Shown: positions 1-64,000 of the stretch, one piece after another
How the letters are laid out: the number at the start of each line of letters is the position of its first letter
Numbering within the stretch: the first letter of the stretch is position 1
Assembly: GCA_025057975.1 (NCBI GenBank)
Contig: JANWUV010000002.1
Coordinates: 186,001 to 250,000, forward strand
DNA: 64,000 nucleotides
Direction: 5' to 3'
From: Chloracidobacterium sp.
Lineage (GTDB): Bacteria > Acidobacteriota > Blastocatellia > Chloracidobacteriales > Chloracidobacteriaceae
Made by a program: the position numbers and the translations under genes
The notes under the pieces: model-generated
What the model was told of the DNA's origin: nothing
The model's database searches: none
The model's input: the letters and a program-made list of their open reading frames with translations, nothing else

Positions 1-309
1 CTGACCACGTTCGAGGGTGGTTTCGACGAATTTCCGGTGCGTACCATAAAAGTGTCCGTGAACAACCGCCGACTCTAAGAACTCGCCGTGTTCGCGCATG
101 CGTTCGAAGTCGTCCGGTGAGACAAAGTAGTAGTGCTCGCCGTGTCGCTCGCCGGGGCGCGGCGGACGAGTTGTGTAGGAAATCGAGTAGTGAAGATTGT
201 CCACTTCAGCCAGCAGACGGCCTAGCAACGTGGACTTTCCCCCTCCCGAAGGCGCAGAGATAACGACCAGCATGCCGCGACGTGCAGGCGTCAGGCGGTC
301 ATTCGACAT
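1..309 (-). CDS. gmk: Guanylate kinase, N-terminal part (cut by window edge)
   Basis: This enzyme phosphorylates GMP to GDP with ATP in the cytoplasm. The first 103 residues are in the window and the C-terminus runs off base 1. The P-loop SAPSGGGKST lies at about residues 18-27, followed by the GMP-binding stretch YTTRPPRPGE and the HYYFVS segment typical of Gmk. The ATG at 309 gives MSNDRLTPARRG, the expected short lead into the P-loop. The start overlaps the end of yicC by 11 bases, so the two genes are probably translationally coupled; a yicC-gmk pairing is widespread in bacteria. What is visible of the reading frame is intact. Confidence 0.93.
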   Translation of the reverse strand, partial: MSNDRLTPARRGMLVVISAPSGGGKSTLLGRLLAEVDNLHYSISYTTRPPRPGERHGEHYYFVSPDDFERMREHGEFLESAVVHGHFYGTHRKFVETTLERGQ

Positions 310-1180
310 TCTGGACTTGCTCCTTCATCTTCTCGACTTCGATCTTGATGGCGAGCGCCATGTCGTGAATCACAGTGTCGCCGGCTTTGGCAAGCATCGT
401 ATTCACCTCGCGGTTCATTTCCTGTAAGAGAAAATCCATTGCTTTCCCGACGCCGGGCGTCTCACTGGTGAGCAACTCACGCATCTGCGCCGTATGGCTG
501 CGCAACCGGGCGATTTCCTCTGTGATGTCACAGCGTTCGGCCGCATATGCGGCTTCCTGCGCTAAACGCGCCTCATCCACCCCGCCTAAGTCGCGCAGTA
601 ACGTCTGTATCCGTCGTTCCAGCCGCGCGCGCTGAGCGTCAAAAACCGTCGCCGCCGCCGCTTCAATCGCAGGAATGCGCGCGGCGACGGCGTCTAGCCG
701 AGCGGCGATGTCGTGCGCCAATACCTCGCCTTCGGCGCGGCGCATGGCGTCTAGAGCGTCTAAGGCCTGGCCGGCGGCGTCCAGTAGTCCTTCCGCCAAG
801 CGCGCTATCAATGCTTCATCCAACGCTAAGGCGGGTTGAATGGCGCCAGGCAGGCGTGCAATGAGGCTCAAATCAAAATCGCCAGCGACGCCTGTCGCCG
901 CCTGTGCTTCCCGCAAGGCGGCGACATACCCCTGCACCAGTGGGAGGTTGACGTGAAACTTGATCGGACGCTGCTGTACAAGGCCGACCGTCGCCTCCAC
1001 CCGCCCGCGCTGCACACGCGACTGCACGAGCTTGCGGAAGGAGACTTCCATAGCCGCCAACTCGGACGGCAGACGAATCTGAATATCGAGAAACCGGTTG
1101 TTGACCGTCCGCAGTTCAACCGTCAACGAAAACTCGTCTGTAGCAACGGCGGCGCGGCCAAAACCCGTCATGCTTTTCAT
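299..1180 (-). CDS. yicC: YicC family endoribonuclease
   Basis: YicC proteins are conserved bacterial RNases; the E. coli member degrades small regulatory RNAs. The 293 residues match the family length of about 290. The hallmark N-terminus MKSMTGFGRA is present, and the C-terminal part carries the conserved helical region with DITEEIARLRSH and GKAMDFLLQEMNREVNT. The frame is open 15 codons further upstream, but the family start MKSMTGFG fixes the ATG at 1180. It lies directly upstream of gmk and overlaps it. The antisense frames in this interval are shadows. Confidence 0.93.
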   Translation of the reverse strand: MKSMTGFGRAAVATDEFSLTVELRTVNNRFLDIQIRLPSELAAMEVSFRKLVQSRVQRGRVEATVGLVQQRPIKFHVNLPLVQGYVAALREAQAATGVAGDFDLSLIARLPGAIQPALALDEALIARLAEGLLDAAGQALDALDAMRRAEGEVLAHDIAARLDAVAARIPAIEAAAATVFDAQRARLERRIQTLLRDLGGVDEARLAQEAAYAAERCDITEEIARLRSHTAQMRELLTSETPGVGKAMDFLLQEMNREVNTMLAKAGDTVIHDMALAIKIEVEKMKEQVQNVE

Positions 1181-1290
1181 TGGCAAGACCAGCCCCCGCA
1201 AGCGGTCATTTGACGGCTGTACCACATGGCTAAGCCTAGCACTATACCAAAAAATCGAACCAAAAGTCCGACCGCTCCCGCTCCGCCGCT

Positions 1291-2658
1291 TTAGCCGGCG
1301 TCCTGTGTCCCCGGCGACAGTCGAGCGACCAGTTCCGGCAGCCGGCTTTGGAGGCGAGCTTCATCCAGCGTGAGCACTTGCTGGCCGTCGTAGATGACAC
1401 GCCCCTGAACGACAGTCAGCATGACATCGCGGCCGGTCGCCGCTGTCGTTATCGCCGTCACCGGATCATAAACCGGCTCAAGGTGTGGGCCGACAAGCGT
1501 AATGCCGACAAGATCGGCGTCTTTGCCGACTTCCAGCGTCCCGATTCGGTCGTCTAATCCCAACGCGCATGCCCCGTCCAGGGTCATCCAACGCAAGAGC
1601 GCGTCCGCTGACAACAACTGACCATCCCCTTGCGCTGCGCGACCTAGCAGTTGAGCGAACCGCCCTTCGTCCAGCAGGTCGCAAACGTTGTTGGAAGCAA
1701 CGCTATCTGTGCCCAACCCGACGCATACGCCCCGCTGGCGCATGCGGCTGACCGGCGCAATGCCGTGGCCGAACTTGGCGTTGGATTTTGGGCAGTGCGC
1801 GACACTCGCGCCGTAAAATGTCAGCAGCCCAATATCTTCCTCGGTTGCACGGACGGCGTGGATAAGCAACGGTTTTACGCGCAGAACATTGAGGTCGCTC
1901 AGGTAGCGGATTGGCGAGGTGCGCGGCGGCGTCCAAGCAATGCCGCGCTCCCGCAAAAACGCAGCGAACGGCCCCTGGCCGCTGCGCAGAAAATCATCCT
2001 CCGCCTGTGATTCGGCGCAGTGGATGGCGACCGGCAACCCTTGGTGTTCGGCGTACTCAATTACCAGTCGAAACAGCAGCGCTGAAACGGAATAGACGGC
2101 GTGCGGAGAGACGCCGAGGCGGACAAGATCGGTTTCGTCCGCCCGCTGTGCTTCAATCCGGCGTTTGAGGCCGGCAAGGCTCTTTTTCGCCTGCATTGGG
2201 TCAGGGCCAAACACTTCCTGATAGGCGACGCCGCGTAGTCCGCTCTGGCGTAGAGCGCGAAAACCCGCCTCGGAAGCGCCGACATCGGCGACGGTCGTGA
2301 CACCGGCGCGGACGGCCTCGACCACTCCCCACTGCGCCGATAGCTCCAAGTCCTCTGCGCTCATCCGCTCGTTGCGCAGGCGCGTCAGTGTCCGAATCCA
2401 GTCAAAGAACGCTAAGTTTTCAAGGCGACCGCGAAACGCCGTTAGTTCCAGATGAGTGTGAACATTAACGAAACCGGGACAAAGCGCCGCCTGCCCCAGC
2501 GCTGTTGTCTCTAGTGCACCAAGCCGGGCCAGCCGTGCCCGCACCTCCATTTCCGGCCCGACGGCAAGGATGCGTCCGTCCTGCACCGCTACTGCGCCGT
2601 CCCGAATTGGCGGCGTCGCCACCGGCAAAACCCACTGCGCTGTGTAAAGTCTTGTCAT
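1291..2658 (-). CDS. Amidohydrolase of the TrzA/AtzA/MtaD deaminase family
   Basis: A 455-residue metal-dependent hydrolase of the COG0402 group, which deaminates purine or related rings. The metal ligands are visible: HTH at 67-69 (in VNVHTHLEL), H213 in AIHCAES, H267 in IHAVRA and D318 in GLGTDS. The C-terminal part returns to the composite beta domain that begins at the N-terminus (DADLVGITLV). Substrate cannot be read from sequence. S-adenosylhomocysteine or methylthioadenosine deaminase, guanine deaminase, or the aminodeoxyfutalosine deaminase of the menaquinone pathway are all possible. It is followed after 110 bases by the yicC-gmk pair on the same strand. Confidence 0.85.
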   Translation of the reverse strand: MTRLYTAQWVLPVATPPIRDGAVAVQDGRILAVGPEMEVRARLARLGALETTALGQAALCPGFVNVHTHLELTAFRGRLENLAFFDWIRTLTRLRNERMSAEDLELSAQWGVVEAVRAGVTTVADVGASEAGFRALRQSGLRGVAYQEVFGPDPMQAKKSLAGLKRRIEAQRADETDLVRLGVSPHAVYSVSALLFRLVIEYAEHQGLPVAIHCAESQAEDDFLRSGQGPFAAFLRERGIAWTPPRTSPIRYLSDLNVLRVKPLLIHAVRATEEDIGLLTFYGASVAHCPKSNAKFGHGIAPVSRMRQRGVCVGLGTDSVASNNVCDLLDEGRFAQLLGRAAQGDGQLLSADALLRWMTLDGACALGLDDRIGTLEVGKDADLVGITLVGPHLEPVYDPVTAITTAATGRDVMLTVVQGRVIYDGQQVLTLDEARLQSRLPELVARLSPGTQDAG

Positions 2659-2932
2659 TTCAGTGTGATGTCCCGACCATCGCCGACGTCAAAGTATGCC
2701 GCCGCACACAACGCGCCGTTTCAGCGGCCTATCATTGAACTGATGTCTCCATTGGATTGACCCTTAGCGTCGTACCCTAAACCCGCAACTGATGCGCATG
2801 CCAGACCGCCTCGTATTTTCCTGAAACTCCCGCGCCGGTTCCAGCGTAAGAGTGCGCGTCATGCCTTGGTACGACGCGACATTTAGCCTTCTCTGCGACT
2901 GCGCTTGATGACGGCTATGGCTCCCAAAACCT

Positions 2933-4414
2933 ATGGCTTTGAGTCGAACTAAAAAACTGTTCATTGTCGGCGGCGCCACCTTGCTTGTCGTCGGTATTGT
3001 CGCCGCCAGCGTTTTCACACGCCGCACCGACGCCCTTAGCGTCCAAATTGAGCAGGTCAAGCGACGCGAGTTGTTGGAAGCCAAAGTGTCGGCTTCCGGC
3101 GAGGTACGGCCCGTGGCGCTCTACAACCTCACGGCGGAGGTGCCGGGGCGCGTCACTGATATTTTCGTCAAGGAAGGCGATGTAGTTCGGAAAGGGCAGC
3201 CGCTCGTCAAGGTAGATCCAACCCAGCAACTGACTTCGCAGCAAAGCGCCGAGGCCAACTACCGCGCCGCCGAACAGGACGCGCGCGCGGCTGAAACCCA
3301 AGTACTCAGCGCCCGCAACTTGGTGACGCAAAACCGCGCCCAGTTGATTGCCGCGGAGACCGACCTCAACCGTCTTAAGGCGCAGCTTGACTTGCAACAA
3401 ATCCAACTCCAACGTACGACGGAGTTACTTGAAGCCGGCGTCGTGTCGCGGGCGGAATTCGACACGGCGCGCGCCAACTACGACGTGGCGAAAGCCGCCT
3501 ATGATGCGCAGCTGGTGCAAATTGAGCGTCTCAAGCAGGTTGTCAAGGACGCCGAAATCGCTGTGCAGCGCGCGGAAGAGTCCAGCAAGTCCGCTTGGCA
3601 GCGCGTCAAGGCGGCCCGGGCGCAACTGACCAACGCCCAGTATTTCCTCGACCAAACCGTCCGCAAAGCGCCGATTGACGGCGTGGTGTCGAGTCTCCCT
3701 GTACGCATCGGTGAGTTCGCCGTTGCTAACCTCAGCACGACGCCGCTGATGACCATCGCCGACATGTCGGAAATCAACGTTGAGGTGCAGGTGGATGAAA
3801 CCGACATCGCCAACGTCCAGATTGGGCAACCGGCCAAGGTCAGGGTAGATTCCTTAGGCGACACGGAAATCCCTGGACAGGTCGCCGAAGTTGGTCAGAG
3901 CGCCGTAACCCGCTCTGGTCAGACCATTGCTGCCAACACCACTTCGCAGGAGGCCAAAAACTTCAAAGTCAAAATCCGCCTCAATCCTTCTGAGAAAGAC
4001 CGTGAACGACTGCGACCTGGCATGTCGGCCACGGCCGTCATCACGACGGCGACGCGCCGGAACGTGCTGGTCGTGCCGCTACAGGCGCTGGTCAGCCGCG
4101 ACCCGGCCGAACTACAAGGTGGGACGCCTGCGGCTGCCGCCCCCCAGCAAGCTGCCCCGGCCGCTGGCGAAACCGATAAGAAGCCGACCAAGCGCGCCGA
4201 AGTTTCCGGCGTGTTCGTAGAAGAAGGCGGCAAGGCTAAGTTCGTCCCAATCAGGACGGGCATTTTGGGTGAAACGGAGATTGAGGTCATCGAGGGCCTG
4301 ACGGAGGGGCAGAACGTTGTCACTGGGCCATACCGGCTTTTACGGACGCTTAAGCCGGGTGCAGCCATCACCCGTGACACCAAGATGGACGCCGCCTCGT
4401 CAAACAAGGGTTGA
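2933..4414 (+). CDS. Periplasmic adaptor (membrane fusion) subunit of an efflux ABC transporter, MacA/HlyD type
   Basis: A 493-residue membrane-anchored adaptor that would bridge an inner-membrane MacB-type exporter to an outer-membrane channel. An N-terminal transmembrane anchor spans about residues 8-27. A biotinyl-lipoyl half-motif follows (PGRVTDIFVKEGDVVRKGQ), then a long alpha-helical hairpin at about 95-225, the second lipoyl half (APIDGVVSSLPVRIGE), a beta-barrel with DETDIANVQIGQPAKV, and a membrane-proximal domain. A Pro/Ala-rich linker with PQQAAPAAGE interrupts the C-terminal domain. The ATPase gene follows after 24 bases, but no FtsX-like permease gene is next to them. Confidence 0.9.
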   Translation: MALSRTKKLFIVGGATLLVVGIVAASVFTRRTDALSVQIEQVKRRELLEAKVSASGEVRPVALYNLTAEVPGRVTDIFVKEGDVVRKGQPLVKVDPTQQLTSQQSAEANYRAAEQDARAAETQVLSARNLVTQNRAQLIAAETDLNRLKAQLDLQQIQLQRTTELLEAGVVSRAEFDTARANYDVAKAAYDAQLVQIERLKQVVKDAEIAVQRAEESSKSAWQRVKAARAQLTNAQYFLDQTVRKAPIDGVVSSLPVRIGEFAVANLSTTPLMTIADMSEINVEVQVDETDIANVQIGQPAKVRVDSLGDTEIPGQVAEVGQSAVTRSGQTIAANTTSQEAKNFKVKIRLNPSEKDRERLRPGMSATAVITTATRRNVLVVPLQALVSRDPAELQGGTPAAAAPQQAAPAAGETDKKPTKRAEVSGVFVEEGGKAKFVPIRTGILGETEIEVIEGLTEGQNVVTGPYRLLRTLKPGAAITRDTKMDAASSNKG

Positions 4415-4438
4415 AACTCCACACAAGGTGAACATCTT

Positions 4439-5221
4439 ATGTCGGTTCAAACCGCGCCGGCGGTGGTTGACGGCCTGCCATCAGCGACGCGCATCCGCCC
4501 TGTCATTGAAACCAAAGACCTCTGGAAAAGCTACCGGATGGGCGACGAAGTCATCCATGCGCTGCAAGGAGTGAGCTTCACCATTCAGCCTAATGAATAC
4601 ATTGCTATCGTCGGGCCGTCAGGATCAGGAAAATCCACTCTTATGAACTTGATTGGCTGCCTTGATACGCCGACCAAGGGCGAGTACTGGCTCAACGGCA
4701 AGCTGGTTTCCGCAATGGACGACGACGAGTTGGCGCGGATTCGGAATCAAGAAATCGGGTTTGTTTTCCAGACCTTCAACCTGCTGCCGCGTGCAACGGC
4801 GTTGCACAACGTTGAACTGCCGCTGATTTACAGCGGCGTTCGGGCGGCGGAACGCATCCAGCGGGCGAAACGGGCGCTGGAACAAGTTGATCTGGCGCAC
4901 CGGATGTACCACCGCCCAAACGAGCTTTCCGGCGGTCAACGGCAGCGGGTCGCCATCGCGCGGGCGCTGGTCAACAACCCGTCAATCATTCTGGCGGACG
5001 AACCCACCGGTAATCTCGACTCGGCGACGAGTCGTGAGATTATGGAACTGTTCAACGCCCTGCACGAACGCGGCAATACAATCATCATCGTGACGCACGA
5101 GCCGGACATCGCCGCTTACGCCCACCGCGTTCTCACCATTCGGGATGGGCGGATTGCGACAGATACACGCAACGTCACTCGTCTACCTGCATCGCCCACC
5201 AACGGTCAGCCGGCAAGATAG
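4439..5221 (+). CDS. ABC transporter ATP-binding protein, MacB/LolD family
   Basis: A 260-residue cytoplasmic ATPase that would power a MacB- or LolD-like exporter. Walker [10 protein letters not shown] is at 59-67, the Q-loop is in [11 protein letters not shown], the signature LSGGQRQR is at 163-170, Walker B ILADEP is near 184-189, and the H-loop is in [10 protein letters not shown]. The family hallmark [20 protein letters not shown] is fully kept. It follows the adaptor gene after 24 bases and almost certainly shares its transcript. The matching permease is not within the window. Confidence 0.93.
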
Positions 5222-5297
5222 CCGCTGTAAAGCAGGCTGTGTTAGCCTACCGTCGTAAGCAAGCCCTAAACCTTTGCCCCAGGACTCACACAGCGAC

Positions 5298-5744
5298 ATG
5301 GCAGGCCATTCCGTCAATCCGGCGCAGGCTTCTGACGCCCAACTCGACCGTTTGGAGTTTGTTATCCCCAGCGTTATCCCGCGCATGCATGACCTTTTGC
5401 AGGAACTGATGGACCTGCTAGAGGCGCGCGGCATCACAGAGCCAAACTCCAACATTATGCTCGCGCTTGATGAAGCCATTGCCAACGCCATCAAGCACGG
5501 CAATCACGAAGACCCGTCCAAAAACGTCCATGTCGTGGTTGAGTTTGCGCCAAACGAAGTCACCTTTGTTATTACGGATGAGGGTGACGGCTTTGACCTC
5601 AAAGCGCTCCCCGACCCGACCGACCCAAGCTGCCTGCTGCGTACCTGTGGACGCGGCGTGATGCTCATTTACCATCTGATGGACGAAGTCGAATACAACG
5701 CGCGGGGCAATCAGGTGCGCATGAAGAAGAAGGCCGAACGATGA
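5298..5744 (+). CDS. Anti-sigma factor kinase-like protein (RsbW-type HATPase)
   Basis: A small GHKL ATPase of the RsbW/SpoIIAB type, which usually binds and phosphorylates an anti-anti-sigma factor or holds a sigma factor. The N-box is LALDEAIANAIKHGN, the G1 box is DEGDGFD, and the glycine-rich lid is GRGVMLIYHLMDEVEY. The ATG at 5298 (MAGHSVNP) is preferred; an in-frame TTG at 5274 has no visible ribosome-binding site. The stop overlaps the ATG of the next gene (ATGA at 5741-5744), so the two are translationally coupled. No sigma factor or STAS partner is adjacent. Confidence 0.85.
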   Translation: MAGHSVNPAQASDAQLDRLEFVIPSVIPRMHDLLQELMDLLEARGITEPNSNIMLALDEAIANAIKHGNHEDPSKNVHVVVEFAPNEVTFVITDEGDGFDLKALPDPTDPSCLLRTCGRGVMLIYHLMDEVEYNARGNQVRMKKKAER

Positions 5745-6814
5745 GCGCCGCCCCGTCCTGTGTTCCTGCCGACAGCCTGCCCGATCTGCACCAACTGGCT
5801 GATCTGGAGCCGCTCTCGACCGGCGACTTGATTGACCGCGCCGTGTTCATTTATCGGGCGAACTTCGCGCCGTTGCTGGGGCTTTCCATCTTACCGGTGC
5901 TGACCAGTTGCGCCGGCGCGCTCTTGGTCGCTTATACGGCGACCGGCTTGCGAGAATCGGTCGCCACGCTTCCCGTCCAGATCGTGGGGTTCGTCGTCGG
6001 CTACTTTCTGACCTACTTTGTCAGTCCCTTGTTGTTGGTGCTGATTACGGGCGGGCTGACCCGAACGGTAGCCGATTTCATTATGCTCGACGTACCCATC
6101 AGCTTCCGGCGGACATGGCGTATGGCGCGGGGGCGGTTGTGGCCGCTGATCTGGTCGCAACTCATCGGCGCGATGCTGTTCTGGCTTGGGGTGTCGGGAG
6201 TCGCCTTGGTCGGCTTGTTCATCCTCTGGGTAATCGTGCTCGCAACCGTCCTTTTGTTTGGTTACTTGACCACAGTCTTGGCCGGCGGTTTCTACTTCTT
6301 GTTGACGGGATTCGTCATCGCGCTGGGGTTTGTCGGTTACTGCGCCGTGCTGGCTCAAGTCGCATTGCTCCCAAGCGTTGTCATGATTGAGGGCCGTTCA
6401 GTTTGGGACAGTGTTGTACGCGCCATGCAGTTGGCGCGCGGAACAATTTTGCGGATTGCGCAGATTACGCTCTTTGACATTGCCATCGCCTCCTCCGTGA
6501 TCTCGGCCCTCGGCATCCCGCTGCTCGTGTACGTCCTGCTCAACGGCGAATTCGACGACCTAACGCGCACGCCGATGTGGTTCCTCCTGTCCTTCAGCGT
6601 GGCGGATCAGCTTGGCAAGCTGGTCACACTGCCGATGGCGACCATCGCCTACTGCTTGTTGTACTTCGATGTGCGCGTTCGGCACGAAGGCTACGATGTA
6701 GAGTTGCTGGGGGCGCGTCTCGAAAGCGCCGCCACCCGGTTGGCGGCGACTGCGCCAAGAGACCGCCGGACGCCGGAAGCAGCGGCTCCGTCACCAACCG
6801 GAGCCGCTTTGTAG
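5741..6814 (+). CDS. Polytopic membrane protein of unknown function, coupled to an RsbW-like kinase
   Basis: 357 residues with an N-terminal cytoplasmic segment (LEPLSTGDLIDRAVFIYRAN), then about six hydrophobic helices, a soluble loop with DVRVRHEGYDVELL, and a Pro/Ala-rich tail. The start of this pattern resembles the glycerophosphodiester-phosphodiesterase membrane-domain/DUF975-like integral membrane families, where a TGDLIDRAF-type motif precedes the first helix. No catalytic motif is visible. The ATG overlaps the stop of the anti-sigma-like kinase gene, which suggests the two act together, perhaps in envelope-stress sensing (inference). Confidence 0.75.
   Translation: MSAAPSCVPADSLPDLHQLADLEPLSTGDLIDRAVFIYRANFAPLLGLSILPVLTSCAGALLVAYTATGLRESVATLPVQIVGFVVGYFLTYFVSPLLLVLITGGLTRTVADFIMLDVPISFRRTWRMARGRLWPLIWSQLIGAMLFWLGVSGVALVGLFILWVIVLATVLLFGYLTTVLAGGFYFLLTGFVIALGFVGYCAVLAQVALLPSVVMIEGRSVWDSVVRAMQLARGTILRIAQITLFDIAIASSVISALGIPLLVYVLLNGEFDDLTRTPMWFLLSFSVADQLGKLVTLPMATIAYCLLYFDVRVRHEGYDVELLGARLESAATRLAATAPRDRRTPEAAAPSPTGAAL
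6781..6810 (+). terminator. Intrinsic terminator overlapping the end of the membrane-protein gene
   Basis: A perfect 10-base stem (AGCGGCTCCG at 6781-6790 with CGGAGCCGCT at 6799-6808) with an 8-base loop, followed by a short T run. The hairpin lies inside the last codons of the upstream gene, whose TAG stop is at 6812-6814. It would end the efflux/anti-sigma transcription block before the convergent ahcY gene. Confidence 0.7.
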
Positions 6815-6915
6815 GGCCGCGCTTGAGCACGCAGTCTGCTGAAACTCGCAGACGCCGAGCCGAGCAGGTTGAAGCCGCCCCCTAACCTAGCCTTGGCGCA
6901 TGCTGCTCACCACCC

Positions 6916-8211
<1,296 letters not shown>

Positions 8212-8251
8212 TCAAACTGAGAAATAACGTCCGCCACGGCGACCCAGGGAC

Positions 8252-9400
8252 TTACAGCCCGGCTTCTCTTCGCAGAATGTCGGCCTTGTCGGTACGTTCC
8301 CAAGTGAAATTCTCCTCATTGCGCCCAAAGTGACCGTAAGCGGCGGTCGGCGAATAGATTGGACGCTGCAAATTAAGCATCTCGATGATGCCGCGCGGTG
8401 TCAGGGCAAAATGCGAACGAATCAGTTCAATGATAGCGCCCGACGAAATTTTGCCTGTCCCAAACGTTTCAACGTGAATGGAAACCGGCTCGGCGACACC
8501 AATAGCGTAAGCCAGTTGCACTTGGCAGCGGTCGGCTAAGCCGGCGGCGACGATGTTTTTGGCTACGTAACGCGCCATGTAAGCCGCCGAGCGATCCACC
8601 TTCGTCGGATCCTTGCCGGAAAACGCGCCGCCGCCGTGGGGCGCATAACCACCGTAAGTGTCCACAATAATTTTTCGGCCCGTCAGCCCCGTATCCCCCA
8701 TCGGCCCGCCGATGACAAATCGGCCGGTGGGGTTGATGTGAAACTTCGTGTCGGCGTCGAGCATGGTCTCAGGAATGACGGCGCGAATGACATGGCGTTC
8801 CACGTCACGCCGTAGATCATCGGTTTTGACGGACTCGGCATGCTGGGTGGAAACCACAACGGCGGAAATCCGATGTGGCTTACCGTCGCGGTACTCGACG
8901 GAGACCTGCGCCTTGCCGTCGGGGCGCAAATACTCCAACGTCCCCTCCCGCCGCACCTGCGCCAAACGTTGAGTCAACCGGTGCGCCAGTTGGATCGGCA
9001 GCGGCATGAGTTCCGGCGTCTCGGTGCAGGCAAAACCAAACATCAGCCCTTGGTCGCCTGCGCCGCCCGTATCCACGCCCATAGCGATGTCCGGCGATTG
9101 GGCGTTGATGGTTGAGATGACCGAACAGGTTCTGGCGTCAAAGCCATACTCGGCGTTGTCGTAGCCGATCCGTCGGACGACTTCGCGCGCAACGGTAGGA
9201 AAGTCCACGTAGGCGGTCGTGGTAATCTCACCGGCAATCACCACCAAGCCGGTCGCCAGCAGCGTCTCACATGCCACGCGACCGTTTGGGTCGCGGCGGA
9301 GGACCTCATCGAGGATCGCATCGGAAATCTGATCCGCCATTTTGTCGGGATGGCCCTCGGTCACCGATTCAGAAGAAAAAAGAAAAGTACCGTTGTTCAA
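8252..9400 (-). CDS. metK: S-adenosylmethionine synthetase
   Basis: This enzyme makes S-adenosylmethionine from methionine and ATP. The 382 residues match the usual length. Motifs are [18 protein letters not shown] at the N-terminus, [12 protein letters not shown] in the middle, and [19 protein letters not shown] near the C-terminus. The start is a TTG at 9400: a GGAGG box (bases 9408-9412 on the plus strand, read in reverse) lies 7 bases upstream and no in-frame ATG fits the family. Pairing with ahcY supplies and clears the methyl donor, which a bacteriochlorophyll maker needs for BchM and other methyltransferases. Confidence 0.97.
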
Positions 9401-9573
9401 AACCTATCCTCCACAAAACACACGGGTTGATGCGCGCAGCAAGTTCGGCTCACGGCCAACGCTCACCAGCAGCGAACGACCTGTATGTCGAATGCAACCA
9501 GAAACCAGAGCGAAAGTCGGGCTGAGCATTGTTCAAAGCACCTGACTGTAACATATGGAACAAAAAATGCCAA
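9401..9573 (-). promoter_or_regulatory. Promoter and about 138-base leader of metK-ahcY
   Basis: On the minus strand a -35 box TTGGCA (9568-9573) and a -10 box TACAGT (9545-9550) are separated by exactly 17 bases. Transcription would start near 9538, leaving a leader of about 138 bases before the TTG start. The leader can fold a GTTCG/CGAAC-closed stem around 9446-9480. The SAH, SAM-I and SAM-II riboswitch core motifs I know were not found in it. The rest of the 9401-9778 gap, upstream of recJ, shows no gene. Confidence 0.6.
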
Positions 9574-9778
9574 TCCACGACCAACCAAGCGCACTACCAA
9601 TGTCAGCACAGGCTATTTCCACCTTACGCTGAAGGCCGGCTGAAAGCATGATGTTTTAGCGAATGTGATTCAGCTAGGCGGCGTGATTTGACCAGTTGCA
9701 AGGACTGAATACTATTTTCCGCAGCATCACCACCCAGGCGAAGCCTTGCTTTGCCATACGTTTCTGGGGCGCTTGGCT

Positions 9779-11533
9779 ATGCCAACTGATATGCGCCGCT
9801 CACTCAGCGGGGCGATTTGGAAACCAGCGACGCCTCCAACTGAGGCCGTGCAAAAACTGGCAGCGGCGCTGGGGATTCATCCGCTGCTTGCCGCCTGCCT
9901 GATTAATCGTGGGCAGACGACGCCGGAACGCGCGGCTGCGTTTCTATCCCCTGATCTGACGCAGGTGCCGGACCCGCGCCCGATGTGGAATCTGGATGCA
10001 GCTCTACGCATTATCAGTGGGGCTGTCGCACGACGAGAGCGCATCCGCATTGTCGGCGACTATGACTGCGACGGCACAACGGGACTAGTGACGCTGCGTA
10101 ACGTCCTTCGGCGGCTTGGGCCGCAAACGGACGAATTTGTGTCCTACTACGTTCCTGACCGTGAGCGGGAAGGCTACGGCCTGAACCCCGGTATCATCGA
10201 GCAAGCGGCGGCGGACGGCGTCCAGGTTTTAGTTTCAGTAGACATTGGCATTACGGCCCATCAGGAATGGGAACTGGCGCGGGCGCGCGGCATCATTGGG
10301 GTTTGTGTTGACCACCACACGGCGCTTGGGAGCCAAGCGCCGACCAACGCCGTTGTGGTGTGTCCGAAACAGGCCGGCGATCCCTACCCCGAAAAAGACC
10401 TTGCCGCCTGCGGCCTCGCTTGGCAGATGGCACGGGCGTTGCTCGCCGACCGACCCAACGGCGAGCTTTTTCTCCGCTCATTGACGAAGCTGGTGGCGAT
10501 TGGGACTTACGCCGACCTTGTGCCGCTTTCGAGTCCGGCGAATCGCGCCATCGTAGCGGAGGGACTGCGCGGCCTCAACGACGGCTCAAAAAACCATGGC
10601 CTTGCGGCGTTAATTGAAGTCGCAGGGCTGGCGGAGCGAGTCATCAGCGCCAGCGACTTGGGTTTCCGTCTCGGCCCGCGCATCAACGCCGCCGGACGCA
10701 TTGAAGGGACGACACTGGGCGTGATTGAGCTGTTTGACAGCCGCACCCCGGAAGAGGCCCGCGCGCGCGCAAAACGGATTGACGCTTGGAACACAGAACG
10801 GCAGGAAGTGCAACGGCGGCTTGTCCACCAACTGGAACGACAGATCGCCGACCAGGCGCGCGACGACCTGGTGTACGTTCTCGCCGGCAACCACGCCGAC
10901 GGCTGGCACCAGGGCGTCGTCGGCATCGCCGCCGCCAAGGTCGTGGAAACTTATCACCGGCCGGCGCTGGTCTGCAGCATTCGCGGTGACATCGCCCATG
11001 GCTCCGGACGCAGCATTCCTCAATTCAACCTGATTGAGGCGTTGCAGGTCGTTGGGCAGGATGGTCTGTTCCTGCGGTACGGCGGCCATCCGGCGGCGGC
11101 TGGTTTCTGCCTGCTGGTTGACCGGTTACCGGAACTCCGCCGCCGCCTCAACGATTACGCGCAACAGGTGCTTGCCCCCGAAGACCTGACCCGCGCCTAC
11201 GCCTACGAGGGGGTGTTGCCGGTCGCCGACCTCACGCCAGCCCTCATTGACAGTTTGGCGAAACTGGAGCCGCACGGCGTCGGCAATCCCGCTCCGCGCT
11301 TTGTTATCCGCGGACGTATTGTGGAGCAGCGCGTCCTCAAGGACGCCCATCTCAAGCTCGTTCTCAGCGACGGCGGCCACCGTACCGAGGTGCTGTGGTG
11401 GCAGCAAAGTGGGTACGCCGACCAACTGCCGAAGGATACGCTGGTGGAAGTGCTGGGACGGCCGGACATCAATGTGTGGAACGGCCGGACGACCGCCCAA
11501 TTCATCGCCGCTGACATTCGGCGAATCGTCTAA
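9779..11533 (+). CDS. recJ: Single-stranded-DNA-specific exonuclease RecJ
   Basis: A 5'-3' exonuclease acting on single-stranded DNA in recombination and mismatch repair. The DHH phosphoesterase motifs are present: DYDCDGTTG (motif I), VDIGITAHQE, the VDHH of motif III, then LGPRINAAGRI, and the DHHA1 domain with SGRSIPQFNLIEAL and GGHPAAAGF. A C-terminal OB-fold follows. About 584 residues is normal. The frame is open from a TTG at 9746, but the ATG at 9779 (MPTDMRRSLSG) gives the usual short lead; the ATG at 9791 is also possible. Confidence 0.94.
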   Translation: MPTDMRRSLSGAIWKPATPPTEAVQKLAAALGIHPLLAACLINRGQTTPERAAAFLSPDLTQVPDPRPMWNLDAALRIISGAVARRERIRIVGDYDCDGTTGLVTLRNVLRRLGPQTDEFVSYYVPDREREGYGLNPGIIEQAAADGVQVLVSVDIGITAHQEWELARARGIIGVCVDHHTALGSQAPTNAVVVCPKQAGDPYPEKDLAACGLAWQMARALLADRPNGELFLRSLTKLVAIGTYADLVPLSSPANRAIVAEGLRGLNDGSKNHGLAALIEVAGLAERVISASDLGFRLGPRINAAGRIEGTTLGVIELFDSRTPEEARARAKRIDAWNTERQEVQRRLVHQLERQIADQARDDLVYVLAGNHADGWHQGVVGIAAAKVVETYHRPALVCSIRGDIAHGSGRSIPQFNLIEALQVVGQDGLFLRYGGHPAAAGFCLLVDRLPELRRRLNDYAQQVLAPEDLTRAYAYEGVLPVADLTPALIDSLAKLEPHGVGNPAPRFVIRGRIVEQRVLKDAHLKLVLSDGGHRTEVLWWQQSGYADQLPKDTLVEVLGRPDINVWNGRTTAQFIAADIRRIV

Positions 11534-11608
11534 CAGGGGCAAGACGCTCCAACGCGGCACACAAAGACGCCGACAACCGCCAGCGGCTCTCCCCGCCGCC
11601 GCTTTCAT

Positions 11609-12079
11609 TCAACCTTTAGCGGCGGACGGTGAAATTTGCCCTACCACCACGCGCCGCACCCGCTGCGGAAGGAAAAACGTCGTGAGCACAATCAGGCGGT
11701 TGAGGAGGCGGCGAATGTCGCCGGGGCCTTCCCAGTGTTCGGCGAGCACTTCGCTCGGCGTCCGATTCAGCAGGCGCAACAATGCGACGGCGATCAGGTA
11801 GCTGTCGTCTATCTGGCCAAAAAACGGAATCAAATCGGGCAACACGTCCAGTGGCGTGATGACATAGGCAATTGTCGCGGCTAAAACAATTTTATCCCCC
11901 TGCGGCACGCGCGGGTCACGCGCCAAGCGGTAGGCAAGCTTGAGGAGGTTCGGGAGAAAGCGGAGGGCTTCGCGCATGAGTTTGCGAAGCCGGCCGGGCG
12001 GCGACTCGACAAAGCGCGCAGCCGGTTCGCGGCGACCATTGACGATTTCAAACGCGGCGGTCTGTCCGTACTCCGTCAT
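11609..12079 (-). CDS. YkvA family protein (DUF1232)
   Basis: A 156-residue protein with the DUF1232 core: DKIVLAATIAYVITPLDVLPDLIPFFGQIDD, an amphipathic/hydrophobic segment around the conserved Y-x-ITPLD-x-PD-x-P motif. Function is unknown in this family; members are thought to be membrane-associated. A GGAGG box 9 bases before the ATG supports the start. It is convergent with recJ, 75 bases apart. Confidence 0.85.
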   Translation of the reverse strand: MTEYGQTAAFEIVNGRREPAARFVESPPGRLRKLMREALRFLPNLLKLAYRLARDPRVPQGDKIVLAATIAYVITPLDVLPDLIPFFGQIDDSYLIAVALLRLLNRTPSEVLAEHWEGPGDIRRLLNRLIVLTTFFLPQRVRRVVVGQISPSAAKG

Positions 12080-12241
12080 GCTCGTTGACCTCCGACCAAA
12101 GCAAGGATGTTGACACTAACGACAGCCATTGTGGCATGGCTTGCAGCCGCCTGCATCCGTTGAGCGTGTGGTTTTCAACACAACTTGGCGGCGGCTTATA
12201 CGTGTATCGTAGCTTGATTTTTTAAGTCCGTGGCGGTGGTC

Positions 12242-13528
12242 ATGTCTGCCTACCATACGATTGCCATTTTGCTGACGCTGGCCGCACTGGCGGCCTACGT
12301 CAACATCCGCTGGATTCGTCTCCCGACCACCATCGGTTTGATGGCCATCTCGCTGGTGATGTCCGTGGCGTTGCTGGCGTTGGGCGAAATGGGACTGGTT
12401 CCGCTGCGGACGTTCGCCGCCTTCGTCAGTGCGATTGATTTCGGCGACGTGTTGCTGCACGGAATGCTGGGCTTTCTGTTGTTCGCCGGGGCGCTGCACG
12501 TCCACGTCGAAGACCTCCGGCTGGCCAAATACCCGGTGGGTGTTCTCTCAACCATCGGGGTCGTCCTGTCCACATTTGTAACGGGAACGCTGTTTTACTC
12601 TGCGAGCAAGGCGTTGGGGTTGTCGCTCACCTATCTGGAAGCCTTGCTGTTTGGGGCGCTGATTGCGCCGACCGACCCGATCGCCGTCCTTGGCATCGTC
12701 AAGAAGGTCGGCGCGCCTAAAACACTGGAAACCAAAATCGCCGGCGAGTCGCTGTTCAACGACGGCGTGGGCGTCGTCGTCTTTCTGACGCTGCTGGGCG
12801 TGTATCTCCAACCGGAGTCGCTGAGCGCCGTCGGCGTCGCCAAGCTTTTTGTGCAGGAAGCGCTGGGCGGCGCGGCGCTCGGCCTCATGACGGCTTGGGC
12901 GGCCTACGTCATGCTCAAAACCGTGGACGCCTACCAAGTTGAAGTGCTGATTACGCTGGCGCTGGTGACCGGGACCTACGCGCTGGCGGAGGCGCTGCAT
13001 TTGTCCGCCCCCATCGCCGTCGTGGTGGCGGGGCTGTTTATCGGCAACCGTGGGCGCATCAAGGCGATGTCGGATGAAACGCGCGTCCGCTTGGATGTCT
13101 TCTGGGAGCTGATTGACGAAATTCTCAACGCCGTCCTGTTTTTCCTCATCGGCCTTGAACTCATCGTCATTGCGTTGCAGCCGGCGTACTTCGTCGTCGG
13201 CTTGTTGGCGACCGTCGCTTCGCTGATTGGGCGGGCGGCGGGCGTTGGGCTGACCATCACGACGCTGCGCTTCAAACAGTGGTTGCCGCCGGGGACGATT
13301 CGCATTCTGACGTGGAGCGGCCTGCGCGGCGGGATTTCAATTGCCTTGGCGCTGGCGCTGCCGCCCTCTCCGGCGCGGGATGTCATTGTGGCGGCGACCT
13401 ACGTCGTGGTCGTGTTTTCCATTCTTGTGCAGGGGCTGACGGTCGGGCGGCTGGTGGCCTACTTTGTCGCCGCACAGGGGGCGGCGTCGGACGATGCAGA
13501 CGCCGCGCCGGCCGGAGAAACGACCTAA
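12242..13528 (+). CDS. Na+/H+ antiporter, CPA1 (NhaP/NhaG) type
   Basis: About 428 residues with some 12 hydrophobic helices. The CPA1 signature is present: FGALIAPTDPIAVL followed by the ion-binding GESLFNDGVGVVVF (the paired ND), and the conserved SGLRGGISIALALALP near helix 11. These proteins exchange cytoplasmic Na+ or K+ for protons and hold internal pH. The ATG at 12242 is preferred over a GTG at 12230 because a GGCGGTGG run sits just upstream. It is probably transcribed alone; the neighbours are divergent and convergent. Confidence 0.92.
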   Translation: MSAYHTIAILLTLAALAAYVNIRWIRLPTTIGLMAISLVMSVALLALGEMGLVPLRTFAAFVSAIDFGDVLLHGMLGFLLFAGALHVHVEDLRLAKYPVGVLSTIGVVLSTFVTGTLFYSASKALGLSLTYLEALLFGALIAPTDPIAVLGIVKKVGAPKTLETKIAGESLFNDGVGVVVFLTLLGVYLQPESLSAVGVAKLFVQEALGGAALGLMTAWAAYVMLKTVDAYQVEVLITLALVTGTYALAEALHLSAPIAVVVAGLFIGNRGRIKAMSDETRVRLDVFWELIDEILNAVLFFLIGLELIVIALQPAYFVVGLLATVASLIGRAAGVGLTITTLRFKQWLPPGTIRILTWSGLRGGISIALALALPPSPARDVIVAATYVVVVFSILVQGLTVGRLVAYFVAAQGAASDDADAAPAGETT

Positions 13529-13543
13529 AAAGCACGCCGGCCT

Positions 13544-14032
13544 TCACCGACGGAGTTGGGCGAGAAGCGCGCTGGTTGAATGCGCCTTAGGATCGCCGAC
13601 AATGGCGACTTCGCCGCCGTAGGCGCGCACAATCTCCCGTTCGGGAACGGTGTCGGGCGTGTAGTCCGTGCCTTTCGCATGAACGTCCGGGCGCAGCGTC
13701 CACAGCAGCGTTTCAACCGTACGCTCGTGAAAGATCACAACGGCGTCCACGCAGGCCAGCGCCGCGAGAATTTCGGCGCGCTCGACATCCGGCGTCACCG
13801 GACGGCCGGGGCCTTTGAGTTCCCGCACGGTTGCATCGCCGTTGACGCCGACAATGAGCACGTCCCCGCAGGCGCGCGCCGCCTGCAGGTAGCGGATATG
13901 GCCGACATGCAGCAGGTCGAAGCATCCATTCGCCAGAACGATTCGCCGCCCGTCGCGCCGCCACGCCGTGACGCGCGCCGTCAGTTCTGATAGAGAGCAG
14001 ATTTTCCCGCCAACGTGGTCGCCGCCGCTCAT
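13544..14032 (-). CDS. rfaE2: D-glycero-beta-D-manno-heptose 1-phosphate adenylyltransferase
   Basis: A nucleotidyltransferase that activates heptose-1-phosphate with ATP to ADP-heptose for the lipopolysaccharide inner core; it equals the C-terminal domain of E. coli HldE. The 162 residues include [15 protein letters not shown] with the HxGH catalytic motif, [19 protein letters not shown], and the closing HSTSALL. The kinase half (RfaE1) is not fused and not adjacent. The ATG at 14032 (MSGGDHVG) is chosen; the frame is open 12 codons further upstream. It is convergent with the antiporter gene, with 15 bases between. Confidence 0.92.
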
Positions 14033-14123
14033 ACGGCGCAATTGACCAGAAGCCGAGGTGTGGTGCAACCAAGGCCGCGTCGGTGTGCATCAGCCCGATG
14101 GAGTCTCGCCGGTTGAAAGCGTC

Positions 14124-14396
14124 ATGGCGTGTTGCATACGTAGCATCATCGTGTTGTCGGTTCTGGCGTGTGGGCTGTGGGGCGTCCGGCCGTCACATCT
14201 TCCGTTTCACGGCGGGCGTCTCGGCGCGGCCAATCGTATCGGCTTGGTCGTCCACGCGCAGGATGACAAGAAGGACAAACCCTCCGACGACAAGAAGGAC
14301 GACAAGAAAAAAGAGCCGCGCTACATTGACAAAAAGCCGAAGGACGACAGCCGAAAGGACGACAGGAAGAAAGACGAGCGGCCGAACGACCGGTGA
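14124..14396 (+). CDS. Small exported lysine/aspartate-rich protein
   Basis: A 90-residue hypothetical protein. Residues 1-18 (MACCIRSIIVLSVLACGL) look like an uncleaved anchor or signal peptide. After a short linker, residues from about 47 on are almost only K, D, R, P, S and E, with repeats of the type DDKKD. The tail would be unfolded and highly charged. It sits 22 bases before pxpA on the same strand. I recognise no family. The signal-like start and the clear change in composition at VVHAQDDKK argue for a real gene rather than a chance frame. Confidence 0.55.
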   Translation: MACCIRSIIVLSVLACGLWGVRPSHLPFHGGRLGAANRIGLVVHAQDDKKDKPSDDKKDDKKKEPRYIDKKPKDDSRKDDRKKDERPNDR

Positions 14397-14418
14397 AGTC
14401 GTTTCATGACATTTGGCG

Positions 14419-15174
14419 ATGGCGACCATAGACCTCAACGCCGACATGGGTGAAAGCTTCGGCGACTGGCGCATGGGGCAGGACGAGGCGCTGTTGCCCT
14501 ACGTGTCTTCCGTCAATCTCGCCTGCGGCTTCCACGCCGGCGATCCGCATACGCTGCGAAAAAGCGTCGCACTGGCGCTGGAACACGATGTGGCGATTGG
14601 CGCGCACCCAAGCTACCCTGACCTGCTTGGGTTTGGTCGCCGTGAGATGGCGCTGACGCCGGACGAGGTCTTTGACTGCGTTCTCTATCAGGTCGCGGCC
14701 GTCAAAGGCGTCTGCGAGGCGCTGGGTGGGCGACTCCATCACGTCAAGCCGCACGGAGCGCTTTACAACCGGGCGGCGCGCGCGCCGGAGATCGCCGCCG
14801 CCATTGCGCGCGCCGTGGCCAAGCTGGACGCTGCGCTTATCCTCTACGGTTTGGCCGGCGGTTGTCTCATTACGGAAGCGGAGCGAGTCGGTCTGCGCGC
14901 TGTAGGTGAAGCCTTCGCCGACCGCCGCTATCAGCCGGACGGGACGCTCGTTCCCCGCTCTCAGGCGGACGCCCTGATCACCGACACGGCCGAAGCCGTC
15001 GCCCAAGCGCGACGGATTGTTCACGAGCAAGCCGTTGTGGCTCGCGACGGGCAAACCGTGTCATTGCGGGCGGAAACGCTTTGCCTGCACGGTGACGGCC
15101 CGCAGGCGCTCGCCTTCGCCCAAGCCATCCGGCAGGCGCTTGAGGCCGACGGCGTTCGCGTCGCTGCGCCATGA
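14419..15174 (+). CDS. pxpA: 5-oxoprolinase subunit A (LamB/YcsF family)
   Basis: Part of the ATP-dependent bacterial 5-oxoprolinase PxpABC, which opens the damage product 5-oxoproline to glutamate. The 251 residues carry the family start IDLNADMGESFGDW, the conserved NLACGFHAGDP, HPSYPDLLGFGRR and VKPHGALYN. The ATG at 14419 is preferred over the TTG at 14413 because it gives MATIDLNADMG, as in relatives. Its stop overlaps the pxpB start by four bases. The pxpC gene, which normally completes the set, is absent here. Confidence 0.94.
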   Translation: MATIDLNADMGESFGDWRMGQDEALLPYVSSVNLACGFHAGDPHTLRKSVALALEHDVAIGAHPSYPDLLGFGRREMALTPDEVFDCVLYQVAAVKGVCEALGGRLHHVKPHGALYNRAARAPEIAAAIARAVAKLDAALILYGLAGGCLITEAERVGLRAVGEAFADRRYQPDGTLVPRSQADALITDTAEAVAQARRIVHEQAVVARDGQTVSLRAETLCLHGDGPQALAFAQAIRQALEADGVRVAAP

Positions 15175-15905
15175 CGAACGCGCACATCTTCCCGATTGCA
15201 GACGACGCTCTAACGGTCGAATTTGGGCAGGTAATTTCGCCGGTGCTGTACGAGCGCGTTCGGCGGCTCGATGCGGCGCTGGCGGCGCAGCCGTTTACAG
15301 GCTTCCGTGAAGCCGTTCCGGCTTACGCCGCACTGACTGTGTTCTATGCGCCGGACACCGTAAAGTGGGCGTATCCTGCCTTCCCGACGGCCTACGCCGC
15401 CGTGGTCGCCCACCTTGAGCGTTTGCTCTCGCTGCCCCTGGCGACCGACGACGCCCCGCGTCGGCTGGTTGAGATTCCGGTCTGCTACGACCTGCGCTGC
15501 GGCCCCGATTTGCCGCTGGTGGCTGAACAGCACGGGCTGTCAGTTGCAGAGGTCATTGCATATCACTGCCGCCCGACCTATCGCGTGTTTATGCTGGGCT
15601 TTTTGCCCGGCTTCGCCTACCTCGGTCTGGTTGACGAGCGGATTGCAACGCCGCGCCGCCCGACGCCGCGCCCACAAGTGCCGGCCGGAAGCATTGGCAT
15701 CGCCGGGCGGCAAACCGGGATTTACCCTGCCGCCTCGCCCGGTGGCTGGCAGCTGATTGGACGCACGCCACTGCGGATGTTCAACCCGACGGCGGCGACA
15801 CCGTCCCGGCTGGCGCCGGGGGATGAAGTTCGCTTTTATCCGATTGGTTACGAAGCCTGGTTAGCGCAAAACGAGTACGACCAGTGCATTTCCGAGAAAA
15901 TGTAG
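15171..15905 (+). CDS. pxpB: 5-oxoprolinase subunit B (KipI-like)
   Basis: The second subunit of 5-oxoprolinase, homologous to the Bacillus sporulation kinase inhibitor KipI. The 244 residues include the allophanate-hydrolase subunit 1 signature: VCYDLRCGPDLPLVAEQHGLS, YRVFMLGFLPGFAYLG and PAGSIGIAGRQTGIYPAASPGGWQLIGRTP. It starts inside the pxpA stop (ATGA). The next gene, topA, is convergent, so no pxpC follows in the operon; subunit C must be elsewhere or missing. Confidence 0.93.
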   Translation: MTNAHIFPIADDALTVEFGQVISPVLYERVRRLDAALAAQPFTGFREAVPAYAALTVFYAPDTVKWAYPAFPTAYAAVVAHLERLLSLPLATDDAPRRLVEIPVCYDLRCGPDLPLVAEQHGLSVAEVIAYHCRPTYRVFMLGFLPGFAYLGLVDERIATPRRPTPRPQVPAGSIGIAGRQTGIYPAASPGGWQLIGRTPLRMFNPTAATPSRLAPGDEVRFYPIGYEAWLAQNEYDQCISEKM

Positions 15906-15919
15906 CGATGCGGCCGCCG

Positions 15920-15955
15920 TTTGGCGTAGGCGGCGTTCCGCCGCTGCACGCCAAA
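15920..15955. terminator. Bidirectional terminator between pxpB and topA
   Basis: A two-tier stem: TTTGGCGT (15920-15927) pairs with ACGCCAAA (15948-15955), and inside it GCGGCG (15930-15935) pairs with CGCCGC (15939-15944). The A/T-rich outer ends give a T run on either strand, so the hairpin can serve both convergent genes. Confidence 0.7.
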
Positions 15956-15992
15956 AGCAGACCTGCACCCACTGGATTTGCTCGGAAAGCGC

Positions 15993-18611
15993 CTAGGCCG
16001 CGCTGGCCGCCGATTGGCTGGACGAGGCCTTCTTCAAAACCGCCCGCTTGCCTGTCGCCTGCGTTTCTGGGCCTTCCGCCGGCGGCGCGACTTCACCAAC
16101 AACCACCTTGGCTTTCTTGGCGGTTTTGGCGGCGCTGGGGGCCTCGGTCCAACCGCAGCCCTCTTTGTCAGCGCAGTAGCGATATGCGCCATAGCGCTTG
16201 GTCGTCTTTTCAAGCGTAAACGGTGCACCGCACTGCGGGCAGCTTTCCATGACTGGCTTGTCCCAGTACACCACCTCGCAGCCGGGATAGTTCGTACAGC
16301 CATAAAACACCAAGCCGCGCCGCGATTTGCGCTCAATGATGTCGCCGCCGCAGCCCGGCCGCGGACAAGCCATGTGCTTGACGACTTCGCGCTTGACATA
16401 CTTGCACTTCGGGTAGGTGGAACACGCCGTGAACGCGCCGAAACGACCCTGCTTGACGGCCAGCGGCTTCCCGCAGGTTGGACAGGGTTCGTCCAACAGG
16501 ACATCCGGCGGCTTGGGCGCGCCACTTTCCGTCAACCGGCGCGTCGTCTTGCATTCCGGGTAGCCCGTACAGGCGAGAAATTCGCCCCAACGACCTTTTT
16601 TGAGCGTCATCGGCCGCCCGCATGTCTCGCAGGTCACGTCGGCGTAGGCCGCCGCCTCGCTCGTCGCCTCGCTTTCTTCTGCCGCCGCTCGCTGACCGTA
16701 ATCGCGCGTCGCCTTGCACTCCGGGTTGGTGCAGGCCAAATACTTCCCGTAGCGCCCCAGCTTGAGCATCATCGGCGAGCCACACTTGTGACAGGTTTCA
16801 TCCGTGGCTACGCCGGCCTTGGCTTTTTTGAGGTTCGCCTCCGCCGCCTTCAAATCCGCCTGAAACTTCTCGTAAAAGTCGTCCAGCGTGTCGCGCCAGT
16901 TGCGCTTCCCTTCCTCAATCTCATCCAACTGGGCTTCAAGGAGAGCGGTGTAGCCGGGATCAAACAGGTCGGCGAAGTTTTCCGTCAGTACGTCGGCGAC
17001 GACCATCCCTAAGTCGGTTGGGTGGAAACGCCCGTCGCGCTTTTCCACATACTCGCGCGCCTGAATGACCGACAAAATCTGCGCGTAGGTGGACGGCCGC
17101 CCAATACCTAACTCCTCCAGCGTCTTAACGAGCGTGGCTTCCGTGTAACGCGCCGGCGGCTTTGTAAAGCTTTGGTTGGCCTGTAGCTCCCGGCATTCAA
17201 CGACTTCGCCTGTGGTCACCGGCGGCAACTTCAGCGCCAGCGCCTCGTCGTCGGCGTCGCGTTCATCCTTGCCTTCTTCATACACCGTCAGAAAACCCGC
17301 AAAGCGCAGCACCGATCCGGTCGCCCGAAACACGAAGCCATCGCCGCCTTCAATGTCAATCGTCGTCGCGTCATAAATGGCCGGAACCATTTGTGACGCG
17401 ACAAACCGCTGCCAGATCAAGCGGTACAGCGCCAGTTCATCGGCTTCAAGATATCGCGCGACCTGATCAGGCGTCCGCGCCACCGAGGTCGGACGAATCG
17501 CCTCGTGGGCGTCCTGCGCTGTTTGCTTGTTCTTATACTGATTCGCCTTCGCGGGGAGTTTGTCGTCACCGTAGTTGGCGGCGATAAACGCCCGTACGTC
17601 GTGTAGCGCCGAATCGGCGACGCGGGTCGAATCCGTCCGCATGTAGGTAATCAACCCAACGCTGCCTTCCGCCCCAAGCTCAACGCCTTCGTAGAGCTTC
17701 TGCGCGATCTGCATGGTCTTCTTGACGGAAAAAGACAACTTACGGGCGGCTTCCTGCTGAAGCGTCGAGGTGATGAACGGCGCGACAGGGTTACGCTTTT
17801 TCTCCTTGGTCGTCACCGACGCGACCCGCCATTCGGCTACAGCGCGCAGTCGTCGCTCGAGATCACGCGCCTCCGCTTCATCCCGAATGTGGCGCTCGTT
17901 TTTGCGCCGCTTGTCGAAATCGCTTGTTTTGAGTGTTGCGCCGGCGATTGAGAGGAGATTAGCGGTGAACTCCGGCGGCAGCTTGGCAGCGAAGCGCGCA
18001 GTGAACGTCCAGTATTCGGTAGGCTTGAAGGCTTGAATCTCACGTTCACGTTCAACCACCAAGCGGAGGGCGACCGATTGGACGCGCCCTGCCGACAGCG
18101 CCAGCTTGCCCCCGCCCAACCGCCGGTTGAGCATTGGGCTAACCTGATAGCCCACCAGCCGATCGAGGACACGCCGCGCCTGCTGCGCTTCTACCAGCGC
18201 CGTATTGATTTCGCGAGGTTGTTTGAGCGACGCCTGAATGGCGTCCTTTGTGATTTCATTGAACAGCAGTCGGTAAACCGGCTTGTCGTTCTTCGCACCG
18301 ACCAGTTCCTCACGTAAGTGCTGGCAGATGGCCTCGCCTTCACGGTCGGGGTCGGCGGCAAGATAAATGGCGTCAGCCTCGCGCGCGGCGGCCTTCAACT
18401 CCCGGACGGTTTTGGTGTTGTTGCGCTTTTTGGTGTCGGGAATGAGTTCATAGGTCGGCTCAAACCCATGCTCAATGTCCACGCCTAGCTCTTTTTCAGG
18501 CAAATCCTTGATGTGACCGTACGAAGCGAGTACGGTGAAGTCCTTGCCGAGGTACTTGGTAATCGTCTTTGCCTTCGCCGGAGACTCAACAACAACCAGA
18601 CTCTTTGGCAT
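15993..18611 (-). CDS. topA: DNA topoisomerase I with five C-terminal zinc ribbons
   Basis: A type IA topoisomerase that relaxes negative supercoils. The Toprim domain starts at the N-terminus (KSLVVVESPAKAKTITKYLG), with AADPDREGEAI as the metal site. The catalytic tyrosine is in GLITYMRTDSTR. The C-terminus carries five four-cysteine zinc ribbons (beginning CHKCG, CETCG, CPTCG, CPRPGC and CPQCG), then a basic Lys/Ala tail. The length is 872 residues. The ATG at 18611 (MPKSLVVV) is the family start; a TTG nine bases upstream is less likely. A long antisense frame here is a shadow. Confidence 0.96.
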   Translation of the reverse strand: MPKSLVVVESPAKAKTITKYLGKDFTVLASYGHIKDLPEKELGVDIEHGFEPTYELIPDTKKRNNTKTVRELKAAAREADAIYLAADPDREGEAICQHLREELVGAKNDKPVYRLLFNEITKDAIQASLKQPREINTALVEAQQARRVLDRLVGYQVSPMLNRRLGGGKLALSAGRVQSVALRLVVEREREIQAFKPTEYWTFTARFAAKLPPEFTANLLSIAGATLKTSDFDKRRKNERHIRDEAEARDLERRLRAVAEWRVASVTTKEKKRNPVAPFITSTLQQEAARKLSFSVKKTMQIAQKLYEGVELGAEGSVGLITYMRTDSTRVADSALHDVRAFIAANYGDDKLPAKANQYKNKQTAQDAHEAIRPTSVARTPDQVARYLEADELALYRLIWQRFVASQMVPAIYDATTIDIEGGDGFVFRATGSVLRFAGFLTVYEEGKDERDADDEALALKLPPVTTGEVVECRELQANQSFTKPPARYTEATLVKTLEELGIGRPSTYAQILSVIQAREYVEKRDGRFHPTDLGMVVADVLTENFADLFDPGYTALLEAQLDEIEEGKRNWRDTLDDFYEKFQADLKAAEANLKKAKAGVATDETCHKCGSPMMLKLGRYGKYLACTNPECKATRDYGQRAAAEESEATSEAAAYADVTCETCGRPMTLKKGRWGEFLACTGYPECKTTRRLTESGAPKPPDVLLDEPCPTCGKPLAVKQGRFGAFTACSTYPKCKYVKREVVKHMACPRPGCGGDIIERKSRRGLVFYGCTNYPGCEVVYWDKPVMESCPQCGAPFTLEKTTKRYGAYRYCADKEGCGWTEAPSAAKTAKKAKVVVGEVAPPAEGPETQATGKRAVLKKASSSQSAASAA

Positions 18612-18850
18612 GACGTACAAAACCCGCCGGTGGAATGTCCCACTGCCGAGAATACCTCCATATCAGGGATGGCGGCGAACTCAACACCGGCCAGTGGGGA
18701 AAGATGGCGATTGTGGGCGTCCGGTCGCCGTTTGGCAAGCGCCGCACGACGAATACGCTCCTGAGATGCACCGGCGCTTCCCTAAGCCGTTGAAACCCAA
18801 GACGCAGAAATACTTTCGGGTCAACTGACCAAGAAAACACAGGGCGAGCC

Positions 18851-19309
18851 GTGGCGACGACCGACGATGAATTGTGGATGCGCTTGGCGTTAGATGAAGC
18901 ATGGGTCTGCCTTGACCGCGACGAAGTGCCGGTCGGGGCCGTGCTAGTTGTCGGCGACCGTTTGATTGCACGGGCCGGTAATCGAACCCGTACTGACTGC
19001 GATCCAACAGCCCATGCTGAAATCGTTGCGCTTCGCGCGGCGGCGCAGCGGCTGGGCAATTACCGCTTGACCGAAGCGACGCTCTATGTGACGCTCGAAC
19101 CTTGCGCCATGTGCGCCGGAGCGCTGATTCAGGCGCGGATTGCCCGGCTAGTCTTTGGCGCTTCTGACCCCAAGGCGGGTGCGGTCGTGAGTCATTTCGG
19201 GTTGTGTACCACCTCGGTGCTCAACCACCGCATCGCTGTGACAGGCGGCGTACTGGCGCAGGCGTGCGGCGACTTGCTAAGGGACTTCTTTCGCCGCCGC
19301 CGAGAATGA
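18851..19309 (+). CDS. tadA: tRNA-specific adenosine deaminase TadA
   Basis: This enzyme deaminates A34 of tRNA-Arg(ACG) to inosine. The 152 residues include the zinc-site motifs HAE (in TAHAEIVAL) and PCAMC (in TLEPCAMCAGAL), and the FGASDPKAGA segment typical of TadA. The start is a GTG at 18851 with an AGGG run upstream, giving MATTDDELWMRLALDEA. The gene is followed directly by two tRNA-Ser genes and the RNase P RNA, so this stretch is a small tRNA-maturation cluster. Confidence 0.94.
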   Translation: MATTDDELWMRLALDEAWVCLDRDEVPVGAVLVVGDRLIARAGNRTRTDCDPTAHAEIVALRAAAQRLGNYRLTEATLYVTLEPCAMCAGALIQARIARLVFGASDPKAGAVVSHFGLCTTSVLNHRIAVTGGVLAQACGDLLRDFFRRRRE

Positions 19310-19327
19310 TATGCTCTTTGAGCGCAC

Positions 19328-19417
19328 GGTGAGGTGCGAGAGTGGCTGAATCGGTCGGTCTCGAAAACCGATGTACGGGCAACTGTACCGTGGGTTCGAA
19401 TCCCACCCTCACCGCCA
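19328..19417 (+). tRNA. tRNA-Ser (anticodon CGA)
   Basis: The acceptor stem GGTGAGG (19328-19334) pairs with CCTCACC (19407-19413), then G and an encoded CCA. The anticodon stem TCGGT/ACCGA holds the loop CTCGAAA, giving CGA, which reads UCG. A long variable arm (GTAC...GTAC type) and GGTTCGAATCC in the T arm fit a class II tRNA-Ser. Confidence 0.97.
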
Positions 19418-19464
19418 GTATTTGGGCTCGGTCGGAACGCCAACGCTTGTTCCGACCCATTGTC

Positions 19465-19554
19465 GGAGGGGTGGCCGAGTGGCTGAAGGCGCAGCATTGG
19501 AAATGCTGTATACGGGAAACTGTATCGAGGGTTCGAATCCCTCCTCCTCCGCCA
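19465..19554 (+). tRNA. tRNA-Ser (anticodon GGA)
   Basis: The acceptor GGAGGGG (19465-19471) pairs with CTCCTCC (19544-19550) with one G-U, then G and an encoded CCA. The anticodon stem CAGCA/TGCTG holds the loop TTGGAAA, so the anticodon is GGA, reading UCC and UCU. The long variable arm confirms tRNA-Ser. It lies 47 bases after the first tRNA-Ser. Confidence 0.97.
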
Positions 19555-19576
19555 GTCCTTATGAGATGCTGACTTT

Positions 19577-20019
19577 GGGGCGGATGGGACGGTCGCTGCC
19601 TGCGCCGCCGCGACCACGGCCGACGCAGGGAGAGGAAAGTCCGAACACCACAGAGCAGCGAGCCGGCTAACGGCCGGGCGCGTTCGAGGCAGCGGCGACG
19701 CTGCGTCGGGCGCGACGACAAGTGCAACAGAGAACAGACAGCCTGACTTATACGCTCTGGAGCGCGCTCCAGGCGTAGGAGTGGCGATGGTGAAACGGTG
19801 CGGTAAAGGCGCACCAGCGAGCGTGGTAACACGTTCGGCTAGGCAAACTCCTCGCGGTGCAAGACCAAATATGGAGGTGTTTGAGGGCTGCTCGTCCGAG
19901 TCCCGCTCCGGCGGGCGCATCTCCGGGTAGGTCGCTTGAGCCGGCGAGTAATCGTCGGCCTAGATGAATGACCGTCGCCGTCGTTTGACGGAACAGAATT
20001 CGGCTTATACATCCGTCCC
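19577..20019 (+). ncRNA. rnpB: RNase P RNA (bacterial type A)
   Basis: The catalytic RNA that trims the 5' ends of precursor tRNAs. The P1 stem is perfect: GGGGCGGATG (19577-19586) with CATCCGTCCC (20010-20019). Conserved core blocks are present in order: GGGAGAGGAAAGTCCGAAC followed by CACCACAGAGCAG, then GATGGTGAAACGGTGCGGTAAAGG, and at the 3' end AGATGAATGACCGTC and ACAGAATTCGGCTTATA. The length of about 443 bases is slightly above the usual 350-420. The GGCT in TTCGGCT can pair with tRNA CCA ends. Confidence 0.97.
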
Positions 20020-20027
20020 AGTATCGG

Positions 20028-20065
20028 CACGCGGCGTCGTCGGTTCTCGACGATGCCGCGTGTTT
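20028..20065 (+). terminator. Intrinsic terminator of rnpB
   Basis: A 15-base-pair stem (20028-20042 with 20048-20062, one G-U) and a five-base loop GTTCT, followed by TTT. It starts 9 bases after the mature RNase P RNA end and is one of the strongest terminators in the window. The remaining bases up to the relA/spoT stop at 20193 show nothing else. Confidence 0.85.
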
Positions 20066-20192
20066 GCCTTTATAGGCTCAAAACCGCTCGGCCTCTTCAC
20101 GCCTGCGCTAACGGTACAGCGCCGACAATACGCTCAGCGGCTTCTGGTGTCGTAACGCTTCCTATTGGTCAGAGGCGCGCGCAGCGCCTGCA

Positions 20193-22391
20193 TTAGGAGG
20201 CCTCAGCGGTCTCCGTAAGCCGTTCTAGGCTAATGACGCCGGACACGTTCCGAATCGCCTGCATCACCCGTGAAAGATGCTTAGCGTCATGAATGTCGAG
20301 CGTCAGGGTGATGCGTCCGAAGCCGTCCGCGCCGACATGAGCATGCGACTCGCGAATGTTGGTCTTGACTTCCGCGACGGCGGTGGTCACGTTGGCAAGA
20401 ATGCCGGGGCGGTTTTCAGTCGTGGCTGAAAGCGTCACCGGGTATGTCGTTGTGCCTTCCGTCTCGATGACCCAGTCCACATCAATGATACGTTCCCGAT
20501 TAATCATCAAGTTGGCGGCGTTCGGGCAATCAGCGCGGTGGACGGCGACGCCCTTTCCGCGCGTGATGTAGCCGATGATCTTTTCGCCTCGAATCGGCGA
20601 GCAGCAACGCGCTCGGAACACCAGAATATCGTCAATCCCGCGTACTTGGATGCGGTCAGGACCTAACCGAAGGTACTTCTTCACCAACCGTCCGACCTTG
20701 GCGAGGCCGTTGGCGGGTGTTTGCGCGTCGAGTTCGGTCAACTTAGACGGTGGAACAAACTTCGCCAGCACATGGCGCGCTTCCAGTTTGCCGTAGCCGA
20801 CGGCGGCGATGAGGTCTTCATCCCGCTGATAGCCATGTTCCTGCGCCGCACGGTTGAGGTCACCAGATTCTATCAGCTTGCGCAGGTTGAGTTTTAGCCG
20901 CTCAGCTTCACGCTCAAGCGACTTACGCCCGATTTCAAGCGATCGCCGCCGTTCGGTCTCCACCAAGTAGCGCCGAATTTTGTTCCGCGCACGGGCGGTT
21001 TTGACCAACTTCAACCAGTCTTGACTCGGCTTGGCGTTGGGCGAGGTCAGAATCTCGACGACATCGCCGTTTTTGAGTTCGTATGACAGCTTGACGATGT
21101 TGCCGTTGACCTTAGCCCCGACACAGTGTTGACCAATGTCACTGTGGATTGCGTAGGCGAAGTCAATCGGACACGAACCGCGCGGCAGCTCCAACACCTT
21201 GCCCTTCGGCGTATAGGCGTACACCTCGTTGGGGTACAGGTTGATTTTCAGTTCATCAAGGAACTCGCGGGAGTCGGACACTTCCTGCTGCCACTCGACG
21301 AGGCGCTTGAGCCAAGCATAGGTTTCGTGGTCCTCCTTGAGCGCCGAACGCCCTTCCTTGTAGCGCCAGTGCGCGGCAATGCCTTCTTCGGCGATCTTGT
21401 GCATTTCAGCCGTACGGATTTGCACTTCAAAGGCATGCCCGATGTCGCCCACCACCGAGGTGTGGAGCGATTGGTACATGTTGTTGCGCGGAATGCCGAT
21501 CCAGTCCTTGAAGCGTCCCGGTATGGGCTTCCAGATGTTGTGGACGACACCGACCGCCGCGTAACAGTCGGCGATGTCCTGCGTAATCACGCGGACGGCC
21601 ATCAGATCATAAACCTGGTCAATAGAAATGGCGCGTTCCTTAAGCTTGCGGTACAGGCTGTAAAGGCGCTTGATGCGGCCTTGAATCTCAACGACCTTGA
21701 CGTTGTGTTCTGGGAGCTTCTCCTGAAGCGTTGCGCGCACATGCGCAAGGTCGGCTTCCAACGCCGGGCGGCGTTGATCCACAATTGCCTTCAAATGGCG
21801 GTAATCGTCCGGGTATAGGTACTGAAAGCTGAGGTCCTCAAGTTCACCGCGAATTTTCCCCATGCCCAGCCGGTGGGCGATAGGCGCATAGATGTCAAGG
21901 GTTTCCTGTGCCTTGGCGGCGCGTTTTTCCGGCGGCAGGTAATCCAGCGTACGCATGTTGTGCAGCCGGTCGGCCAGCTTGACCAGCACCACGCGGATGT
22001 CGTCCACCATCGCCAGCAGCATTTTGCGGACGGTTTCCGCCTGTCGTTCCTCACGTGAGGTGTACTCGATGCTGGAGATTTTGGTTAGCCCGTCCACCAG
22101 ATGGGCGATTTCATCGCCAAATTGGGCGCGGATCTCATCCAGCGTAACATGGGTGTCTTCGACAAGGTCATGGAGTAAGCCAGTTGTTACGCAGACGACA
22201 TCAAGGCGCATCTCGGCGAGGATGTAGGCCACAGCCAGCGGGTGCATCAGGTACGGCTCACCGGACTTCCGCACTTGCCCTTTGTGCATCTGCGCCGACA
22301 GCAAATACGCCCGACGCAACAGGTCAAGGTCGGCGTTGGGATGGTAGCGTTCGACTTTTTCGGCAATATCTTCAAATCGAATCACAGTCAT
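20193..22391 (-). CDS. Bifunctional (p)ppGpp synthetase/hydrolase (RelA/SpoT, Rsh)
   Basis: A long RSH enzyme controlling the stringent response. Domains in order over 732 residues are: an HD hydrolase (HKGQVRKSGEPYLMHP, with HDLVEDT at 74-80), a synthetase domain with RFKDWIGIPRNNMYQSLHTS and EVQIRTAEMHKIAEEGIAAHW, a TGS domain with VYAYTPKGKVLELPRGSCPIDFAYAIHS, a zinc-finger/helical region with CCSPI, and a C-terminal ACT domain with RPGILANVTTAVAEVKTNI. Both catalytic sites look intact, as expected if this is the only long RSH. It is divergent from the VWA gene. Confidence 0.95.
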   Translation of the reverse strand: MTVIRFEDIAEKVERYHPNADLDLLRRAYLLSAQMHKGQVRKSGEPYLMHPLAVAYILAEMRLDVVCVTTGLLHDLVEDTHVTLDEIRAQFGDEIAHLVDGLTKISSIEYTSREERQAETVRKMLLAMVDDIRVVLVKLADRLHNMRTLDYLPPEKRAAKAQETLDIYAPIAHRLGMGKIRGELEDLSFQYLYPDDYRHLKAIVDQRRPALEADLAHVRATLQEKLPEHNVKVVEIQGRIKRLYSLYRKLKERAISIDQVYDLMAVRVITQDIADCYAAVGVVHNIWKPIPGRFKDWIGIPRNNMYQSLHTSVVGDIGHAFEVQIRTAEMHKIAEEGIAAHWRYKEGRSALKEDHETYAWLKRLVEWQQEVSDSREFLDELKINLYPNEVYAYTPKGKVLELPRGSCPIDFAYAIHSDIGQHCVGAKVNGNIVKLSYELKNGDVVEILTSPNAKPSQDWLKLVKTARARNKIRRYLVETERRRSLEIGRKSLEREAERLKLNLRKLIESGDLNRAAQEHGYQRDEDLIAAVGYGKLEARHVLAKFVPPSKLTELDAQTPANGLAKVGRLVKKYLRLGPDRIQVRGIDDILVFRARCCSPIRGEKIIGYITRGKGVAVHRADCPNAANLMINRERIIDVDWVIETEGTTTYPVTLSATTENRPGILANVTTAVAEVKTNIRESHAHVGADGFGRITLTLDIHDAKHLSRVMQAIRNVSGVISLERLTETAEAS

Positions 22392-22499
22392 ACGCCTTAC
22401 GCCGAGGACAGCTCATGGTCGGGGACATAACTATAACGCGCCGCACAAGCATGCTGGATGGCAATTTGCTGTGTAACGTGGTCTAACGGAGGTCGGTTC

Positions 22500-23462
22500 A
22501 TGGCGGCGACGGCACGAACTGTGACAGCTTGGGTGGGTCTGTTTCTGACGGCTTTTCTAAGCGTCGGCGTGTTTCGGGAGCAGGCGCAAGCTCAGGAAGA
22601 CATCGTGTTGCGCAGCAACCTCGTGACGATTGAAGTCACCGTCACCGACGCTCAGGGTCGCCCGCTGACCGGACTGCACCGCGACGATTTTCTCATTTAC
22701 GAAGAGGGTAGTCCCCGGCGCATTGAGTTTTTTCAAGCGAACGGCGAGCAAGCCCTGCGTCCGCTGGCCGTTGTCTTCGCCTTCGACGTTTCAGGCAGTG
22801 TGACGCCTGAAGAGGCGGCGCTGCAACGGCGGGCGCTCGAAGCTTTTTTGGCTGAACGACACCCTGAGTCAGTCTTTGCCTTGGTGACGTTCAACAACGA
22901 GGTGCGGGTTCTCGAAGGCTTCACCAAGGAACCAGCCAAGCTGTTGGCCAAACTGGATCGCTTCAAGAACTTCGGCGGCTCGACACGTCTATTCGACGCT
23001 GTGGACAAGTCGCTCAGCCTCTTCAGAAAAGTGCCGCGACAACGTGCCGGGCGCGTCCTGCGGCGGCTGATTGTCTTGCTGACAGACGGGTTTGACAGCG
23101 CCAGTAACGTCAATCTGGACGACCTGCTGCGGCGGGTTAACGAGCAAGAAGTGACGGTGTACAGTGTTACTTCGCCGTCCTACACCCTGACGGTCGCCGG
23201 TCGGGTGCGCGTGCCGACGCCGCTAGACGCCACGCGCCTTGTCCCGCTGACCGGCGGGCGGGATTTTCCAATGACGCCGGGGAAGGATTACAGCGAGTCG
23301 TTTCGCGCCATCGCCAGAGAGGCGGCGACAAGCTACACGCTGGCGTATGAGCCAAGCGAAGCAACGGGTGGGCGAAGCGGCTTTCGGCGAATTTCAGTAC
23401 GGTTGCGGCATCCAGACGCGGTTGTACGCGCCAACCGCGAGGGGTACTACACCCAGCCGTAA
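22500..23462 (+). CDS. Secreted VWFA-domain protein of the acidobacterial type
   Basis: A 320-residue exported protein. A signal peptide runs to about residue 33 (hydrophobic core WVGLFLTAFLSVGVF, AQAQ at the cleavage site). Then come the SNLVTIEVTVTDAQGRPLTGL beta-sandwich segment and a von Willebrand A domain with the metal site DVSGS at 96-100 and LTDGFDSAS later. This layout is that of the VWFA-related family greatly expanded in Acidobacteria. The ATG at 22500 has GGAGG 7 bases upstream. Role unknown; probably adhesion or protein-protein contact outside the cell. Confidence 0.88.
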   Translation: MAATARTVTAWVGLFLTAFLSVGVFREQAQAQEDIVLRSNLVTIEVTVTDAQGRPLTGLHRDDFLIYEEGSPRRIEFFQANGEQALRPLAVVFAFDVSGSVTPEEAALQRRALEAFLAERHPESVFALVTFNNEVRVLEGFTKEPAKLLAKLDRFKNFGGSTRLFDAVDKSLSLFRKVPRQRAGRVLRRLIVLLTDGFDSASNVNLDDLLRRVNEQEVTVYSVTSPSYTLTVAGRVRVPTPLDATRLVPLTGGRDFPMTPGKDYSESFRAIAREAATSYTLAYEPSEATGGRSGFRRISVRLRHPDAVVRANREGYYTQP

Positions 23463-23504
23463 CGAGAAGCCAGCGCCTCGGCGTTACCTGATGGCTACAC
23501 GCTT

Positions 23505-23542
23505 GGGGAAGTCGCCGGCAAAGCGGCCGGCGTCGCTTCCCC
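23505..23542. terminator. Shared hairpin between two convergent secreted-protein genes
   Basis: GGGGAAG (23505-23511) pairs with CTTCCCC (23536-23542), and inside it CGCCGGC (23513-23519) pairs with GCCGGCG (23526-23532). It lies between the VWA gene stop and the DUF4394 gene stop. There is no long T run, so it may act as an RNA 3'-end stabiliser rather than a classic terminator. Confidence 0.55.
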
Positions 23543-23574
23543 GCTCGGTTGGAGGCAAGGGCTTTGCAACTCCG

Positions 23575-26079
23575 TTAGCGGAACTCGCCGTTCCAGTTGC
23601 CGACAAGAGGACGGTCGCCAGCGCTCCCAAAGGTGATGGTTATGTCCGGTGTTCCGCTGGCGTTGGCGTTGCGCAGCAGGAACTGGCCGTTGCGGAAGAC
23701 GCCGACCGAATCAAAGCCCTTGCCGGTCCAGTCGCCCGCCACCGGACGGTCACCCGCCTGCCCAAAGGCGAATATCGTATCCGCCGGACCGGTGGTGTTG
23801 TTGTTGCGAAGCAGGAAGGTCCCATCGCGGAAGACACCGACGCTGGTCTTCCCGTCTCCGTTCCAATCGCCCACTACGGGCAGGTCGGAGGCCTGCCCAA
23901 AACTCACAGCGCGGTCGGCAAAGCCAGCGGTGTTGTTGTCCTTCAGGAAAAACACGCCGTTGCGGAAGACACCCACGGAGTCAAAACCTTTGCCCGTCCA
24001 ATCCCCTGCCACGGGAAGATCGCCGGGCGCGCCGTAGTTGAAGGCGAAATCGGCAAAGCCGGCCGTGTTGCTGTTTCTGAGAAAGAACTGCGCAGTGGCC
24101 GGGCGAAAGACGCCGATGGTATCCACACCATCGCCGTCCCAGTCGCCGACAATTGGGATGTCTCCGGGCAGACCATACGCAAAGGCGGCGTCGGCTGTGC
24201 CGCTTGTGTTGGTATTCCGGGTAAACACCGTCGCCGCCGCGCTAAAGACGCCGATCTTGGTCACATCCGTCACGAGGCGACCGGCCAGCGAGCCGCCAGA
24301 CAGGCCAGTAACATTGCCGGATGAGACTTCCGCCAGTTGGACGGCGCGTCCGGTCACGAGGTCCACGCTGAAAATCTGACTAACGCCGCCCGCACCGGTG
24401 AAGAGTATCCCGCGTCCGCCACGTACAGGCGCATTACTGGTCTGTGCGCGGACGTTGGGCGAAATGTCGAAGCCGTTGACCGTGTCAATTGGGAGCGGCG
24501 CCCCGTTGAAGGTGATGTTGGCGACGAAAATTTGCGTGCCGGAGTTGGGCGGACTCTGGATGTAAAGTGCGCGGCCGGCGGCGTCAATCGTGTACTGCGT
24601 CGTCACGGTTGTTCCCGCAAAAGCGTTGGTGTAGGCCGTCGCTGCCACGCCGGTCAAACCTGCCGGCAGCCCATTGATGGCACCGTCCATCTGGACGCCG
24701 GGGGCGTTGGGGTTGCCGTCTAACGGCTGCCCGTCGTTGGGATTGATGCGGAAGTTGAGGCCGGTGGCGGTCGTCACGCGCAGGCGGTCAACGACCGGAT
24801 TGAAATCCATACCGTAGCCTCCTGGCGGGAGCGGTACCTGCGTTGCGCCGTCGGCCTGCACATACGCGATGGCGGACGGAGCCATCGGGCTGCAGGCGCC
24901 GGTTTTCGGGTCAACCAAATACAACGTCCCCCTGGCAGCAAACACATCAATGCCTAAACCGTAGAACTGTCCCGTTGCCGGGCGGAAGTCAACGCCAACG
25001 AGTCGTTCATTGGCAGCGACGCCGGTCACAGTGACCTCGTTTGTAGCGAGCGCACCGAGACTGATCTGTACCAAGCGCGTGCCGTTCTGGTTTAGCGCAA
25101 CGGCGAACTCACCGCTTACAGGGCGCATTTGGATAGCGAGACCCTGCACAGGTGTGGTTCCATCGCCAACCAGGCCAACCAACCGCGCCGCGCCGGTGGC
25201 GAGTTCAATCGCGTAAAGGCCATTCACGCCACCGACTTGCAACACGGCAAAAGCCGTACCCGACGCAACCGGCGCGCCCGCCGTCGCTGTGTTGACGCCG
25301 TCTGCAACGTCAAAACCACCGACCTGCGTAAAGTTGAGCGGGCTGCCGCTGACCGTCACCGGCAGTGGATTCACTTGCGTCCCGCTGTTGGGTGGATTTT
25401 GAATGAAGAGTCGGCGGCTGCCAGCGTCAAGTGTGTATTGCGTCGTGACGGCAGCCAGTCCGTTGTTGTTGGTGTAAAGCGTCGAGTCCACCCGCGTCGT
25501 AGCGCCGCCAATATTGGCGTCCGGCTGCACGCCGGGCGCGCCGGGGTTGCCGTCAATCAGCAGCCCTGTGTTGGGGTTGATGCGAAAGTTGAGACCGGCG
25601 CTGGTCACAATGCGCAACCGGTCAACGGCTGGGTTGAAATCAATCCCCACCGTTCCTGTGACTGGGATCGGGGTAGTTCCATCAGCGGCAACTAACCCCT
25701 GTGCTGTTGCGGTCAGCGGCGTCGCCGTTCCAGTACGATGGCTGATGCAGTAGAGCCGCACCTGCCCGCCGGCGTTGCGGGCCAGCCCGTACATCAGCCC
25801 ATTCATCGGACGAAAATCAATGTCAACCAACGTCTCACCGTCGGCGAGTCCGGTGATAGGTATCGGTGCACTCGGGTTGGATGGGTTGTTAAGGCTGATT
25901 GGAATCAAGCGGTTGTTGGACAGGGTAAACGCGCCCTGCAGGCCGGTGACATTGAAGTTGGAGGCTAAAACCGTTGGTTGGATAGGCGTCACCTGCTTGA
26001 TGACAGCTGGAGGGACAAACGCCCACCCTAGCAGTAGAAGCGCGCCAATGGCAGGGAATACTTTGATGTTCAAACGCAT
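23575..26079 (-). CDS. Secreted protein with two DUF4394 domains and FG-GAP-like repeats
   Basis: An 834-residue exported protein. A signal peptide covers about residues 1-30 (MRLNIKVFPAIGALLLLGWAF). Two tandem DUF4394 units of about 250 residues follow, each with VDFRPMNGxxYGL, GVDFNPxVDRLRI, TGLNFRINPNxG and YTIDAxxRxLYIQxPPNSGTQ patterns. The C-terminal 230 residues hold five 45-48-residue repeats of the type GVFRxGxFxLRNxNTxGxADxxFxFGxxGDxPVxGDW. They resemble FG-GAP/VCBS beta-propeller blades with DxDGDG calcium sites in some copies. A GGGAG box supports the ATG at 26079. Role unknown. Confidence 0.85.
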   Translation of the reverse strand: MRLNIKVFPAIGALLLLGWAFVPPAVIKQVTPIQPTVLASNFNVTGLQGAFTLSNNRLIPISLNNPSNPSAPIPITGLADGETLVDIDFRPMNGLMYGLARNAGGQVRLYCISHRTGTATPLTATAQGLVAADGTTPIPVTGTVGIDFNPAVDRLRIVTSAGLNFRINPNTGLLIDGNPGAPGVQPDANIGGATTRVDSTLYTNNNGLAAVTTQYTLDAGSRRLFIQNPPNSGTQVNPLPVTVSGSPLNFTQVGGFDVADGVNTATAGAPVASGTAFAVLQVGGVNGLYAIELATGAARLVGLVGDGTTPVQGLAIQMRPVSGEFAVALNQNGTRLVQISLGALATNEVTVTGVAANERLVGVDFRPATGQFYGLGIDVFAARGTLYLVDPKTGACSPMAPSAIAYVQADGATQVPLPPGGYGMDFNPVVDRLRVTTATGLNFRINPNDGQPLDGNPNAPGVQMDGAINGLPAGLTGVAATAYTNAFAGTTVTTQYTIDAAGRALYIQSPPNSGTQIFVANITFNGAPLPIDTVNGFDISPNVRAQTSNAPVRGGRGILFTGAGGVSQIFSVDLVTGRAVQLAEVSSGNVTGLSGGSLAGRLVTDVTKIGVFSAAATVFTRNTNTSGTADAAFAYGLPGDIPIVGDWDGDGVDTIGVFRPATAQFFLRNSNTAGFADFAFNYGAPGDLPVAGDWTGKGFDSVGVFRNGVFFLKDNNTAGFADRAVSFGQASDLPVVGDWNGDGKTSVGVFRDGTFLLRNNNTTGPADTIFAFGQAGDRPVAGDWTGKGFDSVGVFRNGQFLLRNANASGTPDITITFGSAGDRPLVGNWNGEFR

Positions 26080-26388
26080 AGGTAGTCTCCCAATGATAAT
26101 GAGGGACTGCGCCAACGGCGGCGTAACGGAGCCGCCGACATCCGTCATTCTGAGCTGAATACGTGTGGAATCTGCGCTGGACGGCGGGGATCTGATGTGG
26201 TCGCCTCCGTTCAGCGTGAGAAAACAGACGAATTGATGCGCGACTAATCACTTGGCGCGGCGCTTGTCAAGCAGACAAAGGCTGGTTTGAGCCGGACGGC
26301 TCCGGCGTCGTGAGCGCTGCACCCACCAGAAAGCGCGTTTCGAAAGCGACTTGCCATTTGGCGGGAGTGCCCTTACTGAGGTGTTTTT
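26080..26388 (-). other. Intergenic region upstream of the DUF4394 gene
   Basis: 309 bases without a gene. On the minus strand a perfect -35 box TTGACA (26265-26270) is followed 17 bases later by a weak -10 (TTAGTC, 26242-26247), a possible promoter for the DUF4394 protein. GCCCT and AGGGC flank an A/T run (plus strand 26369-26395) just after the macrodomain gene stop, but the stem is too short to call a terminator. Confidence 0.35.
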
Positions 26389-26913
26389 TTAGGGCTGTTC
26401 GATGAGACGTTGGAGCGCCTGACGATGCATGGCGGCGGCGGTCTCGGAAAAGCACATCAGCGTCGCCTGTATGTCGGTGTGTGTTGTGGTGAGTGCCTCC
26501 CAAAGGGTTCTAACGGCAATGTTGGCGGCGCGGTCAAGGGGAAAGCCGTACGCCCCGGTGGAAATCGCCGGGAAGGCAATGGTGCAGACACCATGGGCGG
26601 CGGCAAGGGCTAAGCTGTTGCGGTAACAGCTTGCCAAAAGATCGTCCTCCTGGTGCATCCCACCGCGCCAGATCGGGCCGACCGTATGGATAACCCACTT
26701 GGCGGGCAAACGGTAGCCGCGCGTGATTCTGGCTTGTCCGGGTGGGCAGCCGCCGAGCGTTCGGCACTCGGCCAACAGTTCTGGCCCGGCGGCGCGGTGA
26801 ATCGCGCCATCCACACCGCCGCCGCCCAGCAGCGATGGATTTGCGGCGTTTACAATCGCGTCTCCGGTAAAGGTCGTAATATCACCGACGGCGACCAGTA
26901 AGCGATCCAGCAT
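26389..26913 (-). CDS. Macrodomain protein (O-acetyl-ADP-ribose deacetylase, YmdB type)
   Basis: A 174-residue ADP-ribose-binding protein that likely removes ADP-ribose or acetyl-ADP-ribose groups. Hallmarks are [35 protein letters not shown] (the Asn-Ala-Ala-Asn ligand loop and [10 protein letters not shown]), [16 protein letters not shown], and [20 protein letters not shown]. The ATG at 26913 gives [11 protein letters not shown]. It lies 22 bases after lpxI at the end of the parvulin-lpxI-macrodomain operon. No ADP-ribosyltransferase toxin is nearby, so a housekeeping or NAD-salvage role is more likely than an immunity role. Confidence 0.9.
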
Positions 26914-26935
26914 AGCTCCCTTTCGAGTGCCGTGA

Positions 26936-27772
26936 TTATACACCAACAATGGCTAGACCGCGTTGATTGGCCAGTGCGACCGCCGCCTCACGGTCGAACA
27001 CCAGCGTCTTGCCGGCCGTTACAGCCAGCGCCGTCGCTCCAGCGGCCAACATTGTCTCAACAGTCGTGAGGCCGATGACGGGCACATCAAAGCGCATGTC
27101 CTGCTGCGGCTTGGCGACCTTGACGACGGTGAGTTCCCGGCGGCGGGCCAGTTCCCCAGCCCGCAGAATGGCGGCGTCCGTTCCCTCCATCGCCTCCACC
27201 GCCACAACCGCCCGATTGCGAATGACAATTGTTTGGCCTAAATCGAGTCCGGCGATAACTCGCGCCACTTCCAACCCATAGTCAATGTCGGCTTGTTCAC
27301 GAGCAGTGGGACGGCGTTTGGTCAGAACGCCCAGCGGCGCCAGCAGGTGTGGGACAAACAGCGTTGAATCCACCAGCTCAATGCCGTCGGCGGCCAGTTC
27401 GGCGACGACCGCGCCTAGCAGCGAGTCGGTATTGTTGCGGGCGAGTTTGACGAGCATCCGCGCCATCCGCCAGTCAGGGAGCGCGCCGCTGAAAATTTGC
27501 CGGTGCTTGACCTGCCCGGCCATGACAGCCCGCCGAACGCCTTCCCGCTTGAAGAAACGAATCATCTTGCCGAGTTGACCGACGCTGCACCATTCGACCG
27601 TGACCCCCTGTGCGGCGATGTCGGGCGAGGTTTCTTCCCGGATGGCTGCGACGACCATGCGGACGCCGGCGGCGCGCGCACCGTCCAAGACGTAGAAAGG
27701 AAATCGCCCGTTGCCGGCAATGAGACCGTACGTCTCTCCGTCGGCGACAAGCGGAGTAGAGGCGTCCGACAT
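26936..27772 (-). CDS. lpxI: UDP-2,3-diacylglucosamine pyrophosphatase LpxI
   Basis: This enzyme cleaves UDP-2,3-diacylglucosamine to lipid X in lipid A synthesis, replacing LpxH in many bacteria. The 278 residues match the family. Motifs are [19 protein letters not shown] at the N-terminus, [38 protein letters not shown], and the C-terminal [34 protein letters not shown]. The ATG at 27772 (MSDASTPL) is chosen although the frame stays open upstream into the parvulin gene; that gene ends at 27786, 13 bases before. Confidence 0.93.
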
Positions 27773-27785
27773 AGTGGCGGAAGCG

Positions 27786-28988
27786 TCAGCGGCGGCCTTC
27801 GGCTGGTTTGGTCTCAACCGGCTTTGTCCCCAGCGGCTTGGCGTCTGATTTCGCTCCATTCGGCTTAGCTTCCGACGGCGTTTCGGGCTTTGGGAGCAAC
27901 GCCGAACCGGCCGGCCGCGCTGAACCAAAGTTGATCGGATTATCGAGAATGCGCTGGGCGAGATAGTTTTCAATTCGGGCGTCATTGGTCGCCGATGCCT
28001 GCAGCGCTGCGACAAGAATTTGCTCGCGCTGCTGACGGATAATGTCCACAATGCGCTTCCGAATTTCAGGGTTGTCCAGCTTGGGTTCGACGGGTTCAGT
28101 GCGCTTCCCGGTTAGCTTGAAAATGTAGATGCGGCCGTTGGCGCCGGGAATCGGTTCGGTAATCTGCCCCTCGGTCATGCTGAAGAAACGCTTGGCCAAA
28201 GCGTCACCGAACGTCTGACGGAGTGCGTCTTCTGGAAAGAAGCCAGCGTCGCCGCTGTTTTGCGCGGTTTGTATGTCTTCCGAAACGGTGCGGGCGACCG
28301 TGGCGAAGTCGTCGCCGGCCTTGAGACGCTCGGCGATCTTAGCGATTTTCTCCTTAGCCTGAACCTCGCCGATAGCGTCGTTTTTCAGTCCGTTGTCCGC
28401 CGGGTCTACGGCGATGATGCCGAGTGAAACACCGCGCTCAAGCCGGAACTGTTCCTTGTTCTGGTTGAAAAACTCTTCGATTTCCCTGTCGGATGGCGCC
28501 GGCACCTTCGCCTTGAGCTTGTCCTGAAGTTTGCTGACCAACAAGGCATGGCGGGTTTCAGTCCGAAACTCTTCTTCGGTCAACCCAGCTTCTTTGAGCT
28601 TCTTGCGGTAGTCCTCCTCCGAGAGTCCTTCATCAGCGATCTGCCGCTTGACGGCTTGATCCACTTCGGCGTCCGTGACTTGGATTTGCTCACGTTGGGC
28701 GCGTTGCAGGAGAATCTCTTCGCCAATGAGTGCATCCAACGCCTTGAGTTGGGCCGCCGCCAGCTCAATTGGACTTAAATCGCTTAGCTTGGCGTTGGGT
28801 TGCTGTTGCCTAATCGTTTGTTCGATGCGGCGGTTGACCTTGGAAAGCGGAATGACCACGGCGTTGACCTTAGCGGCGATTTCAGCCGTCCCACCGGTCG
28901 CGCCGTCAGTGGCGTTGCAGCCGGCGAGCAACCCGCTAACGCCGCTGGCTAGCGTTAGGATGAGAAGGAATGAGGCTAAACGCTTCAC
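27786..28988 (-). CDS. Lipoprotein peptidyl-prolyl isomerase (SurA/PpiC parvulin type)
   Basis: A 400-residue exported folding factor. The GTG start at 28988 has an AAGGAG box six bases upstream and gives MKRLASFLLILTLASGVSGLLAGC, a lipoprotein signal with the lipid-attachment cysteine at residue 24. A SurA-like N-terminal helical domain follows, then a PpiC parvulin domain (about 190-310, with SGDAGFFPEDALRQTFGDALAKRFFSMTEGQI and GRIYIFKLTGKR), and a Pro/Lys-rich tail ending TKPVETKPAEGRR. It heads an operon with lpxI and the macrodomain gene, so it probably serves outer-membrane assembly. Confidence 0.9.
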   Translation of the reverse strand: MKRLASFLLILTLASGVSGLLAGCNATDGATGGTAEIAAKVNAVVIPLSKVNRRIEQTIRQQQPNAKLSDLSPIELAAAQLKALDALIGEEILLQRAQREQIQVTDAEVDQAVKRQIADEGLSEEDYRKKLKEAGLTEEEFRTETRHALLVSKLQDKLKAKVPAPSDREIEEFFNQNKEQFRLERGVSLGIIAVDPADNGLKNDAIGEVQAKEKIAKIAERLKAGDDFATVARTVSEDIQTAQNSGDAGFFPEDALRQTFGDALAKRFFSMTEGQITEPIPGANGRIYIFKLTGKRTEPVEPKLDNPEIRKRIVDIIRQQREQILVAALQASATNDARIENYLAQRILDNPINFGSARPAGSALLPKPETPSEAKPNGAKSDAKPLGTKPVETKPAEGRR

Positions 28989-29036
28989 GAGCGACTCCTT
29001 GGAAGGCGACACAAGTTTGACTCGCATGTCCCGGTT

Positions 29037-29065
29037 TTGGTACAAACACGAGTTTCGCATACTAA
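29037..29065 (+). promoter_or_regulatory. Promoter of rpsO-pnp
   Basis: Plus strand: -35 TTGGTA (29037-29042), 17-base spacer, -10 TACTAA (29060-29065). Transcription would start near 29072, giving a leader of about 78 bases before the GTG of rpsO. In E. coli the rpsO leader is the site of S15 autoregulation; no matching fold was established here. Confidence 0.65.
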
Positions 29066-29087
29066 AGGAAGACGAATCGAAGAGCAA
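29059..29087 (-). promoter_or_regulatory. Promoter of the parvulin-lpxI-macrodomain operon
   Basis: Minus strand: -35 TTGCTC (29082-29087), 17-base spacer, -10 TAGTAT (29059-29064). The start of transcription would be near 29052, about 64 bases before the GTG. The -10 box shares five bases with the -10 box of the opposing rpsO promoter. Confidence 0.6.
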
Positions 29088-29149
29088 TCCACAGTGGTTT
29101 CATCGCTCCCGTTCGTTTTTCTAGCATTGCTTTGGAGGGGACATACTTC

Positions 29150-29419
29150 GTGGCACTCAGCGTCGAAACCAAAAGCGCAATCTTGAAGGAGTACGGCCGC
29201 CACCCGACCGACACCGGGTCATCAGAGGTGCAAATCGCTCTGTTGACCAAGCGAATTGAAGAGCTGACGGTACACTTCAAAACCCACGTCAAGGACAATC
29301 ACTCACGGCGCGGTTTGCTCAAACTCGTCAGCCAGCGGCGGCGGCTTCTCAACTATCTCAAGCGGAAAGACGCCGAACGTTACCAACAGGTCATCTCAAA
29401 ACTTGGTATTCGGAAGTAG
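29150..29419 (+). CDS. rpsO: 30S ribosomal protein S15
   Basis: An 89-residue primary binding protein of the 16S rRNA central domain. The whole sequence fits S15: [34 protein letters not shown] and [29 protein letters not shown]. The GTG at 29150 with GGAGGGG nine bases upstream gives the usual MALSVETK start; a longer frame from 29132 reads through the ribosome-binding site and is rejected. rpsO-pnp is a classic gene pair. Confidence 0.98.
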
Positions 29420-29648
29420 GTTGAAGGCTTCCATCGGCGGGGCGGGTGCGCCAGAGCGGTGCGCTCGCTCCTCTACTGGGAGCGGCGTCTTAGGAAGCTT
29501 CCTCACATGGCCCGTCACCCGTCGAGCGCTCCGGCGCGCGGCTTGGGTGGCGGGCTTGCCTTTTGGAACGCCGCCGCCCAAAAGAAACACTTGACAAGCG
29601 ACACGAAAGGTCGGGGTTTCCTCATGGAAGAAGGGAGATAACAACGGT

Positions 29649-31805
29649 ATGTATGTCAAGCAAACGATTCAGATTGGTGGGAGGAGCTTATCGCTCGAAA
29701 CAGGCAAAATCGCTCGGCAAGCCGACGGCGCTGTGATGGTGACCTGTGGTGAAACGGTGGTGCTGGTGACAGCCGTCGCCGCTAAAGAACCAAGCGCGCG
29801 CGGCTTCTTTCCGCTGACAGTGGATTATCGGGAATATGGTTACGCTTCTGGCCGGATTCCGGGCGGTTACTTCAAACGAGAAGGTCGGCCGACCGAACGG
29901 GAGATTCTGACGTGTCGGTTGATTGATCGCCCGCTCCGGCCGCTGTTTACAGACGGCTTCGACTGCGAGACACAGATCATCGCGCTGGTGATGTCGGCTG
30001 ATAAGCACAACGATCCCGACGTACTCGCCATTACCGGCGCGTCGGCGGCGCTCTACATTTCGGACATTCCGTTTGAGACGCCAATTGCAGGCGTCCGGGT
30101 CGGGTTGGTGGATGGTAAGCTCGTCATCAACCCCACATATCAAGAAGTGCGCGCGTCGAGCCTAAACCTGACTGTCGCCGGCAGCGAAGAAGCAATTGTG
30201 ATGGTCGAGGCGAGCGCAAAGGAAGTCAGTGAGGAGATCATCATCGAAGCGCTGCTTTTTGGTCACAACGAAATCAAACGGCTCTGCGCCTTCCAGCACG
30301 ATTTGCGCGCCAAGGTCGGCAAGCCAAAGCGTAAGGTGACGCCGGTGGTCTTGGATGAAGCCATCCTACAGGCTGTCGCCGCTGAGTATACAGAACGCCT
30401 GCGGGCGGCCCTCGACGTACGCGGACGCAGCAAGTTGACGAGCTACGCCGAACTCGATGCCCTGGAAAAGGAAGTTGTTGAGCGATACCCGGCTGACAAT
30501 CCTGACCAGCGCGCGATGGCGAAGCGCGTCTTTGAGCATTTGAAAGAGAAGATTTTCCGCGAGGACATTCTACTCAATCGTCGGCGTCCCGACGGACGCA
30601 AGTTCTCGGAGATTCGCCCGATTGAGATTGAGGTCGGCGTGTTGCCGCGCGCTCATGGGAGTGCGCTATTTACGCGCGGTGAAACGCAGGCGATTGTCAC
30701 GGCGACACTGGGCACAAGCCAAGATGTGCAGTACTTGGACGATTTGGAAGTGGGCGAAATCAAGCGCGATTTCATGCTCAACTATAACTTCCTACCGTTC
30801 AGTGTGGGTGAGATCGGGCGAATGGGAAGCCCTGGACGGCGTGAGGTCGGTCATGGCGCGTTGGCGCATCGGGCGTTGCAGGCGGTGTTGCCGACTGACG
30901 ACTTTCCCTACGTTACGCGCGTTGTGTCGGACATTACGGAATCCAATGGGTCATCCTCGATGGCGACGGTGTGCGGCGGGGCGTTGGCGCTGATGGACGC
31001 CGGCGTGCCGATCAAAGCGCCCGTCGCGGGAGTGGCGATGGGGTTGGTGATGGACGACAAGCGGTACGCCGTCCTGACCGACATCGCCGGCGCGGAAGAC
31101 CACTACGGTGACATGGATTTCAAGGTGGCTGGCACGCGCCACGGTGTTACAGCCTTGCAGATGGACATCAAGGTGAAGGGCCTCAACGCGCAAATCTTGG
31201 CTGACGCCCTTCAGCAGGCCAAGCAGGGGCGACTGTACATTCTGGACAAGATGCAGGCCGTACTGCCGGCACCGCGTCCGCAAATCAATCCGTTGGCGCC
31301 GCGCATTCTGACGTTCCAAATCCCGGTCGCCAAGATTCGGGATGTCATTGGCACGGGCGGCAAGGTGATCCGTGGGATTGTGGAAAAGACTGGCTGTAAG
31401 ATTGACATTGAGGATTCCGGGCGCGTCATAATCGCCGCTTCTGATCAGGAAGCTGGTCGGCGGGCGCAGGCGATGATCGAAGCCATCACTGAAGAGGCCG
31501 AGCCGGGGAAGACCTATCTTGGCACAGTGACGCGCATCGCCGAGTTCGGGGCGTTTGTCGAAATTTTCCCCGGCACGGAAGGGTTGCTCCACATTTCCGA
31601 AATCGCCAACTACCGTGTCCGGTCGGTCGCCGACGAGCTGAAGGAAGGTCAGCAGTTGATGGTGAAGTGCCTGAGTACGGATCCGAGCGGCAAGATTCGG
31701 CTCAGTCGGCGCGCTTTGCTCGAGGAGGAAGCCTCTACTCAAGGCAGCTCGGAGCGTCCGGCCGGCCCGGAGCGCGACAATGACCGCCGACCACGCCGCC
31801 GCTAG
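29649..31805 (+). CDS. pnp: Polyribonucleotide nucleotidyltransferase (PNPase)
   Basis: A 3'-5' phosphorolytic exoribonuclease and degradosome component. The 718 residues hold two RNase PH-like cores (the second with [28 protein letters not shown] and the active-site region [20 protein letters not shown]), a KH domain with [15 protein letters not shown], and an S1 domain with [28 protein letters not shown]. The 229 bases between rpsO and pnp can form a CTTTTGG/CCAAAAG hairpin and a 12-base palindrome AGGAAGCTTCCT, which could be processing sites like those in the E. coli pnp leader (inference). Confidence 0.98.
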
Positions 31806-31829
31806 TGCATTTCTTGAGAAGCGCCGTAA

Positions 31830-31874
31830 GTGGAGCGGCGTCAGCCCGAAGCGCGGCCAAGCCCGCCGCTCCAC
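31830..31874. terminator. Hairpin between pnp and the convergent ABC permease gene
   Basis: An 11-base perfect stem: GTGGAGCGGCG (31830-31840) with CGCCGCTCCAC (31864-31874) and a 23-base loop. It lies 25 bases after the pnp stop. There is no T run on either side, so it may act as a stabilising 3' end or a Rho-associated barrier rather than a strong intrinsic terminator. Confidence 0.5.
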
Positions 31875-31884
31875 CTAAAAACGC

Positions 31885-32766
31885 CTAACGCTGCTCTTTC
31901 ACGTAGGGCATGCCCAGCGCCCTCGGTGGCGTGGACTTCCCGATAAAACCAGCCAACACCACCATCGTGAAAACATAGGGAATGATCTGGATAAACTGCG
32001 TTGGCACAGAGGACGTTCCCTGAAGCCGAATCTGAACGGCGTCCATAAAGCCGAAGAGCAGGCATGCGGCAAGTACACGAAACGGCAGCCAGTTGCCAAA
32101 AATGAGCGCCGCCAAAGCAATGTAGCCGCGTCCGGCGGTCATATTCCGTGTGTAGAGCGAATTTTGCCCAATCGAGAGATACACACCAGCGAGACCAGCC
32201 AGTAATCCTGAAATCAAAACCCCCTGCCAACGAATCCACGCCACGCTGACGCCCGCCGTCGCCGCCGCTTCCGGGTTTTCGCCCACGGCGCGCAGTCGCA
32301 GCCCAAAAGGCGTCTTGAAAAGGACAAACCTTGTCACTGGCGCAGCCACCAATGCAGCGACAATGGGCAGCGTTGGCAACGTTTGTGTTTTTGCTAACGA
32401 CGGCGTCGAACCTGTGGACTCAAACAACGCCCCTGAAATCAAGGGCGGGACACCCAGCATCAAAATGTTGACGGCTGTCCCCGTCACGACCTGATCGGCC
32501 CGGCAGGTAATGCAGCAAAAAGCGTGGAGGGCGGCGACGCCTAGGCCAGCGGCAAGGCCGGTCAACAGCCCCAACCAAGGGCTTCCGGTGAGCGCCGTCA
32601 CGGTCGCCGCCGTAAACGCTCCGGCTAGCATGATGCCTTCCAGCGCCATATTGATGACGCCGCTCCGTTCGGCGTACAGCCCGCCCAGCGCCGCCAAGAT
32701 GAGCGGTGTCGAGAGCCGAAGCGCCGAGCCGCCCAAAGACAGAAGAAGCAGGAGGGTCTCGTACAC
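31885..32766 (-). CDS. ABC transporter permease, nucleoside/simple-sugar type (YufQ/NupQ-like)
   Basis: A 293-residue integral membrane subunit of the BPD_transp_2 family that takes up nucleosides or similar small molecules. Hallmarks are LILAALGGLYAERSGVINMALEGIMLAGAF at the N-terminus, the middle loop LRLRAVGENPEAAATAGVSVAWIRW, and GRGYIALAALIFGNWLPF. About eight to ten hydrophobic helices are seen. The start is a GTG with an AGGA box six to seven bases upstream. The usual companions (BMP-type lipoprotein, double ATPase, second permease) are not adjacent, so this gene is an orphan in the window. Confidence 0.88.
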   Translation of the reverse strand: MYETLLLLLSLGGSALRLSTPLILAALGGLYAERSGVINMALEGIMLAGAFTAATVTALTGSPWLGLLTGLAAGLGVAALHAFCCITCRADQVVTGTAVNILMLGVPPLISGALFESTGSTPSLAKTQTLPTLPIVAALVAAPVTRFVLFKTPFGLRLRAVGENPEAAATAGVSVAWIRWQGVLISGLLAGLAGVYLSIGQNSLYTRNMTAGRGYIALAALIFGNWLPFRVLAACLLFGFMDAVQIRLQGTSSVPTQFIQIIPYVFTMVVLAGFIGKSTPPRALGMPYVKEQR

Positions 32767-32889
32767 AAAAAATCCTACAAATTACCGTCAAAAAATGTAA
32801 GCGTGACGAAAAACGGCAGCCCGTCGCTGAAGAGAATTGTCAATCTGCGCAAGCCTGCCCCAAGCCAATCCGAACAACTGAAAGGGCTT

Positions 32890-32994
32890 CAACTTTTGGT
32901 ATGAAAGTTGCCTCACTTCACTGGCAGAAACAGCCGTACCCAAACTTTTAGGGAGTGTCCGTGCGGGGTCTGCCTTTAACTTTGGGTATGGCTG
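32890..32994. repeat. Inverted repeats in the A/T-richer gap between permease and TPR genes
   Basis: Two structures in the 290-base gene-free stretch 32767-33056. CAACTTT (32890-32896) pairs with AAAGTTG (32904-32910). CAGCCGTACCCAAA (32931-32944) pairs with TTTGGGTATGGCTG (32981-32994) over 14 positions with one G-T, around a 36-base loop. On the minus strand the larger stem follows the TPR-gene stop and is followed by TTT, so it could be its terminator. On the plus strand it is followed by a T-rich run but no plus-strand gene precedes it. Confidence 0.5.
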
Positions 32995-33056
32995 TTGTCT
33001 TTATTTTCAATAGGCGGCGATAGAGCACAAGGTTATTTTTAGACCGCCCAGACCTG

Positions 33057-34712
33057 CTACTTTCCTCCGACAGCCCAGCTTAGGTCAAGCAACAGGGTGG
33101 TCGGGCTTGTCACTGCCACATTGAGGGCAAAGGAGAAATCATTTTCCGCCTTAGGCTGCTCAACCACCTGTAATGTGACACCTTTGATAGGCCTGGCCTT
33201 GACCGTCACCGGCTGGCGGGGCAAGACAGACCGCTGGCTGGATTCGATACAGACGCCGGCCGGGTCAAAGACTTCAAAGTAGGGCCCCTGCCAGTACACA
33301 CGGTACACTCCGGCGCCGAGCTGTTTCCGCCACTGAAGCCCTCCTTTGGAGGGAAGCGTCCATTCAGCAACAACCGTCACCTCTTCCGTACGAGGATTTT
33401 TGGGCGTCGCCACCAGTTCGGCCGTGTAGTCATTGGCAGCCGACGGCGGCGTTGTCAGGCGCACTGTGACGTTCGGAGAGGACTTGCCGAGACGAAACAT
33501 GCAGTCCTGCGCCGGCAGCCGCCCGTCAAGTTTCACTTGCGGCTCAATTGGATTCTCGCTGTCAAGCAGCGCGCTTTCTACTTGATCGCGGCGCAAACGG
33601 ATGCGAAAGGGACTGGCTGTTTTCAATTTGTAGGTCAGCATGCCGCGCAGCGGAAGGGCTGGCTCTAGCCGCACTGCCAGCTCCGCCAACCGCGCCGTCA
33701 CCTGCGGGTCACCTGGCGCAAAACGATTGAACTTCTGATAGTCGGCGTAGGCTGCGCGGAAGTTTCGCAAGCGATAGGCCTCGTCAGCGGCCAGCCGTGC
33801 CAAGTAAGCTTCCGTTTTGTTCTTGCCAGCGGCAGCTTCGGCGTTGTCGGCGTCAAGGTTCAGCGCCGCTTCGTACTCGCTGTGCGCTTCGTTGTAGCGT
33901 CCCGCTTGGAAAGCCTCTTCAGCGCGGCGAACTCGAATGATGGCTTCTGTCCGCCGGAGACCCTTCTGTGCTCCTTCATTACTTGGCGCAAGTGTGAGGA
34001 TACGCTGGTAGGTCGCATAAGCCTGTAGGGGATCAGCTTGTCCGCCAGCTAAGCCCAACAATGCCGAAACCAGCGTTGCATCCGTTGCCGGATCGGGGGC
34101 GAGCTCCCGTGATCGCTCCAGATAACCGATAGCCGCCGACCACTCCTGCGCCGAGACGGCGGCCTCGCCGAGCCTAAAAAGCGTTCGCCCAGCGTACTTT
34201 TTCACGAGCGGATTGACTGGCTCAACCGCCAGCGCCTTCTCATACTCGCCCAGCGCCTCACTAAAACTTCCTTTCTGTTCAAGTTGCCTACCGGCGTCCA
34301 AGTGGACGGACACTTCACGCCGTCGCTGGAGCGCCTCGGCGGTTTCGCTTCTGGCGCGCGCCGCCTTCAAGCCCTGCTCAAAAAACATCTTGGCGGAAGC
34401 AAAGTCTTCCTTGTTGAGGAGTTCGTTCCCTTCTCCAAGATAAAAGCTCGCTTCACGCCCCAAGGGCATCTGCACGCCGGTCGGCGTCCTGATGAATTTC
34501 GGTCGAGGAGGAGGCGTAGGACGCCTGCTACCCGGCGTCGGTGAAGTGGACGAAGAGGACGTCGAAGACGGCGGTGGCTCGTCTGGCGGTCGTCCAATCT
34601 GGGCGACCGCGACAGCGCTCAGGCTAAAACACAGAGCCCACCCGCAGCCAGCAAACAACAAATGAGCAAACCACCTCGCGGCGGCGACAGTACATCGCTT
34701 GGCGATCAACAT
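33057..34712 (-). CDS. Exported TPR-repeat protein with a C-terminal beta domain
   Basis: A 551-residue protein. The ATG at 34712 gives a signal peptide or anchor (MLIAKRCTVAAARWFAHLLFAGCGWALCF, AVAVAQ). A Pro/Ser-rich linker follows, then about eight tetratricopeptide repeats at roughly 90-350 (for example FSEALGEYEKALAVEPVNP, YNEAHSEYEAALNLDADNAEA). The last 200 residues form a beta-rich part with RIRLRRDQVESALLDSENPIEPQV that I cannot assign. It follows the zinc-ribbon/FGE gene after 37 bases, probably in one operon. It may be a scaffold for that protein at the cell envelope (inference). Confidence 0.75.
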   Translation of the reverse strand: MLIAKRCTVAAARWFAHLLFAGCGWALCFSLSAVAVAQIGRPPDEPPPSSTSSSSTSPTPGSRRPTPPPRPKFIRTPTGVQMPLGREASFYLGEGNELLNKEDFASAKMFFEQGLKAARARSETAEALQRRREVSVHLDAGRQLEQKGSFSEALGEYEKALAVEPVNPLVKKYAGRTLFRLGEAAVSAQEWSAAIGYLERSRELAPDPATDATLVSALLGLAGGQADPLQAYATYQRILTLAPSNEGAQKGLRRTEAIIRVRRAEEAFQAGRYNEAHSEYEAALNLDADNAEAAAGKNKTEAYLARLAADEAYRLRNFRAAYADYQKFNRFAPGDPQVTARLAELAVRLEPALPLRGMLTYKLKTASPFRIRLRRDQVESALLDSENPIEPQVKLDGRLPAQDCMFRLGKSSPNVTVRLTTPPSAANDYTAELVATPKNPRTEEVTVVAEWTLPSKGGLQWRKQLGAGVYRVYWQGPYFEVFDPAGVCIESSQRSVLPRQPVTVKARPIKGVTLQVVEQPKAENDFSFALNVAVTSPTTLLLDLSWAVGGK

Positions 34713-34749
34713 AGAGCAAAGTGGACAGGAGCTTGGCGATGCACGGGCG

Positions 34750-36378
34750 TTACTGCGGCGGCTGATCCTTGGCGCACCGAAAACCGAGTTCGCGGGCGCT
34801 GAAGTCTGACGGCACCCAGTTGCGATAGGTCGTGGTGCACCGCTTCGTATCTTCAGTACACGCTCCGCCGCGGATAATTTGCAACTTGACGCCAGGGGCA
34901 AGAGGTTTGTCCCAAGTCGGCGGTTTCTCCGTACTGCCGGGGTACAGCTTAGCTTCGGAGGCCGTCCATTCCCAGACATTCCCGGTCATGTCCAGAACGC
35001 CAAACGGGCTGGCGCCAGCCGGATAAGTTCCGACCCGAACCGGGACGCCAAGGCCGCTCGCCTTGACGTTGGCGCGACTGGGATCAAAGGCATTCCCCCA
35101 AGGAAACGCCGTCGGCGTCCGGCCATGGGCAGCGACTTCCCATTCCTCCTCCGTCGGCAAACGTTTGCCGGCCCATTTGGCGTACGCCTCGGCGTCGGCA
35201 AGGGTCACACCAGTGACCGGGAACAACTCCTTGCCTGGTTCAAACCGCCCGTTTGGCCATGAAGTCGGAGCGGGGTGGCCGGTCGCCTCGATAAACTTCT
35301 GGTAGTCCGCGTTGGTGACTTCCGTTTTGTCAATGTAGAACGGCCGCAGCGTAACGGTGTGCTGCGGTTTTTCATAACGGTCGAAGAAGTCGCCGGCGTT
35401 GCGCCCAATCGTGTATTCCCCTCCCGGAATCGCAATCATGTTTTCCGGGACGGCCGGCTTTTCAGGAGCAGACGACTGCGGCGGTTCACTGGCGACCAGC
35501 GGCGGTTCTGCAACGACGGGCGGCGTCTCGCTAACTGGCGCCGGCGACGGCGTCGCTAGCTGAAAATAGGCAATCACGCCAACGACAGCGATGACCAGTA
35601 CAATAGCCGCCGCCGAAAGGCCAATCACCAACCCTGTTCGTGACCTCGAGCGCGATGGGATGATGGTGGGGGCGGTTTGTACGAACAAGTCGGTTGGCGG
35701 TTTGGGGGGTGGAGCAGACAACTCTTGGGCAGGGGTTCGCCCCATTGGACGCGGCGCTCCTATGGGCGGCTCAACAGGGCGGAACGGCGTCGCAGCGACC
35801 TCCGGCGGCAGCGGCACGCCACTTGATGGGGTCGGAGTGGATGCCAGCGCGCCGCTTGGTGGCGCAGGCTTCGGCAGAGGCGGCGGCACAGCCGCTGCAT
35901 CGCCGGGAACGGTCGCCAACGGGTCTAATGTCACAGCGTCCCGTGACGGCGGCGCAGAAGGCGGCGCAACAACCATCGTTGGGGGCAGCGAAGGCGACTC
36001 AGCGCCGCTGCGGAACAATTCTGGGATGGTTTCTGGCTCAGAAATTGCTTTGGAGGGCTGAGACTCAAGACGTAAATTAGGAGACGAAATCTCGCCAAGA
36101 ATGAAACCGTCAGTTTGACCGTAACCGTCATTCTCGGACGAGGACGTAACCGCCAACGGAGTAGGCGGCGCTTCAGAGGAACTGACGGCAGGGATGGCAA
36201 CGTTTGTTCGCCCCGGGTCGTCGGGTCCAACAGAACGCATCACAAAGGTGCGCTCAATCGGAGAAGCCTCCGTCAGCGACGCCGACGCTCTGGGCGGAAC
36301 GCCATAGAAGGAGTGTCCACAGCTTTTACAGAAGCGGGCGTTCGGACGATTTTCAGTACCGCATTTTGGGCAAAACAT
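34750..36378 (-). CDS. Zinc-ribbon, single-TM protein with an FGE-sulfatase (SUMF1-like) domain
   Basis: A 542-residue membrane protein. Residues 1-24 are a zinc ribbon (CPKC...CKSC). A low-complexity Pro/Ser/Thr linker runs to about 245, a transmembrane helix lies near 250-275 (LVIGLSAAAIVLVIAVVGVIAYF), and a formylglycine-generating-enzyme-like domain fills about 310-540 (MIAIPGGEYTIGR, FYIDKTEVTNADYQKFI, RLPTEEEWEVAA, GVLDMTGNVWEWTAS, GFRCAK). FGE-like domains often bind ligands or serve as effector modules rather than activating sulfatases; no sulfatase is nearby. The cytoplasmic zinc ribbon with an external FGE domain suggests a sensor or scaffold. Confidence 0.85.
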   Translation of the reverse strand: MFCPKCGTENRPNARFCKSCGHSFYGVPPRASASLTEASPIERTFVMRSVGPDDPGRTNVAIPAVSSSEAPPTPLAVTSSSENDGYGQTDGFILGEISSPNLRLESQPSKAISEPETIPELFRSGAESPSLPPTMVVAPPSAPPSRDAVTLDPLATVPGDAAAVPPPLPKPAPPSGALASTPTPSSGVPLPPEVAATPFRPVEPPIGAPRPMGRTPAQELSAPPPKPPTDLFVQTAPTIIPSRSRSRTGLVIGLSAAAIVLVIAVVGVIAYFQLATPSPAPVSETPPVVAEPPLVASEPPQSSAPEKPAVPENMIAIPGGEYTIGRNAGDFFDRYEKPQHTVTLRPFYIDKTEVTNADYQKFIEATGHPAPTSWPNGRFEPGKELFPVTGVTLADAEAYAKWAGKRLPTEEEWEVAAHGRTPTAFPWGNAFDPSRANVKASGLGVPVRVGTYPAGASPFGVLDMTGNVWEWTASEAKLYPGSTEKPPTWDKPLAPGVKLQIIRGGACTEDTKRCTTTYRNWVPSDFSARELGFRCAKDQPPQ

Positions 36379-36695
36379 GGCGAGTCATCCATACCGTTCC
36401 GGGCTGTGCTGGCTCCAAACGATCCCACTAAGATCGTTCGGAAGCCTTTGCGCCTCCCAGATCGCCCTAACACGAAGCAGCCTACCGGCGTTAGTCAACC
36501 GGAGGACAAACTGCAAGCATACTAACACCCCTAAAAAGTCCCCGGCAAGAAAGCCAAGGTCGGCTTGACGTTCCAGTAGAACTGTTTGACCGGCGTTCTG
36601 CATCGGCTTCAGCGCGCCGAACATACCACCAGCGTGACTGTCTTACAGCTCTCACTGCGCCGGCCGGAGACGGATTTAGCCGAGGTTGCTCGCAG
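36379..36695. other. Gene-free region between the FGE gene and bchY
   Basis: 317 bases. A 79-codon minus-strand frame (36385-36624) is open but has no family-like pattern, no clear ribosome-binding site and the amino-acid use of a chance frame. No convincing promoter or hairpin was seen. It must hold the promoter of the minus-strand FGE/TPR operon unless bchY reads through. Confidence 0.3.
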
Positions 36696-38018
36696 TCAAT
36701 AGGCTTCCGCCGACACACCCGTCTCTTCTTCAACGTCGGCAAAGAAATCCGTCAAACTTTGATAGGCCGCCCGCCGCCCGATCGCTTGGTTGATCAACTC
36801 AACGATAGTTTGTGCACCCTGCGCTAAAAAGAGCGGGCGTGATGCAAAGATGTTCGTGAAGTACATGCTGGGAATGCCCCGCTCCTTAGCGTAGGCGGCC
36901 AGAGCGGTCGTCCCCAATACCAGATCGGGCTTGAGTTCGTCCACTGCGATCACGTCCTGATCGAAAGTTTTTCGGAAGACAACCGTTGTACCACGCGCCG
37001 CAAGCCACGCTTCATCCTCTTTTGTAAAAGGCGTTTGCCCGATGTTGGTCGAAACGTAGGGGACTTCCGCGCCAGCCTCCATCAGCAAACGCGCCACCAT
37101 TAGCTCGCTTCCCTCATAGCCGGCGACGATGATCCGTCCGCGAACTGGGTTCTGGGCAAACACCTCGGCGACGGCGCGCGACTCCGTCTCAGCTAGTTCT
37201 TCTACTTTGGACGGTTTGACATTGAAGGCTCGCCCGATGCGCTCAACCCACGTGCGCGTGCCTTCGACGCCAACCGGCGTACAGCCCATGGACGGAATCT
37301 TGTGCTTCGCCAACAGCGCGCAGGTCTTCACATAAAACGGATGCAACGTCACGTTGACCGCAACCCCCAATGTCTTACGGAAGTCAGCAAGCGTCCGCGA
37401 TGGAATGTGCGCCACTAACCGGATGTCCATTTTGGCGAGGAGCTGCTCCAAGTAGAGCGGATCGGCCGGGAAGACCTCGCCAATGGTGGAAGCAGCGTCG
37501 GCTTGGCGGGGTGGCAAGCCATCCCGTTCAATGAGGCACTTCAAAAGCTGCGACGCGGCGATGTCTTTGGCCTCGGCATGCGATTTGACCCCATAGCCGG
37601 GCACATGCATCGGGACGACGAGTGGAAACGTCGGGTCATCCTTGGCGCGCGCCGCGTAGTCTTTGGCGATGGCGTCAATCGCCAGACCAACCGTTTCTTC
37701 ATTGCACAGCGTAATGAGCGCAATGACGCGCGGGTTGAACTGGGCGATGGTCTCCGCCACGGCGGCACGAGTCCGGTCTTCGATGCGGCCATTGGTCAAG
37801 TCGGCGGCGGTGTAGACAGGCGTTAGGACAGATTTCCGCGCTGCGTAAAAGTGCGAGACGAAATCCAACCCGTACACGCAACCAGCGTTGCCGACCAGAA
37901 TTGGAACAACGCCCTCGATGCGCATCATCACACGCAGGCTACCGAACGCCTGACACATCGAAAGGGGCGCATGTTTTGAACTGCACGAGCTAATACGTTG
38001 AAGAACGTTGAGTTGCAT
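36696..38018 (-). CDS. bchY: Chlorophyllide a reductase subunit Y
   Basis: With BchX and BchZ this protein forms the nitrogenase-like enzyme that reduces the C7=C8 bond of chlorophyllide a on the way to bacteriochlorophyll a. Family signatures are SMCQAFGSLRV, AGCVYGLDFVSHFYAARKSV, HVPGYGVKSHAEAKD, GEVFPADPLYLEQLL, ISGYEGSELLVARLL-like VAGYEGSELMVARLL, and IPSMYFTNIFASRPL. The three cysteines expected to hold the [4Fe-4S] cluster are visible at 22, 47 and 105. The ATG at 38018 gives 440 residues; the frame runs open further upstream without family similarity. BchB and BchN were considered and do not fit. Neither bchX nor bchZ is in the window. Confidence 0.93.
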   Translation of the reverse strand: MQLNVLQRISSCSSKHAPLSMCQAFGSLRVMMRIEGVVPILVGNAGCVYGLDFVSHFYAARKSVLTPVYTAADLTNGRIEDRTRAAVAETIAQFNPRVIALITLCNEETVGLAIDAIAKDYAARAKDDPTFPLVVPMHVPGYGVKSHAEAKDIAASQLLKCLIERDGLPPRQADAASTIGEVFPADPLYLEQLLAKMDIRLVAHIPSRTLADFRKTLGVAVNVTLHPFYVKTCALLAKHKIPSMGCTPVGVEGTRTWVERIGRAFNVKPSKVEELAETESRAVAEVFAQNPVRGRIIVAGYEGSELMVARLLMEAGAEVPYVSTNIGQTPFTKEDEAWLAARGTTVVFRKTFDQDVIAVDELKPDLVLGTTALAAYAKERGIPSMYFTNIFASRPLFLAQGAQTIVELINQAIGRRAAYQSLTDFFADVEEETGVSAEAY

Positions 38019-38256
38019 CCGCTTTCCGGCGGGGACGGTTTTAGGTAAGGCGGCCCGCTGCGCGCGGCGACCGTACTTCCAACCTACAGTACTCCCTTCG
38101 CCAAGCGAAGCCCGACATGACCGTGTTTTGCCGAAGCGAAGTTGATTGGGACGCAAAAGTTGGAAGTGCACTAGGATGTTGTGAAAGGCTTGACCGCCGG
38201 CGTCCCCTCGGACAAGCACCGAACACTTTGCAGCATCTTCGTCAGCGAGAACGACA

Positions 38257-39027
38257 ATGAACGAAACACCGAACGCCGTTTTGTATGAAGTGACTGACGG
38301 TATCGCCACGGCGACGCTCAACCGTCCGGACAAGCGGAACGCGCTCGACGCTAATGTGCTGAACGGACTGCGCGCAGCCGTCCAGTCGGCGGCCCAGGAT
38401 CCGGCTGTGCGCGTCATCGTCATCGCCGGCGCTGGCAAGGACTTCTGCGCCGGCGCCGACTTGGCGGCGCTTGACGCCCTGGCCGAACAGGATGTTATGC
38501 ATCACCTGTCCGACGCTGAAACGCTGGTGCATTTATTCACGGCGATGCGGAACTGCCCCAAGCCAATTGTGGCGCGCGTTCGGGGACGCGCGCTCGCCGG
38601 CGGCTGCGGGTTGGCTTCGGCCTGTGACCTGATTGTGGCTGAAGCGTCGGCGCAGTTCGGCTACCCGGAAGTCAACATCGGCTTTGTGCCGGCGATGGTT
38701 ATGGCGATTCTGCGGCGCAATCTGGGCGAGAAGCGCGCGCTTGAGTGGGTGCTGACCGGAGAGATTATCTCGGCGCAGCAGGCGCATGACTGGGGGTTCG
38801 TCAATCGCGTCCTGCCGGATGAAACCTTTGAGACAGACTTCACGGCGTACGTAGCGCGGCTGGCGGCGCGCAGCGGCTCGGCCATGCACCTAACCAAGCG
38901 GTTGCTCTACCACATGGACGGCCTTAGCTTCGAAGCGGCCTTACGCAGCGGCGCGGACATCAACGTCATTGCCCGCCATACGGCCGACTGTCGCGCTGGC
39001 GTCGCCAAGTTTCTCAAGAAAGCCTGA
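38257..39027 (+). CDS. Enoyl-CoA hydratase/isomerase family protein
   Basis: A 256-residue crotonase-fold protein. Motifs are ATLNRPDKRNALDANVL, the oxyanion-hole segments AGAGKDFCAGADL and ALAGGCGLASACDLIVA, and FGYPEVNIGFVPAMVM, where the glutamate of the catalytic pair is present. The usual reaction is hydration of enoyl-CoA or methylglutaconyl-CoA, but the substrate cannot be read here. The next gene (ThiF-like) follows after 11 bases on the same strand, so the two are probably cotranscribed. The 238-base gap to bchY is divergent and holds the promoters of both. Confidence 0.9.
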   Translation: MNETPNAVLYEVTDGIATATLNRPDKRNALDANVLNGLRAAVQSAAQDPAVRVIVIAGAGKDFCAGADLAALDALAEQDVMHHLSDAETLVHLFTAMRNCPKPIVARVRGRALAGGCGLASACDLIVAEASAQFGYPEVNIGFVPAMVMAILRRNLGEKRALEWVLTGEIISAQQAHDWGFVNRVLPDETFETDFTAYVARLAARSGSAMHLTKRLLYHMDGLSFEAALRSGADINVIARHTADCRAGVAKFLKKA

Positions 39028-39038
39028 AACCAGCTGGC

Positions 39039-40070
39039 ATGCATGACCGCTATGCTCGTCAGGAACGTTTTGCCGGCATCGGCCCTGCCGGGCAGGCGCG
39101 GCTGGCGCAGGGGCGCGCGCTTGTCGTCGGCTGTGGGGCGCTAGGCTGTACTTTGGCGGATATGCTCGTCCGCGCCGGCGTTGGGACGGTGCGCGTTGTG
39201 GATCGGGATTTCGTCGAGTGGTCAAACCTCAACCGGCAGGTGCTCTTCGACGAAACCGACGCCCGCGAACGCCGTCCCAAAGCGCGCGCTGCTGAAGCCC
39301 GCCTGCGCGCCGTCAACAGCACCGTCCATGTCGAGGGCGTCGTCGCGGATGTCGCGCCCGATACGGTCGAACCGCTCGTGGCGGCGGCCGATGTCATTCT
39401 TGACGGTGTGGACAACTTCGAGACGCGCTACCTGCTCAATGACGCTTGTATCAAGCATGGGAAACCGTGGATTTACGGCGCGGCGGTCGGGAGTTACGGC
39501 GCGACCATGACCATTCTGCCAAATGAGACGCCCTGCCTGCGGTGCGTTTTTGAAGAACCGCCCGACGCGGCGACCACGCCGACGTGCGACACGGCCGGCG
39601 TCATCCTGCCGATTGTGCACACCATTGCGGCGGCGCAGGTCGTGGAGGCGCTCAAACTCCTAACGGGACAGGCGGCGCTGTGCCGCCGTAGCCTATGGCA
39701 GGTGGACGTCTGGACAGGTAAGCAGGCGACGTTGAATCTGCCAGCTGCGCGTCGCCGTGCAGACTGCCCCTGTTGCGGGCTGCGGCGCTTTGCGTTCCTA
39801 ACCGCCGAACGCGCCGCCTTCGCTGTCGTCCTCTGCGGACGCCAAGCCGTACAGGTGCGGCCGGCGCAGGCTGCGCTGACCACTCTTGACTTCACCGAGT
39901 TGGCGGCGCGGCTGGCGCGCGCCGGAGCGGTACGCCACAACGCCGACGTGCTGATGTTCGCCGCCGACGGATTGGACGCCACTCTGTTTCGGGACGGCCG
40001 CGCCATCATCAAAGGCACGTCTAGTCCGGCGGCGGCGCGCGCCTTCTACGCCAAGTACTTCGGGCTGTAG
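39039..40070 (+). CDS. ThiF/MoeB/HesA family adenylyltransferase (E1-like)
   Basis: A 343-residue E1-like enzyme that adenylates the C-terminus of a ubiquitin-like sulfur carrier (ThiS, MoaD or similar). Motifs are RYARQERFAGIG, the nucleotide-binding GCGALGCTLADMLVRAGVG, VDRDFVEWSNLNRQVLF, DGVDNFETRYLLNDAC, the zinc pair CLRC and CPCC, and TCDTAGVILPIVHTIAAAQVVEALKLL. An extra C-terminal domain of about 90 residues follows. No ThiS/MoaD gene is adjacent, so it cannot be assigned to thiamin, molybdopterin or another pathway. It meets pepA end to end with one base between. Confidence 0.9.
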   Translation: MHDRYARQERFAGIGPAGQARLAQGRALVVGCGALGCTLADMLVRAGVGTVRVVDRDFVEWSNLNRQVLFDETDARERRPKARAAEARLRAVNSTVHVEGVVADVAPDTVEPLVAAADVILDGVDNFETRYLLNDACIKHGKPWIYGAAVGSYGATMTILPNETPCLRCVFEEPPDAATTPTCDTAGVILPIVHTIAAAQVVEALKLLTGQAALCRRSLWQVDVWTGKQATLNLPAARRRADCPCCGLRRFAFLTAERAAFAVVLCGRQAVQVRPAQAALTTLDFTELAARLARAGAVRHNADVLMFAADGLDATLFRDGRAIIKGTSSPAAARAFYAKYFGL

Positions 40071-40071
40071 T

Positions 40072-41562
40072 CTAGCGTTGCGCGCGCGCCAAGACGAACT
40101 CCACCAGCGTGCCCACGCCGAAGCCAGTCGGCCCCTTGGGTAGGTGGGGCTTGTCTTCCATGTTCCAAGCAACATTGGCGATGTCGAGGTGCGCCCAGGG
40201 CACATCGCCCGCAAACTCGCGCAAAAACCACGCCGCCGTAATGCTGCCGCCGTACTTGCCGCCGACGTTCTTGATGTCGGCGATGTCGCTCTTGATAAGT
40301 TCGCGGTACTCCAAATCAAGCGGCATCGGCCAGACACGCTCATCGGCGGCGCGGGCCGCCGCCTGCAACGCCTCCACCATGGCCGGGTGATGGCTGAAGA
40401 GTCCGGCATAGCGCAGCCCCAGGGCAATGGCGATTGCGCCAGTCAGCGTCGCCAAATCCACCATACAGGTCGCGCCCAGCCGCCGTGCGTAGGCCATGGC
40501 GTCACAGAGAATCAGCCGCCCTTCGGCGTCGGTGTTGATAATCTCAACCGTTTTGCCGAGCATCGTGCGAATGACATCGCCGGGTCGGGTCGCCGTGCCG
40601 GAAGGCATGTTTTCACAACTCGGCACGATACCGATGACGTTGACGCTTGGCCGAAGCTGCGCGATGGCGCGCATGGCACCCAGCACCGCTGCCCCGCCGG
40701 CCATGTCGTACTTCATTCGTTCCATGTTCTCAGCCGGTTTGAGCGAAATGCCGCCGGTGTCGAAGGTAATGCCCTTACCGAGCAACGCAATCGTTTCACG
40801 GCGCTCACCATTCGACGGTGTGTAGCGCACCGTAATCAAGCGCGGCTCTTCCTTTGAACCACGCGCCACCGCCAACAGGGCTTCCATCCCCAAATCACGC
40901 ATTTTGTTCTCGTTGAGGATGTCGGTTTGCAGTCCAACCTGATTGGCCATTTCCTGCGCATGGTGAGCCAGATCGGTCGGCGTCAGGCGGTTGGCGGGTT
41001 CATTGACGAGAAACCGAGCGAAGTTGATCGCCTCGCCAAGAATAGTTCCGCGCCGCAGGGCTTCGTCCAGCTGGGGGTCATCGTCGGTCGTCAACAAGTA
41101 AAACGCCTCAATCTGGATGGGTCTAACATCTTCTGTTCGGTAACTGTCCACGGCGAACGCCGCCAGGTGCGCCCCAACAACAGCCGCTTGAACAAACGCC
41201 GTTGGCGTCAGCACGCCATAGCGCGGAACAAGTCCGAACCGGCGCGCGCCGTAGGGACCGGCGCTGCGAACCGCCGCCGCAACCGCTTCCCGGACGGCTT
41301 GCATCGTCAGTTTGTTAGACTCCCCAACGCCGGCCAGCAGAATGCGGCGCAGGTCGCCGCCGGACGGAAGGTGCAGGGTCAGTAGTTGCCCCGCCTTGCC
41401 GCGCATCTCGGCGGAACTCAACACCGCACGCAGGCGCTCATCCGCTGGTAAAGCGAGACCAGCAAGCCGGTCCGGGTCCGTCGTATCTTCGGTAAACACA
41501 GGGACAATGAGCGTATCAACGGTCGCCTCCGTCGGCGACTGACGACTGCTGGGAAAGGTCAT
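40072..41562 (-). CDS. pepA: Leucyl aminopeptidase (M17)
   Basis: A dinuclear-metal cytosolic aminopeptidase removing N-terminal residues in peptide turnover. The 496 residues are typical. The catalytic domain shows GKGITFDTGGISLKPAENMERMKYDMAGGAAVLG, the NTDAEGRLIL signature of the family, and ATLTGAIAIALG. The ATG at 41562 gives MTFPSSRQSP, with the N-terminal macro-like domain following. The E. coli homologue also binds DNA in Xer recombination; nothing here tests that. Confidence 0.96.
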   Translation of the reverse strand: MTFPSSRQSPTEATVDTLIVPVFTEDTTDPDRLAGLALPADERLRAVLSSAEMRGKAGQLLTLHLPSGGDLRRILLAGVGESNKLTMQAVREAVAAAVRSAGPYGARRFGLVPRYGVLTPTAFVQAAVVGAHLAAFAVDSYRTEDVRPIQIEAFYLLTTDDDPQLDEALRRGTILGEAINFARFLVNEPANRLTPTDLAHHAQEMANQVGLQTDILNENKMRDLGMEALLAVARGSKEEPRLITVRYTPSNGERRETIALLGKGITFDTGGISLKPAENMERMKYDMAGGAAVLGAMRAIAQLRPSVNVIGIVPSCENMPSGTATRPGDVIRTMLGKTVEIINTDAEGRLILCDAMAYARRLGATCMVDLATLTGAIAIALGLRYAGLFSHHPAMVEALQAAARAADERVWPMPLDLEYRELIKSDIADIKNVGGKYGGSITAAWFLREFAGDVPWAHLDIANVAWNMEDKPHLPKGPTGFGVGTLVEFVLARAQR

Positions 41563-41710
41563 GACGCGCGTAACTCCATTATGTATTTTCAGGTAGTCGG
41601 CGACTTTTGATTTTGCACAGGCGGCTGTGTTATAGCGACACCTTTGTGTTGGATTTGCGCCACAGCTTTCCTAGGTCGTCCTGATTCAGCCCAACCGCCA
41701 ACGATGTTCG

Positions 41711-42949
41711 ATGTACGTCCAACCGGGCAATAAAAACGTCGCTTCCACCAGGTTTAGACGACCGTTTCTGGACTGGTATCTGATCTCCCGCCGGACGTTC
41801 TATCAGTTCGTCGGTGGTTTTCTGCTGCTGACGGGCGCGATTATCGGGTTGTACCTTTGGAAACGCCACCAAGACGCCCTTGCCGGCGAGTTTAAAAGCC
41901 AAGCCGTGCGGCTGGTTCAGGTAGTCGGCGAGGTTTCCGTCAAACGAGCGCGGACGAACCAAATCGAACGCGCCACGACCTCCACCCAACTCGAACCCGG
42001 CGACGTGATTATCACAGCTTCCGACGGGTCGGCGGTGATTCAATACATTGACCACAGTGTGCTGAAGATGAAGCCGGATTCAACCGTCATCATTCAGCAA
42101 AACGCCAAAAACGACAAAACCGACCAGCAAATCGTCCGCAACCGAGTGGAAGGCGGGACGGTCAACATCACCACCGGCGCCATCCGAACCGCTGAGGATG
42201 TCAACGAGTTGGCGACGAAAGGGATAAAGTTTAGTCCGGGACAGAACACGAGCGCCGAAGTGAGCGTGCGCAACAATCAAACCAGCGCCACGGTGGAACG
42301 CGGCGAAATGCGCGCCACCAATGACCGTGGGGTGACGGAAAGCATCCCCGCCAACACCAATGTCCAGTACGCGGAAGGTGGGCAAAAGCTGGGACAGTAC
42401 AAGTTGTTGCCCGCGCCGCGTCTGTCGTCCCCCGAAAACGCCCGGATTGTCCCGCTGGAGTACGGTAAAGCCCTGCCGGTCGCATTTGCATGGAGCAGCG
42501 TGGCGGAAGCCGCGCGGTATCAAATGCAATTGGCTGACTCGCAGTACTTTCTTGACCGGGCGCTGATTGTTGACAAAGAAACGGACGGCGGGGGGTTCAC
42601 ATGGACGTTCAACTCCCAGAGTGGGACGTACTGGTGGCGCGTACGGGCGCTAGCCCGCGATGGTCGGCCCGGCGTCTGGAGCGAGGAATTTCGTCTCACC
42701 ATTGTTCCACGCGAACCGGGGAAGAGCGACACGCCTATCTACATCGGCGAGGTCACAGTCACAAGAGAGGCCGCTGGCGTTTACCGGGTTTCTGGTCGAA
42801 CCGAGCCGGGCGCCGAAATTCAAATCAACGGTCGGACGGCCCCGGTCAATAGTGACGGACAGTTCTCGCTCACCCTGCGTGGGCAAACCTTCCGGATTGT
42901 CGCTTCCGACGCCCGTGGACGGCGCGGTGAAAAAACCGTCAACAACTGA
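41711..42949 (+). CDS. Membrane-anchored FecR-domain protein
   Basis: A 412-residue protein. A transmembrane anchor lies at about 32-50 (FVGGFLLLTGAIIGLYLW). A FecR domain follows (VGEVSVKRARTNQIERATTSTQLEPGDVIITASDGSAVIQYIDHSVLKMKPDSTV, then a beta-rich iron-dicitrate-sensor-like fold). Then comes a fibronectin/Ig-like segment with FAWSSVAEAARYQMQLADS and TYWWRVRALARDGRPGVWSEEF, and a C-terminal Ig-like domain. Such proteins are thought to bind cell-wall or exopolymer sugars. It precedes mreB by 222 bases, so a link to the cell wall is possible but not shown. The start is not secured by a clear ribosome-binding site. Confidence 0.82.
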   Translation: MYVQPGNKNVASTRFRRPFLDWYLISRRTFYQFVGGFLLLTGAIIGLYLWKRHQDALAGEFKSQAVRLVQVVGEVSVKRARTNQIERATTSTQLEPGDVIITASDGSAVIQYIDHSVLKMKPDSTVIIQQNAKNDKTDQQIVRNRVEGGTVNITTGAIRTAEDVNELATKGIKFSPGQNTSAEVSVRNNQTSATVERGEMRATNDRGVTESIPANTNVQYAEGGQKLGQYKLLPAPRLSSPENARIVPLEYGKALPVAFAWSSVAEAARYQMQLADSQYFLDRALIVDKETDGGGFTWTFNSQSGTYWWRVRALARDGRPGVWSEEFRLTIVPREPGKSDTPIYIGEVTVTREAAGVYRVSGRTEPGAEIQINGRTAPVNSDGQFSLTLRGQTFRIVASDARGRRGEKTVNN

Positions 42950-43171
42950 TTGGTGGTTTGTGTGGTGGTCGTTGCGCGCAGGGTTCGGCCGGCCTGCCGT
43001 GCTCGCCGGAAAAATTCCACGCTTACGGTGCAACCTTTCTTGACAAGACTTCAAAAGTGGACAAGGTTTTAGCAGCCTTTTTGTGGTGCCGCTGCGTGGC
43101 GCTCCGCGCTAACGTGGATGTCGGCGCGCCGACCTCGAACTTGTTTGTTGGATTCATATCATTGACCTTCA

Positions 43172-44227
43172 ATGAAATGGCGTTCAATCTTCAACTATTT
43201 CTCTAACGATCTAGCGATTGACCTCGGCACCGCCAACACGCTGGTGTACGCCAAAGGACGCGGCATCGTCGTCAGTGAGCCGTCTATTGTCGCCATCAAC
43301 AAGATCACACATCAGGTCGAAGCCGTTGGTAAGGAAGCTAAGGAGATGATCGGGCGAACGCCCGGCAACATTGTGGCGATTCGTCCGATGAAAGACGGCG
43401 TCATCGCCGACTTTGAAGTGACGGAGAAGATGCTGCAGCACTTTATCCGTCGCGCCCACAACGGCAAGTCCTGGGTATCGCCGCGTGTCGTCATCGGCGT
43501 GCCGGGTGAAATTACCCAAGTGGAACTGCGCGCAGTCGAAGACGCCGCGTATCGGGCACGCGCAGCGGAGGTGTACTTGGTCGAAGAAGCCATGGCCGCC
43601 GCCATTGGGGCTGGGCTGCCGATTACCGAACCGTACGGCAACATGATTGTGGACATCGGCGGCGGAACGACTGACATCGCCGTCATCTCACTGTCGGGCA
43701 TTGTCTACTCTCGTGCCGTCCGGGTGGCGGGCAACGAACTAGATGAAGCCATCGCGCAGTTCATCAAGCGGAAATATAACCTGCTGATTGGAGAACGCAC
43801 GGCTGAACAGGTCAAGATTGAGTTGGGTTCGGCGTATCGCCTCGAAGAACGGCTCACGATGGAAATTCGCGGCCGCGACCTAATTGAAGGCATTCCGAAG
43901 ACCATCACCATTTCGGACGATGAAGTCCGTGAAGCGATGGCCGAGCCAATCGCCACCATCGTCAACGCCGTGCGCGTTGCGCTGGAACGAACGCCGCCCG
44001 AACTCTCGGCCGACATCGCCGACCGAGGGATTGTGCTGACCGGCGGCGGCGCTTTGCTCAAGGGGCTCGACAAGCTCCTGATGAAGGAAACGCGCGTCCC
44101 CGTCACCCTGGCGGAGAATCCTCTCTCGTCAGTGGTGTTGGGTACGGGCAAGATGTTGGGCGACTTTGAACTGCTCAAGCGCGTCAGTCTCGGTGGCTCC
44201 TACGCCAAGCACTTCGTCGCCAACTAG
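43172..44227 (+). CDS. mreB: Rod-shape-determining protein MreB
   Basis: The bacterial actin that organises the lateral wall synthesis machine. The 351 residues begin with [22 protein letters not shown], an actin-fold phosphate loop, and include [21 protein letters not shown] and [17 protein letters not shown]. An N-terminal amphipathic stretch ([11 protein letters not shown]) can bind membrane. It heads a complete elongasome operon: mreC after 12 bases, mreD after 28, mrdA after 28, and rodA overlapping. Confidence 0.97.
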
Positions 44228-44239
44228 GGAAGGCGCGTT

Positions 44240-45136
44240 ATGCCAGCTGTCCCCCCGCCGTTGCAAAAACTTGATCCGGCGCATCGCCTGGCCTTGTTTG
44301 TCGCGGGCATCCTGCTGGCGCAGTTCCTGCTGATGTCGCTGCATGCACGCGCGCGCAGCTTAGGGCAAAGTTTGCCCCGCACGGCTGTCATCACCCTGCT
44401 CCAGCCCCTACAAAAAGCGACGGACGCCGTGGTCACGGGACTGACGGCGGTGTGGACGGGGTACATTGACTTGCGCGGCGTTTACCTCGCCAACCAACGT
44501 CTGCAGGAGGAAAACGCCCGGCTGCGGCTGGCGCTGGTCGAGCGTGAGCAGGAGGCGCTGGAAGGACGACGGCTGCGTGAACTGCTGGCTCTCAAACAGT
44601 CATCACCCGCACCGACCATTGTCGCCAACGTGATCGGCGGCGATGGAACGCCGTGGTTTCGGCAAATCACGCTCGACAAAGGTTCACTTGACGGGGTGCT
44701 GCTCAACTCACCGGTCATTACACCGCAGGGTGTTGTCGGGCGAGTCGTCGCCGTCGGTCCGACGGCGGCCATCGTCCAGACCATTGCGGATGGTCAAGCC
44801 GGATTAGGCGCCACACTGGCCAAATCGCGAGTCAACGGCGAACTGCGCGGCCAAAATCAGCCTCTGTGCCGCCTTGAGAATGTCTCCGGGCTGACGGAAG
44901 TTGAGACCGGGGAAATGGTGCTCACCAGCGGCTTGGACGGCGTCTATCCAAAGGGACTGATCATCGGGACGGTTGAGACGGTTGAACGCGCCGCCGGCGC
45001 AGGCGTACATCGCATCCTTGTCCGTCCGGCGGCGCCGCTGGAGCGCTTGGAGGAAGTCGCCATCCTGCCGCCAACCGTGCGGGTTACGGTGGCGGAGCCG
45101 CTGCGTCCGCCTGCCGTCAAATCGCCGGCGAAGTAA
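44240..45136 (+). CDS. mreC: Rod-shape-determining protein MreC
   Basis: A 298-residue bitopic membrane protein that links MreB to PBP2 in the periplasm. A transmembrane helix lies at about 16-36 (RLALFVAGILLAQFLLMSLHA), then a coiled coil (LANQRLQEENARLRLALVEREQEALEGRRLRELLAL). The periplasmic beta domain follows, with VIGGDGTPWFRQITLDKGSLDGV, VITPQGVVGRVV and VLTSGLDGVYPKGLIIGTV, all characteristic of MreC. Confidence 0.95.
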   Translation: MPAVPPPLQKLDPAHRLALFVAGILLAQFLLMSLHARARSLGQSLPRTAVITLLQPLQKATDAVVTGLTAVWTGYIDLRGVYLANQRLQEENARLRLALVEREQEALEGRRLRELLALKQSSPAPTIVANVIGGDGTPWFRQITLDKGSLDGVLLNSPVITPQGVVGRVVAVGPTAAIVQTIADGQAGLGATLAKSRVNGELRGQNQPLCRLENVSGLTEVETGEMVLTSGLDGVYPKGLIIGTVETVERAAGAGVHRILVRPAAPLERLEEVAILPPTVRVTVAEPLRPPAVKSPAK

Positions 45137-45164
45137 CACCTACAGGCAAACACACGGATACGTC

Positions 45165-45776
45165 ATGCTTCCCCACTATGCTATGCGCCAGTCACTGCCT
45201 CAGCGCCGTCTGAGCGCCAAGCTCATACCGCTTGAACTAGGGCCGACGGCGCGCGTGACTGTTGCGCTTGGTTTGATGGTTGCGCTGCAAACCATCCTCG
45301 TCCGCCTGCCGCGTATCGGCTTTCTGTTTGAGTATGTAGATTTCGTCCTCATTTTGACGGTCTTCGTCGGTGTTCAAACTAAGGCGCTGCGAGCCGCGCT
45401 GGTAGGTCTAACAGGCGGGTTGTTGCAGGACTTGCTGTGGGGTGTGCTGTATGGCGCCAGCGGCTTTACGAAAACGCTCATTGGCTACACGCTGGCCGTA
45501 GTGAGCATGAAGTTCTCCCTGGACAGCCGCATGACGCGCCTGCTGGTGTTGCCGCTGGCTTCGGTCGTCAACACTGGTCTTTTCGCCTTCTTCCTGTACT
45601 TTTTCTCGATTTTGCCGCCGGAAACGACGTTTCGGGAAATCGTCCGCGTCGGTATGCTCGCTCTACTTGGAAACAGTCTCGCCGGCTTGGTACTCTTCCC
45701 GGCAGGCGACCGCTGGTTGGGTAAGTGGATCGCCGTGCGCAGCACCGACGAGCCAATCGCTCCACGCGCATTCTAA
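45165..45776 (+). CDS. mreD: Rod-shape-determining protein MreD
   Basis: A 203-residue integral membrane protein with about five or six helices, found between MreC and PBP2. The ATG at 45165 gives MLPHYAMRQS; the frame is open much further upstream, inside mreC, but that part reads as nonsense. Typical features are LPRIGFLFEYVDFVLILTVF and GLTGGLLQDLLWGVLYGASGFTKTLIGY, matching the conserved GFxxGLxxD motif region of MreD. Confidence 0.92.
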   Translation: MLPHYAMRQSLPQRRLSAKLIPLELGPTARVTVALGLMVALQTILVRLPRIGFLFEYVDFVLILTVFVGVQTKALRAALVGLTGGLLQDLLWGVLYGASGFTKTLIGYTLAVVSMKFSLDSRMTRLLVLPLASVVNTGLFAFFLYFFSILPPETTFREIVRVGMLALLGNSLAGLVLFPAGDRWLGKWIAVRSTDEPIAPRAF

Positions 45777-45804
45777 CGTACCGGGAGCGCGCCGCCTGTT
45801 TGTT

Positions 45805-47760
45805 ATGACGCCGCGCTTTACACCCTCTGGGCCGCCGCCTGCCTTCAATCCACGCCTCCGCCTGTTGGCGCTGCAAGTCGGCGTCGTAGCGGCTTTCGTC
45901 GTGCTGGCGCTGCGCCTGTGGAGCATGCAGGTCGTCCATCATGAAAGCTACGTCAAGCAGGCTGAAAACAACCGTGAACGTCGAATTCCGATTGTCGCCC
46001 CGCGCGGCAACATCCTCGACCGGCACGGAAACGTTCTGGTGGACAGTCGGCCGACGTTCAGCCTGATGGTCAATCGTGAGGACATCCAAGACGAAGAAGA
46101 AACCCTGCGGATTCTGAAGGAAGAATTCGGCGTGTCGCCGGAGTATGCCCGCCAACAACTCCGCTCGCCGGCCGCCAAAATCCGCCCAGTTGAGATGAAG
46201 TCCAACATCAGCGACGCCGACCGGGCGAAGGTCGCCGTCCTCGACTATGAACACCCGGAGTTTCTGGTTGAGTTGCGTCCGCAGCGCAAGTACCCGCACG
46301 GTGAACTGGCCTGTCACGTTCTAGGGTACGTAACGGAAGTTAGTGAGGCGCAGCTCAAGCGGCCGGAGTTTGACTATTGCCGGCCGGGCGACAAGGTAGG
46401 GCAGGCGGGGTTGGAGCGCTTCTACAACCGGATTTTGATGGGACGCGACGGCTACCGGCGCATCATTGTGGACAGCCGTGGGCGCTTCGTGCGGGAGATC
46501 GAAACTGTTCCCCCTGTACCGGGGCAGGACATCGTGACGACGCTAGACATTGACCTTCAGCGCGTGGCGGAAGCGCGCCTGAAGGCGCTTAAGTTGAACG
46601 GGACGATTGTCGTGATGGACCCGCGCAACGGTGAAATATTGGCGCTGGCTTCGATGCCCGGCTACGACCCCAACCTCTTCGCGGCCGGGATTTCGCGCGC
46701 CGACTACGCGCGCTACGCCAACGACAAGCACAAGCCGCTGCGCAACCGTGCCATTCAGGACATTTACCCGCCTGGCTCTACGTGGAAAATCATCATGGCG
46801 GTCGCCGCCATGCGCGCTGGCGTACTCAAGCCAACGGATCGGTTTTTGTGCGGCGGCGGCATCAACGTCGGCGGTCGGCATGTGCGCTGCATGGGCAGCC
46901 ATGGGACGCCGCCACTGGCCCAGGCCATTGCCAAGTCCTGCGACGGCTGGTTTTACCGGCTGGGTATCAAGCTGGGGCTGGACAACTTGCGGAAGTACGC
47001 CTCGGAACTGGGGGCTGGCGAGTATACCGGTGTGGATTTGCCGAATGAGTTCAAGGGATATATTCCGAGTTTAGAACTCAAGGCCGCCACCGTCCGGCGC
47101 ACGATGCCAAACGCGACGCCGGCGCAGTATCGCTGGACGGACGCCGATTCCGTCTACGCCTCCATTGGGCAGGCGATGGTCCGCCCGACGCCGCTGCAAA
47201 TGCTGCGGTCGGTGGCTGGCATCGCCATGCGTGGTGAGTTTCATACGCCGCATTTCCTGTTAGAAGCGCGTCCGACGCAGGATGCGCCGCGTGTAACGTT
47301 CAACGACCAGGTCAAGCGCATTGAGCTGCCCGATGAATGCTGGGACGCTGTGATTGAAGGCATGTGGGGCGCTGTTAACGCCGGTGGGACGGCGGCGCGG
47401 TCGGCGATCCGCGATCCGGAAACCGGTTTTGAAATGTGCGGCAAAACGGGCACGGCGCAGGTGGTCAGCAAGCTCAAGGCGTCCAAGCTCGAAGAACGCG
47501 ACCATTCGTGGTTTGTCGGTTTTGGCCCACGCAATAACCCCGAAATCGCCGCCATTTCGTTGGTGGAGCACGGCGGCTTCGGAGCCAAAGTCTCCGCTCC
47601 AAACGTCAAGGCGGTGTTCGAAGCGTGGTTGAGAAAGAAGAAAGGGCTGCCGGTGGTGGTCGAATCATTCATTGAGCCGCCCATTGAGCCGCCGCCGACA
47701 GCGCGGCGCGCGCCGCCGCCTAACCACCAACCTACAACTAAGCCCACAAACAACCCCTGA
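45805..47760 (+). CDS. mrdA: Penicillin-binding protein 2 (elongasome transpeptidase)
   Basis: A class B penicillin-binding protein that cross-links peptidoglycan during elongation. The 651 residues hold an N-terminal membrane helix (about 25-45), the dimerisation domain (APRGNILDRHGNVLVDSRPTFSL), and a transpeptidase domain with S325-T-W-K328 (in PPGSTWK), S378-C-D380 and K547-T-G-T. The canonical SxxK lysine and KTG are intact. The ATG at 45805 is chosen; the upstream frame overlaps mreD. A Pro/Thr-rich tail ends the protein. rodA starts inside its stop codon. Confidence 0.95.
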   Translation: MTPRFTPSGPPPAFNPRLRLLALQVGVVAAFVVLALRLWSMQVVHHESYVKQAENNRERRIPIVAPRGNILDRHGNVLVDSRPTFSLMVNREDIQDEEETLRILKEEFGVSPEYARQQLRSPAAKIRPVEMKSNISDADRAKVAVLDYEHPEFLVELRPQRKYPHGELACHVLGYVTEVSEAQLKRPEFDYCRPGDKVGQAGLERFYNRILMGRDGYRRIIVDSRGRFVREIETVPPVPGQDIVTTLDIDLQRVAEARLKALKLNGTIVVMDPRNGEILALASMPGYDPNLFAAGISRADYARYANDKHKPLRNRAIQDIYPPGSTWKIIMAVAAMRAGVLKPTDRFLCGGGINVGGRHVRCMGSHGTPPLAQAIAKSCDGWFYRLGIKLGLDNLRKYASELGAGEYTGVDLPNEFKGYIPSLELKAATVRRTMPNATPAQYRWTDADSVYASIGQAMVRPTPLQMLRSVAGIAMRGEFHTPHFLLEARPTQDAPRVTFNDQVKRIELPDECWDAVIEGMWGAVNAGGTAARSAIRDPETGFEMCGKTGTAQVVSKLKASKLEERDHSWFVGFGPRNNPEIAAISLVEHGGFGAKVSAPNVKAVFEAWLRKKKGLPVVVESFIEPPIEPPPTARRAPPPNHQPTTKPTNNP

Positions 47761-48914
47761 TGAACACAATGCAAGAGCGTCGGTGGCGTGATTTTGATTG
47801 GTCATTACTGGCGGCGGTCACGCTGTTGTGTACGGTGAGCATCGTCACCCTCTACAGCACGAACGCCGCGCCCGGCGGTGCGACAGAGTGGCATCAGAAG
47901 TTCTGGTTCAAACAGTTGGTGTGGTGTGGGATTGGCTACGCCGCCTTCTTCTGGGTGTCCCGTGTGAGCTTTCAACGGGTCTTTGACGCCGCACCGTATG
48001 TCTATGCGGTCACCATTCTGCTGCTCATCATTGTTCTCTTCGTCGGCGTGAAGATTAACGGTCAGCGGTGTTGGATTCGTCTAGGGCCGCTGGGTACAAT
48101 TCAGCCTTCGGAGTTCGCCAAGTTAGGAACAATTTTGCTGGCGGCGCGCATCCTGCGCCCTCTTGGGCCCGACGGCGTAACGTGGCGGCAACTGGCGTTG
48201 GTGCTGGGCGTAGTTTTGCTGCCAGTGGGGTTGATTCTCAAACAGCCTGACGCAGGGACGGCGCTCACGTTTTTCCCGCCTGTCGCCGTCCTAATCTTCT
48301 TGAGTGGGATCGCTGTGCGGTGGCTTGTCGCGGCGGCGACGGCTGGACTCGTTCTTGGCCCGCTGCTGTTTGTGTTCGTGCTGGAGCCGCGTCTCAAACA
48401 GTACCAACGCGACCGCATCAACGTGACGTGGAACGCGATTTTCCATCCGGAACGGCTTCAGGATCGCCAAACGCGCGAGGGGTTTGGGTATCAAACGCTG
48501 CAATCCATGATCGCCGTCGGATCGGGCGGCGTTCTAGGGAAAGGTTTTCGGGGCGGGACGCAAAGCCAAGGTGGATTCGTCCCAGAGCATCACTCGGATT
48601 TCATCGCCTCTGTGATTGCTGAAGAATTTGGATTGGTAGGGTCTCTAGGTGTTCTTGCGCTGCTTCTTTTTGTCATACTACACTCTGCCAGCGTTGCGGG
48701 ACGTTCACGAGAACGATTTGCAATGCTCGTCCTCGCCGGCTGCATGGCGCTTCTGGCGTTTCATGTCATCATCAATTTCGGCATGGTGGTTGGTCTTGTC
48801 CCGATCATGGGCATCCCTCTGCCGCTGTTGAGCGCCGGCGGTTCGTCGTTGTTGATGACATTCGTGAGCTTGGGCCTAGTGGCGAACGTGTACGGCAGGC
48901 GCTTCTCCAATTGA
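47760..48914 (+). CDS. rodA: Peptidoglycan glycosyltransferase RodA (SEDS family)
   Basis: A SEDS-family enzyme that polymerises lipid II into glycan strands with PBP2. The 384 residues contain about ten membrane helices, with motifs INGQRCWIRLGPLGTIQPSEFAKLGTILLAARIL, LILKQPDAGTALTF, FVPEHHSDFIASVIAEEFGLVG (the catalytic aspartate region), and the C-terminal GIPLPLLSAGGSSLLMTFVSLGLVANV. The ATG overlaps the mrdA stop (TGATG), which fits translational coupling in the elongasome operon. Confidence 0.96.
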   Translation: MNTMQERRWRDFDWSLLAAVTLLCTVSIVTLYSTNAAPGGATEWHQKFWFKQLVWCGIGYAAFFWVSRVSFQRVFDAAPYVYAVTILLLIIVLFVGVKINGQRCWIRLGPLGTIQPSEFAKLGTILLAARILRPLGPDGVTWRQLALVLGVVLLPVGLILKQPDAGTALTFFPPVAVLIFLSGIAVRWLVAAATAGLVLGPLLFVFVLEPRLKQYQRDRINVTWNAIFHPERLQDRQTREGFGYQTLQSMIAVGSGGVLGKGFRGGTQSQGGFVPEHHSDFIASVIAEEFGLVGSLGVLALLLFVILHSASVAGRSRERFAMLVLAGCMALLAFHVIINFGMVVGLVPIMGIPLPLLSAGGSSLLMTFVSLGLVANVYGRRFSN

Positions 48915-49278
48915 AACGCCTCCCACGAAATTCGGTGACGAGACATAAAAGTTTTGGTTTCCATACGCCTTGCCAATTCCTCGCGCCGGCGCTTAGACGC
49001 CTGTACCGGCGACGGTTGGTTTCGCCAGCGCCCGAAGATGGCAAGTCAACGCTTAGGTGTTTTTGATCGCGTCCGTCTTTGGCCTCATACGCTGCGGGTC
49101 TCGTGGTCATCCTGCACGCAAATCTGTGGTCGCGTGGCGCAGCCACTCCGGAGAAGGTGACGCGCCGGTGTTTGTTAGCTTCGGCAATGCTGCCGAGGCG
49201 GCTGGCGTGACCTGCCGGCTCTGGCGTGGGTTCACCCGCCGGCCCCCGTCGGAAAATTCCTGAGGAACAGCTCCGCAT
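48915..49278 (+). other. Gene-free leader region before the RNase E/G gene
   Basis: 364 bases without a supported gene. It contains a clean 8-base hairpin, CTTCGGCA (49179-49186) with TGCCGAGG (49191-49198), and a GCCGG/CCGGC pair near 48986-49010. A GAGGA box precedes the ATG at 49279 at a rather long distance. In E. coli the rne gene has a 361-base leader that mediates its own decay; the similar length here invites comparison but no sequence match is claimed. Confidence 0.35.
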
Positions 49279-52161
49279 ATGAACAAGGAAATGATCATCA
49301 GCGTCAATGCGTACGAAAAGCGCGTGGCGATTCTGGAAGACGGTGTCGTGGTCGAGTTTTACGTTGAGCGGGCCGATGAATCAAAAGCCGTGGTAGGAAA
49401 TATCTACAAGGGGAAGGTCCGCAAAGTGCTACCGGGTATGCAGTCCGCCTTCGTAGATATTGGCTTGGAACGCGACGCCTTCCTCTATGTCGGCGATTTC
49501 TTCGAAGAAACCGAAGAAGACTTGGACCTGATAGAAAGCAGCGGCCATGCCCGTCCCGAACGGGTGGAGCGCACCGAACGCCAACCCGAACCGCCGCGCC
49601 GCGAGGCCGAAGGTCGCCGCGCTGACCGCGAACGTCCGGCGGAAGCGACGCCTGAACGTCAGCCGACGGTCGAGTTTGCCGACCGGACAACGACGACCTC
49701 GAAAACACCGGAGGCGGCCTCAACTCTGTCTCCACTTGAGAGAGTCAGCGACGACGAACCGTCGGCGGCGACACTTGCTCAGCACCCAGTGGTAGATACT
49801 CCTCTGTTATCGTCCATGCTAGGCGCGACGGCCGAGCCAAGGTTTGAACGAGTCAGCGACGAGTTGGAAGATAAACCACTCCACGCTGAGGCGCATGCGC
49901 CGGTCGGCGAACAAGCGCCCCCGGAGAAGGGTGTGGCGGCGGTTGATGAACGTTCCGGCGGCGACACTTTAGAGCTTGAGCGTGAAGCCTTGGCCGAGTC
50001 GCTTGAAGCCGGCGCACAGCGCGAGCGACGCCGCACCCGACGGAAGGAAGTCATCGGCGAGGAGAAAAAGAAGTCTTCGCGCCGCCGGAGCAAGAAAGTC
50101 GAAGCGGAAGTTGAGGCGCTCATCGCCGACGTTGAGCCGCCGTCGTCGCCGCCTGTCGTTGAGACGCCGTTTGAGCGCGCCCGCGATGAAGACTTGGATG
50201 AAGAAGCGGGCGACCTACTCAAGGACGCGCTCATCCAGCAAAAAATCATCGTCCAGACCCGAATTGAAGAAATTGCGACCAACCCGGAGGCGCCAGTCGC
50301 CGAGACAGTGGAGACGGAAGCGCGCGTTGAACCGACTCTTGAGCCGCTGACGTTAGGCTATGAACGCATCACGGACGACGATGAAGCGGCGGCCGGCGAC
50401 CGTCCGCCTGTGACACCGCCGGCCGCCACAGGAATTGAAGCCGCCACAGAAATCGAGTCGGCTGACGAGCCGACGGCGGGCGGCGACGGTTCTACGCCCA
50501 CCACTGCCTTGGAAGAGGAGACGCCAAACGGCGACGCCCAACTTCAGGTGCGTCCTCCGCAGGCGGAGTTCCCGACGCGGCGCGGGCGGCGCGGGCGGCG
50601 GCGGAGCGGCCGCAGCGCTGCTGCGACGGGCGACGAAACGGCGGAACTTGACGACCGCAGCGACACGCCGGAAGAGAGCGGTGCAGGCGTCACGGCGTCG
50701 AGTGCGACACTCAAAACCGAGCTGGCGCGCATGACTGAAAACGGCGATGGTACCGCCACTGCGGCATCGCTGCCGAGCGCCGTTGGTGACCTTCCAGTCG
50801 GCGCGGAGTCGCCGACGCCGGACGAAGGTCAGGCGACGATTGAGCCGCGTGGAACCCGTTCCTCCACACGTTCGTTGGGGCGCGACGAGCCACGCAAGGA
50901 TGACCGCCGCGAGCCTGATCTTCCACGCCGCCAACCGCCAATTACTGAGCTGCTGCGGGAAGGTCAGGAAATCATTGTCCAGATTGCCAAGGAGCCGATT
51001 GGCCTCAAGGGCGCGCGGATCACGTCATACATCTCGCTGCCCGGACGTTACCTCGTCTACATGCCGACGATTAATCACATTGGCGTCTCCCGCAAAATCT
51101 CGACCGAACAGGAACGGGCGCGTTTGAAGCGAATCATGACCATGCTTCGTGAGCGGGAAGGCATTAGCGGCGGGTTTATCGTGCGGACGGCATGCGAAGG
51201 GCGGTCAGAGCAAGACCTCTGCGACGACATGCTGTATCTGGCACGAACATGGCGGGACATTCGCCGCCGGGCGGAGCAGTCGCGCGCCGGCACGGTGCTG
51301 TGCCGTGAATTGGATCTGGTGCAGCGCCTGTTACGCGATCACATGTCGAGCGACTTTTCAGTCATTCGGGTGGACGACCCCGGCGAGTACGCCAACATCG
51401 TGGATTTCATCAACCGCTTCCAACCCAAGTTGGTGGATCGCGTCCGGCTTTACACACGGAATCGTCCGATTTTTGAGGAGTACAACATTCAGCAGGAAAT
51501 CGAAGCCGCTCTCAAACCGCGCGTCTGGCTTAAGTCGGGCGGGTTCATTGTCATCAACCAGACGGAGGCGTTGGTCGCCATTGACGTCAACACCGGCAAG
51601 TTCGTAGGGAAATCCAATCGTCTGGAAGACACCATCACGCGGACAAACCTTGAAGCTGCCGTTGAAATTGTCCGGCAGATTCGACTGCGCGATCTGGGCG
51701 GCATCATCGTGCTGGACTTCATTGACATGGAAGACCGCCGCAACCGGCAGAAGGTCATGCAGGTGCTGGAGCAGGCGATGAAGGCTGACCGTTCACCCTC
51801 CAAGATTACCTCGTTCAACGACTTTGGGCTGGTGGCAATCACTCGCAAGCGGGTGCGCCAGAGCTTGGAGCGGATCTTGAGCGAACCATGCCATTACTGC
51901 GGCGGCAGTGGCATGGTTAAATCCGCTCAAACAATGTGTTATGAGATTCTGTCTGACGCAAAGCATCTGGCTAAGGAACGCGCTGCGTCGGGACAGGCTT
52001 TTAGTGAAGTGACGCTGCGCGTCAGTCCGCAGGTGGCTGAGATGCTGCGTGGGCCGGAGTCGCGCGTGCTGCGGGAGATTGAGTTCAACTTTGGGACGCC
52101 CGTCACGCTGCACAGCGATCCGCACATCCATCAAGAACGATTCGACTTTGCATTTATGTGA
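49279..52161 (+). CDS. Ribonuclease E/G with a large insertion in the S1 domain
   Basis: A 960-residue endoribonuclease of the RNase E/G family for mRNA decay and rRNA processing. The S1 domain begins normally (VVGNIYKGKVRKVLPGMQSAFVDIGLERDAFLYVGD) and resumes near residue 553 (ITELLREGQEIIVQIAKEPIGLKGARITSYISL). The roughly 470 residues between are charged and low-complexity, rich in Glu, Arg, Thr and Pro. The catalytic core has LVAIDVNTG (Asp near 769) and IIVLDFIDMED (Asp near 813), and the zinc-link is CHYCGGSG near 871. The C-terminal degradosome arm of E. coli RNase E is absent; the disordered part has been moved inside the S1 domain. Confidence 0.93.
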   Translation: MNKEMIISVNAYEKRVAILEDGVVVEFYVERADESKAVVGNIYKGKVRKVLPGMQSAFVDIGLERDAFLYVGDFFEETEEDLDLIESSGHARPERVERTERQPEPPRREAEGRRADRERPAEATPERQPTVEFADRTTTTSKTPEAASTLSPLERVSDDEPSAATLAQHPVVDTPLLSSMLGATAEPRFERVSDELEDKPLHAEAHAPVGEQAPPEKGVAAVDERSGGDTLELEREALAESLEAGAQRERRRTRRKEVIGEEKKKSSRRRSKKVEAEVEALIADVEPPSSPPVVETPFERARDEDLDEEAGDLLKDALIQQKIIVQTRIEEIATNPEAPVAETVETEARVEPTLEPLTLGYERITDDDEAAAGDRPPVTPPAATGIEAATEIESADEPTAGGDGSTPTTALEEETPNGDAQLQVRPPQAEFPTRRGRRGRRRSGRSAAATGDETAELDDRSDTPEESGAGVTASSATLKTELARMTENGDGTATAASLPSAVGDLPVGAESPTPDEGQATIEPRGTRSSTRSLGRDEPRKDDRREPDLPRRQPPITELLREGQEIIVQIAKEPIGLKGARITSYISLPGRYLVYMPTINHIGVSRKISTEQERARLKRIMTMLREREGISGGFIVRTACEGRSEQDLCDDMLYLARTWRDIRRRAEQSRAGTVLCRELDLVQRLLRDHMSSDFSVIRVDDPGEYANIVDFINRFQPKLVDRVRLYTRNRPIFEEYNIQQEIEAALKPRVWLKSGGFIVINQTEALVAIDVNTGKFVGKSNRLEDTITRTNLEAAVEIVRQIRLRDLGGIIVLDFIDMEDRRNRQKVMQVLEQAMKADRSPSKITSFNDFGLVAITRKRVRQSLERILSEPCHYCGGSGMVKSAQTMCYEILSDAKHLAKERAASGQAFSEVTLRVSPQVAEMLRGPESRVLREIEFNFGTPVTLHSDPHIHQERFDFAFM

Positions 52162-52251
52162 ATCACGCGAAGCTCCGTAGGACACATTCAGCTTTTTCAG
52201 TTTGAATGGCTGGGATATGTCCTGCGAGCCTCCTCGTGGAGGGCATCAACT

Positions 52252-53229
52252 GTGACCGAGCAACCAATTACGAACTTTATCAAGCATCATTTTCGTCATT
52301 TCAATGCGGCGGCGTTAGCGGAGGCCGCCGAGGCTTACCGGCGGCATCTGGCGGCAGGGGGAAAGATGATGATCACGCTGGCCGGCGCAATGAGTACAGC
52401 CGAGTTAGGCCTTTCTCTCGCCGAAATGATTCGGCAGGACAAAGTTCATGCGATTTCCTGCACCGGTGCGAACTTGGAGGAAGACGTCTTCAACCTGGTA
52501 GCGCATAAGTTTTACGAGCGCATTCCGCACTACCGCGACTTGACACCTCAGGACGAAAAGGCGTTGTTGGACCGGCGTCTCAACCGTGTCACCGACACTT
52601 GCATTCCCGAAGGCGAGGCGATGCGCCGGATTGAGTCGTTCATTCTCGAAGAGTGGATAGCCTCGGATGCGCGCGGGGAACGGCTCTTCCCACACGAGTT
52701 TTTCTGGCGGATTCTCGACAATCCCAAACTTCAAGCCTGCTACCAGATTGATCCCAAGGACAGTTGGCTGCTAGCGGCAAAGGAGAAAAAGCTGCCGATA
52801 TTTGTGCCGGGCTGGGAGGATTCAACGCTGGGCAATATGTACGCCGGACACTGCATCAGCGGTGAAATCAAAAACGTCCACACCGTCCGCACCGGCATTG
52901 AGTACATGATTGAGCTGGCCGACTGGTACACGGAAGCAAGCGCAACAGCTTCGATTGGATTCTTCCAGATTGGCGGCGGCATTGCGGGAGATTTCCCCAT
53001 TTGCGTCGTACCGATGCTGCATCAAGATTTACGGCGGGAAAACGTGCCAGTCTGGGGGTATTTCTGTCAGATTAGCGATTCAACCACATCGTACGGGTCT
53101 TACTCCGGAGCCGTGCCGAACGAGAAGATCACGTGGGGTAAGCTGGGCGTCGAGACGCCGAAGTTCATCATCGAGTCAGACGCCTCGATTGTTGCGCCGC
53201 TGGTGTTTGCCTACGTTTTGGGCTGGTAA
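52252..53229 (+). CDS. Deoxyhypusine synthase-like protein
   Basis: A 325-residue member of the deoxyhypusine synthase family, which transfers the aminobutyl group of spermidine by an NAD-dependent reaction. Motifs are GKMMITLAGAMSTAELG, the NAD site SCTGANLEEDVFN, PIFVPGWEDSTLGNM, GFFQIGGGIAGDFPI, and ITWGKLG with the presumed catalytic Lys297. Bacteria lack eIF5A, so bacterial members probably make homospermidine or act on other amines; the true substrate is unknown. The GTG start at 52252 has GGAGG about nine bases upstream. It follows the RNase E/G gene after 90 bases. Confidence 0.87.
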   Translation: MTEQPITNFIKHHFRHFNAAALAEAAEAYRRHLAAGGKMMITLAGAMSTAELGLSLAEMIRQDKVHAISCTGANLEEDVFNLVAHKFYERIPHYRDLTPQDEKALLDRRLNRVTDTCIPEGEAMRRIESFILEEWIASDARGERLFPHEFFWRILDNPKLQACYQIDPKDSWLLAAKEKKLPIFVPGWEDSTLGNMYAGHCISGEIKNVHTVRTGIEYMIELADWYTEASATASIGFFQIGGGIAGDFPICVVPMLHQDLRRENVPVWGYFCQISDSTTSYGSYSGAVPNEKITWGKLGVETPKFIIESDASIVAPLVFAYVLGW

Positions 53230-53739
53230 GCGCGACCTTGTGAGGAGCCACAACACGAGAGGCCTAAACCTGGCGGGAACTCGGACACTTTCCGAGAAAC
53301 TGTGGTGTGTTAGCTGTCATTCGTGCGCGGCGGTTTCGCGCCAAAAACCTGCTGCCGCCAGAGTGAGCAGTGGCGCCACGCCTTCCAGCGTGGCGCACGC
53401 TGGCTTACCGCTGCACGGAAAGGCAAGTGAAAGCCACTGTACGCCGAACCTGTTAGTGACTTGCGCCGGGCTCGTTCCACTTACGCGGAAACCGTTCCAG
53501 TAAGTCCTTCAGGTTTCTTTCCGTGGGCTCCTGCACTGGCTTCGTTCGAAGCCAACGTTGCGCCCCCCAAAGCCGAAAGCGCAGCAGAGCCAGTCAGCGT
53601 ACGCCACAGGGTAGCGGCCTCCAGAGGGTGCATACAGTGTGCGCATTCGGGCCAAGCATGCACGTAGGGTAGGCGATGGTACACGGAGTGTCATAGTTAC
53701 AGCCAGCTCCCCCACCCCTAAAACAGAGCGAGACCACCC
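53230..53739. other. 510-base gene-free region with strong hairpins
   Basis: No frame here looks like a gene. GCGCCACGC (53373-53381) pairs perfectly with GCGTGGCGC (53388-53396). TGGCTTCG (53537-53544) pairs with CGAAGCCA (53547-53554), and this hairpin is enclosed by an outer stem, GGCTCCTGC (53526-53534) with GCAG-CA-GAGCC (53581-53591). The second set resembles a structured RNA. 6S RNA, tmRNA and SRP RNA were considered and their conserved blocks were not found. The first hairpin may end transcription after the deoxyhypusine-synthase-like gene. Confidence 0.4.
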
Positions 53740-54405
53740 ATGATCAAGCTGCTGGTGACGGGCTTTGAGCCATTTGCGACGTTTTCCGTCAATCCGACCC
53801 AGACGCTTGCCCTGACAGCCGACGCGCCGGAGGGCGTCCACCTAACGCGGCTCATACTACCGGTTGTGGCCGGCGAGTGCGCCGCACGACTGCTGCGCGC
53901 CATTGAGGACGAACAACCGACGGCGGTGGTGTCGCTCGGACTGGCTGCTGGCCGCAAGGCGGTTTCTCTCGAACGAATCGCCGTCAACTGCGATGACTTC
54001 CAAACGCCTGACAACGCTGGAAACCTGCGCCGCGACGCCCTCATCGCCCCGAACGGGCCCCCTGCCCTGTGGACGACGCTCCCCATCCGCCGCATGGAAG
54101 CCGCGCTCCAAAACGAGCGGATTCCGGTTGAGATTTCCTATTCTGCCGGGACGTACGTGTGCAACCACCTTTTCTACGCCGTTCAGTACGAACTGCTTCG
54201 GCGGGGCGTCCCATGCCGCTACGGGTTTGTCCACTTGCCACCGACGCCGGATATGGAGGCGCACGGACTACCGCTGACAACGCAACGCCGCGCCGTCACG
54301 CGGTTGCTTGAGACGTTGCGGGATACAGACGAAAGCGACGTATGGCCCTTGCCTGAGGTGACACAAACGCGCCATCTTCCGACCACCCCAGCGTGGCCTC
54401 CATAA
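53740..54405 (+). CDS. pcp: Pyroglutamyl-peptidase I
   Basis: A cytosolic cysteine peptidase that removes N-terminal pyroglutamate from peptides. The 221 residues include LVTGFEPFATFSVNPT, the glutamate motif SLGLAAGRKAVSLERIAVN, the nucleophile in SAGTYVCNHLFYAV, and the histidine in GFVHLPPTPDM. All three catalytic residues are present. It releases 5-oxoproline, the substrate of the pxpAB product encoded 39 kb away. It is convergent with the GYF-RDD gene, 17 bases apart. Confidence 0.94.
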   Translation: MIKLLVTGFEPFATFSVNPTQTLALTADAPEGVHLTRLILPVVAGECAARLLRAIEDEQPTAVVSLGLAAGRKAVSLERIAVNCDDFQTPDNAGNLRRDALIAPNGPPALWTTLPIRRMEAALQNERIPVEISYSAGTYVCNHLFYAVQYELLRRGVPCRYGFVHLPPTPDMEAHGLPLTTQRRAVTRLLETLRDTDESDVWPLPEVTQTRHLPTTPAWPP

Positions 54406-54422
54406 CCGCCACAAAAATGTGT

Positions 54423-55211
54423 TCAAGAAGCCTCATAGACGTTGGCCCGCACGACTTTGTCATAAAGCTGCTGCCGCTGGGGATCAACCAACAACCAAGC
54501 GTTCAACAAAAAGCAGATGTTGCTGAAGACATTTTTGAGAACCTCACGCAAGAGCGCCATGCCAAAGCTGAGGTATTGCCCATCCTCGCGTAGAACAACC
54601 ATGCCGAGGAGCTTCTTTCCCGGCGAGCCGCCGCTTCTACTGGTCAGATAAGCGCACAGCAAGCTGTAGGCAAAAGCGCCGAAGTATATCAGCAGATACC
54701 CCCCAGCCGCCCGCCCACCCGGTGCTTCGCCATGATCAGAGGCTAAGACGGCGCTAAGGTATATGAAAAGTCCTGGCAAAGCGCACAAAAACGCTAGGAA
54801 ACTGTCCACTAACGCCCCAAGGAAGCGTTTCCCAACGCCGGCTGGAACACCCAACGGTACTGTCAGGGCAGGCGGATAGACTCCAATCTGCCCATAGGCC
54901 GGGGCGTAAGGGTCGGATAGCGGCGCATAAGGGGTTGGATTCAGACTAGGCGGGAGCGTCGGCGGCGCATAGGGCAAGGCGGCAGAGGATGACGGCGGCG
55001 GAGCGATACCAAACGCGCTGGGCGGCAGAGGCGTCAACACTCCGGGCGGAAACCAACGCTGGAGTTCTGGGAGCTGTCCAGCGGCGCACCACCCAACGCC
55101 CGGCTGAAACACTTGATCGTCGGGAAGAATGCGTCCTTCTCGCACCCATTGCTGCAGTTCTTCGAGGTTGGTTTCGTAAGTTTGTCCCTGAACAACAACA
55201 CGCCAACTCAT
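54423..55211 (-). CDS. RDD family membrane protein with an N-terminal GYF-like domain
   Basis: A 262-residue protein. Residues 1-50 form a GYF_2-type domain (SWRVVVQGQTYETNLEELQQWVREGRILPDDQVFQPGVGW). A Pro/Tyr/Ala-rich linker covers 55-120, then an RDD domain with three membrane helices (VGKRFLGALVDSFLAFLCALPGLFIYLSAV, GGSPGKKLLGMVVLREDG, YDKVVRANV). The RDD family includes proteins linked to ion transport; the GYF-like part probably binds proline-rich peptides. Function is unknown. Confidence 0.85.
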   Translation of the reverse strand: MSWRVVVQGQTYETNLEELQQWVREGRILPDDQVFQPGVGWCAAGQLPELQRWFPPGVLTPLPPSAFGIAPPPSSSAALPYAPPTLPPSLNPTPYAPLSDPYAPAYGQIGVYPPALTVPLGVPAGVGKRFLGALVDSFLAFLCALPGLFIYLSAVLASDHGEAPGGRAAGGYLLIYFGAFAYSLLCAYLTSRSGGSPGKKLLGMVVLREDGQYLSFGMALLREVLKNVFSNICFLLNAWLLVDPQRQQLYDKVVRANVYEAS

Positions 55212-55341
55212 GAACCGTGCGGTCTCTTCCTACGCTGGGTAAGCCAACGATGTGCATTCAGTCAGAGGAGCGTCCATCGTAACGGATGGACGCCCGGTGT
55301 CAACAAAAGGGTCAACTAGCCATTCAACAATGTCGGCTTGA

Positions 55342-55369
55342 TTGCGTTCTCAGTGGGCATTCGTATAAT
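55342..55369 (+). promoter_or_regulatory. Promoter of the ompH-lpxD-fabZ operon
   Basis: A perfect -10 box TATAAT (55364-55369) and a -35 box TTGCGT (55342-55347) are 16 bases apart. Transcription would start near 55376, about 100 bases before ompH. The same 266-base gap holds a 9-base hairpin, GCGTCCATC (55270-55278) with GATGGACGC (55285-55293), between the divergent RDD gene and ompH. Confidence 0.65.
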
Positions 55370-55477
55370 GGCAACCTTCCTCCGTAGAAGGCGCATCTGC
55401 CGGTACGCCGCTACTGGACGCCGCTGAGCAATGAGACTGAAACCACCGGCGGATAAACTTCACAAGGACCGCAGGTA

Positions 55478-56107
55478 ATGATGAGATTGGCTTTATTGTT
55501 CTGGGCGCTTGCCGTTGTCGCGGCGGGCTTTTCAATGGCTTCAGCACAGGCGCTCCCAGCCGGCGCATCCCAACCTGCTGCGCCAGCTAAAACCCCCACC
55601 GCCATTCCAACTGGACGGGTGGTGGTTGTCAACACGCTGGTGTTCGGCGATAGAATCGACGAATTCCGACGGCAGGCGCAAAAGCTGGAAGAAAAGTTCA
55701 AACCGCGCACGACTGAGTTGGAAAACCTCAAAAAGCGCCTCGAAGAGCTTAGTCAAAAAGTGCAGGATGAAAAGCTTTCCGTCGAGGTTCGGCGGCAGGC
55801 GCAAGAGCAAGGGCTGGCGCTCGAAAAGGAATACAAACGCAAGGACGAAGACCTGCGCGCGGACATTGATCGCGAGCAGCAAATAGTGCTCAACCCCCTG
55901 CGTGAAAAAGTCTTTAAGTTTATGGAAAGCTATGCAGCGGCGCGAGGCATTATTATGATCATTGACCTTGGCGTGCTCGCCGCTAACAACAATCTGGGTA
56001 TGCTGCCCTACGTGGATAATGCGGTGGACATTACAGAAGACTTCATCAAGGAATACAACCGCGCCAACCCTGTAGCTCCGGCTCCGGCGGCCAACGCAAA
56101 GCCTTGA
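55478..56107 (+). CDS. OmpH/Skp-family periplasmic chaperone
   Basis: A 209-residue exported protein that escorts outer-membrane proteins. A signal peptide spans about 1-23 (MMRLALLFWALAVVAAGFSMASAQA). A Pro/Ala linker is followed by the OmpH core: RVVVVNTLVFGDRIDEFRRQAQKLEEKF, a long charged helical hairpin to about 130, and VFKFMESYAAARGIIMIIDLG...VDITEDFIKEYN, the conserved closing strand and helix. It precedes lpxD by 9 bases, the ompH-lpxD-fabZ order also found in proteobacteria. Confidence 0.88.
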   Translation: MMRLALLFWALAVVAAGFSMASAQALPAGASQPAAPAKTPTAIPTGRVVVVNTLVFGDRIDEFRRQAQKLEEKFKPRTTELENLKKRLEELSQKVQDEKLSVEVRRQAQEQGLALEKEYKRKDEDLRADIDREQQIVLNPLREKVFKFMESYAAARGIIMIIDLGVLAANNNLGMLPYVDNAVDITEDFIKEYNRANPVAPAPAANAKP

Positions 56108-56116
56108 CCGTGCTGC

Positions 56117-57190
56117 ATGATGAAACTGGGCGATTTAGCCGCCGCACTAGGGATTCCATGTCTTGGCGATCCAGAGATTTGCATCATAGGCGTCGCCGAG
56201 TTTGAAACGGCGACGCCTGCTCATCTCACGCTGGCAATGGGGTCACGGCGTGAGCGGTTAGCTGCGTCGCAAGCGGCGGCGTTTATCGTTGCGGCGGACA
56301 CAGTGACAGACGCTGACCGCGCGCGCTACAACCTGCTGCCCTCCTCCCACCCCAAAGTCACGTTCGCGCGAGCGATTGAACTCCTACACGTTCCACCACG
56401 CCGGCCGGAAGGAATCGCCCCGGAAGCCTACCTTGCGCCGGACGTTGTCATCGGCGCTGAACCAAGCATCGGCCCACGTGTCGTCATTGGGCGCGGCGCA
56501 CGGCTCGGCGCGCGTGTCACGATTCATCCGGGCGTCGTCATCGGACGTGACGTAACCATTGGCGACGACACAACAATTTTTCCGAACGTAACGATTTACG
56601 ATGGCGTCCGCATCGGCGCGCGCTGCATTCTACACGCCGGGGCTGTCATTGGGGCGGATGGGTTCGGCTACGCCCGCGACGCTGACGGCAGGCACGTCAA
56701 AATCCCGCAGGTTGGCATCGTTGTGATTGAAGACGATGTGGAAATTGGCGCCAACTCAACGATTGACCGCGCAACGCTAGGTGAAACGCGCATCGGACGT
56801 GGGACGAAGATTGACAACCTTGTACACATTGCGCACAACTGCACGATTGGCGAGGAAAGTTTGTTAGCTGCACTTGTCGGGCTTTCGGGCGGCGTCAAGG
56901 TTGGGCGGCGCGTCACTATGGCGGGACAGGTTGGCGCTAACCCGCAGGTTGAAGTCGGCGATGGGGCGACGATTGCTGGCAAGACCGGCATTACAAAGTC
57001 GGTGGCAGGGGGAGAAACGTACGCCGGGATGCCGATTATGACGCTGCGCGAATGGAAGCGTGAACGGATTTACGCCGCCCGACTGCCCTACCGTTTGCCG
57101 GACATTGAGGCTCGACTAGCAGCGGTTGAGATGCGTCTGGACACCATCCTGCCGGCGGCGGCTCGTCAACCGGCGGAAAGCGAAGAGTAG
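56117..57190 (+). CDS. lpxD: UDP-3-O-acylglucosamine N-acyltransferase
   Basis: The third acylating step of lipid A synthesis: it transfers a hydroxyacyl chain from acyl carrier protein to UDP-3-O-acylglucosamine. The 357 residues start with the LpxD N-terminal domain ([23 protein letters not shown]). A left-handed beta-helix with many hexapeptide repeats follows at about 110-300 (for example [40 protein letters not shown] with the catalytic histidine), then a short helical tail. fabZ follows after 3 bases. Confidence 0.96.
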
Positions 57191-57193
57191 CTT

Positions 57194-57652
57194 ATGGAAA
57201 CCGTCATGAACGTCGCCCAGATTCAAACGTTTCTCCCACACCGCTACCCCTTTCTGCTGGTGGATCGCATTATTGCATTGACGCCCGGTGAGCGTATTGT
57301 CGGCCTCAAAAATGTCACTATCAATGAGCCGTTTTTCCAAGGGCACTTCCCCGGCATGCCTGTGATGCCCGGCGTGCTGCAAATTGAGGCTATGGCGCAG
57401 ACCGGTGGATTGCTCCTGCTGAATCAGATCGCCGAACCAGAGAAAAAGCTGTTGCTCTTTGCTGGCATTGACGACGTAAAGTTTCGGCGGCCGGTTGTGC
57501 CCGGCGATACGCTCCACATTGCGATGACGCTGCTGCGGTTCAAAGGCAAAATCGCTCGCCTGCGCGGAGACATCAAGGTTGAAGGACAAACGGTTTCTGA
57601 GGCAACCATCACCTCCGTACTGGTTGACCGGGACAGTTTGATGACCGGTTAA
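57194..57652 (+). CDS. fabZ: 3-hydroxyacyl-[acyl-carrier-protein] dehydratase FabZ
   Basis: A hot-dog-fold dehydratase of fatty acid elongation, also set against lipid A synthesis because both use hydroxyacyl-ACP. The 152 residues have LPHRYPFLLVDRI, the active-site region FFQGHFPGMPVMPGVLQIEAMAQTGG (catalytic His and Glu), and KFRRPVVPGDTL. The ATG at 57194, three bases after lpxD, fits; an internal ATG eight codons on would also be acceptable. It closes the ompH-lpxD-fabZ block. Confidence 0.96.
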   Translation: METVMNVAQIQTFLPHRYPFLLVDRIIALTPGERIVGLKNVTINEPFFQGHFPGMPVMPGVLQIEAMAQTGGLLLLNQIAEPEKKLLLFAGIDDVKFRRPVVPGDTLHIAMTLLRFKGKIARLRGDIKVEGQTVSEATITSVLVDRDSLMTG

Positions 57653-57845
57653 AGCAGTTTCCGCGTCGGTGGAGCGCTCTCCAGTGTGAACCGCGTCATT
57701 ACTCCACGGTGTGGAAGCTGCTCAAAGTGGGGGAACAACACACAGCGCCCATCAAACCTGCCTGTGCGCCTGCCTGTGATATGGTTGTGTCCCGCAGGCG
57801 AACGCCGCCGCCCGCGCCCGCAGACCACGCGCAACCCTTGGAGGT

Positions 57846-58757
57846 ATGCCCATGATGTCCACGCCGTTGACTGCTATCCCGCCCCGCTTGATGACCTTTG
57901 AAGAGTTTTTAGACTACGGCGAACCCGGCGTGCGCTATGAACTCGTCGAAGGTGTCCCCGTCGAGATGCCCCAACCGAACAAAGCCCACCAACTCATCGT
58001 GTTGGCCTTGGCGGCCTACCTGACGCGCGCCATCAGCGAGAAGGGGCTGCCGTACGTGGTGACGCTGCTGGGGGTGCAGATTGACGAGTATATGGCGCTG
58101 ATTCCGGACTTGGTGGTGTGTCGGCGGGAGGATGCGGCGCTGGGGGCGGATGAGGAGGAAGCCGGGGTGCTGCGGGTAGGTGTGCCGGTGGTGTTGGTGG
58201 TGGAGGTGGCGAGTGAGAACTGGCGGGACGACTACGGGAAGAAGCGGGCGGCGTACGCGCAGCGGGGTGTGGCGGCGTATGTGGTGGTGGACCGGCGGCG
58301 GCGGTGCATGGTGGTGTACGGGCAACCGGATGTAGCGGCGGGGCAGTACTTGGAGGAAAAAACCTATCAAGAGGGCGAGGTCGTGGTGCTGGAGGCGCTG
58401 GGCGGGTGTGAGTTGCCGGTGCGGGAGGTGTTGGCGGGGGTGTTTGCGGAGGATTTGCAGCGGGCGGAGTTGGAGCGGTTGTTGGCGGAGCAGGCGGCGA
58501 AGTTGGCGTTGGAGGCGCGGTTGAAGGAAGCAGAGGTGCGGTTGAAGGAAGCTGAAGCCCGCGCCGAAGCCGAACGGCAGGCCAAGCTCGAAGCTGAAGT
58601 CCGCGCTGAAGCCGAACGGCAAGCCAAGCTCGAAGCTGAAGCCCGCGCCGAAGCCGAACGTGCAGCACGGGAAGCTGAGCGGCAGGCCAAGGAAGCCGCC
58701 TTGCAGGAACTCGAACGCCTCAAAGCCAAACTCCGCGACTTGAACCCCACCGAGTAG
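57846..58757 (+). CDS. Uma2 family (DUF820) restriction-endonuclease-fold protein with coiled-coil tail
   Basis: A 303-residue protein. Residues about 15-200 form the Uma2 fold (MTFEEFLDYGEPGVRYELVEGVPVEM, ALIPDLVVCRRED, the catalytic-looking VEVASENWRDDYGKKRAAYAQRGVAAYVVVDRRRR, EGEVVVLEAL). Residues 205-300 form a charged coiled coil with repeats of the type EARAEAERQAKLEAE. Uma2 genes are numerous in cyanobacteria and other genomes with lineage-specific expansions; their role is unknown. Codon use is unlike the neighbours: bases 58060-58550 end almost always in G, while the tail returns to the C-ending codons of the genome. Confidence 0.85.
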   Translation: MPMMSTPLTAIPPRLMTFEEFLDYGEPGVRYELVEGVPVEMPQPNKAHQLIVLALAAYLTRAISEKGLPYVVTLLGVQIDEYMALIPDLVVCRREDAALGADEEEAGVLRVGVPVVLVVEVASENWRDDYGKKRAAYAQRGVAAYVVVDRRRRCMVVYGQPDVAAGQYLEEKTYQEGEVVVLEALGGCELPVREVLAGVFAEDLQRAELERLLAEQAAKLALEARLKEAEVRLKEAEARAEAERQAKLEAEVRAEAERQAKLEAEARAEAERAAREAERQAKEAALQELERLKAKLRDLNPTE

Positions 58758-58891
58758 AGCCAGTGTCCACTGTTCTGTCGTGCAGGCTCTTGGGGAGTGG
58801 CGGAACGCCGCCAAATGTGGGCTGATTCACTACAGTGTTTCGGAAAGCGCACCAACGCAACGCCTGTACGTGAAGGGCACTGCTACTCCCA

Positions 58892-58915
58892 ATTAGGAGC
58901 ATCATTAGGAGCATC
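58892..58915. repeat. Perfect 12-base tandem duplication
   Basis: ATTAGGAGCATC occurs twice head to tail (58892-58903 and 58904-58915), between the convergent Uma2 and pgeF genes. It could be a replication slip or a small 3' structural element. Nothing else was seen in this 167-base gap. Confidence 0.8.
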
Positions 58916-58924
58916 CCGCGTCCC

Positions 58925-59743
58925 TCACTCGGCGCGAGTAATGGCGGCGACCAAGCGCCCGACCGCACCGCGCCCGCGCTCCCGCCGGTACGAAAAAAAC
59001 AAATCCGTTCGTGCCATCGTGCACCACCCCGAAGCGTACACCCGTTCGGGACGAACGCCCGCCCGTACCAACTGCCGCAGGTTTGCTTTCGGAATGTCCA
59101 AGTGGAACTTTTGAGCGCCCGCCGGTCGGTGGAACCAATCGGCGGCCTCCGTTGGAAACGCCGCGTGAAACGCCTCAACCACCTCTCCCCCAACTTCGTA
59201 ATGTGCTACGCTTGCCGCCGGCCCTAGCGCCGCTATCAAATCTTCAGGGCGCACGCCGAACTCGGCTTCCAACCGCGCCACCGTCCGTTCAACCACCCGC
59301 GCCAGTGTCCCGCGCCAGCCGGCATGCACCGCCGCAAAAGCGCCTGTTCGGGGGCATCCCAGCAGCACCGCCTGACAATCCGCCGTGTACACAGCCGCCC
59401 ACCGTGCTGAGTCGCGTCCCACCCAAGCGTCACCAACGCGCGGCTTGGGCTCGTTTTCCTTCACCTCATCTAGTACGTGAACGGCGTCGCCGTGCACCTG
59501 CCGGAGCGTGTGCAGCCGATCTTCACTTTCTCCAAGAACGCTCAAAAACCGCCGCCGATTTTCCGTCACGTTTTCCGGTGTGTCGCCCGCAAAGTAGCCA
59601 AGATTGAGCGCATTGGATGGGAGAGGGCTCACGCCACCCAACCGCGTGCTAAAGCCGTGCCGAAAACCGGCCGCTTCCAACGGCAAGCACACCAACACGG
59701 CGACTTCCCCGCGCCGTCGAAAGGTAAACACCCCGCTACTCAT
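58925..59743 (-). CDS. pgeF: Peptidoglycan editing factor PgeF (YfiH, multicopper-oxidase-like fold)
   Basis: YfiH/PgeF proteins edit peptidoglycan stem peptides in E. coli; relatives are zinc-dependent purine nucleoside hydrolases or phosphorylases. The 272 residues carry FRHGFSTRLGGVSPLPSNALNLG, QVHGDAVHVLDEV, YTADCQAVLLG, AVHAGWRGTLARVVERTV and the C-terminal SGWCTMARTDLFFSYRRERGRGAVGRLVAAI. The conserved HAGWRG and DC residues hold the zinc site. The ATG at 59743 lies one base after the thiD stop, so the pair is cotranscribed. Confidence 0.93.
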   Translation of the reverse strand: MSSGVFTFRRRGEVAVLVCLPLEAAGFRHGFSTRLGGVSPLPSNALNLGYFAGDTPENVTENRRRFLSVLGESEDRLHTLRQVHGDAVHVLDEVKENEPKPRVGDAWVGRDSARWAAVYTADCQAVLLGCPRTGAFAAVHAGWRGTLARVVERTVARLEAEFGVRPEDLIAALGPAASVAHYEVGGEVVEAFHAAFPTEAADWFHRPAGAQKFHLDIPKANLRQLVRAGVRPERVYASGWCTMARTDLFFSYRRERGRGAVGRLVAAITRAE

Positions 59744-59744
59744 T

Positions 59745-60524
59745 TCACGCCAACGGCAGATGTCCCAACAGCCGCTTCCCTTTCCCAACCTGTACGGCGC
59801 GCGCCATCGTTTCACGGACGTATGCTTTGGCCTGCGCAACGGCGTCCACAACCGGCAGCCCCCCACCAAGCAAGGTCGCCAGCGCCGCCGACAGCGTACA
59901 GCCCGTGCCATGGGTCTCTATCACAATGCGCGTACCGGAAAAGTGATGAACTTCGTCGCCGTCAAACAGTACGTCCGTCGCGTCGCCGGACAGATGCCCG
60001 CCCTTGACCAGCACGTACTGTGCACCCATCGCATGCAGTTGTCGCGCCGCCCGCACCATGTCGTTCACCGTCTCTACCGGAAATCCAACAAGTTCGGCCG
60101 CTTCCGGCAGGTTGGGCGTTACAACCGTCGCCAACGGCAACAGTTTGGCTTTCAGCGTCGCAATGGCGTCCAGCTCTAGCAGCAAATGCCCGCTGCTCGC
60201 CACCAGTACTGGATCTACCACCAACGGTGCGCGCCAGTTTGCTTCCAACCAATCGGCGACGGCGGCGACAATCGCGCCCGTCCCCAGCATGCCGGTCTTG
60301 GCGGCGGCGATGGTCAAGTCTTCGTGGAGCGCGTCCAGTTGCGCCGTCACGACTTCGGGCGGCAGCGGATGAAAACTCTTGACACCGACCGTATTCTGCG
60401 CCGTCGTCGCCGTCAGGACGCCGACCCCGTGCGCGCCATAGGCGGCGACGGTCTTCAAATCAGCGAGCAACCCGGCGCCGCCTGCCGGATCAAGCCCTGC
60501 AATCGAGAGAATGACGTTCGGCAT
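59745..60524 (-). CDS. thiD: Hydroxymethylpyrimidine/phosphomethylpyrimidine kinase
   Basis: A thiamin-pathway kinase that phosphorylates hydroxymethylpyrimidine twice. The 259 residues contain LSIAGLDPAGGAGLLADLKTVAAYGAHGVGVLTATTAQNT at the N-terminus, DPVLVASSGHLLL, TPNLPEAAELVGF, and the C-terminal anion hole and base ETHGTGCTLSAALATLLGGG. It starts 2 bases after nuoE on the same strand, a coupling that carries no known functional link and looks like an operon add-on. Confidence 0.95.
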   Translation of the reverse strand: MPNVILSIAGLDPAGGAGLLADLKTVAAYGAHGVGVLTATTAQNTVGVKSFHPLPPEVVTAQLDALHEDLTIAAAKTGMLGTGAIVAAVADWLEANWRAPLVVDPVLVASSGHLLLELDAIATLKAKLLPLATVVTPNLPEAAELVGFPVETVNDMVRAARQLHAMGAQYVLVKGGHLSGDATDVLFDGDEVHHFSGTRIVIETHGTGCTLSAALATLLGGGLPVVDAVAQAKAYVRETMARAVQVGKGKRLLGHLPLA

Positions 60525-60526
60525 GG

Positions 60527-61018
60527 CTACGGCAGCGCGTCCAGAATGGCGTCCACCTTGTCGGGTGTCAGGTTTTCGTGAAAATCAAAGTTGATCTGCA
60601 TTGCCGGGGCCGCCGAACACGCGCCGATGCACTCCACTTCGCTCAACCGAAACCGGCCGTCCGGCGTTTTCTGCCCTGGCTTAATGCCCAGTCGCTTCTC
60701 AAGGTGTTCGCGGATGTGCGGCGCTCCGCACAGGTAGCAGCTAATCGTCCGGCAAAGCTGAATGTGGTATCGCCCAATCGGCTCGGTGAAGAGCATCGAG
60801 TAGAACGTCAACGTCTCGTAAACGTCGTTCATATTCAGCCCCAGCTTCTTGGCGATGAAACGCATGCCGTCTTCCGGGATGTAGTTGCAGGCGTTCTGCA
60901 CCAAGTGAAACAACGGCAAAATCGCCGACCGCTTCTGCGGATAGCGGGCGATAATCGCGTCCGCCCGACGTTCAAAATCAGGCGTGAGGACTTCGGCGAA
61001 GGTCGGTGGCTGGTTCAT
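60527..61018 (-). CDS. nuoE: NADH-quinone oxidoreductase subunit E
   Basis: The small [2Fe-2S] subunit of the complex I electron-input module. The 163 residues include IARYPQKRSAILPLFHLVQN, GLNMNDVYETLTFYSMLFTEPIGRYHIQLCRTISCYLCGA, and ECIGACSAAPAMQIN. The four cluster cysteines have the C-x4-C and C-x3-C spacing of NuoE. The start overlaps the nuoD stop by four bases. nuoF, nuoG and the membrane-arm genes are absent downstream, where thiD follows instead. Confidence 0.96.
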   Translation of the reverse strand: MNQPPTFAEVLTPDFERRADAIIARYPQKRSAILPLFHLVQNACNYIPEDGMRFIAKKLGLNMNDVYETLTFYSMLFTEPIGRYHIQLCRTISCYLCGAPHIREHLEKRLGIKPGQKTPDGRFRLSEVECIGACSAAPAMQINFDFHENLTPDKVDAILDALP

Positions 61019-62274
61019 CGGTCAATCTCGCCCAGTACGATGTCAAGGCTGCCGATAATGGCGACGACATCCGCCAACAACGCGCCCTGACAAAGTTTCG
61101 GAATGGCTTGCAGGTTGACGAATGACGGCCCTCGGACGTGACACCGGAACGGCCGTTCCGTGCCGTCGCTGATGATGTAAAAGCCCAGCTCGCCCTTCGA
61201 GCCTTCAATCGCGTGGTAGGCTTCACCGGGCGGGACAGTGAAGCCGTAGGCCGCCAGCAGGAAGTGATGGATCAGCGCATCCATCTGATGCTTCATCTCC
61301 TCGCGATCGGGTAGGACGATCTTGGGCGAGTCAACTTTGATGGGGCCCGGCTTGAGGCGGTCAAGCGCCTGCCGACAGATTTTCACACTCTCTTCCATCT
61401 CACGCATCCGGACGAGATAGCGGGCGTATACGTCGCCGTCGCGCTCAACCGGAATGTCAAAATCATACGTCTCGTAGCCGCAGTACGGCTCAGCCCGCCG
61501 AACATCGTGGGCAACGCCCGAACCACGCAAGGTCGGCCCTGTCACCCCCAACGCAATCGCATCTTCGCCGGACAAAACGCCGACGCCGCGCGTCCGCTTC
61601 TGGAAAATCGGGTTATTCGTCAGCAGCTTGTGGTACTCCTTAAGCGCCGCCGGAAACTCATCTAGAAACTCACGGACAAGCCGGTTGAAGTTCGGCGGTA
61701 CGTCGTAGGGCAGCCCGCCAACGCGAAAATAGCTCACCGTCATGCGCCCGCCGCAGACAGCCTCGTAAATGTTGAGGATTTTCTCGCGCTCCCGAAAGCA
61801 GTAGAAAAACATTGACATCGCGCCCAAGTCGAGCGCATGCGTTCCCAGCCAAACTAAATGCGACGCAATGCGTTGCAGTTCGGTCAGCAGCACTCGCAGC
61901 GTCTGCGCGCGCGGCGGAATGTCGTTGGTGATGCCCAGCAGTTTCTCCACCGTCATCACATACCCAAGGTTGTTGCCCATTGGGTTGAGGTAGTCCATCC
62001 GGTCGGTGATAACGATGTTTTGCTGGTACTTCTTCGTTTCCATCTGCTTCTCCATCCCGGTGTGGAGATAGCCGATGTCGGGCTTGGCGCTAACGACGGT
62101 TTCGCCGTCGAGAATAAGTTCGAGCCGCAGCACGCCGTGCGTCGAAGGGTGCTGCGGCCCCATGCTGACGGTGATGGCGTTGTCGAGCGCCGACTGCTCG
62201 CGCAGCATCTCGCGAATCTTCTGCTGCGGGGCGTAATCCAGCTCGATGACGTTCGAGTAACGCAGCGATGACAT
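61015..62274 (-). CDS. nuoD: NADH-quinone oxidoreductase subunit D
   Basis: The 49-kDa subunit of complex I that forms the quinone pocket with NuoB. The 419 residues include VSMGPQHPSTHGVLRLELILDGE, DIGYLHTGMEKQMETKKYQQNIVITDRMDYLNPMGNN, YGFTVPPGEAYHAIEGSKGELGFYIISDG, and the closing DVVAIIGSLDIVLGEIDR. All fit the family; the C-terminal Arg is present. It begins 44 bases after the nuoC stop and ends in the nuoE start. Confidence 0.97.
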   Translation of the reverse strand: MSSLRYSNVIELDYAPQQKIREMLREQSALDNAITVSMGPQHPSTHGVLRLELILDGETVVSAKPDIGYLHTGMEKQMETKKYQQNIVITDRMDYLNPMGNNLGYVMTVEKLLGITNDIPPRAQTLRVLLTELQRIASHLVWLGTHALDLGAMSMFFYCFREREKILNIYEAVCGGRMTVSYFRVGGLPYDVPPNFNRLVREFLDEFPAALKEYHKLLTNNPIFQKRTRGVGVLSGEDAIALGVTGPTLRGSGVAHDVRRAEPYCGYETYDFDIPVERDGDVYARYLVRMREMEESVKICRQALDRLKPGPIKVDSPKIVLPDREEMKHQMDALIHHFLLAAYGFTVPPGEAYHAIEGSKGELGFYIISDGTERPFRCHVRGPSFVNLQAIPKLCQGALLADVVAIIGSLDIVLGEIDR

Positions 62275-62318
62275 AGCAGGCTAGCTCCAGATGGGTGACG
62301 CGCCACACCGACGACGCC

Positions 62319-62834
62319 TTAGTAGCCCTGGAGCGGAAAATCCTTTCGGAGGGGATGGCCTTCCAAATCGTCGGGGGTCAGAATCTTGCGCAGGTCGGGA
62401 TGATTTTTGAAGCGAATGCCCATCAGATCAAAGGTTTCACGTTCGTGAAACTCGGCCGTCGGATAAACGCCGACCAGGGTTGGAACCTCACAGTCGTTTT
62501 CCGGGACGCGCACCTTCAACCGCAGGCGATAGCCATGTGGAATCGAAAACAGGTGATAAACCACCTCAAAGCGCGGGTCGGCCTCCAGCCCGCGATCGAC
62601 GCCGCACAAATCCGACAGCAAGTTGAACAATAGCTTCGGCTCGTCGCGCAGGTAGCGCGCCACATCCACAATCGCGGCGCGTGCGACATAGACCGTCACC
62701 TCCCCATTGTGGACGATGACCTGCTCGATGGCGTCCTGAAAGCGCCGCCGCAACTGCGTCAGCGTATCCGCCGCGCCCTTGATCAAAGCCAACTCATCGG
62801 GAGAAACGGCAGGCGTCGCTCCGGCGTCGCTCAT
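62319..62834 (-). CDS. nuoC: NADH-quinone oxidoreductase subunit C
   Basis: The 30-kDa subunit of complex I. The 171 residues contain [45 protein letters not shown] and the C-terminal signature [43 protein letters not shown]. The N-terminal part has the usual Ala-rich lead. The start overlaps the nuoB stop by four bases. It is a separate gene here, not the CD fusion seen in some proteobacteria. Confidence 0.97.
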
Positions 62835-63352
62835 GCGGCGGCTCCTTCAGGCAGCAGGTTGCGGTCACGCCGATCCGTCAGGCGTTCGGTCATGATTTTT
62901 TCCTGCAACTTCATCACCGCGTAAATGAGCGTCTCCGGTCGCGGTGGGCAGCCCGGCACATAGACATCTACTGGCACAACTTGGTGAACGCCCTGCACAA
63001 TAGCGTAGTTGTTGAAAATGCCGCCGGCCGTGGCGCAGGCCCCCATCGAAATCACCCACTTAGGGTCGGGCATCTGATCATAGATGCGGCGCAGCACCGG
63101 GGCCATTTTCCGCGAGACGCGCCCCGCCACAATCATCACGTCCGCCTGCCGGGGACTGGCGCGAAACACCTCCGAGCCGAAACGCGCCATGTCGTTGCGA
63201 GCCGAAGTCGCATTCATCATCTCAATGGCGCAGCAGGCTAAACCAAAGGTCGCCGGCCAGAGCGACGACTTCCGCGACCAGTTGATGAGGTCTTCCAAAC
63301 GCGCGGTAAGAATCTCCGGCAGCGCCGCGCCAAGCGTAGTTTCGAGGCCCAT
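62831..63352 (-). CDS. nuoB: NADH-quinone oxidoreductase subunit B
   Basis: The subunit that carries cluster N2 of complex I next to the quinone site. The 173 residues include [20 protein letters not shown] (tandem cysteines), [43 protein letters not shown], and [28 protein letters not shown]. All four ligand cysteines are present. It follows nuoA after 27 bases. Confidence 0.97.
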
Positions 63353-63379
63353 TGTGGTTCTCCTTTGCGCGACCGAGCG

Positions 63380-63766
63380 TCACTTGCTCCAGTCGAAAAC
63401 GCCTTTCTTCCAAACGTAGATGTAGCCGACAAAAAGCGCCGCCACAAAAAGCATCATTTCGGCGTAAACAAACAACTTATTGCCCAACTCTTCCGCCAGC
63501 GCCTTGTACACCACCGCCCACGGAATCAATACAATCGCTTCAATGTCGAACAAAATAAACAGCAGGCAGACCAAATAAAACTTGACCGAGAAACGTTCAC
63601 GGGCGCTGCCAACCGGATCATTGCCGCACTCATAGGGCATTAGCTTTTCGCGGGTTTGAATTTTCGGTCCCAGCAGCCGCGACGTGTTGAGAATCAGCGT
63701 GGCGACCAACGACGCTAGTCCGAAAACCATCAACAACGGGATGTAGTTTTGCAAGTCGTTTGACAT
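63380..63766 (-). CDS. nuoA: NADH-quinone oxidoreductase subunit A
   Basis: A small membrane subunit of complex I at the hinge between its arms. The 128 residues contain three helices and the conserved loop [44 protein letters not shown]. It is the first gene of a nuoABCDE-thiD-pgeF transcription unit, about 65 bases from the predicted transcription start. Confidence 0.96.
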
Positions 63767-63811
63767 GCGCCGGTTCTCCGTTCAGTCAAGCGGCGCGCTT
63801 TTGTGTCGCCG

Positions 63812-63837
63812 CGTACGTAAGCGCACGTACGTAAGCG
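63812..63837. repeat. Direct repeat at the nuo promoter start site
   Basis: CGTACGTAAGCG occurs twice (63812-63823 and 63826-63837) with a two-base gap, immediately next to the nuo -10 box. Each copy contains the palindrome ACGT. The position, from -10 into the first transcribed bases, is that of a repressor operator, though no regulator is known. Confidence 0.6.
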
Positions 63838-63866
63838 ATGGTAGAAAGGTGATTTCGTCCGGTCAA
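63838..63866 (-). promoter_or_regulatory. Promoter of the nuoABCDE operon
   Basis: Minus strand: -35 TTGACC (63861-63866), 17-base spacer, -10 TACCAT (63838-63843). This is close to the sigma-70 consensus. Transcription would start near 63831, inside a direct repeat. The rest of the window, 63867-64000, shows no gene or clear signal. Confidence 0.65.
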
Positions 63867-64000
63867 GCAAGGCGGGCGTGGTTGCATCCTCCCCTGCTGG
63901 TCGGTTAGCGTCCTTGTGTACACAGCCCCCGTCTTGTTGCCAGCGGCGGCGGCCTGACGCCCGCCAGCGTCCGTTTTGTTTACTAGCCTGTTCTGAGGAT

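Follow-up and report, generated by a model that had tools for sequence, protein, structure and literature searches.

In the usual teaching, RNase E consists of a catalytic head to which a scaffold is joined at the C-terminus. A Chloracidobacterium gene of the same family raises the question of what several hundred residues, lodged inside the S1 domain and predicted to be disordered, could be doing in an enzyme that has no such tail. The gene lies in the window, by which we mean the whole stretch of 64,000 nucleotides analysed here. An earlier note on this DNA had suggested that the segment might be a degradosome scaffold moved from the C-terminus into an S1 loop. The gene and its main parts are as follows, in window coordinates.

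49279..52161, + strand: Rne/Rng family ribonuclease of RNase G type, 960 aa (open frame, profile scores)
49279..49512, + strand: N-terminal end and beginning of the S1 domain, residues 1-78 (matches RNase E of E. coli and Caulobacter until residue 73)
49513..50934, + strand: S1-loop insert, residues ~79-552, predicted disordered (alignment, AlphaFold2, hydropathy-charge)
50935..51042, + strand: continuation of the S1 domain (PPITELLREGQE...), residues 553 to ~588 (alignment)
51034..51855, + strand: PF10150 catalytic region, residues 586-859 (Pfam; invariant D769, N771, D813, R636, T637)
51886..52146, + strand: PF20833 thioredoxin-like C-terminal domain, residues 870-956, with no tail beyond (Pfam)

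The frame is open from end to end, and its product is the only PF10150 protein found by a profile search of the organism's own genome. PF10150 scores 337.8 bits (cut-off 25.5), TIGR00757 476.4 bits (cut-off 325.95) and PF20833 29.7 bits (cut-off 26.8). The best-scoring NCBIfam equivalog is RNase G (PRK11712), which is aligned to its last position but at 488.4 does not reach its curated cut-off of 594. The C-terminal PF20833 domain and this top equivalog lead us to name the enzyme RNase G type, and the score below the cut-off keeps us from calling it RNase G. Its position by RodA and PBP2 is a further likeness to RNase G (Rng/CafA), whereas the Pseudomonadota loci that we compared have loops of 3-19 residues at the place of the insert. 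A fold search with the 960-residue protein ranks E. coli RNase E first, and the matches at E<=0.001 comprise RNase E structures plus FAU-1/RNase W; their low TM-scores are due to the disordered arm. Across an alignment of 43 sequences D769, N771, D813, R636, T637, C871 and C874 are invariant. We take these to be the metal-binding or catalytic, 5'-sensor and zinc-link residues, and on that basis the protein should be active as an enzyme. As the earlier note had observed, the C-terminus is short: in 54 Blastocatellia proteins the chain stops 0-4 residues beyond the conserved C-terminal domain, without extension.

The upstream neighbours are shared with many relatives.

45667..48914, + strand: PBP2 (mrdA) and RodA (TIGR03423 and TIGR02210 over cut-off)

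Of 31 loci examined, 23 have RodA upstream of rng and 18 have PBP2 there, some loci being too short to tell; in four Blastocatellia loci (L207, L211, L213, L214) RodA was not found despite at least 3.5 kb of upstream sequence. The E. coli rng gene also adjoins rod-shape genes. The gap between rodA and rng (48915-49278) measures 364 bases, and 361-407 bases in three relatives. It has no Rfam match and its conservation over four sequences is modest, and we dropped a regulatory RNA as a candidate, although a long leader serving autoregulation could lie there. The gene that follows rng (52252-53229) resembles the deoxyhypusine/homospermidine synthase group, below every family cut-off.

When compared with RNase E of E. 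coli and Caulobacter, the protein aligns as far as residue 73 and again from 548-552, and this gap sets the insert at approximately residues 79-552, about 474 residues. It takes the place of chain positions 73-86 in the E. coli enzyme (6g63) and 94-160 in the Caulobacter enzyme (4oxp). Its limits agree to within a few bases with the 49515-50940 given earlier. The elements recognised within it are listed here.

49735..49758, + strand: motif copy 1, LERVSDDE, residues 153-160 (pattern; not conserved within the genus)
49798..49815, + strand: TPLLSS island, residues 174-179 (short AlphaFold2 helix 175-181)
49843..49866, + strand: motif copy 2, FERVSDEL, residues 189-196 (pattern, genus comparison)
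49966..50040, + strand: predicted helix 230-254, acidic then Arg-rich (AlphaFold2)
50065..50097, + strand: basic patch KKKSSRRRSKK, residues 263-273 (patch scan, genus comparison)
50170..50193, + strand: motif copy 3, FERARDED, residues 298-305, start of the module (pattern, module HMM)
50194..50280, + strand: module helix, AlphaFold2 306-334 (AlphaFold2, module HMM)
50206-50271, + strand: conserved core of the module helix, AGDLLKDALIQQKIIVQTRIEE, residues 310-331 (core pattern in 50/54 inserts)
50359..50382, + strand: motif copy 4, YERITDDD, residues 361-368 (pattern, genus comparison)
50578..50604, + strand: basic patch RRGRRGRRR, residues 434-442 (patch scan, genus comparison)

Predicted disorder dominates the segment. 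AlphaFold2 gives the catalytic part mostly block pLDDT values of at least 90 and the insert mostly values below 50 (96-229, 257-271, 284-306, 338-522 and 524-545). Helices are predicted at 80-88, 175-181, 230-254, 273-282 and 306-334, with block means of 72-78 for 230-254 and 85-90 for 306-334. The input alignment held 43 sequences, of which five (the window protein and L059-L062) have the long insert. A second model, of L062 (21 sequences), is of low overall quality (mean pLDDT 54, pTM 0.32); it places the module helix at 324-350 with block means of 64-87 and lends it weak backing. By mean hydropathy and net charge, all 54 inserts class as disordered and none of the 54 catalytic parts does; charged residues make up 36% of the window insert and a median of 37.5% over the 54. 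The disorder claimed in the earlier note is thus borne out by prediction. A folded domain filling the insert, the outcome that would have spoken against it, was rejected: no Pfam family exceeds its cut-off there, the fold-search matches at E<=0.001 are the RNase E and FAU-1/RNase W structures already named, and AlphaFold2 offers isolated helices only. Anchoring to the membrane, which the note had also entertained, fared less well, as a simple helical-moment scan (18-residue windows) saw no amphipathic membrane-targeting helix in the insert. Its highest moments fall in Arg-rich stretches, and the module helix has a moment of 0.17.

The comparison across Acidobacteriota that had been suggested shows long inserts throughout the class. 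All 58 genomes considered (our own and its relatives) have a match, and 54 yield a complete insert, of 246-542 residues; G013, G033, G043 and G054, in which the gene is split or cut, do not enter the insert counts. More broadly, PF10150 matches occur in 96 of 98 genomes of the class, at one place each; the exception is G033, whose gene lies in two pieces. Frames of at least 748 aa are present in 92 of these 96 genes, and the four shorter ones (G033, G043, G122, G144) are, by their coordinates, apparently split or cut at contig ends. The open frame was seen in genomes of 41 genera, in some of them in two contigs. Within the genus it is whole in seven genomes at near-saturated synonymous divergence, with a pN/pS of 0.38-0.55 in the insert against 0.05-0.07 in the catalytic part, the insert showing islands of identity amid weak average constraint. 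The whole frames in the genus and the class, together with this protein-level selection, exclude a frameshift or assembly error. The nearest named records (L059-L061) carry the titles Blastocatellia and Chloracidobacterium, among the best 80 of 143 matches from one scan with the window protein, which also supplied the named loci. Two records titled Actinomycetota (L062) and Acidimicrobiia (L071) have RNase E/G proteins that group with Acidobacteriota and are probably mislabelled or mixed bins.

A short motif, [hydrophobic]-E/Q-R-I/V-x-D-D/E, recurs in these inserts. It occurs 95 times, in 50 of the 54 Blastocatellia inserts and at least twice in 36, compared with 2.5 +/- 1.6 copies in shuffled inserts (maximum 7 in 200 shuffles). 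The pattern was written after inspecting 13 inserts; the other 41, which served as an unseen set, hold 60 copies, with one or more in 37. The catalytic parts of the same proteins (21,944 residues) contain none, and a loose form of the motif is absent from the window's frames of at least 200 aa outside rng. When the genome was scanned with a strict DNA form (F-E-R-I/V-x-D-D/E), a single further match turned up, antisense to a long frame that by our reading resembles an acyl-CoA synthetase. We took this lone match as chance and, from the strict form in the genome and the loose one in the window's frames, rejected the idea that other proteins share the motif.

One motif copy is followed by the module helix, whose core, similar to G-E-L-L-K-D-A-x-x-Q-E-x-I, is recognised by pattern in all inserts but L151, L155, L173 and L177, a different four from those without the motif. 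The module begins anywhere between positions 84 and 310 of the insert. An HMM of the module, built on 26 sequences belonging to families f3, f4 and f7, was run against 28 held-out inserts and recovered 24 with E<0.01. These include 13/13 of f1 and f2; the sole f6 insert was missed, as were three of the six from f8. Among 1520 shuffles the best reached 0.13. Trained on other families, the HMM matches the window insert at E 5.4e-16. The weak matches of L151, L173 and L177 rest on the motif without the helix, and none of 22 inserts of at least 60 aa from outside Blastocatellia was matched. Basic patches are present in 54/54 Blastocatellia inserts, against 4.8 in shuffles (maximum 11 in 100 shuffles). 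The TPLL island is more local: eight of the 54 have it, namely the inserts from the genus plus a single other from family f1. The Blastocatellia sequences are related and such counts overstate the independent evidence; the strongest tests are the held-out HMM and the motif control in the catalytic parts.

How did this architecture arise? In a quick tree of 86 catalytic parts drawn from 198 loci (insert excluded, SH-aLRT support only, long branches flagged), all loops of at least 105 residues fall in one clade (SH-aLRT 95), which unites Blastocatellia, family f16 and seven rows with loops of 105-236 residues; rows outside it have S1 loops of 5-85 residues. The window enzyme is placed in the RNase G branch, where relatives with short S1 loops also have no C-terminal tail. 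A separate clade (SH-aLRT 100) holds the RNase E-like proteins that have a C-terminal tail, 159-303 residues long. The proposed relocation is therefore unsupported, since the short-looped relatives have no tail to move and the tailed proteins stand apart; nor is the host an RNase E that lost its tail, being of RNase G type instead. Six RNase E-like proteins of other Acidobacteriota (L191, L193-L197) have tails in this size range with Arg runs, and those of L196 (HWWRR) and L197 (LWWVR) end near a WW pair.

Family f16 filled the loop differently. Its loops measure 454-698 residues in four rows, with one row cut. The five inserts of this type (L139-L142 and L080, record fen_180; one cut) are without the Blastocatellia motif and have a motif of their own, PGES-L/I-x-K/R (LPGESLSKYR), with nine copies against 0.002 in shuffles, which is absent from all 54 Blastocatellia inserts. 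Arg-rich patches also occur in the f16-type inserts. In a phylum-wide sample, 53 of 60 genomes have a match: inserts of at least 100 residues occur in 17, tails of at least 150 residues in eight (for G082 and G094 the tail was estimated from the length of the frame), neither in 28 and both in none. The exclusivity of insert and tail gives a one-sided Fisher p of 0.034, from a hand count and uncorrected for relatedness, and we attach little weight to the two as alternatives.

On balance, we consider it somewhat more likely than not that within one Acidobacteriota clade the S1 loop has grown into an internal scaffold for RNA binding and partner docking. Under this proposal, a loop that faces the RNA site in known structures would have expanded into an arm of some 470 disordered residues. 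Its basic patches may hold RNA near the active site, while the ERVxDD motif and the adjoining helix may dock one or more partner proteins, so that a tail-less RNase G would gain from the arm what RNase E has in its C-terminal tail. The scaffold part of the earlier interpretation can thus be kept as an inference, consistent with the class-wide motif, the helix island, the basic patches and the lack of a folded domain, without the relocation. Against it count the four inserts without the motif and the four others without the helix core, the first motif copy that is not conserved in the genus, and the weak average constraint. Furthermore, such a scaffold is not a requirement, as 28 of the 53 Acidobacteriota genomes have an RNase G-type enzyme with a short loop and no tail.

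Candidate partners, by analogy and gene neighbourhood, would be RNase J, PNPase and a DEAD-box helicase. RNase J exceeds its cut-off in 35 of 39 relatives and RNase Y in none of them; a strong but partial RNase Y match in G013 (327-aa frame, E 2.5e-88) comes from an assembly 87% complete and 5% contaminated. In both genomes of family f5 that were examined, and in that family alone, the RNase J gene lies directly 3' of rng on the same strand, after gaps of ~115 and 56 bases, a hint that the two enzymes work together.

L208 6113-7750 and L215 5975-7612, counted on the rng strand: RNase J after rng in f5 (neighbourhood)

PNPase, which the earlier note had named as a possible partner, is encoded at 29649-31805 of the window, 18 kb from rng, a distance that we do not count as a sign of binding. 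Three DEAD-domain matches at E<=1e-20 are present in the genome.

Inserts in the S1 loop are known as a kind, since passages of PMC4245959 describe them in alphaproteobacterial and plant RNase E as stretches of ~50-150 aa, charged and predicted to be disordered. Like the Caulobacter example (4oxp) and those of other alphaproteobacteria and plants, the insert studied here occupies the same S1 loop and is charged, predicted disordered and partly helical. It differs in its length, in its host, an RNase G-type enzyme that carries no C-terminal scaffold of its own, and in its class-specific repeated motif and module. The same passages report that RhlB binds a Caulobacter RNase E fragment holding the S1 insert.

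Compared with the C-terminal scaffolds of RNase E from E. coli, Pseudomonas aeruginosa and Caulobacter, the arm likewise combines long disorder with short conserved motifs, basic patches of RNA-binding type and a helical element. By contrast, it sits inside the S1 domain, shows no membrane-targeting helix and is not followed by a disordered region after the catalytic domain; the likeness shown is one of architecture rather than of sequence. In the P. aeruginosa tail, according to passages of PMC11964227, Arg-rich motifs bind RNA and one of them binds RhlB. Together with RhlB binding to the Caulobacter fragment and the charge patches of alphaproteobacterial RNase E (PMC12691583), this tail supplies the analogy behind the proposed RNA binding and docking. 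As far as we searched, the several-hundred-residue length, the tail-less RNase G-type host and the class-specific repeated motifs are new within open-access full texts, although the classification by Ait-Bara and Carpousis (2015) may list such proteins. No open-access full text was found for Chloracidobacterium together with RNase E, and a search for RNase E, S1 domain and Acidobacteri* yielded, by title, only a Burkholderia survey.

Other readings deserve weighing. The arm might instead act in cis as a gate, an acidic, partly helical element folding over the enzyme's own S1 RNA site to control substrate access. The Caulobacter insert shares this site; according to passages of PMC4245959, its helix takes up the place of RNA in the E. 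coli structure, and its acidic residues may mimic RNA. The acidic end of the motif and the confidently predicted module helix would also suit a gate. Nonetheless, the length of these inserts far exceeds what a gate would need, the module's place in the arm varies, and the basic patches are conserved to the same degree as the acidic ones. We regard the gate as unlikely. Decidedly unlikely is an arm that needs no specific partners and serves mainly to drive BR-body-like condensates through its charge blocks and its binding of RNA. Charge patches drive alphaproteobacterial RNase E condensates, according to passages of PMC12691583, and charge blocks are stronger than the shuffle mean in all seven inserts tested (z 1.8-7.7), including the window insert (z 2.7, yet the largest of 300 shuffles lies above its observed value). 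Condensation has no need of a motif and helix whose order is preserved across the class, and it may add to the scaffold rather than replace it. Indeed, both the gate and the condensate may hold together with a scaffold.

The insert might also be a mostly neutral loop that grows quickly at a permissive site, its conserved pieces being incidental; its high pN/pS and its widely varying length and sequence would fit. However, the motif, module and basic patches lie far above shuffles, an HMM from other families finds them, and all 54 complete inserts are long; chiefly because of the held-out HMM test we judge this very improbable. An assembly error, frameshift or intervening element, for which we found no point in favour, has a negligible chance given the open frame across genera and the selection at protein level.

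A broader claim can be stated tentatively, though we lean slightly against it: that a degradosome is built on an RNase G-type enzyme through an S1-loop scaffold carrying ERVxDD and a helix, that f16 filled the same loop with LPGESLSKYR, and that the S1 loop, which adjoins the path by which RNA enters, is a second evolutionary site for scaffolds besides the tail. The last point would follow from the different repeated motif that f16, a member of the same clade, has in its loop.

In plain terms, the main RNA-cutting enzyme of one class of Acidobacteriota has within its RNA-binding domain a very long floppy stretch in which short motifs recur and are conserved. This stretch probably holds RNA and partner proteins, a role that in E. 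coli RNase E falls to the tail, elsewhere in the protein. RNA decay in this phylum seems little studied, and the recurring motif and helix provide a concrete bait for finding partners. If the proposal is true, the scaffold would lie beside the RNA path of each subunit in the Blastocatellia lineage. More generally, if a scaffold does sit in the S1 domain of an RNase G-type enzyme, degradosomes would have arisen at different places of one enzyme family.
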